Shown here one piece after another: positions 1 to 35,069 of a stretch of DNA of 35,069 nt. Under the pieces are notes generated by a model. The model made no database searches. It had not been told where the DNA came from and saw only the letters and a program-made list of their open reading frames with translations. The translations under genes and the position numbers were made by a program. Positions within the stretch are counted from its first letter, which is position 1, and the number at the start of each line of letters is the position of its first letter. The DNA is taken from the NCBI GenBank assembly GCA_947441055.1, contig CANETC010000012.1:1-35069 (forward strand), given 5' to 3'. This stretch comes from Cytophagaceae bacterium (GTDB taxonomy: Bacteria > Bacteroidota > Bacteroidia > Cytophagales > Flexibacteraceae).

Positions 1-667
1 TATTGATGGCATCCGCAATGTTGTAGACAATGTCCATTGCATGAGAAGCGGCAGCCGGATCAGCAACAAGCTGAATTCCGAAAAGCCCTCCTGGAGTACC
101 TAGGATGTAACCCAATGGATAAATTGCCCAACCAACCAATACGAACCAAGCCAAAACTCTCGTAGCCTTCGCTACTTGTGGTCCAGCGGTTTTGGCCAGA
201 TCAGCAACTTCACCAAACCAAACAAGATACGCGATATAGAAATAGGCTGCTCCAGAAATTACACCCCACATAACACTGCTGTCACGATCGATGGTTTCTC
301 CGAAATAGCCTGTTACCAACATTACCAATGAAGCAAAAATCAACTTCCACAATAGGGAAATTTTAGCGCCTGCTTTTTTAGTAATGAGATAGAATTCAAC
401 GCACATCAAAGGCACAGTAAGAATCCAGTCTACATAACGGAAAAAGGTTGGGGAATCGCCTGTTTCAAGGTTGTAACCTCTCATGTAGTAGTAGTGTACT
501 GCTGCAATAAAAGTAATCAATCCTGATACTAGGACAGATGTTCTCCATTTTTGAGGCGTGTTGTTGAGCTCAAAAAAGAAAAAGACTGATGAGGCCATCA
601 TGGCCATCGTTCCGATGAAGAATGTGAATGCAACGTAATTGTCGCTGGCAATCTTAAGGTGTTCCAT
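1..667 (-). CDS. Proteorhodopsin-family light-driven proton pump (3' end truncated by window edge)
   Basis: Manual translation from ATG at 667..665: MEHLKIASDNYVAFTFFIGTMAMMASSVFFFFELNN...HYYYMRGYNLETGDSPTFFRYVDWILTVPLMCVEFYLITKK...GYFGETIDRDSSVMWGVISGAAYFYIAYLVWFGE...GWAIYPLGYILGTPGG...MDIVYNIADAIN. Helix C RYVDWxLTVPLxxxEFYLI and the WAIYPxGY motif are typical of proteorhodopsins. Absent from the ORF track because it runs off the window. Confidence 0.96.
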   Translation of the reverse strand, partial: MEHLKIASDNYVAFTFFIGTMAMMASSVFFFFELNNTPQKWRTSVLVSGLITFIAAVHYYYMRGYNLETGDSPTFFRYVDWILTVPLMCVEFYLITKKAGAKISLLWKLIFASLVMLVTGYFGETIDRDSSVMWGVISGAAYFYIAYLVWFGEVADLAKTAGPQVAKATRVLAWFVLVGWAIYPLGYILGTPGGLFGIQLVADPAAASHAMDIVYNIADAIN

Positions 668-1120
668 TTTTTGTTTTTTAATTTTTCCTACTCTTAAGGC
701 TTTTCGGATTCTCCATGTTTTTTTAGTTGATTTCCATCTTCAACTTTGTTTCAACAAATCAATGAAAATATTGTTTAAAAAAGCAAAATAAAATTTCAAA
801 ATCAGTTAGAAATACAAAAGAAAATAATTTAAAAACCCTTTTGGACGAACAAAAAAGTCAAAAACCGCAACCTAACATTCATTAGACAAAATTACTTGCG
901 GACACCTTTCGGCGTTTTCCCGAAACATTCAAACCAAGTAACTCGATAATGATAGAATCCGCATTGAATGTAAATTATGATGGGAAAATCACAGAACCTG
1001 GCTGAAAAACATCATCCGGAAGATTTAAAAAAGAAAGGGAGGAATCTGGATTTATAAATTGATTTCATTCAGCCCATTTTGACTTTCATGCAAAATGGCC
1101 AATACAAATTTCAATTTTCC

Positions 1121-1729
1121 TTACCATTCAAACACTTCCAAGCCCTTGATGGAAAAACCAGGAACACTTTGAATTGGGATGTCTCCATCCTCAGTATAGT
1201 GTCCGGCTAAATGGTATTTTCCATTTTCGAGTAGGAAAATTTCAATGACCCTCTCCGCAGGGAAAACGACCCAGTATTCACCAACACCGGCCTCTTCATA
1301 CAAGGCGTATTTTACTTTAAGGTCCTGGTTACCTGAATTGGGTGATAGGATTTCAATAATGAAATCCGGACTGCCCAGACATCCCTTTTCGTCAATTTTT
1401 GAGGCATCGCAAACCATGAACAAATCCGGTTGAACCACCGTTGTAATTTGCTCATCGTTAAATCCTTTTCGAATGAGGCGCACATCAGACGGTGCGGCAA
1501 ATAATTTACAAGGAGACTTTTTTATCTGATTCCAAATTATGCCGTGAAGGTTGGAAGAAACCATCTGGTGCTGACTTCCTGGTGCTGGTGACATTTTCAC
1601 CACCTTGCCCTTGATGAGTTCTACCATCTCCGAAAACTGCCAGGCCAAGTAGTCAGCGTATGTGTAGGATTTAGACAAATCCAGCTCCTCAAAACGGGTG
1701 ATGGGCATTGGAATGGGAATTTGAATCAA
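1121..1729 (-). CDS. Uma2 family (DUF820) putative restriction endonuclease-like protein
   Basis: Protein has MVELIKGKVVKMSPAPGSQHQ..., VQPDLFMVCD, GSPDFIIEILSPNSGNQDLKVKYALYEEAGVGEYWVVFP: typical Uma2 PD-(D/E)XK-like pattern. Confidence 0.9.
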   Translation of the reverse strand: MIQIPIPMPITRFEELDLSKSYTYADYLAWQFSEMVELIKGKVVKMSPAPGSQHQMVSSNLHGIIWNQIKKSPCKLFAAPSDVRLIRKGFNDEQITTVVQPDLFMVCDASKIDEKGCLGSPDFIIEILSPNSGNQDLKVKYALYEEAGVGEYWVVFPAERVIEIFLLENGKYHLAGHYTEDGDIPIQSVPGFSIKGLEVFEW

Positions 1730-1891
1730 ATCAAAGGTAACAGAAAGACCTAAAAAATACGAAAGACATATTGGTCCAATTTTGGTTGGATACGGAATAG
1801 AATCTATGCCAGATTGTAATTCCCACAGGCATTGAAATCTTTAAAAGACATACGCTTTTGAACTTCGAATTTTGAACAGATTAAGCCAACC

Positions 1892-2329
1892 CTACCTGCC
1901 TGTACTTCCGTAACCTCCGGCGCCGCGTTGTGTATCGCTGAGGTCTTCCGAGGCCTGCCATTCCACGGTTTCATGCCGGGCAACCACCAGCTGGGCGATT
2001 CTTTCGCCGGGCACAATGGCAAAAGGCTCGTCGGATAAGTTCACCAGCAAAACCTTGATTTCGCCCCGGTAATCCGAATCCACAGTGCCGGGGGAATTGA
2101 GAACCGTAAGCCCATGTTTAAAGGCCAGACCAGAACGCGGCCTTACCTGAGCCTCATGGCCTTCCGGCAATTCGATAAACAAACCGGTTGGCACCAATTG
2201 CCTTTGCAGTGGACCCAACAAAACTTCCTCTGCAATGTTGGCACGAAGGTCCATTCCGGCAGATCCGGCAGTTTGGTAAGACGGCAGTGGAAACGCCGAT
2301 TCGTTGCGAACTTTTACCTGAATTTTCAT
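1892..2329 (-). CDS. dut: dUTP diphosphatase
   Basis: Contains [52 protein letters not shown] and C-terminal [11 protein letters not shown]: all dUTPase motifs. Confidence 0.97.
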
Positions 2330-2332
2330 CCC

Positions 2333-3622
2333 TTATGCATTCATAATTTTTTCAATCTCATCGGCATCCACCGGAATTCCAGCCATCAAATCGATGGGTT
2401 CTGACTCGGTAACCAGGTAATTGTTTTCCAGACGAATTCCCAGACCTTCCTCCGGAATGTATATGCCAGGCTCGCAGGTAAAGACCATGCCAGCTTCAAT
2501 AAAACGGTATTTCGAACCGAGATCGTGCACATCCAGACCTAAGTGATGGCTGGTTCCATGCATAAAATATTTGCGGTAAAGTGGTTTTTCAGGATCCTGC
2601 TTTTCTACCTCTTCTGCCTTCAGCAAACCAAGTCCGATGAGCTCCCTTTCCATGAGTTTACCCACACGCTTTTCATATTCCAAAAGTGTTGTGCCGGGCC
2701 TTAAAAGATTGGATGCCTCCCGCATAATGCGCAGAACTGCATCATATACAGCACGCTGTCTGGCTGAGAATTTCCCATTCACTGGAACACAACGGGTCAT
2801 GTCGGCATTGTAATTGCCATACTCAGCCCCAACATCCATCAAAATCAGATCGCCATCTTTACAAGCTTGGTCGTTTTCACCATAGTGCAAAATATTGGCA
2901 TTGGGTCCGGATGCTATGATCGGTCCGTAGGCAAAACCTTTCGAACCACGGCGCAGAAACTGATACGAAAATTCAGCCTCAATTTCATATTCCAATACGC
3001 CAGGTTTTATCATACCAAGTACCGAAAGGAAACCTTCCCGAGTGATGTCAATGGCTTTCGAAATCTGAGCAACTTCTTCTTCTTGCTTGATGGCACGGAT
3101 GTTTTCCATTACAGGCGCCAATCTTTCAAAATGGTGAAGCGGAAAGCGGTTCATTAAATCCCGAATCAACCTGTCGTTTCGTGTCTGTGTTTCTACCACA
3201 GCGCGGGGATGCTCGTTGGTGCTCAGGTACACATGCTCCGCAACATTCAAAAGTGGCTGAAGCAAGGAATGAAATTCAGAATTCCACTTCACCACACGAA
3301 TGCCCGACATTTCACTTGCCTGGTCTTTGGTGAGTTTATATCCCTCCCAAACGCGAATTAAATCGCTCGTTTCCTTTACAAACAGAATTTCCTTCCATTC
3401 CTGTACCGGGGCATCCGGGAAAAGCACAAGGATTGTATCCTCTTGATCTATGCCGCTGAGGTAAAACAAATCGTTGTTCTGGCGAAACGACATATGCCCA
3501 TCCGCATTGGTGGGAAGAATGTCGTTTGATTCCAGAATTACAATGGAATTGGGCTTGAGCAGTCGGGATAAATTTTTCCGGTTGCGTGCATAAAGGCCGG
3601 AGGCAAGGGGTGTGTAACGCAT
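2333..3622 (-). CDS. pepP: Xaa-Pro aminopeptidase (M24 family, aminopeptidase P type)
   Basis: N-terminal aminopeptidase P domain, then LMDVGAEYGNYNADMTRCVPVNGKF, HGTSHHLGLDVHD, FTCEPGIYIPEEGLGIRLENNYLVT metal-binding motifs. Stop is 3 bp from the dut start codon region, consistent with an operon. Confidence 0.94.
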   Translation of the reverse strand: MRYTPLASGLYARNRKNLSRLLKPNSIVILESNDILPTNADGHMSFRQNNDLFYLSGIDQEDTILVLFPDAPVQEWKEILFVKETSDLIRVWEGYKLTKDQASEMSGIRVVKWNSEFHSLLQPLLNVAEHVYLSTNEHPRAVVETQTRNDRLIRDLMNRFPLHHFERLAPVMENIRAIKQEEEVAQISKAIDITREGFLSVLGMIKPGVLEYEIEAEFSYQFLRRGSKGFAYGPIIASGPNANILHYGENDQACKDGDLILMDVGAEYGNYNADMTRCVPVNGKFSARQRAVYDAVLRIMREASNLLRPGTTLLEYEKRVGKLMERELIGLGLLKAEEVEKQDPEKPLYRKYFMHGTSHHLGLDVHDLGSKYRFIEAGMVFTCEPGIYIPEEGLGIRLENNYLVTESEPIDLMAGIPVDADEIEKIMNA

Positions 3623-3710
3623 GAAATAAAGCTTAAGACAGGCAAGTTTTTCAATTGCTGCGGGCTTTCAAAATAAAATGTTGATTTGACTGAATACAGG
3701 ATAAAAAACA

Positions 3711-3734
3711 AGGGCCTGCTAGCAGGCAAGCCCT
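3711..3734 (-). terminator. Rho-independent terminator of the lamin-tail T9SS gene
   Basis: On the minus strand AGGGCTTGCCTGCTAGCAGGCCCT hairpin followed by TGTTTTTT, just downstream of the 3766 stop. Confidence 0.7.
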
Positions 3735-3765
3735 CAAAATTTGAATTGGTTTTATTAACCGGAAC

Positions 3766-5967
3766 TTAGCGATTCAACTCCACCCATCCAGAAAGAACGA
3801 CGCCTCCTTTGGTGCCGGCCTGGTAAAAATAAACCCCGGAACCTACTTTATCATCTGGCCATTCTTTTTTATAACCGGCCCCGAAATCGCTTACTTTTTG
3901 TCCCCAGCGGTTGAATATCTGCAGATATTGAATCTCTTTGCTTCCAAAATCAAGGAAACGATTTTCGGGAGCTCCATTACCAAGAACAAGGTTTATGATT
4001 CCGGTTGGCAAGGACCGAATGGCCTTACAAACTATCCCATCTCTGGGATCGAGAATATGAATTTCTGCTTTCACCTCCGGGCTGGTACTTTCTGGTATCA
4101 AATTCAGGGAGGTGAAGGTTTTGTCCAGCACCTCAGATTTGGAAACCATCCATTCTGCAACCTGCCATGGATTTCTGTCGGATTTTACTTTTACAAGCAA
4201 TGCCTGGCCCGGAACCGCTACATCTGGTAAAGAATACAAGCTGCATTCAAATGGAACCGTGTAAATAGAATCGCGGATGGTCTTACTCTCACAACCCTGG
4301 TTGTTGGTACAGGAAAGACTAAAAACAACCCACTCCTTTTTGTTGGTGCTGGGTGTGCTGATGCTGAACAAACTCGAATCTTTTCCACTGAAAGTAACCG
4401 CTTGCGGCGCAGAAATGGGGATCCATTTGTAATTCAAATCCGGCCGGGTATCTCCAATCACGATTGCAGGAACACCCTCGCAAACAGAATCCGGTGAAGT
4501 ATAGGGACAAAGTAAAGGCTGCACAATGGCCTTAACCTCAATGCGTTGTCCGTTACACCAGCTGGAATTCGGAAATTCCACCCAAAACGAGGTCGTTTGA
4601 CTTACAGCAAAACGCAAAGTGTCTTTGTTAATCAAAATCGGACTTCCACCACTTGCATTTTCATACCAGGCAATTCCACCCGGATTGGGCATAGGAATCG
4701 GCGGCACCACAAGCGTGGCAAGTCCCGGAGAACAAAGTGTATCATTTACAACCGGAATTTCCGGCATTCCAAATCCATTCACCCTCACAATTTGATTGAG
4801 GTTGTAAGCTCGTCCACGAGTTGGATGCTCAAACCCAAGTGTGTTTTTGTATCGGTATGGAAAAACACGGTAAAAGAAATTTCCCGCCCCCGTCAATTCT
4901 GTGTAGGTAGTTGTTGCTGCTCCTGTATTGTCCAAAAGAGCCGCTACGGTAACTGTTTGGATTCCGCTTCCGAAGGTACTTCCAACCAAATATTCTTTTC
5001 CTTGAGTCGGCAAACCAAAATTATCCGTTGTGTTTCTTACCACCATGTAGCCACAGGTCTGGTCAGAAGAAACCGGGTCTGTCATGTTGTTCCAGGTAAG
5101 ACTGATTGTAAAGTTGTCTAATTCCACCGGACAAATTGTTTGATCTACAAAATCCGGCGCACGCAAATCAATGAGCCATTGGTTGTTGGCAGAACCATTG
5201 CCAATGCCTTCAAATGGTGTATCACTTATTTCAAGTTTCCCATTTGATGTGGTCGATTGTATTCCAGAACTAAATCCAGCCAAAGTGCCGCTTAGCATGA
5301 TCAGGCTTGAAGTCGCCTGAATACCAAACTCATAAAATGTAAATGGCCCATCGGGACAAGGTGGGGTATCACCATTTGCGGTGTTGATATCGGTCCAGTT
5401 GGATGAGGTGGAATAACAGGGGGTTCCGATGACAGAACCATTTGGGTCAGCATCATGCCCTATGCCATGAACCATTTTTCCGGATGGATTTACAAGCTGC
5501 ACAAAATCACCACCTTCGGAAAGAAAAAGTGTGCTGGTACCTCCTCCCTCAAAATAAACCGGATTGCGGCAACAAACCCGAAGAAAGCCATCCGATTTGT
5601 CATAATCATATTTAGTTACATCATCGCAATTGCTGTCATCTGTGCCAGTGGCGTGGTCGATGATGATGACAGTGCCGGCGCGAAGGTGGTTCCAAAGTGG
5701 GGCGCTTGTTGAAAAGCGTATTTTAGGTTGCCAGCTGCTGGTAGAGGAATTGTTGTCGCCCATGTACCAGCCACGGAGATCTAAATCGTCCTTCACAACC
5801 ACAAGCTCTGTCCATTCGTCATTCTGGGCAGATGCATTTTTGTATTCATTTACTACAATTTCCTGTGCACTGATTTTGGTAGAAAAAAGGCCAAAGCCCA
5901 GACACAGAAATAGAAACAAATTCTTTGCGGAATTCCTCATGGGACAAATGTAGGCTGACATTTCCAT
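3766..5967 (-). CDS. Secreted lamin-tail-domain protein with Ig-like region and T9SS type B (gliding-motility-associated) C-terminal domain
   Basis: N-terminal EIVVNEYKNASAQNDEWTELVVVKDDLDLRGWYMGDN (lamin tail-like), internal CSPGLATL...WYENASGGSP...TTSFWVEF (Ig-like), C-terminal LQIFNRWGQKVSDFGAGYKKEWPDDKVGSGVYFYQAGTKGG..SGWVELNR (CHU_C-like). True start may be the internal Met of MRNSAKNLFLFLCLGFGLFSTKISAQ. Confidence 0.88.
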   Translation of the reverse strand: MEMSAYICPMRNSAKNLFLFLCLGFGLFSTKISAQEIVVNEYKNASAQNDEWTELVVVKDDLDLRGWYMGDNNSSTSSWQPKIRFSTSAPLWNHLRAGTVIIIDHATGTDDSNCDDVTKYDYDKSDGFLRVCCRNPVYFEGGGTSTLFLSEGGDFVQLVNPSGKMVHGIGHDADPNGSVIGTPCYSTSSNWTDINTANGDTPPCPDGPFTFYEFGIQATSSLIMLSGTLAGFSSGIQSTTSNGKLEISDTPFEGIGNGSANNQWLIDLRAPDFVDQTICPVELDNFTISLTWNNMTDPVSSDQTCGYMVVRNTTDNFGLPTQGKEYLVGSTFGSGIQTVTVAALLDNTGAATTTYTELTGAGNFFYRVFPYRYKNTLGFEHPTRGRAYNLNQIVRVNGFGMPEIPVVNDTLCSPGLATLVVPPIPMPNPGGIAWYENASGGSPILINKDTLRFAVSQTTSFWVEFPNSSWCNGQRIEVKAIVQPLLCPYTSPDSVCEGVPAIVIGDTRPDLNYKWIPISAPQAVTFSGKDSSLFSISTPSTNKKEWVVFSLSCTNNQGCESKTIRDSIYTVPFECSLYSLPDVAVPGQALLVKVKSDRNPWQVAEWMVSKSEVLDKTFTSLNLIPESTSPEVKAEIHILDPRDGIVCKAIRSLPTGIINLVLGNGAPENRFLDFGSKEIQYLQIFNRWGQKVSDFGAGYKKEWPDDKVGSGVYFYQAGTKGGVVLSGWVELNR

Positions 5968-6079
5968 TCAGAATTAACTTCCCGACCAGTGAAAGAAATT
6001 AATAATTGAATTTTAATCCTCCAGACAAGAAAAACGACCGATTGACCCTTTTCAAAACATTATGATGGCTGTTTGGTTT

Positions 6080-6087
6080 TAGCTTTG
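6080..6087 (+). promoter_or_regulatory. Bacteroidota -7 element (TAGCTTTG) upstream of the TonB receptor
   Basis: Exact TAnnTTTG match 33 bp upstream of the ATG; no clear -33 element. Confidence 0.35.
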
Positions 6088-6119
6088 CCGTTTCAAACGA
6101 ATTACCCGCAGGTTTTTTT

Positions 6120-8546
6120 ATGCTTTTTAAATTCGAACGCTCAGCGCTCTTAATAGTTTTTTTCTTCAGCTATTTTTTAATTCCCCAAAACATTTCCGCT
6201 CAAAACCAGAAAGCAACGCTCTCGGGTTATATCAAAGACGCTTCCAATGGTGAAGCGCTGATAGGCGCTGGGATTTTTGTAGAGGAACTGAAGCGGGGCG
6301 CAACTTCCAATGTTTATGGTTTTTATTCACTGACCTTGCCAGCAGGAAATTACACTGTGAAATTCCTTTTCCTTGGGTTTGTAACCGAAACACGGTCGGT
6401 TTCCCTCCTGGAAAATAAAACCATGAACATCGACCTCAATGAAGAATCCCGGCAAACGGGAGAAGTTGTCATCACAGGTGAACAAAAAGAAATTGAAGCC
6501 AATGTGCGCTCCACCCAGATGGGCGTAAATAAACTCGACATTAAAACCATCAGTAAGATTCCGCCATTGCTCGGCGAAGTGGATGTAATTCGCTCAATTC
6601 AGTTGCTTCCCGGCGTTTCTACTGCAGGCGAAGGCGCCTCCGGTTTTAATGTGCGTGGTGGCAGCATAGACCAGAACCTCATTTTGCTGGATGAAGCACC
6701 AGTGTACAACAGTTCCCACCTTTTTGGATTTTTCTCGGTGTTTAATCCCGATGCAGTAAAAGATGTGAAGTTGATAAAAGGTGGAATTCCAGCCCAATAT
6801 GGCGGACGAATTTCTTCCCTTTTGGACATCCGCATGAAGGAAGGAAACAACAAGAAGTTTGAGGTGAACGGCGGAATTGGATTGTTGTCTAGTCGTTTTG
6901 CCATTGAAGGCCCAATCATCAAAGAAAAAATGTCTTTCATTCTGGCTGGAAGACGCACTTATTTCGACTTGTTTTTTCCGCTTTCCACCAATGCTGGATT
7001 GAAGGAAACCATCGCGTATTTCTACGACCTTACTGCCAAAGTAAATTACAAAATCAACGATAAGAATACCGTTTTCGCCTCTGGCTATTTTGGCCGCGAC
7101 CAATTCGGTTTTGGCTCAGCCTTTGGTTTTGAATGGGGAAATGGAACCACCAGCCTGCGCTGGAACCATGTGTATGGACCGAAATTATTTTCCAACCTCA
7201 CAGCCTTTTACAGCAGTTATGATTACGCCCTCAACATTGAATCTGCCGCAACAGGAGATGAATTTAAGTGGAGATCCACCATCCAAAACCTGAGCATCAA
7301 ACCAGAATTTACCTGGTATGCCAACGACAAAAACACGGTAACCTTTGGAGGTCAGGTTTTGCATTACAACTTCCTTCCAAGCCAAACAACCGTGAGCAGC
7401 AACGGGGTAAAAGGCGATCCGGTAAGTCTGCCAAGGAAATATGCACTTGAGAATAGCATTTTTATCAGCAATGACCATGAAATCAGCAAAAGACTTAGCC
7501 TGACTTATGGTCTTCGCTATTCCAGATTTTTCAACATCGGTCCTGGTACAATGGTCAATCTTGGGGATGCCACACCCGGAGTGAGAAAGCCTTACACCAT
7601 CGACAGCATAGAATCTGGAAAAATCATCGCCGACTATGGCAATTTTGAACCCCGGTTTTCTGCCAAATACGAAATCAATGATCAAAGCTCGCTCAAAGCC
7701 AGCTACAACCGGATGGCCCAGTACATCCACCTGCTCAGCAATACCCAGGCCTCGGTTCCCTTGGATGTTTGGAATCCAAGCAGCAACAACATAAAACCTC
7801 AGATTGGCGATCAGGTCGCGATGGGCTATTTCCACAATTTTAACTGGATGGAAAATGACTATGAATTTTCCACGGAGGTGTTTTACAAAACCATGCAAAA
7901 CCAGATTGATTACATCGATGGTGCAGAATTATTGCGAAACCAAGCTTTGGAAGCAGAACTTTTAAGCGGAGATGGAAGGGCGTATGGCCTCGAATTGTTT
8001 CTGAAAAAACGCAAGGGCCGTTTCAACGGATGGATTTCTTATACCCTCAGCCGGTCGGAAAGAAAAGTGGCTGGCATCAACAAAGAAACCTGGTATCCAA
8101 CGCGTTTCGATAAAGCCCACAATTTGTATCTGGTTGGAAATTATGAATTAAACAAGCGCTGGAGCTTCTCGGCGAACTTTGTTTACAGTTCTGGCGTTCC
8201 CGGAACATTCCCCACCAACCGGATTGAATACCAGGGATATATCATTCCCCACAACAGCAACAACCTCCGAAACAATTACCGGATTCCTTCCTACCACAGG
8301 CTGGATTTTTCAGCCACATTCGATCCGAAAAAGAACGAAAACCGGAAATGGAAAGGCACCTGGACTTTTGGCATTTACAATGTCTACGCCAGGAAAAACC
8401 CGTTTGGCATTTACTTCAGACAAGAACCCCCAACCGTGTCCGACAACCCAGCCGACAGGGTTACCCAAAGCACGAATACACAAGCGGTTCGCTTTTCTGT
8501 ACTCGGCACAATTGTTCCATCTGCAACCTACAATTTCAGTTTCTGA
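6120..8546 (+). CDS. TonB-dependent receptor with carboxypeptidase-like regulatory domain
   Basis: ATLSGYIKDASNGEALIGAGIFVEELKRGATSNVYGFYSLTLPAG (CarboxypepD_reg-like), plug IRSIQLLPGVSTAGEGASGFNVRGGSIDQNLILLDEAPVYN, then a long barrel region ending in aromatic YNFSF. Confidence 0.96.
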   Translation: MLFKFERSALLIVFFFSYFLIPQNISAQNQKATLSGYIKDASNGEALIGAGIFVEELKRGATSNVYGFYSLTLPAGNYTVKFLFLGFVTETRSVSLLENKTMNIDLNEESRQTGEVVITGEQKEIEANVRSTQMGVNKLDIKTISKIPPLLGEVDVIRSIQLLPGVSTAGEGASGFNVRGGSIDQNLILLDEAPVYNSSHLFGFFSVFNPDAVKDVKLIKGGIPAQYGGRISSLLDIRMKEGNNKKFEVNGGIGLLSSRFAIEGPIIKEKMSFILAGRRTYFDLFFPLSTNAGLKETIAYFYDLTAKVNYKINDKNTVFASGYFGRDQFGFGSAFGFEWGNGTTSLRWNHVYGPKLFSNLTAFYSSYDYALNIESAATGDEFKWRSTIQNLSIKPEFTWYANDKNTVTFGGQVLHYNFLPSQTTVSSNGVKGDPVSLPRKYALENSIFISNDHEISKRLSLTYGLRYSRFFNIGPGTMVNLGDATPGVRKPYTIDSIESGKIIADYGNFEPRFSAKYEINDQSSLKASYNRMAQYIHLLSNTQASVPLDVWNPSSNNIKPQIGDQVAMGYFHNFNWMENDYEFSTEVFYKTMQNQIDYIDGAELLRNQALEAELLSGDGRAYGLELFLKKRKGRFNGWISYTLSRSERKVAGINKETWYPTRFDKAHNLYLVGNYELNKRWSFSANFVYSSGVPGTFPTNRIEYQGYIIPHNSNNLRNNYRIPSYHRLDFSATFDPKKNENRKWKGTWTFGIYNVYARKNPFGIYFRQEPPTVSDNPADRVTQSTNTQAVRFSVLGTIVPSATYNFSF

Positions 8547-8548
8547 GC

Positions 8549-9430
8549 ATGAAAACAATATTGAAACTCCCAATCATTTTGCTCGCTTCGCTTTTGCTTT
8601 TTTCATGCGAAGAGGTAATCGACATCAAACTTGACCAAGGCGAAAGTCAATTGGCGGTTGATGCACTTTTGGCCGTTGAGAATGGTCCGCAAAAAATCCG
8701 CCTCACACTTAGCCGTCCTTATTTTGAGAACAAGACTGCCGACGCAGTTTCTGGGGCAGAGTTAAGTCTTGTGCGAAAGCCGGATGGAAAAGTCTATTCA
8801 TTCAGTGAAAGCAGTACTTCTCCCGGAGATTACTTCAGCTCGGAGGCTTTGGAAGGAATGCCATTGAATGAATTTGAATTGTCAATCAAATGGAATGGAA
8901 ATGAATTTCGCGCCGTTTCGATGCTACCAAGAAAGCAGGTAATTGATTCCCTTCGGCAAGGTTATCGCGAGTCGGAATTTGGAAACGATCCTGGCACGTA
9001 TCTTGATTTATATGCCAATGATTTGCAAACAAATCCTTCCTACAGGTTGCCGGATTTTTTCTGGCTGAGGTATTCTTTGAATGGAGTAAAAAATCTTCGA
9101 TTAGGCAATATTCTTGTGGGTTCCGATGCTGCTTTCAGACCTGGGGTTGCCGATGGACTTCCTTACATCTATCCGGTTCGAAATTCCATCAACACAAACA
9201 AACCTTATTTGCTTGGGGATAGCATTGAAGTGGAATTGTACAGCATTGATGCGGAGAATTTCCGCTTTCTCACTGAAATGCAAACCCAGCTTACGAATAC
9301 CGGCCTTTTTGCCCAGCCTGCAGCCAATGTAAAAGGAAACATTGTCAATGTAAATCTCGATTCAAAAGTTCAGGCAATCGGTAATTTTGGAGTTTGTCAG
9401 CTTTCAAAAGCAGGCATCAAGGTCAAATAA
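8549..9430 (+). CDS. DUF4249 family lipoprotein
   Basis: Start reassigned to ATG 8549 (MKTILKLPIILLASLLLFSCEEVIDIKLDQGESQLAVDALL): signal peptide with lipobox LFSC, followed by the DUF4249-type N-terminus. Begins 2 bp after the TonB receptor stop. Confidence 0.88.
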   Translation: MKTILKLPIILLASLLLFSCEEVIDIKLDQGESQLAVDALLAVENGPQKIRLTLSRPYFENKTADAVSGAELSLVRKPDGKVYSFSESSTSPGDYFSSEALEGMPLNEFELSIKWNGNEFRAVSMLPRKQVIDSLRQGYRESEFGNDPGTYLDLYANDLQTNPSYRLPDFFWLRYSLNGVKNLRLGNILVGSDAAFRPGVADGLPYIYPVRNSINTNKPYLLGDSIEVELYSIDAENFRFLTEMQTQLTNTGLFAQPAANVKGNIVNVNLDSKVQAIGNFGVCQLSKAGIKVK

Positions 9431-9520
9431 AATCCAGGGTTTCGGAATGTCCGGAATGTCCGAGTTCTGCACTGCTTTTAACAAAAAGCGGGATTTCATT
9501 TTTTGTACCTTGCAGTCCTG

Positions 9521-11782
9521 ATGGGTAAAAAAATCCTGCTTTTTGTTTGTGTCATTTTCTTATCAGCCAGTGTGCTGCGTGCGCAATCATTTTCTTTTTC
9601 GCCCTTGGAAAATGTTCCACTGAGCAAAAATGGAAATTTCCTGAATAACCCATTCTGCGGTGGATGGAATTCTGGTCAGTTCTGGCCCTGCGATATGGAC
9701 AATGACGGACAAAATGATTTGCTCGTTTTTGACAAAGCAAGCGGACGAACACTCGTATTCCTTGCTTCCAATATTTCTGGAACACTGCAATGGAAATATG
9801 CCCGGGCCTTTGAGGATTTGCTGCCGCCCATTCAATCCTGGCTGGCAACCGCAGATTATAACCGGGATGGAAAATTGGACATTTTCACCAGAGCCCCGGC
9901 CGGAATCAAAGTGTATAGAAACGCTTCCGAATTGCAAGGGCAGGCTGCCTTTGTTTTGGAAAATTCAGGACTCACAAGCGAGGGATTCAATGGACAAGTA
10001 AACATTCAGGTAAATGCGTACGGCGCTCCGGCATTTACCGACATTGATGGCGACGGAGATCTGGACATTCTCAACTTTGATTTTTCAGGGAACACAGTTG
10101 AATACCACCGAAACCGCATTAAAGACAATACCGGCGGCTTCAATGGCTTCAATTTCAAAAAAGATTCCTGCGTTTTCGGGCGCTTTGCCACAAAACCTAC
10201 CTGCGGTCAATTCAAACTCAATACAAGTTGCGCCGGATTGAAACCCCCAACCGGAGGCGGGCCCGATGACGATAAGAACATTCAACACATTGGTTCCCAA
10301 CTTTCAGCCATTGATCTGGACAATGACGGCGACAAAGATTTGCTGGTTGGCGACATTGCTTGTCCGATTTTAAGCAAACTCACCAATGGCGGCTCCCCGC
10401 AACAAGCCCTGATTACCCAAATCGATACGCTATTTCCTTCCCCAGAGGATTTTGTACGGATTCGGGATTTCCCTTCTGCTTATCGCTTGGATGCAGACTT
10501 TGACGGCGACACAGACCTGATTGTGAGCCCGACTTATTTCAACAATTATTCCGATGGTTTCGTGCACAATACCCGGCAGGCGAGCCACTTATACAACAAT
10601 TTTGCGCCTCAGGGTGCGCCGGTTTTTCAATTTCTTCAACGGGATTTTCTACAGAAAGATGCCATAGATGCAGGAGAGGAAGCAATTCCGGCTTTTGCCG
10701 ATGCCGACGGAGATGGAGACCAAGATCTTTTCTTAGGTCATCTTGGAAACAATTCGCCCGATGGATTCAGAGCCTCGGTTCATTTTTACAAAAATACCGG
10801 CAGCGCAGAAAACCCATCTTTTGAACTTGTTACGGAAGATTATCTAGGACTTTCAAGTCTCAACCTGATCAGAATCCGGCCAGTTTTCGAAGATTTCAAC
10901 CAGGATGGAAAAACAGATTTCGGCTGGATGGCATCCAAAGGGAGCGGACCGACAGACAGCACCATTTTCAATTTTTTACTCAATCAGGCACAAACCGGAC
11001 AGGGAATTATTCTTCCGGGACTTGCCTCAAGAATTAAGTTTCCATTTCAGTTCAACACATACGACTCGCCCGTTTTTACAGACACTGATGGCGATGGATT
11101 AAAAGACATGTTGCTGGCAAAATTCAATGGGCGTTTACAGCATTGGAAGAATAATGCCGCTTGGCCCAACCAAAGCTACAACCTTACAAATTCCAATTTT
11201 GGAAACATTGCCCGGGCACCTTTCTCAAGCGGTCCGGCAATTTCTTTAGCTGATGCAAACCAAGATGGCCAGATGGATCTTCTGGTCGGCGACAATTCCG
11301 GAGCACTTAAATTTTATTCAGGCATTCTGCTCCAGAATCCCACTAACTTCACCGCCGATAGCACATTCCTATACAACCCCCTTTTTGGATTAGAAATTCC
11401 AGGGTATTGGGGAAGTTTTGTATCACCTTCGATGGCCGATTTAAATGGAGACGGTTTCCCCGAAATGGCAATAGGAACCGCAGGTGGGGGTATTAATTTG
11501 CTTGTAAACCGCTTCGGACCCAATTCTACCGACAAAGAAGTAAGGCAAACTTTACCCCGCCTTGCTTATCCCAATCCAGTGGCGGCCGGTGATTTTATCC
11601 ATTTGGGCCGGATTTCTGGCAGGTATAAAATCTGGAATGCTGTTGGCAAACTCATTCAGGAAGGAGAATCCGGAGCCGATGGAAAAATCCAGCTTTCAAA
11701 AAATATTCAGCCTGGTCTATATCAGGCTTTTATTGAAAAAAAATCAGAAAAACATTTCTACCGAATTCAGATATGGAAATAA
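9521..11782 (+). CDS. Secreted FG-GAP/VCBS repeat protein with T9SS type A sorting domain
   Basis: Start reassigned to MGKKILLFVCVIFLSASVLRAQ. About ten DxDxDGxxD loops (e.g. DMDNDGQNDLLVFD, DIDGDGDLDILNFD, DLDNDGDKDLLVGD, DTDGDGLKDMLLAK). C-terminal LAYPNPVAAGDFIHL...GKIQLSKNIQPGLYQAFIE is Por-secretion-tail-like. Confidence 0.92.
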   Translation: MGKKILLFVCVIFLSASVLRAQSFSFSPLENVPLSKNGNFLNNPFCGGWNSGQFWPCDMDNDGQNDLLVFDKASGRTLVFLASNISGTLQWKYARAFEDLLPPIQSWLATADYNRDGKLDIFTRAPAGIKVYRNASELQGQAAFVLENSGLTSEGFNGQVNIQVNAYGAPAFTDIDGDGDLDILNFDFSGNTVEYHRNRIKDNTGGFNGFNFKKDSCVFGRFATKPTCGQFKLNTSCAGLKPPTGGGPDDDKNIQHIGSQLSAIDLDNDGDKDLLVGDIACPILSKLTNGGSPQQALITQIDTLFPSPEDFVRIRDFPSAYRLDADFDGDTDLIVSPTYFNNYSDGFVHNTRQASHLYNNFAPQGAPVFQFLQRDFLQKDAIDAGEEAIPAFADADGDGDQDLFLGHLGNNSPDGFRASVHFYKNTGSAENPSFELVTEDYLGLSSLNLIRIRPVFEDFNQDGKTDFGWMASKGSGPTDSTIFNFLLNQAQTGQGIILPGLASRIKFPFQFNTYDSPVFTDTDGDGLKDMLLAKFNGRLQHWKNNAAWPNQSYNLTNSNFGNIARAPFSSGPAISLADANQDGQMDLLVGDNSGALKFYSGILLQNPTNFTADSTFLYNPLFGLEIPGYWGSFVSPSMADLNGDGFPEMAIGTAGGGINLLVNRFGPNSTDKEVRQTLPRLAYPNPVAAGDFIHLGRISGRYKIWNAVGKLIQEGESGADGKIQLSKNIQPGLYQAFIEKKSEKHFYRIQIWK

Positions 11783-12813
11783 GCACTGATTACGCACTTA
11801 CCAAATTCAGTCATGGTGCCGGATGCGGTTGCAAACTCTCTCCGGAAGTTCTGGAAACCATTGTGCAACGGTTTGATGCCGTAAAACACTTTCCGTCCCT
11901 TTTGGTAGGAAACGAAGGCAAGGATGATGCAGCCGTTTATCAGATTAATGAAGAACAAGCCATCATCAGCACAACCGATTTCTTTATGCCGATTGTGGAC
12001 GATGCTTTTGATTTCGGTCGGATTGCTTCGGCCAATGCCATTTCAGATGTGTATGCCATGGGCGGAAAGCCTTTGATGGCCATCGCGATTCTGGGCTGGC
12101 CAATTGACAAAATTCCTGCAGAATATGCAGCCAAAGTGCTCGAAGGAAGCCGGGCCATTTGTGCGGAGGCAAGCATTCCCCTTGCTGGCGGCCACAGCAT
12201 TGATTGTCCGGAGCCAGTTTTTGGATTGGCAGTAACAGGCATTGTTCACCCTTCACGCATCAAGCGAAACGCAGGGGCCGAAGAAGGAAATCTGCTCTAC
12301 CTTACAAAGCCAATTGGGGTTGGAATTCTTTCCACCGCTCAGAAAAAAGGCCTTTCGAATCCAGCAGCAGAAAAAGCAGCGCTCAACACCATGACGAGGC
12401 TAAACCTTTTCGGTGAAAAGCTGGGCAATCGTACTGAGGTAAAAGCACTTACCGATGTAACCGGTTTCGGATTACTCGGACACCTTGGAGAAATTTGTGA
12501 TGCGGCAAACCTGACCGCAGATCTACATTTTTCCGCAGTTCCTCTTATTCCGGAGGCAAAAGAACTGCTAGAAAAAGGCTGCATTCCCGGTGGAACAAAA
12601 CGGAATTTGGCGAGTTATGAAAAAGGCATTTTTGGTGGGACCGAAGAACAAAAGCTTTGGCTGGCTGATCCACAAACCAGTGGAGGCTTGTTGATTGCGG
12701 TGGATGCAGGTCAGAAAGCCGCATTTGAAGATTTTGCACTTCAATACGGACATGAACTTTCGCCCATCGGGCATTTGAAATCAAGAGAGAATTACCGGAT
12801 CAACATCCTGTAA
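11773..12813 (+). CDS. selD: Selenide, water dikinase (Cys form)
   Basis: KFSHGAGCGCKLSPEVLE, TTDFFMPIVDDAFDFGRIASANAISDVYAMGGKPLMAIAILGWP, GGHSIDCPEPVFGLAVTG, LTDVTGFGLLGHLGE, DPQTSGGLLIAV: characteristic SelD motifs. Confidence 0.97.
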   Translation: MEISTDYALTKFSHGAGCGCKLSPEVLETIVQRFDAVKHFPSLLVGNEGKDDAAVYQINEEQAIISTTDFFMPIVDDAFDFGRIASANAISDVYAMGGKPLMAIAILGWPIDKIPAEYAAKVLEGSRAICAEASIPLAGGHSIDCPEPVFGLAVTGIVHPSRIKRNAGAEEGNLLYLTKPIGVGILSTAQKKGLSNPAAEKAALNTMTRLNLFGEKLGNRTEVKALTDVTGFGLLGHLGEICDAANLTADLHFSAVPLIPEAKELLEKGCIPGGTKRNLASYEKGIFGGTEEQKLWLADPQTSGGLLIAVDAGQKAAFEDFALQYGHELSPIGHLKSRENYRINIL

Positions 12814-12921
12814 GAAAAAATCTTCCTTTTTAGAAATATTGCAATAACGAAAGCTCTTTTTTGATTTTTTACTAACGAGTAAATATACTTGTTGTTGGCA
12901 ATCGAAATTTTAAAGCGCAAA

Positions 12922-12951
12922 TTGGAAAACAATTGCACCTGCATACCTTTG
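12922..12951 (+). promoter_or_regulatory. Bacteroidota-type promoter (TTGG - 18 bp - TACCTTTG)
   Basis: TTGG at 12922-12925 and TACCTTTG (TAnnTTTG) at 12944-12951, spaced 18 bp, in the selD / membrane-protein intergenic gap. Confidence 0.5.
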
Positions 12952-12956
12952 CAACT

Positions 12957-13058
12957 CGGAAAGCTGTTTAAGCCACCTGAATTTATATACCATTTTAATC
13001 ATTAGTTCCAACTAGGTATTTTTTGTTTTTTCCCGCTCCAAATTGGAGCGGGTTTTTT
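12957..13058 (+). ncRNA. Candidate ~100-nt small RNA or leader transcript (speculative)
   Basis: Bounded by the promoter at 12922-12951 and the terminator at 13032-13058; no convincing ORF between them. Confidence 0.3.
13032..13058 (+). terminator. Rho-independent terminator
   Basis: CCCGCTCC (13032-13039) / AAATT loop / GGAGCGGG (13045-13052) followed by TTTTTT. Confidence 0.8.
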
Positions 13059-13089
13059 ATTGCTAAACCCTCTCTCGAAAAAAAATCCT

Positions 13090-15069
13090 ATGCTATTTTG
13101 CAGTAGACTTTTTTTCGCTGGAAGGATGGGTAATTTTTTAATGGGAATTTCTGAGGCAATATTTTCTTCCGGATCTAAGGTTCCAGAATGGAAATCAGTT
13201 GCCAAAAACGCATTGATTGCACTGATTATTTTCATCATCACATTTCCAGTATTTGAACCAGATTATGTGATTGGTTTGGATTCTTCTTATTTCTGGGCAT
13301 TCAATTATCTGTTTATCCATGACTTCGAAAGTCTAAAAACCATTGTTTATCCTTACGGCCCTCTGGCCTTCCTAAAATACGGACTGGTAATCGGTCGGAA
13401 TTTTGAGTATTCACTCCTATTCTTCTTCTGCATCAAAATATGGTGCACAATGGGCTTTCTTTTTTTGTCGGATTCTTACGGAAAAAGTAAAACAACAAGC
13501 GCCCTTCTCCTCACGATGATTGGGCTTTTGAATATCTCAATCATCGATTATTATGTAATTGCTTTGTGTTTTCTCCATGCTTTCCATTATCTAAAAACGG
13601 AAAAACCCATTCACATCATCGTAACCGTAATGCTGTCGGTCATTGCCCTCTGCATCAAAACATCCATCGGAATTTCCTGCCTTTCCCTTGCCGGAGCCAC
13701 TGTTCTGATATCAGCCTTTCGGCATCCGCAGCTCAGTTCCATTGTAAAAGGATTTTTACTTGCTCTGCTGGCATTTGCAGTTTCTGTTTTTTTGATATTT
13801 CTGGATGTAGAAACGGCTGGTCAATTTGTTTTTAATTCTTTCCGGTTTGCTGGGAGTTATTCATCAGCGCTATCCATGTTTCCTGAAAACAACTGGATTC
13901 TGCTGTCTGTGTTTCTCCTAACCTTGTTCATTCCCATTATTGTTTCCAGGCAAAAAGATGTTCTGGCAGCCTTCGCCCTGTTTCTCTTTCCGCTCTTTGC
14001 TTGCTGGAAACACTCCATGTCCAGAGAAGACTTTTTTCACAGCCTGATGCTGATTTTATTCGTTTCCTTCTTCTGGACAATCTTCTACATTCTAGATCAG
14101 AAGAGAGCTTCCCTGATTTTGGTTGCAGCCACGATTAATGTGAGCGCTTATCTCCTCAATATGTCGGGTATTCCAGATTACAGGCCTTTCAGCCTGCCCA
14201 TTTCAGGCGTGGATTTTTTTCAAAAAACCATCCTGAACTTCAATGCATTCAAAGCAGACTTTACGGAACGATCTAAAAAGGCAATCGAACCTAACCGCCT
14301 TACTCCTGAAATCCTGACCGCAATCGGAACAAAAACCGTTGATGCTTATCCTTTCGAACTTAGTTACTTTGCTGCAAACCCTGAATTAAACTGGAAACCC
14401 CGGCGAACGCTTCAAAGCGGCAGCTTTTCCCAATGGCTGGATAAGATGACTGCCCAAGATTTTGACCGGGAAAATGGACCAGATTTTCTCATATTCCATT
14501 ATGTGCCGGATCAAGACAATGGGAAATTCGGCTCCATCGATAACCGCTTTTTGCTCAGCGATAATCCGCTTGCAATCCACAATATTTTCAACTTTTACTC
14601 GGTATCGCGTATCACAGATAAGTTTATGCTGCTGGCAAAAAACAGTCAGGACAATTTCAAAGAACCCCAACTTTCTCAGCTGTATCAATCAGAATGGAAC
14701 ACCTGGGTACCCCTGAATCAAAACAACCTGGCCCTGCAACGGATCCGGCTGTTTTCATCGCGTAATTTTTCCGGGTCGGTGCTGGGTTTCCTCTTCAAGA
14801 CAGAGGAATATTTTGTGGATTATAAAACCATAAACGACAAGGAAATCAGCTATCGTATGATTCCGGAAAATGCGAAGGATGGATTATGGATCAATCCTTT
14901 GTTTCGGGAGCCATCTGACAGTGCATTTGGAGAAACTGTAAAACAAGTTCGATTCCGATGCACGAAGCCCGGATTCAATGATCCGAAAATTTCCTATCAG
15001 TTTGAGACGATTCCATACATCAGAAATGGAAAAATCAGTCCTTTCACTTCCTATTTTGCGGTACAATAG
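13090..15069 (+). CDS. Multi-pass membrane protein, GT-C/GT39-like
   Basis: Many hydrophobic segments. Motif GLDSSYFWAFNYLFIHDFESLKTIVYPYGPLAFLKYG resembles the GLDxSWxxAL...DIVFTYGPLGFL signature of a GT-C-like family. Start uncertain: ORF opens at 13060 with TTG; ATG candidates at 13090 and 13126. Confidence 0.6.
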   Translation: MLFCSRLFFAGRMGNFLMGISEAIFSSGSKVPEWKSVAKNALIALIIFIITFPVFEPDYVIGLDSSYFWAFNYLFIHDFESLKTIVYPYGPLAFLKYGLVIGRNFEYSLLFFFCIKIWCTMGFLFLSDSYGKSKTTSALLLTMIGLLNISIIDYYVIALCFLHAFHYLKTEKPIHIIVTVMLSVIALCIKTSIGISCLSLAGATVLISAFRHPQLSSIVKGFLLALLAFAVSVFLIFLDVETAGQFVFNSFRFAGSYSSALSMFPENNWILLSVFLLTLFIPIIVSRQKDVLAAFALFLFPLFACWKHSMSREDFFHSLMLILFVSFFWTIFYILDQKRASLILVAATINVSAYLLNMSGIPDYRPFSLPISGVDFFQKTILNFNAFKADFTERSKKAIEPNRLTPEILTAIGTKTVDAYPFELSYFAANPELNWKPRRTLQSGSFSQWLDKMTAQDFDRENGPDFLIFHYVPDQDNGKFGSIDNRFLLSDNPLAIHNIFNFYSVSRITDKFMLLAKNSQDNFKEPQLSQLYQSEWNTWVPLNQNNLALQRIRLFSSRNFSGSVLGFLFKTEEYFVDYKTINDKEISYRMIPENAKDGLWINPLFREPSDSAFGETVKQVRFRCTKPGFNDPKISYQFETIPYIRNGKISPFTSYFAVQ

Positions 15070-15089
15070 CGTACAGCAGACAATCACAA

Positions 15090-15971
15090 TCAGTTCCAAA
15101 GCATACTTGCCATTCCGGCCATCATAGCCCACTTGAGCAAACGGCTCATTCGGGTAAAATCCATTTTTCGATCTGCTTTCTGAAGCCGGAGAAAAAACAG
15201 ACCAAAGGGAAAAAGCAGGAATATTGAAAACAACTTCCATCCAATCGAGAAACGTACAAAAGCCACAAGCATTAGAAAAAAGAGTAAGAGCCCCAGAATA
15301 TTGATCAGTTTTCTAGTTGCGGGAAGCCCAAATCGAAGCGGAAAAGTCTTGCAATCGTGTTGTCTATCGCCCCGCATATCTTCCATATCCTTTACCAACT
15401 CACGGATTAAATTGCTCAGCAAGGCGAAAAGGCAAAAGAAGAGAACCGCTTCCTGCTTTGCCTCAAAAAATAAAGATGGCAAAAACAAGGAAAGAGAAAC
15501 CAGCAAAGCCACCACCAGATTTCCCAGAAGCGGAATGCACTTGAGCCTTGCAGAATAAAGCCATAGCAAAAAACAACACAGCAAAACCAATAAACCGGCC
15601 TTTTTACCAGCCAGAAAACCAGCGCCAATCGCCAGCGAAGTCAAAATAAAATAGGCAAACAAAGCTTTCCTTCTTGTCACCAAACGACCCACCACCACCC
15701 GGCCGGGTTTGTTGACAATATCAATCTTAACATCATGATAATCATTGAGTATGTACCCAGCGGCAGCAGAAGCCTGACTGGCGAGAATGGCCAGAATCAG
15801 GGAAGGCTCATGCAATAAAGTCCAGCCGTTTTCATCCAAGGGAAATTGCCAGATTACCAGCAACTGACCTATTAAAATTAGCAACAGATTCGGAATTCTA
15901 AAAAGGCGCATCAAGCCAAGAAGCTTGTGCCTCCTTCTGATTTTCTGAAACTTCTGTCCAGCCTGCGCCAT
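15090..15971 (-). CDS. UbiA family prenyltransferase
   Basis: AAAGYILNDYHDVKIDIVNKPGRVVVG (NDxxDxxxD + NKPxR) and second Asp-rich KDMEDMRGDRQHDCKTFPLRFG. Confidence 0.93.
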   Translation of the reverse strand: MAQAGQKFQKIRRRHKLLGLMRLFRIPNLLLILIGQLLVIWQFPLDENGWTLLHEPSLILAILASQASAAAGYILNDYHDVKIDIVNKPGRVVVGRLVTRRKALFAYFILTSLAIGAGFLAGKKAGLLVLLCCFLLWLYSARLKCIPLLGNLVVALLVSLSLFLPSLFFEAKQEAVLFFCLFALLSNLIRELVKDMEDMRGDRQHDCKTFPLRFGLPATRKLINILGLLLFFLMLVAFVRFSIGWKLFSIFLLFPFGLFFLRLQKADRKMDFTRMSRLLKWAMMAGMASMLWN

Positions 15972-16067
15972 GCCTGCAAAGTAACCGCATACATGCTTTT
16001 TTCAGCGCTGTAAAATGTCTTATTTGAAAAAAACCGGTTTTTTACACTTCAATCCGAACTGATGGGC

Positions 16068-16075
16068 TAATTTTG
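16068..16075 (+). promoter_or_regulatory. -7 element (TAATTTTG) upstream of mdh
   Basis: Exact TAnnTTTG match 33 bp upstream of the mdh ATG. Confidence 0.45.
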
Positions 16076-16108
16076 CGGCAGACTTAACAAATCAAGAATT
16101 TATACACC

Positions 16109-17047
16109 ATGAAAGTTACTGTTGTAGGCGCCGGAAATGTAGGTGCCACCTGCGCGGATGTACTGGCTTACAAGGAGATTGCCAACGAAATTGTACTCCT
16201 CGACATTAAGGAAGGCGTTGCTGAAGGCAAAGCCCTCGACATCTGGCAAAAAGCCCCAATAGATTTATATGACAGCCGAACAGTTGGTGTTACCAACGAT
16301 TATGCCCGGACTGCAGGTTCGGATGTAGTCGTGATTACATCAGGCCTTCCCCGCAAACCCGGAATGAGCCGTGATGATCTTATCGGAATCAATGCCGGTA
16401 TTGTGAAGTCGGTTACCGAAAACATCATCAAGCATTCTCCGAATTGCATCATCGTAGTGGTGTCAAATCCTTTGGATGTGATGACCTATTGCGCAGCCAT
16501 CACTTCCAAATTTCCACGCCAGCGTGTAATGGGAATGGCCGGCATCCTCGACACCGCCCGCTACAGAGCTTTCCTGGCAGAAGCACTTAATTGCTCTCCG
16601 AAAGACATTCAGGCCATGCTTTTGGGCGGACATGGCGACACCATGGTTCCACTTCCGCGCTACACAACCGTAAGCGGAATTCCGGTAACCGAACTCATTG
16701 AAAAAGACAAGCTCGATGCCATTGTAGACCGCACCATCAATGGTGGAGGCGAGCTGGTAAAACTGATGGGCACTTCCGCCTGGTATGCGCCGGGTTCTGC
16801 CGCTGCCCAAATGGTGGAGTCGATTATCCGCGATCAGAAACGCATTTTCCCGGTTTGCATCGAACTTCAGGGCGAGTATGGCATCAAGGATTGTTTCCTC
16901 GGAGTGCCAGTGGTACTTGGCCGGAATGGCGTTGAAAGGGTCATTGAATTAAAGTTGAATGAAGAAGAAAAAGCGCTTCTGAACATCAGCCACGGAAAAG
17001 TGAAAGAGGTAATGAATGTTCTGGACAACATGCCAGCAACCGCTTGA
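16109..17047 (+). CDS. mdh: Malate dehydrogenase
   Basis: MKVTVVGAGNVGATCADVLA (Rossmann), GLPRKPGMSRDDL, NPLDVMTYCA, GGHGDTMVPLPRYTTVSGIPV: LDH-like MDH. Confidence 0.97.
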   Translation: MKVTVVGAGNVGATCADVLAYKEIANEIVLLDIKEGVAEGKALDIWQKAPIDLYDSRTVGVTNDYARTAGSDVVVITSGLPRKPGMSRDDLIGINAGIVKSVTENIIKHSPNCIIVVVSNPLDVMTYCAAITSKFPRQRVMGMAGILDTARYRAFLAEALNCSPKDIQAMLLGGHGDTMVPLPRYTTVSGIPVTELIEKDKLDAIVDRTINGGGELVKLMGTSAWYAPGSAAAQMVESIIRDQKRIFPVCIELQGEYGIKDCFLGVPVVLGRNGVERVIELKLNEEEKALLNISHGKVKEVMNVLDNMPATA

Positions 17048-17073
17048 TAAGCAATAAATTTCTTTAAGAAAAG

Positions 17074-17100
17074 TCCTGCCCAAAAGGCGGGATTTTTTTT
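17074..17100 (+). terminator. Rho-independent terminator of mdh
   Basis: TCCTGCC (17074-17080) CAAAA GGCGGGA (17086-17092) stem followed by eight T. Confidence 0.75.
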
Positions 17101-17108
17101 GGGCGCCT

Positions 17109-17171
17109 TTTCCGGCTATCCACTGCAAGTCCTCGCTCGCTTTGCTCTCTGTGGGCTTTCCGTTTCTATCC
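17109..17171 (+). repeat. Putative dispersed intergenic repeat element
   Basis: Two related half-sites TTTCCGGCTATCC (17109-17121) and TTTCCGTTTCTATCC (17157-17171) flanking a GCTCGCTTTGCTCTC-type segment, directly after the mdh terminator. Confidence 0.4.
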
Positions 17172-17190
17172 GGGGCGGAGGTTTGTAAGG

Positions 17191-17205
17191 GCGTATTGCA
17201 TACGC
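17191..17205. repeat. Short palindrome GCGTAT-TGC-ATACGC
   Basis: Perfect 6-bp arms with 3-nt loop, preceded by GG and flanked by TTGT...ACAA. Confidence 0.45.
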
Positions 17206-17253
17206 ACAACCAAAGCAGAATTTTCCTTTTCTTGCCCAACCAATCTTCTGACA

Positions 17254-18270
17254 ATGAAATCCGTCTTTCCCCTTTTTCTGATATTCTGCACGCTTTGCCT
17301 GCAGGCCCAAATACGAATTGTCGAAACCAATACAAAAGCATCCTTCCGGGCAATGTCGGTGGTAGACGACCAGGTCGCTTGGCTTGCTGGAACTCAGGGT
17401 ACGGTGGGCCGCTCGGTTTCGGGAGGCAAGACATGGATATTTTCCACCATTCCGGGTTTTGAAAGCAGCGATTTCCGCACACTGTATGCCTTCGATTCCC
17501 TCAGAGCCATTGCCGCCAATGCCGGAAGTCCGGCTGTGATTCTCAGCACAGACAATGGCGGCAAAACATGGCAGGAGGTTTACCGCAATCCCCACAAAGA
17601 TGCCTTTCTGGACGGGGTAGATTTCTGGGATGAGAATCGGGGAATAATGTATGGCGATCCAATAAACAGAAGCATGCTGCTTTTGAAAACCAGCGACGGA
17701 GGTCGTACCTGGGTGGAAGCATCCGAAAACCAAAGACCAAAGCTTGATTCGGGCGAAGCTTCCTTTGCTGCCAGCGGCACCAACATCAAACTTTGGGACA
17801 AAAAGAAAGTTGCCATTGCCACAGGCGGCTTGAAATCGCGGATCTGGTTTTCTAAAAATGAAGGGAAATCTTGGAAAAAGATTCCGGTTCCGATCATTCA
17901 GGGGACCGACAGCCGCGGAATTTTCTCCCTCTTCATTCAGAATCATAATTGGGTGGTAGCAGGTGGAGATTACAAATCCGACACCCTAAAAAAAGACCAT
18001 GTTTATCTTTCTACTGACGAGGGCAAAACCTGGGTTTTCCCCAAAAAACCAACTGGTGGTTACCGGGAATGCATTGGCCTTGTCGGTGAAAGGTCACTTC
18101 TGGCAGCAGGTCCAAGCGGGGTAGATTTTTCAGAGGATGGTGGCAAAACCTGGACGCTGATTTCAGAGCAAAAAGGCTTTCATTTGGTCAAAAAGGCCCG
18201 AAAAGGAAAACTGGTGTTGCTGGCGGGAGGCAAGGGTTTGATTGGGATTTTTGTCAAGAAAAACCTATAA
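17254..18270 (+). CDS. Secreted BNR/Ycf48-like beta-propeller protein
   Basis: Signal MKSVFPLFLIFCTLCLQAQ followed by repeated SxDGGKTW-type motifs (STDNGGKTWQEV, TSDGGRTWVEA, SKNEGKSWKKI, STDEGKTWVFP, SEDGGKTWTLI). Confidence 0.88.
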   Translation: MKSVFPLFLIFCTLCLQAQIRIVETNTKASFRAMSVVDDQVAWLAGTQGTVGRSVSGGKTWIFSTIPGFESSDFRTLYAFDSLRAIAANAGSPAVILSTDNGGKTWQEVYRNPHKDAFLDGVDFWDENRGIMYGDPINRSMLLLKTSDGGRTWVEASENQRPKLDSGEASFAASGTNIKLWDKKKVAIATGGLKSRIWFSKNEGKSWKKIPVPIIQGTDSRGIFSLFIQNHNWVVAGGDYKSDTLKKDHVYLSTDEGKTWVFPKKPTGGYRECIGLVGERSLLAAGPSGVDFSEDGGKTWTLISEQKGFHLVKKARKGKLVLLAGGKGLIGIFVKKNL

Positions 18271-18293
18271 GGTTTTGAAAACCTTATAGGTTT
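18261..18293. repeat. Long perfect palindrome AAACCTATAAGGTTTT-G-AAAACCTTATAGGTTT (REP-like)
   Basis: 16-bp perfect inverted arms with one central base; contains the stop codon (18268-18270) of the upstream CDS. Confidence 0.8.
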
Positions 18294-18315
18294 AATAATT
18301 ACCGCCCTAAAAAAA

Positions 18316-19566
18316 CTATTTACTTCTGATCGCATCCACTGGGTTCAGGCCAGCGGCATGAATGGCAGGAGCAAGCCCAGAAATCAATCCAATTCCGGCA
18401 CTCAATAAAAGGCCTGTTACGATGTTTCCTGTGGTGAGTACAATTTTAAAATCATCCATCGGAATTAAGGTCAGGGATGAAACCAGCAGAAGTCCAGCCA
18501 AACCGCCGATTAAACTAAGGAAAACTGCTTCGAACAAGAATTGATTTAGAATAAAGGAATTGCGGGCGCCGAGTGACTTCTGAATTCCGATGATGCTGGT
18601 GCGCTCCTTTACGGAAACAAACATGATGTTGGCAATTCCGAAACCACCTACCAGAATGGAAAAACTTCCAATAATGGCACCAGCCAAACTCACAGCATCA
18701 AAAATTCCGGTGATGGCTTTGGCAATCATTTCTGGTCGGTTGATGGCGAAGTTGTCATCCTCAAAAGATTTCAATCCACGCCGGTTCCGCATCAAACCAC
18801 GCACCTCCCCTTCAAGCCATTGCAATCCGGGATCGGTTTTCTTTCCCTTGATGCAAATCACAGGTTCAATCCAGCCGGAACTCACAGGATACATTTCAGC
18901 AAAAGCTGGATACGGAATCAAACAGGTAATGTCGTTGCTTGGAGCGCCAATCAGGTTGTCACCTTGTTTTTCCATCACACCAATCACAGAGAAACGCTTT
19001 CCTTTTACCGTAATCGTTTGTCCGATGGGCGATTGCTCAGGAAAAATCGTTTTGGCCATGTCCTGACCAATGATGGCAAAGCGGCTGTTGTTTTCAGTTT
19101 CACGCTGCGTAAAATATCGTCCTTCTTTTAACCTGACATCACTTACCTGATTGAAATAATAGGTAATGCCCGTTACATTGATGTCGTCCATGGAATTGTT
19201 TCCATGTTTCACAAGCCGTCCTTCCTTGGAAGCGAAAAGTGAAATCGCCTGGGCATTCTGCAAATTCTTTTCTAGGTATTTGAAGTCCTTTACAGAAGAA
19301 ACAGGTCTGTTTACAAACTTATACCAGGGATACTTCCCTTCAAAAATCCACGGCCATTTCTGAACCCGAAGCACCTTATCCCCAAGGAATGACATGCTTT
19401 GCCGGATGTTCAGTTCAAGGGAATCCACCATGGTAAACACGGCGATGATGGCAAAAATTCCCACTGTTACGCCCAGCAAGGAAAGCAGGGTCCGAAGCAA
19501 ATTGGCCCGCAGCGCACTCATGGCAAAGGCCATGCTTTCAAAGAAAAGAAAAATCGTTTTTTTCAC
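18316..19566 (-). CDS. ABC transporter permease, MacB/FtsX type
   Basis: MSALRANLLRTLLSLLGVTVGIFAIIAVFTMVDSL, periplasmic domain with FAIIGQDMAKTIFPEQSPIGQTITVKGKRFSVIGVM, C-terminal VSVKERTSIIGIQKSLGARNSFILNQFLFEAVFLSLIGG...NPVDAIRSK. Confidence 0.95.
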   Translation of the reverse strand: MKKTIFLFFESMAFAMSALRANLLRTLLSLLGVTVGIFAIIAVFTMVDSLELNIRQSMSFLGDKVLRVQKWPWIFEGKYPWYKFVNRPVSSVKDFKYLEKNLQNAQAISLFASKEGRLVKHGNNSMDDINVTGITYYFNQVSDVRLKEGRYFTQRETENNSRFAIIGQDMAKTIFPEQSPIGQTITVKGKRFSVIGVMEKQGDNLIGAPSNDITCLIPYPAFAEMYPVSSGWIEPVICIKGKKTDPGLQWLEGEVRGLMRNRRGLKSFEDDNFAINRPEMIAKAITGIFDAVSLAGAIIGSFSILVGGFGIANIMFVSVKERTSIIGIQKSLGARNSFILNQFLFEAVFLSLIGGLAGLLLVSSLTLIPMDDFKIVLTTGNIVTGLLLSAGIGLISGLAPAIHAAGLNPVDAIRSK

Positions 19567-19577
19567 GGTGTCAAAAC

Positions 19578-19609
19578 CAAATCTACATCCACGAACCGGT
19601 CTTTCCCAA
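19578..19609 (-). promoter_or_regulatory. Bacteroidota-type promoter (TTGG - 20 bp - TAGATTTG) of the ABC permease
   Basis: On the minus strand TTGG (19609..19606), 20-bp spacer, TAGATTTG (19585..19578) just upstream of the permease start. Confidence 0.5.
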
Positions 19610-19713
19610 GACAGTTTTGGAAAAAGAATTGATTCGGCACGGCCAACGGAAAGAATTAAGGATATTCAGACAGAATTAATTCTTTTTTATGAGGTTTGCA
19701 GAGGAATAAATTC

Positions 19714-20739
19714 ATGGCACAGACAGTTCAAGGCATTCTCGATGAAATGAAGAAGGGCGTTTTTCGGCCCCTGTATTTCCTGCAGGGCGAAGAGCCATTT
19801 TACATCGACCAATTAAGCAATTACATTGAGGAAAATGCCCTTGAGCAATCTGAAAGGGGTTTCAACCAGATTATCTTGTATGGAAAAGATACGAGCCTAG
19901 GCAATGTAATGGTGCAAGCCAGGCGATTTCCCATGATGGCACAGCGCCAACTTGTAGTCGTTAGAGAGGCTCAGGAAATTTCGGATTTCAACAAAAAAGA
20001 ATCCCAGGACCTGCTTCTAAAATATGCCGAAAATCCTGTACCGAGTACCATTCTGGTTTTTGCCTACAAATACAAGAAACTCGACGGCCGAAAGGAACTG
20101 GGTAAAATCCTGGACAAAAAAGCAGTGCTGGTAACATCGGAAAAGGTAAAGGATTATAAACTCACAGAGTGGATTACGGCTTACCTGAGAAGCATTGGAC
20201 TTCAGGCATCTTCGGGAGCCGCGCAGCTTTTGTCTGACCACATCGGCAACGACCTGAGTCGCATTGCCGGGGAGCTTGAAAAAGTGCGGATCGGATTGAA
20301 AGAAGGCCAGGAACTGAGCAGGGATATCATTCTGGAAAAAATTGGCATCAGCAAGGAGTACAATGTCTTCGAACTTCAAAATGCCATTGCAACCCGGAAT
20401 CTGGCAAGGGCACTTCGGATTACAGATTACTTCGTTGCCAACCCAAAAGCGGCTGCCATGATTCCGAACCTGGCCATGTTGTACAACTTTTTTAGCAAGC
20501 TCCTCATGATCCACGATTCACCTGGAATCCGGGATGAAGATCTGGCCGGCAGAATTGGAATCCATCCCTATGTTTTCAAGGAATTCCGCAGTGCTGCGGG
20601 CAGGTTTAATAAAGTTCAGGTCATTCATGCCATGCACCACATCCGGGTTGCCGATGGACAAGCCAAAGGCCTGGAATCAGGCGAAAAAGACGAAAAGGCC
20701 ATTTACCGGGAGTTGCTGATTCATTTGTTGAGAAGCTAG
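19714..20739 (+). CDS. holA: DNA polymerase III subunit delta
   Basis: Start reassigned to MAQTVQGILDEMKKGVFRPLYFLQGEEPFYIDQLSNYIE; SAAQLLSDHIGNDLSRIAGELEKV and KEYNVFELQNAIATRNLARALRI are HolA-type motifs. Confidence 0.93.
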   Translation: MAQTVQGILDEMKKGVFRPLYFLQGEEPFYIDQLSNYIEENALEQSERGFNQIILYGKDTSLGNVMVQARRFPMMAQRQLVVVREAQEISDFNKKESQDLLLKYAENPVPSTILVFAYKYKKLDGRKELGKILDKKAVLVTSEKVKDYKLTEWITAYLRSIGLQASSGAAQLLSDHIGNDLSRIAGELEKVRIGLKEGQELSRDIILEKIGISKEYNVFELQNAIATRNLARALRITDYFVANPKAAAMIPNLAMLYNFFSKLLMIHDSPGIRDEDLAGRIGIHPYVFKEFRSAAGRFNKVQVIHAMHHIRVADGQAKGLESGEKDEKAIYRELLIHLLRS

Positions 20740-20871
20740 AAAAGGCCCAGCAAATGATACTTGGTGTCAGGCTAGGGAATTGAAGACTACTGAGAATCAC
20801 AACAAATACCCATTGCTACAATTAGCATATTTCGTATCTCGATTCGGATAAATACGGATATTTTGTGGGCT

Positions 20872-21023
20872 TGATTATCCAGACATTGAAACTTGATTTT
20901 GGGATAATAATTAGAATCAATGGAATCAGCGTCTGGACTATGATTATGCTGATTATATGATTAACTATGATTTAGGAACAATCAGGAAAATCAGGGCAAT
21001 CATAAAAATCAGAGTCTGGACTA
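20872..21023. repeat. Degenerate GTCTGGA / ATCA-rich repeat element
   Basis: GTCTGGACTA occurs at 20931-20940 and 21014-21023, with an inverted partner TGATTATCCAGAC near 20872-20884. Intervening DNA is built from near-repeats of ATCAGGAAAATCA / GATTATGCTGATTATATGATTA. Confidence 0.45.
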
Positions 21024-21074
21024 TTTGAAAAAGAAATTCAAGGAAAATCCGACCAAACAAAATTTCGTTTCTCT

Positions 21075-21103
21075 GGCACCAGAGGTGCCTGATATCAATA
21101 GAA
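21075..21103 (+). repeat. Hairpin-plus-tail REP-like element (GGCACC-AGA-GGTGCC TGATATCAATAGAA)
   Basis: Perfect 6-bp arms and 3-nt loop followed by TGATATCAATAGAA, in non-coding DNA between holA and sufE. Confidence 0.4.
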
Positions 21104-21140
21104 TTTGAATATTAAGGAAGGAGGCTTCGCTTAAAGCAAT

Positions 21141-21569
21141 CTACCCCTGCACCCCAAACGCCAAAGCAAAAAATTTCATTTGCTTTACCATCGCAAGAAG
21201 CCCATTGGATCGTGTCTGAGCAAGGTGCTGTGTCATGCCGATTTCGTCGATAAAAAACAGATTGGCTGAGGAAATTTCTTGCGGGCGATGACCCGAAAGA
21301 ACGCGAAGCAGCAAGCCCACAAGGCCTTTTACAATGATGGCATCGCTGTCGCCCTCAAAAAACAAAAGGCCATTTTCCATTCGGGCTGTAAGCCAAACCT
21401 GCGACTGACAACCCCTTACTAGGTTGTCCTCTGTCCTGGAAGCGTCCGACAAACCGGGATTCTTTTTGCCGATGTCAATGATGTATTCGTAGCGGTCAGT
21501 CCAGTCGTCAAAGAGGGAGAACTCCTCCACAATTTCTGTCTGAATTTCATCAATTGATTTGTTTGCCAT
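21141..21569 (-). CDS. sufE: SufE family Fe-S assembly protein
   Basis: Start reassigned to MANKSIDEIQTEIVEEFSLFDDWTDRYEYIIDIGK; NLVRGCQSQVWL (catalytic Cys region), DSDAIIVKGLVGLLLRVLSGH. The longer ORF start lies inside the terminator at 21624-21651. Confidence 0.95.
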   Translation of the reverse strand: MANKSIDEIQTEIVEEFSLFDDWTDRYEYIIDIGKKNPGLSDASRTEDNLVRGCQSQVWLTARMENGLLFFEGDSDAIIVKGLVGLLLRVLSGHRPQEISSANLFFIDEIGMTQHLAQTRSNGLLAMVKQMKFFALAFGVQG

Positions 21570-21623
21570 AGTTGTACAAAAAAAGAAAGAAGCGACCTGA
21601 AAGCCAACCAGGATTAAAAAAAA

Positions 21624-21651
21624 GAAGGCTGCTCTCGATGGGGCAGCCTTC
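21624..21651 (-). terminator. Rho-independent terminator of the giant repeat gene
   Basis: GAAGGCTGC / GCAGCCTTC 9-bp stem; on the minus strand it is followed by a run of T. Confidence 0.8.
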
Positions 21652-21672
21652 TGCATTCATAAGTTTTGAAAT

Positions 21673-24600
21673 TTATCTTTCAATCATCACCCAACCGGAT
21701 TTTCCTTCAAGTCCCTGCATGTCGAGTCTCCAGAAATAGTTTCCAATTTCGAGGTCTTTGCCATCCCAGTCGTTCTTGTAATCGCTTGAGGAGAATACCT
21801 CTTTGCCCCAGCGATCTTTCACCACAAAGCGACTTCCGGCAGGCAGATTGCGGATTTCAAATTTGTCGTTGAGTTCATCTCCGTTTGGTGTGAAAAGTGT
21901 AGGCACAAATATATCCTCATCCTCCTCGCATTCAATTTCATTGGTAACCACACAACCGGTATCGTCCTGCACCCGAATGCTGTACGATCCTGGATTGAGT
22001 TTGCGGAAAAGAGAATCGCCCTTATAGCTGAATTGCGCGCCACCATTGAATGAAACCAGATATGGTTTAAATCCACCGGTAATTGAATCCAGCAAAACAC
22101 CGCCAAGTCTAAATCCTTGTGCGGATTTACGGAACATTCTTGCAGAAATGATGATTTCCGGTGGCTGACTTAAACTGAAAGGAATAGACTTACTTCCACT
22201 GCAAAGGCCAAATTGCCGAACTTCAAGATTGAAGTCGCCAGCCGGAATTCCACCCAATTCAAAAGTTGAATTCTGGAAATAACTTCCCTCCAAAGTATCT
22301 TGGGCAACAACTTCATCAGAACCAATTCGCTTCACCGTCAACACAATTGGACCAGTTCCCCGAATTTCAGAAAGCGTAACAGATCCGGAGGCTTCGCCAT
22401 AACAAATGATGTTTTTCGAACTGAATGCATTCTGAAGTGGCGCCTGACCGGGCTGCACAAAGCTGGTGTCATAATTACATCCACCGTCCGGACCATTGTC
22501 GCGGATTTTCAGGCTGTAAAATTCTCCCGGAGCTCGGGCAGTCAGCCCTGTGATTTTGAGCGTATCATTTATGCCGGAAACGAGTACAAAGTTTGTAAAC
22601 TGCCCTGCCAGACTATCAAATGAGAACCGGTATGGCCTTTGTCCGCCACTGAGGGCAAACACTGCTTCTCCGTCGAAGTTGTTGCAAGTGCTTTCCTTAA
22701 ACCGAACCAGATTGAAGCGCAAAGGCTGGCTTGGGAGCAATGCCCGGATGTACACATTTTCACAACCAGCTGCGCCCGAAGCATCTTTGATACTGATGCT
22801 GTAAAGTCCGGTCGAAAGGCCGCTGAAAACGGTGTCGCTTTGCGTTGCCACAACTTCACCAAAACCATTTGTAAGTGTAAACAAGTATGGCGCCTGCCCA
22901 CCCGAAATTCCGGATAGACGGATGATGCCGTTTGTATCCCCGATGCAAGGACTAATCAGGTTGATATTCCCAATTACAGGACGATCTACTGGAACCAGGA
23001 TGGAATCAAGAATGAAACATCCTTTGGAATCTGTGATTCGAACGATGAGAAGTCCACTTCCAAGATTGCTGATGATGCTATCGGAAGGAAGCGAGAAATT
23101 ATCAAAGCCAGTCGAATCCGGAAGTTGGTACTGGAAAGCATACGGAGAAGTTCCGCCGGCGAGACCAGTAATTTTTACTTTTCCAGTGTTGCCGATACAA
23201 GAACTTGTGTCTGTCAGCTGAAGTCCAAATACAAGTTGCGCGGGCTCTGGAACCAAAATCTGGTTGGAATCTACACAACCGGTTTTCAGGTCGCGGATAT
23301 AGACGAAGGCCAATCCGGCAGCGAAGCCTTCCAATGTGTCGCCAGCCTGAACCGGAACATATGAATCTGGAGCGCCGCTTAAGCTCACCTGATAAAGCCC
23401 GGAGCCATGCAAAATACTGTCCACTTTCAACTTCGCATCGGATCCTCCATGGCAATTCACCCCGGAAAGGAGGCTTATAAATCCATTCACCGGATCTTTG
23501 CGGGTAATAATTTTGGTAATGTTGGTAATGCATCCCGTAATCGTATCCTTTACGCGAATCTGGAATGTATCCGGAACAAGGTTTTCAAAAAGTGTCTGGC
23601 TGCTGAAGGCAGGATATCCCGGAACGAGGCTATACAAATACTTGCCTGAATTACCGGAACCATCTTCTACACCGATTACTTCAATCATGCCATCGGCGGT
23701 ATCTACACAAGAGCAGGAATTCTCGAAAGCCAGGTTCACGGCATAGTTATGCTGAGAAACCACATTTACATTCCGGAGGGTATCCACACATTGGGTGATG
23801 GTATCCCTAACGGTAAGTATGTAATTGCCCGGCAAGAGGTTCGTAAATACTGAAGCACTTGTATCATTAGAAAATAGGGGAAGTAAATGGTACACATATG
23901 CGCCCGTACCTCCTGTAACAGTTGCAGTGATTTTTCCATCTGCATTCGAGGCGCAGCTTAGGTTTTGAACTTCAGCCCGTAAATCCAAAGCGCAAGGCAA
24001 ACACCTTGGGTCATTTGCTGGCAAGAATTGTAATACATAATTGATGGTGCTGTCAATTCCCGCAGGACCATTGGTTGCCAAACAAGTAAGCGATGAATCA
24101 AACTTCACTACTGCACGAATCCGAACGGTGCCGGAAAGTCCGGTGAAAGTGTAAGTGGTATCTGTTCCGCTGGATTTTAAGGTATCATTTGCATACCACT
24201 CCACATTGAATGGCACCTCCAAATTAGTTCCCAAAGCATAAGTAACAGGCGTACCAGGACAAAGGAACACATTGTTTGCTGGTGAGGTAAGCCTCAGACT
24301 ATCCTTTACAGTGCTTAACGGCGAGGTATAAACAAGGATTGTACCAGAGGTATCCACAGATTTGCTCAGACATTGGGTACCGGACAAGGCTGTCATTACG
24401 ACCTGCACTGTATCAACTGCCTGAAGCGGCACATAGCTTAAAATATCTGAGGTTTGGCTAGGTTGCTCAACTCCATTGACCAACCAGGTATAGGTAACAT
24501 CTGGAACAAAGGCAGGATTCTGCGCCTGAACAACCGCAAGGCCACCAGCACAAACCAAGGTATCAATCCCAACAATGCCAGCGACCAGCTCAGCACCAAC

Positions 24601-27600
24601 CGGAGTTACTTGTATGGAAATAATCTGGCTTTGTGCATTTCCTGGATTAAAGCAGTTGGGATCAGGAGCAACTTCTACATAAACAAAATCTGCATTATTC
24701 AAATTTGGAATATTCTGAACTGGACCAGAATTCGAGTAAAAAGAACCATTTACATACCAGTTGTACACCATACCAGGAACATCTGGCGTGGTGATGGCGG
24801 TAAATTTAACTGTGTCACCCGAGCAGATTTTATTGGTATCTGCCGTCATCGAAAGCGCATACTGGAATTTAATTGCCTCAATTGTGAAAACGGCAGCGGC
24901 TGCACACAAATTGGTGTCGTACAAGATCATACTGTAGGAACCAGGAGGTAAATTTGAAATAGTGGAATCGGATGCAAGCGTATCGCTACGGAATGCATTT
25001 CCGTTTAGAAGCAAATCATAAGTGTAAGGCTTGCCATTTCCACCTACCAAGAAAGTAACCTTCGCCGTTCCGGCCGAATCTCCGCAAGCGCTCTGCGCTG
25101 TTCCCTGAATCAGGAATTGCAGTGGATCTGGTCCGGTGATGGTGATGGAAGTATCAAGATCACAGGATCTGTTGCCCTTAATTCGCAGCAAATAAGTTCC
25201 CACAGAAAGATTGGAAATTGTTTGCCCTGCGATTAATGGCTGGTAATCTGTCATTATACCCGGAATGAAATACGAGTAAGTGTCGGAGCCTGCGAGGGAA
25301 TCAATGGTGATAGACCCATTGTTGTTGCCAGCACAAGTAATAGGTTGAATTTTTCCAAGATAAAGTTCAACCGGTGTGCGCAGATTGATTAAAATTCCAG
25401 AAACACTTGTAACACAACCTTCTGAACTGAGAACACTTACCTTGTAAGCGCCTGCTTTTATGCCAGTGAATGTGGTGTCGTTTCCAGAAACCACCAGGGT
25501 ATCGCTGTAAATTGTTCGAATGGTATCAGTGCCGGCAATCAGCGTATCTCCACTAAGAATTACCGTGTAAGGCCCAACAACTCCACCCAAAGAAACCGAA
25601 ACAGAGCCAACTGAATCGCAGTCATTGGCCAAAGTGGTTACGGCAGCAGATAAGGCATAAATTGAGCCGATAAAATCGCTAACTGTGTCCTTACACTGTG
25701 TGGTTAAATCCTGTATTACAACCGTAAATGGACCTATTGGCTGACTTGGGAAAATTTGTAAAAACTGCGTTTGATTGAGTGTATCGTTTCCGTTCAATAT
25801 ATATTGAAAAGGCCCAATTCCACCAGAAGTTACAATCGCGAAAGCACGGCCATCATTTAGACCAGGACAATAAACAGGATTGGAAGCCGCTTCAGCTTTC
25901 AGTTCACAAGGACCACAGAAAATTGGCTTTTTGATTTCCACATCTCTTGAATCAAAACAGAAACCATCTGTAACCGACACCCTATAAATTCCAGATGGAA
26001 GGCTATCAGCAGAAAGGCTGTCCGAAACCACGATTCCAGAACTCAGTGAAGCAATTGAAATAGAATAATTGCTCGAAACGCCACTTAAGTTTACCACGAT
26101 TTGGCCATCATTATTGGCACAAGTTGGATTTGTTCCAAGCGCTGAAATCGTGAAAGGCACAGGTGATTTCCGGAGCTCATAATCTTTACTTGCGGAGCAT
26201 CCATTCTCACTTACCACCACGCGGTAATTTCCAGCAGGAATATTGCGAAGGGTGTCGTCGTTGCCAACAAGATTTCCACTTGTGATGCTGAACCAGGTGT
26301 AGCTGGCATCCATTGCACCAATTGCACAGGCAACAAGCGCACCATCGGAAGAGAAACATGTTGTTGGCTGAACCTCGTAAACGAAAATTGGAATGTTGCA
26401 GGCTGTATCGCACACATTGGCCTTCGGCACAAAAACCAGAATGGTATCTGAACAGGCAGTTCCAGACACGACCACCCGATAATTTCCAGAACTTAAATTT
26501 GTCTGTGATTTTCCGCTGGCAGAAAAGGCTGGGTCGCCTGTTTTTGTCCAGGTATAATTGAGGCCAGCGATTGCCAGACTGTCGTAAATGGTGGCAACAC
26601 CTCCAACATCAATACAATTTGCAGAGTCTACCATTGCATAAAGACCAAGGCCCGTTCCATCGGGTATCGTTATGTTGAGGCTGAAAGAGCAAAAACAATC
26701 TGCATTGTTGATGGTATCGGAAACCACAAGTTGATAAGTACCTGCCGGGACATTTTCCAGTTTAAAGGTTCTCGATAATGGCACTTCATTTTGGAACCAG
26801 CGAATTTTCAAACCGGCAAAGCGGGCAGAATCACGAAGGATGATGGCACCGTCCCTACCTCCACAAGCGGAAGGGCGACGAATTGAATCATTTACGGAAG
26901 CACGAACCCCAAGTGTTATTTCCTGGCTCTTATCAGAACCCACACCATTGTTGGTGTTCAAGCATGTATAGAATGGTTCAAAACGGACAATTGCCCGGAT
27001 TCTATCGCCCGGCTTGAGATAGCTTATGGTAAGGAAAGTATCAGTTTTGGTAATCAACAATGTATCATCTCTATACCAGTCTACCTCAAATGGCACACGG
27101 CCTTTCAGGTTGGTCTTTAAGCCAAAAGTGACTGGCGTGTTGCGGCAGATTAGGTCTGAGTCTGCAGGACTTACGACAAAAATGCTGTCACGGATGGTTA
27201 CAGAAAGCAACTTGGTAACCAAAATCGGCTCAGAAATATCTGTCAGAATTGGTAGACATCCTGCGCCAGAACTTGCCGTTAAGCGCACTTGTACATTGCT
27301 TTGAGCGGCACTTGGCGAATACACAAAAGTGGATCCGGTCTGGCCTGCAACAGGTAAACCATCCACAAGCCAGCCATATTGGATATTCGGGATGCCGTTT
27401 ACATTAAGCGCCTGAAAAGTAACGGACTGACCTTCACAAACCGTTGTGTTGCTGATTGCAGAAATACCGGCATCCACCGTTGTTCCACTTGGAGTAACGG
27501 CAATTGGACCACTATTTTGAATTAGAAAAGTCTGGTTAAAGCAATTTCCATCTGGGAAAATCCGAACCTGAATGGACTCACCATTACCAAGGTTACTCAG

Positions 27601-30600
27601 CGAAAGAATTCCGGTTAACTCAGAAAACAGAAAGGATCCGTTTCTATACCAATAAAATTCAAAACCTGGCAGATTTGTGGTTGCGGTAAAGGTTACCGAT
27701 TCACCGGCGCAAATTCCTGTGCTGCTAACTGCAAGATTAAGATCCACATTTTGCTTAATAACTTCAATTCTAAATTCTTTTGATTGCTGGCAGCCATTAG
27801 AGTCAGATAAAGAAAGTGTGTACAAGCCCGAAGGAAGATTTTTAATGACAGAATCTGGCGATAGGGTATCATTGGAAAAGAATAAACCATCACGATTTAA
27901 GGTATAAATCCAGGGTGCACCGGCACCACCTGTAATGCTGTCGATTTTCAGACTTCCGGCTGAATCACTACAAATTGAATTCACTATTTGACCTAAATAA
28001 ACCTTGACCGAATCGGGACCTGGAATTGTAAAAACTGTATCAAGGTCGCAGGAAGAACTGCCCATCAATCGAAGGTTGTAAGTACCCTTCGGAAGTCCGC
28101 CAATCACCAGCCCTGTATCAATAGGCAAAATTTGCTGACTAAATCCAGCGATGAAATATGTAAATGTGGGAGACCCTTTAAGCCTTGACAAACGGAATGA
28201 GCCATCATTCGAATTTACACAGGTGGTGGCCGAAATCTTTCCGAAAGCAAACTCAACAGGACGAATTCCCTGAAGATCAACAGAACGAACACTTGTGGTA
28301 CAACCTTCAGCGCTGGTGACCAAAACCTGGTAGAATCCACTTTGAAGCCCACTAAATTCTGAAACTCCATCGTTACTCAACACGGTGTCAGAATAAGTCG
28401 TTACCATGGTATCCAGAATTGCAACAAAACTGGAATCGCCTGTTGATGAAATAATGGTGTCGGTTCTGATGGTAGTAAACATGGTATCACCAGCCAAAAT
28501 CACCTGATACGGTGCTGTGGCTCCACCAACAGTTACCTGAATTTTTCCTCCAAGTGTATCACAACCAGGCTTCTCTGTAAAAACAGATACACCCATGGTA
28601 AGTTGAGTGCCAATTACATTGCGCACAGTATCGGTACAACCGGAAAACTGGTCTATTACCACAACCTTAAACGGACCTGCAGGCTGATTGCTGAAGCTGG
28701 CTAAAAATTCGGATTTTGTCTGGGCAGGGCCTTCGTTCAACTTATAGGTAAAAGGACCGAATCCACCCGATTCAATAAAGGCAAATGCCTCCCCATTCGT
28801 ACTGCCCGAGCAAAGAACAGGATTAGAAGCAGTAACCACATTCAGGGCGCAAGGACCGCAGAACTTAGGTTTGTCAACCATTATCTCCCTTCTTGTAGCA
28901 AAACAAAATCCATCTGTAACGGTAATCCTGTATTCTCCGGCTGAAAGTCCTCCTGCAAATGTGGAGTCAACTGAAACACCGCCACCAACGCTACTGATAT
29001 TGATAAGCGCAGAAGGGGAAATTGTTCCACCAATTATGGCCGTTACAGATCCATCATTGTTGGCGCAAGTGGCATTTGTAACACCAAAACCAATTGAGTA
29101 GGGTGGCGGATCCTTTCGCAGCGCATACTCAGCAGAGGCTACACAAGCATCTTGATTTACAGTTACTTTGAAAGTGCCTGCAGGAATTCCTGTAAGGGTA
29201 TCATTGTTTCCAATGATTGCGCCGGTGGAAAGATCTGTCCATAGGTAGGTGGCATCATCCATTGCACCAATTACACAGGCAACCAAACTTCCATCAGAAG
29301 AAAAACAGGTGCTAGGTTGTTGCTCAAAAAAGAATATTGGGAAATTGCAAGTCTGGCAGTTGTTGCGCTTTACAATGGTGAAAGACAGGGAATCAGAACA
29401 CCCAGATCCCACAACAACGACTTTATAATTGCCGGCCGAAAGGTTACTTTGATTGCTGCCGATACCAGAAAAAGAAGGATCTCCTTCCTTTGTCCAGTTA
29501 TAAACCAGACCTGTAGTTCCTGCCGTAATTTGAACCATGGCCGATCCGTTTGCATTGTTGCAATCTGCAGAATCAGTCATAACCGACAGGCCCAGTCCGG
29601 AACCCTGCGGCAGTAAAAATTCGTAAGGCTGATCGCAGGCAAGCGGACCTCCCAAGAGGTTATTGGTTACCAAAAGCTGGTAACTGCCACTTCCAACATT
29701 CAAAAGGCTAAATCCATTTGAAATGAGTTGACCATTCTGGAACCAGGCCGCTGTCTGACCAGCAAATTGGGCAGAGTCTACAAGGATGATTTTTCCATTC
29801 GAAGCTCCGCAATTACCCGGCAATACAAGAGAATCCTGAACAGAAGATTGATTAAGTGCAGAAATCAAAACCTGTGAGGTATCTACACAGGCACCCTTTG
29901 TCAGTACCAAGCTGTAAAGTCCTGATTTTGCCAAAACAAGTCTGGCCGAATCTCCCCCAACACCAAGACCTCCGGGAATTGTAAACCATGAATAATGCAA
30001 GCCCGCTGTATCTCCAGACGGAATAATCTGGATGCTTCCATCAAAACTGGTACAGTTGCTTGCGGCTGTAATTACTTTGCTGTAAGTGATTAGTGATGAA
30101 GGATTGATGGTCACGGAAGTGCTGCTGCTGCAGGCCGATGCCTGAACGACAACCTCATAAATTCCTCCCTGAAGACCGGTGATGTTTTGGCTGGTTGAAA
30201 ATGGAAGTCCGTTTTTTGTCCATGAAAAAGATGCCAAACCTGATTGACCCGAAATCTGGAGATTGATGGATCCATCATTTGTACCGCAACCTGTAATCTG
30301 GTTTACGGTAGTTTGAAGGACGATGGAGGGACTGATCAGATTAACTTCAGCAGAATCGCTGCAAATGCCCGATGAAACCACAACCTTGTAATTCCCGGAA
30401 GAAAGTCCACTTGCAATGGAATCAGTTGAAACCACAATTCCGGCTTCGTTTTTCCAGGTATAAGTGGCAGAAGCAATTCCGGTAATGGCTGCGGCAGAAC
30501 CATTGCTTCCATTGCATGTGCTTGGATTATTTTTCTGAATTGAAATCGCAATGGAATCAAAATCCTGAATGCTGATATTAGAAATTGTACGGGAACATCT

Positions 30601-33600
30601 GGTATTGATGTCAAGCACCGTAACCTGATAAATTCCCGCTGAAATTGAATTTTGGTTTGCAGCGCCAATCACCAAGCCGGTTCCGGTTCCAGACCAATCG
30701 TACGAATACTGGGCGCTTCCACCGGAAACTGCCAACAGAATAGAACCCGGTCCTGTACAACTTACATTTTTATTTGTGGCAAGCACCTCGACTGTATCCG
30801 GGGCTCCAATTTGGATGCCACTTAAAGTTCGAACGCAACCGCTGCTGATGTCTGTTACCAGCACTTCATAAGTTCCGGAAGCCAGGCCTGTAATGGAAGA
30901 ACTTGTTTCTGGTCTTCCTGTCCACACAAAACCAAAAGGCCCAGAAGAACCCGCAGGAGTAATGCTGATGCTTCCATTGTCGATGTCGCAGCTGGAATCG
31001 TTAATCAAATTGCTGCCCAGAACCAAAACAGGCGGTGCTGGTACTACCAGATTTTCAAGGTTGGAAATACACCCGCTGGTCAGGTCTTTTACAAGAACCG
31101 AATACGTGCTTGGGGCAAGATTGCTTTGCGTTGCCTGATTGGGAAGGGCGTTTGACCAATTGTAAGAATAATTCCCAGAACCGGCCTGAACCACCAAACT
31201 TATCTGGCCATTGTTTGCTGGAATTCCAGCCTGGCAACCAGCCGCAACAATGTTGGTGTCAACTGTAAAATTGGCTGGCGTTTGAACCACCGTAAACGGA
31301 AGTGATGTATCGGAACAAGTTCCAAGGTTTACAACCACAGCGTAATTTCCAAATTCGCTGATGTTCAATGCCTGAAGATTGGCACCCGATACCTCAACAC
31401 CATCCAACAACCACTTGTAATTACTGTTTGCACTTGCTGAAAGGGTTGCCTCGGCACCCAGACAAAAGGAATTCAGACCCGTAATTGTGGAAGGAGTAGG
31501 AGCCGGATCAGCTGTAACGGAGAAATCCGCAGAACTTGCGGAACATGCATTGGCATCGCTTACAAGCACATAGTATGCGCCCGCTTGATTAACGACAAGG
31601 CTTTGCCCATTTGCTCCGGATATTTCAACGCCGTTGCGAAACCACCTGCTGGAAAGCGAGGACGAAGAGTTCAAAGTGGCTGTGCCTGAAACACAGAAAT
31701 TGGTAGGGCCGGTGATAAGGGGTTGTGGAACACCAGGAAATTGCGAAACAGCAAACACATCCGAAACCACCTTGCAAATCGAATTGCTTAAACGGATGGA
31801 ATAGTTGCCCGCTTGACTGATTACCAAAAATGTATCAGTTGCACCTAGAATGTCAACGCCATCCAATTGCCACTGATTTCCGTCCAAGGCATTGGAACGG
31901 AGCCGTACAGAACCACCAATACAAAAACCCAAAGGACCACTGATGATTGGTTTTGCCGGTAATGGCCTGCGGTCAACCCGAACTGCTGCAGAGGTACTTC
32001 CGCAACCTTCCAGATTTGTAACGCGAACTTCATAATTGCCGGAATCGAGCGCAACCAAAGTCTGTGAGATTCCTTCCGGGGCAAGAATGTTTTGTGAATT
32101 TCTAATCCACTGATTTCCAGAAACCGCTGAACTGGAAAGCACCAGGCTATCACCCGGACAAATGGGTGAAGAACCTGAAAGAATGGCAACCAGTGGATTG
32201 GCGGGAAAATTATTGACCGCAATTCTTTTGCTTCGTGGAATACCTGCACAAGGTCCGCTGATTGGGGTTACGGTATAATCCACAAATCCATTTCCTGCTG
32301 AAGCATCCGCAAGGCTAAGTTTCTGCCTGATTTGATTTCCACTTCCGGCACTGGCACCATTCACATTGGAAGAAGTGGCTGTCCATGTATAGGTAAGTCC
32401 GGGAATCTGGGCAGACAAGACGATAATGAGCGAATCACCATCGCAAAGACTGCTGTCAACAGGGTTCAAATTGAAAGGGATATCCGGATTTGACACCACA
32501 ATTTTGCTGAGAACAGAATCAATACATCCCGCCCTTTCTGCGTAGATATGATAAGTGGCGGAACCCAGATTTCCTGAAATCAGACTGAGGTTTTGCTCAA
32601 TCAGAGTCCCTGTTCCGGCTGAAGACCCATTTACATTTCCAGATACAACCGTCCAAGAAAAGGCAACATTGTCGGATGGTTCGGCACTCAAGTTAATGCG
32701 AACAGATTCTCCAGAACAAATGCTGTCTGCTGTGGCGATTGCAGTAACTTTTGGCAATGGTTTCACCACCACCGGAAGAAACAGCGTATCGGTTGGACAT
32801 TCTGAAATGGAACCAAAAATGCTGTAAACAACCGTTTTGTCAGAAACATCTGTATTAATCAATGTTTGATTGAAAGAGGTTCCACTTCCGGCTGTGGCGC
32901 CAATGGCAGAACCGGATTTGATGCGCCAGCTCCAGTTTGTATTTGGACTTAAATCCACCTGAAGCGGAGTTCCGGAACAAACAACCGGAGCTGGATCTGA
33001 AGGGACCGGCGGTGCAGAACGCACAACAATGGCCTTGGATGAGATTTCGGGTCCTGCGCATGAGCGGTAAGAACCAACAATGGTGTATGTGGCAGAATCA
33101 GTTCCTGAAACCGGATTTACAAGCAATTGCTGAATCAGGTTTCCGGTACCGGCAGAAGCACCAGTGATAATGCCCGGCTGAACTGTCCAGTTAAAAATTG
33201 TTCCGGGCAGGTTCGAACTGAATGCAAAAGATGTGGCATTGCCCGAACAAATGGTATCCCGAACTGGAAGCGAAGAGATGGTTGGCCTGGGCTTTACATA
33301 AATCTTTCTGGTAATCTGCACCCCCGGACAATCGGGTGTAGTTCCATTGATGGTGTAGGTAACATCTCCGCTTACAAGACCAGTTGCGATTAATTCATCC
33401 TTGATATTATCTCCATTTCCATTGCTGTTACCTGTAAGTCCGTTGGCAGTAGAAGTCCATGAAAAACTGGTATTAGGCAAGTTGGAAACAAGTTGAATTC
33501 GAATGGAATCACCTGTACAAATGCTGTCACTTGAAGTCAGTGCACCAATCACCGGACTTGGAAAAACCTTAACCCTGTGCTCTTTTGCAAGAGAAGAACA

Positions 33601-34971
33601 AGCATTTGCAACCGCAAAGGCAGAAAAATCTGCATTTAGAATTGTATTGCCCGGATTGGAATAGGTTTGAGAATTGATGCTGCCAACTCCCCCAATTGCC
33701 CCTGCCCCATTCGGATTAACTGTCCAGAAAAAACTGGAACCGGGCGTATTGCTTGAATAATTAAAAGTAAGCGACTGACCCGTACAGATGCCCAGTGTGT
33801 CATTCTGATCCACTGTAACCAAAGGAATTGGCTTCACGGTAGCCACCACCTGGATGGAATCACCTACACAACCATTTGAAGTACCAGAAACCTTGTAAAT
33901 AACTTTGCCATTGGTAATTCCTGTGGCTGTAAGCACCTGACTGATTACAGTCCCGCTGTCATTGCTGAATCCTGAAACCTGTGAACCTGTCGCAAGCCAG
34001 TGAAAAGTTGTCGGCGTAAGGCTGCTTCCTAAGACAAAAGCCGTCGGAATTCCGGAACAAACCCCAGCCGAATCCGGACTAGAAGTGATAACAGGTTTGG
34101 GAAGAATTGTGGCAGTGGATGTAAAAACAGGACCCACACAACCCACGGTTGAAACAGGCCGGATGTTGTAAGTGACCGTACCATTCGCGGTGCCGGTGGC
34201 ACGCACATTTTGATTGATGGCAAGCCCCGAACCCGGAACTGCCCCCGCAACGCCTGAGCGAACGGTTGTCCAGGTGTAAGTAGTACCGGCTTGGTTGCTG
34301 CTTAAAGCCACACCCAAAGGACCTGAACAAATGGTCTGCGTAATCGGATTTGCCGCCCCAGTTGGTGGAATGTTTACCGTTACATTGATGATATTGTTGG
34401 CTGAACATCCGGACGGATCTGTAACCAATATGCTGACTGGCCCCGAACTGGTAAGCGCATTTGCAGATGGACTCGCTGGAATCGAAACATTCTGGCCGAG
34501 TAAAGTTTTCGGACCACTTGTTGAAACATAATTCCATTGAAAAACACTGCCGGGAATTGCATTGGAGGTAGCGCTCAAATTCACCGGCTGGCCTAGGCAA
34601 TTGTTGATGTCATTGCCAGCATTTACCACCACCGTGCGCTGGTTTTTGAGGGAAATAAAAATCGTGGTATCGAAACCAGAGTTATTGTCCTGAATAAACA
34701 CAAAATAATCCCCGGCCCTCAGGCTGGTTTGTGAGACCAGACCATCCCCGGAAATCGGATTTCCATTGGTGGGAAGATTTCCCCCCGACCAAGAAAAAAA
34801 GAAATCACCGGCATTACCGGTGAAATTGAAAGTGACAGATCCATTGTCGATTCCCAAACATGAAGGGTTGATCGTATCTGGAGGGAAAAAGATACTTGAC
34901 TGGCCTTTAGAAAAACTGGAAACCAGTAAGAGAAAAAAGGTTGAAAAAAGCAGACGAAAACGCTGATTCAT
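21673..34971 (-). CDS. Giant (4432 aa) secreted PKD-like/SprB-like repeat protein with T9SS type B C-terminal domain
   Basis: N-terminal signal MNQRFRLLFSTFFLLLVSSFSKGQ. Many Cys-delimited repeats: PKD-like (ICSGDSIRIQLVSNLPNTSFSW...), Ig-like (FCIGGSVRLRSNALDGNQWQLDG...), SprB-like (CxxxDGxIxxxxxGGxxPYxYxL...). C-terminal FVPTLFTPNGDELNDKFEIRNLP...VKDRWGKEVFSSSDYKNDWDGKDLEIGNYFWRLDMQG. Confidence 0.95.
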   Translation of the reverse strand: MNQRFRLLFSTFFLLLVSSFSKGQSSIFFPPDTINPSCLGIDNGSVTFNFTGNAGDFFFSWSGGNLPTNGNPISGDGLVSQTSLRAGDYFVFIQDNNSGFDTTIFISLKNQRTVVVNAGNDINNCLGQPVNLSATSNAIPGSVFQWNYVSTSGPKTLLGQNVSIPASPSANALTSSGPVSILVTDPSGCSANNIINVTVNIPPTGAANPITQTICSGPLGVALSSNQAGTTYTWTTVRSGVAGAVPGSGLAINQNVRATGTANGTVTYNIRPVSTVGCVGPVFTSTATILPKPVITSSPDSAGVCSGIPTAFVLGSSLTPTTFHWLATGSQVSGFSNDSGTVISQVLTATGITNGKVIYKVSGTSNGCVGDSIQVVATVKPIPLVTVDQNDTLGICTGQSLTFNYSSNTPGSSFFWTVNPNGAGAIGGVGSINSQTYSNPGNTILNADFSAFAVANACSSLAKEHRVKVFPSPVIGALTSSDSICTGDSIRIQLVSNLPNTSFSWTSTANGLTGNSNGNGDNIKDELIATGLVSGDVTYTINGTTPDCPGVQITRKIYVKPRPTISSLPVRDTICSGNATSFAFSSNLPGTIFNWTVQPGIITGASAGTGNLIQQLLVNPVSGTDSATYTIVGSYRSCAGPEISSKAIVVRSAPPVPSDPAPVVCSGTPLQVDLSPNTNWSWRIKSGSAIGATAGSGTSFNQTLINTDVSDKTVVYSIFGSISECPTDTLFLPVVVKPLPKVTAIATADSICSGESVRINLSAEPSDNVAFSWTVVSGNVNGSSAGTGTLIEQNLSLISGNLGSATYHIYAERAGCIDSVLSKIVVSNPDIPFNLNPVDSSLCDGDSLIIVLSAQIPGLTYTWTATSSNVNGASAGSGNQIRQKLSLADASAGNGFVDYTVTPISGPCAGIPRSKRIAVNNFPANPLVAILSGSSPICPGDSLVLSSSAVSGNQWIRNSQNILAPEGISQTLVALDSGNYEVRVTNLEGCGSTSAAVRVDRRPLPAKPIISGPLGFCIGGSVRLRSNALDGNQWQLDGVDILGATDTFLVISQAGNYSIRLSNSICKVVSDVFAVSQFPGVPQPLITGPTNFCVSGTATLNSSSSLSSRWFRNGVEISGANGQSLVVNQAGAYYVLVSDANACSASSADFSVTADPAPTPSTITGLNSFCLGAEATLSASANSNYKWLLDGVEVSGANLQALNISEFGNYAVVVNLGTCSDTSLPFTVVQTPANFTVDTNIVAAGCQAGIPANNGQISLVVQAGSGNYSYNWSNALPNQATQSNLAPSTYSVLVKDLTSGCISNLENLVVPAPPVLVLGSNLINDSSCDIDNGSISITPAGSSGPFGFVWTGRPETSSSITGLASGTYEVLVTDISSGCVRTLSGIQIGAPDTVEVLATNKNVSCTGPGSILLAVSGGSAQYSYDWSGTGTGLVIGAANQNSISAGIYQVTVLDINTRCSRTISNISIQDFDSIAISIQKNNPSTCNGSNGSAAAITGIASATYTWKNEAGIVVSTDSIASGLSSGNYKVVVSSGICSDSAEVNLISPSIVLQTTVNQITGCGTNDGSINLQISGQSGLASFSWTKNGLPFSTSQNITGLQGGIYEVVVQASACSSSTSVTINPSSLITYSKVITAASNCTSFDGSIQIIPSGDTAGLHYSWFTIPGGLGVGGDSARLVLAKSGLYSLVLTKGACVDTSQVLISALNQSSVQDSLVLPGNCGASNGKIILVDSAQFAGQTAAWFQNGQLISNGFSLLNVGSGSYQLLVTNNLLGGPLACDQPYEFLLPQGSGLGLSVMTDSADCNNANGSAMVQITAGTTGLVYNWTKEGDPSFSGIGSNQSNLSAGNYKVVVVGSGCSDSLSFTIVKRNNCQTCNFPIFFFEQQPSTCFSSDGSLVACVIGAMDDATYLWTDLSTGAIIGNNDTLTGIPAGTFKVTVNQDACVASAEYALRKDPPPYSIGFGVTNATCANNDGSVTAIIGGTISPSALINISSVGGGVSVDSTFAGGLSAGEYRITVTDGFCFATRREIMVDKPKFCGPCALNVVTASNPVLCSGSTNGEAFAFIESGGFGPFTYKLNEGPAQTKSEFLASFSNQPAGPFKVVVIDQFSGCTDTVRNVIGTQLTMGVSVFTEKPGCDTLGGKIQVTVGGATAPYQVILAGDTMFTTIRTDTIISSTGDSSFVAILDTMVTTYSDTVLSNDGVSEFSGLQSGFYQVLVTSAEGCTTSVRSVDLQGIRPVEFAFGKISATTCVNSNDGSFRLSRLKGSPTFTYFIAGFSQQILPIDTGLVIGGLPKGTYNLRLMGSSSCDLDTVFTIPGPDSVKVYLGQIVNSICSDSAGSLKIDSITGGAGAPWIYTLNRDGLFFSNDTLSPDSVIKNLPSGLYTLSLSDSNGCQQSKEFRIEVIKQNVDLNLAVSSTGICAGESVTFTATTNLPGFEFYWYRNGSFLFSELTGILSLSNLGNGESIQVRIFPDGNCFNQTFLIQNSGPIAVTPSGTTVDAGISAISNTTVCEGQSVTFQALNVNGIPNIQYGWLVDGLPVAGQTGSTFVYSPSAAQSNVQVRLTASSGAGCLPILTDISEPILVTKLLSVTIRDSIFVVSPADSDLICRNTPVTFGLKTNLKGRVPFEVDWYRDDTLLITKTDTFLTISYLKPGDRIRAIVRFEPFYTCLNTNNGVGSDKSQEITLGVRASVNDSIRRPSACGGRDGAIILRDSARFAGLKIRWFQNEVPLSRTFKLENVPAGTYQLVVSDTINNADCFCSFSLNITIPDGTGLGLYAMVDSANCIDVGGVATIYDSLAIAGLNYTWTKTGDPAFSASGKSQTNLSSGNYRVVVSGTACSDTILVFVPKANVCDTACNIPIFVYEVQPTTCFSSDGALVACAIGAMDASYTWFSITSGNLVGNDDTLRNIPAGNYRVVVSENGCSASKDYELRKSPVPFTISALGTNPTCANNDGQIVVNLSGVSSNYSISIASLSSGIVVSDSLSADSLPSGIYRVSVTDGFCFDSRDVEIKKPIFCGPCELKAEAASNPVYCPGLNDGRAFAIVTSGGIGPFQYILNGNDTLNQTQFLQIFPSQPIGPFTVVIQDLTTQCKDTVSDFIGSIYALSAAVTTLANDCDSVGSVSVSLGGVVGPYTVILSGDTLIAGTDTIRTIYSDTLVVSGNDTTFTGIKAGAYKVSVLSSEGCVTSVSGILINLRTPVELYLGKIQPITCAGNNNGSITIDSLAGSDTYSYFIPGIMTDYQPLIAGQTISNLSVGTYLLRIKGNRSCDLDTSITITGPDPLQFLIQGTAQSACGDSAGTAKVTFLVGGNGKPYTYDLLLNGNAFRSDTLASDSTISNLPPGSYSMILYDTNLCAAAAVFTIEAIKFQYALSMTADTNKICSGDTVKFTAITTPDVPGMVYNWYVNGSFYSNSGPVQNIPNLNNADFVYVEVAPDPNCFNPGNAQSQIISIQVTPVGAELVAGIVGIDTLVCAGGLAVVQAQNPAFVPDVTYTWLVNGVEQPSQTSDILSYVPLQAVDTVQVVMTALSGTQCLSKSVDTSGTILVYTSPLSTVKDSLRLTSPANNVFLCPGTPVTYALGTNLEVPFNVEWYANDTLKSSGTDTTYTFTGLSGTVRIRAVVKFDSSLTCLATNGPAGIDSTINYVLQFLPANDPRCLPCALDLRAEVQNLSCASNADGKITATVTGGTGAYVYHLLPLFSNDTSASVFTNLLPGNYILTVRDTITQCVDTLRNVNVVSQHNYAVNLAFENSCSCVDTADGMIEVIGVEDGSGNSGKYLYSLVPGYPAFSSQTLFENLVPDTFQIRVKDTITGCITNITKIITRKDPVNGFISLLSGVNCHGGSDAKLKVDSILHGSGLYQVSLSGAPDSYVPVQAGDTLEGFAAGLAFVYIRDLKTGCVDSNQILVPEPAQLVFGLQLTDTSSCIGNTGKVKITGLAGGTSPYAFQYQLPDSTGFDNFSLPSDSIISNLGSGLLIVRITDSKGCFILDSILVPVDRPVIGNINLISPCIGDTNGIIRLSGISGGQAPYLFTLTNGFGEVVATQSDTVFSGLSTGLYSISIKDASGAAGCENVYIRALLPSQPLRFNLVRFKESTCNNFDGEAVFALSGGQRPYRFSFDSLAGQFTNFVLVSGINDTLKITGLTARAPGEFYSLKIRDNGPDGGCNYDTSFVQPGQAPLQNAFSSKNIICYGEASGSVTLSEIRGTGPIVLTVKRIGSDEVVAQDTLEGSYFQNSTFELGGIPAGDFNLEVRQFGLCSGSKSIPFSLSQPPEIIISARMFRKSAQGFRLGGVLLDSITGGFKPYLVSFNGGAQFSYKGDSLFRKLNPGSYSIRVQDDTGCVVTNEIECEEDEDIFVPTLFTPNGDELNDKFEIRNLPAGSRFVVKDRWGKEVFSSSDYKNDWDGKDLEIGNYFWRLDMQGLEGKSGWVMIER
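24015..26910 (-). repeat. Intragenic superblock copy B (~965 aa)
   Basis: Collinear with copy A; runs from NDSIRRPSACGGRDGAIILRDSARFAG to VKFDSSLTCLATNGPAGIDSTINY. Boundaries approximate. Confidence 0.8.
26915..29850 (-). repeat. Intragenic superblock copy A (~980 aa)
   Basis: Runs from QDSLVLPGNCGASNGKIILVDSAQFAG to VRFEPFYTCLNTNNGVGSDKSQEI, matching copy B module by module. Boundaries approximate. Confidence 0.8.
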
Positions 34972-35023
34972 ATAAAAACGATTGATAGGGTATTCAATTT
35001 AAAAGGACTACTAATTCATATAA

Positions 35024-35057
35024 AAAGCAGTGGGCCTGTTATGGCCCTCATTGCTTT
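35024..35057 (-). terminator. Rho-independent terminator of an off-window minus-strand gene
   Basis: AAAGCA...GGGCC TGTTAT GGCCC...TGCTTT stem; on the minus strand followed by TTTTTATAT. Confidence 0.6.
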
Positions 35058-35069
35058 CATTTATTTAAA

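Follow-up and report, generated by a model that had tools for sequence, protein, structure and literature searches.

Likely binding of a 3-hydroxylated xanthophyll by a putatively fenestrated proteorhodopsin from a Cytophagaceae bacterium

Xanthorhodopsin (XR; 3ddl) and Gloeobacter rhodopsin (GR; 6nwd), both associated with keto-carotenoids, carry a fenestration glycine at positions 156 and 178, respectively. A corresponding glycine, Gly153, occurs in Kin4B8, a member of the xanthorhodopsin family with a zeaxanthin-bound structure (8i2z). Exchange of this glycine for a bulky residue abolishes carotenoid binding in both GR and Kin4B8 (PMC12308411 among the sources). The ring environment in Kin4B8 is made up of Tyr204 together with residues 205, 208, and 209 (PMC12308411). 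Two binders of 3-hydroxy xanthophylls, KR1 from Dokdonia eikasta and EINA29G6, belong to the proteorhodopsin family and feature a tyrosine at position 204 and a threonine at position 208 in Kin4B8 numbering (PMC12308411), with Asp or Glu at position 209. A polar residue at 208 accompanies 3-hydroxy xanthophylls (Kin4B8, KR1, EINA29G6), whereas methionine accompanies keto-carotenoids (XR, GR) (PMC12308411). Mutation of Thr179 and Thr182 in GR, along with other residues, affects canthaxanthin binding. In green proteorhodopsin (7b03), a phenylalanine closes the carotenoid site. For Bacteroidota, the glycine has been reported in all proteorhodopsins of subtree I, and carotenoid antennas have been inferred (PMC13043013, 2026).

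The DNA analyzed here (the window, 35,069 nucleotides) is contig C12 of a Cytophagaceae genome of 2.95 Mb in 249 contigs, 89% complete. A proteorhodopsin gene occupies positions 2..667 of the minus strand, with its ATG at 665-667; 222 codons are present and the 3′ end is lost at the contig end. Because the open reading frame runs off the contig, the seventh transmembrane helix (TM7) and the retinal lysine lie outside the window. The frame matches the Pfam family Bac_rhodopsin (E 4.6e-38). The TM7 lysine is found in an intact paralogue on contig C138 (L003:3854-4570, 238 aa; motif NKIGFG) and in an orthologue-like copy of a relative (G004), whose complete C-terminus ends NKIGFGLVIYSLSRTED. The proton-pump motif at 395..430 (minus strand) consists of D80 (428-430), T84 (416-418), and E91 (395-397), with a leucine, L87 (407-409), at the green-tuning site. 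The protein shares the overall fold, the DTE motif, and the tuning leucine with green proteorhodopsin. Upstream of the start codon, a 5′ flank of about 80 bp (668..747, minus strand) is common to the paralogue, the C12–C138 blastn match reaching 747, and probably represents a promoter or leader.

Helix E extends over about 209..277 (minus strand; SVMWGVISGAAYFYIAYLVWFGE, residues 131-153) and is placed at residues 128-150 in a model of the paralogue. The initial annotation had quoted its reading correctly, with the glycine encoded at 263-265; this codon is GGT and specifies residue 135 on the minus strand. The interval of 245-271 that it gave for helix E lies inside the helix and covers part of it, residues 133-141. 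Alignment of the window protein with PDB chains, by which the register was set, places Gly135 unambiguously at XR G156, GR G178, Kin4B8 G153, and G142 of 9jov, in agreement with the proposed equivalence to the XR and GR fenestration site; the GR and Kin4B8 glycine numbering agrees with the literature (PMC12308411 for Kin4B8). The same position holds Phe in 7b03, as the initial annotation had stated for green proteorhodopsin, and Trp in Med12 proteorhodopsin (4jq6). The GR helix that it quoted was likewise in the right register, with a few residues differing from the PDB chain, which reads IIWGTVSTIPFAYILYVLW. The alignment supports Gly135 as the putative fenestration glycine, which would open the carotenoid site and by itself does not prove occupancy.

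The nearest solved structure, both by sequence (62%) and by fold, is that of NM-R1 (9jov, and 9jou with zeaxanthin bound). AlphaFold2, given 39 sequences and targeting the intact paralogue rather than the truncated window copy, yielded a model with a pLDDT of 87 and a pTM of 0.85. When this model was searched against the PDB with Foldseek, 9jou, entitled a zeaxanthin-bound light-driven proton pumping rhodopsin NM-R1, ranked first (TM 0.89/0.92, 62% identity), followed by XR, GR, and Kin4B8 at 27-29% identity. The paralogue model supports the seven-helix Bac_rhodopsin fold, the window copy itself ending before TM7.

The carotenoid/retinal face of helix F (92..130, minus strand) comprises W180 (128-130), Y187 (107-109), I188, T191 (95-97), and P192 (92-94). 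Tyr187, Ile188, Thr191, and Pro192 are the equivalents of Kin4B8 residues 204, 205, 208, and 209, for which NM-R1 has Y, M, T, and P. NM-R1 shares the glycine and the equivalents of Ser138, Tyr142, Phe143, Tyr187, Thr191, and Pro192 with the window protein and differs from it at V136 (L143 in NM-R1) and I188 (M195). Kin4B8, although only about 33% identical, has in common with it the fenestration glycine, the tyrosine at 204 (Y187), and a polar residue at 208 (T191); its Thr157 is replaced by Gly139, and its Ser208/Tyr209 by Thr/Pro. The latter proline also distinguishes the window protein from KR1 and EINA29G6, which belong to the same family. XR and GR are 31-35% identical to the window protein and present a hydrophobic methionine at the helix F site. 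Directly after T191-P192, the FG loop (window about 62-94, minus strand) is 7 residues longer than that of NM-R1; it is poorly modeled, with a pLDDT of 51-68, a point that weighs against carotenoid binding.

The genome also contains genes for carotenoid and retinal synthesis. Contig C52 encodes an ECF sigma factor, CrtI, CrtB, an IspH-like protein (assigned by eye), and a CrtZ-like protein, in the arrangement crtI-crtB-ispH-crtZ, the CrtI scoring above the cut-off of NCBIfam CrtID. A search of the genome with PF04116 (FA_hydroxylase) returned no CrtZ, and the 164-aa protein on C52 is named by neither Pfam nor NCBIfam; it is regarded as CrtZ-like because it carries the four histidine motifs of CrtZ and matches a Pantoea protein annotated as beta-carotene hydroxylase, adjoining phytoene synthase. 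This meets the initial annotation's suggestion to look for crtZ. Contig C96 encodes a CruF-family protein, above the Pfam cut-off and below those of NCBIfam, and a CarH-like MerR regulator below the cut-off. Adjoining the paralogue rhodopsin, a single 700-aa open reading frame (L003:4588-6690; G000:C138) encodes a fusion of lycopene cyclase and beta-carotene dioxygenase, CrtY-Blh. The predicted functions of the genes found cover every step to zeaxanthin after GGPP. A myxol route would additionally need CrtD and CrtA-OH, the role of CrtD possibly being filled by the CrtID-type enzyme.

Site residues and gene content both bear on the nature of the ligand, for which the initial annotation had offered hydroxylated and keto-carotenoids alike. 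A keto-carotenoid antenna as in XR or GR appears highly improbable. The glycine and Ser138 do stand in the same register as in those proteins, but GR Thr179/Thr182 correspond to Val136/Gly139 and XR M211 / GR M233 to Thr191. In addition, no CrtW, the other gene that had been proposed for inspection, was recognized among the four PF00487 (FA_desaturase) matches of this fragmented, 89% complete genome; all four resemble fatty-acid desaturases or an alkane-hydroxylase-like protein. The keto-carotenoid candidate was rejected on these grounds. The hydroxylated alternative is favored by the zeaxanthin-bound structure of NM-R1 and by the CrtZ-type hydroxylase. Because the helix F residues match those of NM-R1 and the genome combines crtI-crtB-crtZ, CruF, and CrtY-Blh with no CrtW recognized, the likely ligand is zeaxanthin and/or a myxol-type 3-hydroxylated xanthophyll, that is, a yellow hydroxylated carotenoid probably held in the open side window. 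The earlier interpretation is thus partly supported: it was right in kind and wrong in assigning keto-carotenoids equal likelihood, and the idea is not new.

Computation establishes the sequence register, fold, motif, and genes; carotenoid binding, ligand identity, energy transfer, and pumping are what we infer. As a joint reading, it is quite probable that the window gene, a member of the Bacteroidota proteorhodopsin clade, encodes an outward, green-absorbing proton pump powered by light and that this Gly135 pump binds a 3-hydroxylated xanthophyll at its side opening, as an antenna and/or an aid to the photocycle. In the proposed mechanism, Gly135 of helix E would leave a side opening beside the beta-ionone ring of retinal, into which one ring of the xanthophyll could enter. 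The ligand would be zeaxanthin or, provided that the incomplete route is finished elsewhere, a carotenoid of the myxol type. Its hydroxyl would be anchored near Thr191 of helix F while the ring packs against Tyr187, and the bound carotenoid would hand blue-green excitation to retinal and/or accelerate the photocycle. Retinal and carotenoid could arise from one pathway, in which CrtB, CrtI, and then CrtY-Blh would supply beta-carotene and retinal, and CrtZ would produce zeaxanthin. It is conceivable, if on the unlikely side, that the carotenoid binds mainly in order to speed up the photocycle or to stabilize the protein and harvests little light. Carotenoid binding has been reported to raise the stability of GR; against this, excitation transfer from 3-hydroxy xanthophylls can reach about 50% in Kin4B8, and a complex with a xanthophyll is also formed by KR1, itself a proteorhodopsin from Bacteroidota.

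A scan of genome contigs, used to assess the distribution of the glycine, gave 585 confirmed matches, of which the 80 best were kept, nearly all of them labeled as Bacteroidota MAGs; the few with other labels may reflect binning or naming errors. Residues 134, 135, 138, 139, 142, 187, and 191 are invariant in 81/81 rhodopsins of relatives among these best 80 of 585 (a count of 84 takes in three entries from the source genome). The glycine also occurs in 24/24 further matches, ranging from genus to order level, although a few of these genomes may overlap the set of 80, as L088 and L005 do. Three of the 24, all distant rhodopsins, lack the DTE motif. Given this invariance and the report on subtree I, Gly135 represents the already-known norm of its clade: it is real, yet normal and already described in Bacteroidota proteorhodopsins, and not distinctive. 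The open carotenoid site is confirmed as widespread within a large clade of proteorhodopsins from Bacteroidota, and freshwater or pond MAGs account for most of the named records closest to the window protein. What is gained is breadth rather than a new principle, along with a narrowing of the likely ligand to hydroxylated carotenoids.

Being fixed across the entire clade, the glycine is uninformative on this particular organism and might simply be an inherited residue, with a pump that uses retinal alone in the cell and lipid filling the opening. This appears doubtful, since the NM-R1 structure was solved with zeaxanthin, a CrtZ homologue is present in 17/19 genomes searched (the source genome and relatives), and the neighboring site residues are likewise conserved. 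Binding of a 3-hydroxylated xanthophyll remains the preferred reading.

The window copy and its paralogue on C138 are 97% identical in amino acids and 84% in nucleotides, with a dS of about 1.2 and a dN of about 0.02. Unchanged synonymous codons are clustered between the two copies (shuffling test, p = 0.00015), with the longest run spanning codons 121-137; this pattern is suggestive of gene conversion. The shuffling result is also compatible with local constraint on the DNA, although the blocks in question show lower conservation among relatives. The copy of the G004 relative is closer to that on C12 than to that on C138 (92% vs 87% of DNA). About 600 bp downstream of it lies a transposase-like open reading frame, of the IS110 type by eye (L120:1106-2542; G004:C53). 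Since another locus, L043, holds two copies on one contig (577-1293 and 3958-4671, with CrtY-Blh between them), the duplication is not confined to the source assembly; the MAG LF-bin-173 has two copies on two contigs (L008, L050). A speculative and rather improbable extension is that two near-identical, carotenoid-ready proteorhodopsins at separate loci, one linked to CrtY-Blh, are homogenized by gene conversion that includes the fenestration codon and may be separately regulated, so that production of one pump would go along with retinal supply and that of the other would follow demand.

CrtY and Blh lie in one open frame at 44/53 of the relatives' loci having both domains among the best 80 of 585 matches (46/55 when two source-genome entries are counted). 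Among the papers searched, none described a bacterial CrtY-Blh fusion. The fusion occurs frequently near these rhodopsins and offers a testable case of possible lycopene-to-retinal channeling, and the duplicated pump together with the fusion may merit more attention than the glycine. Elsewhere in the window, positions 21673-34971 (minus strand) encode a repetitive protein of secreted type, 4432 aa long, whose C-terminal end is gliding/T9SS-like by eye.
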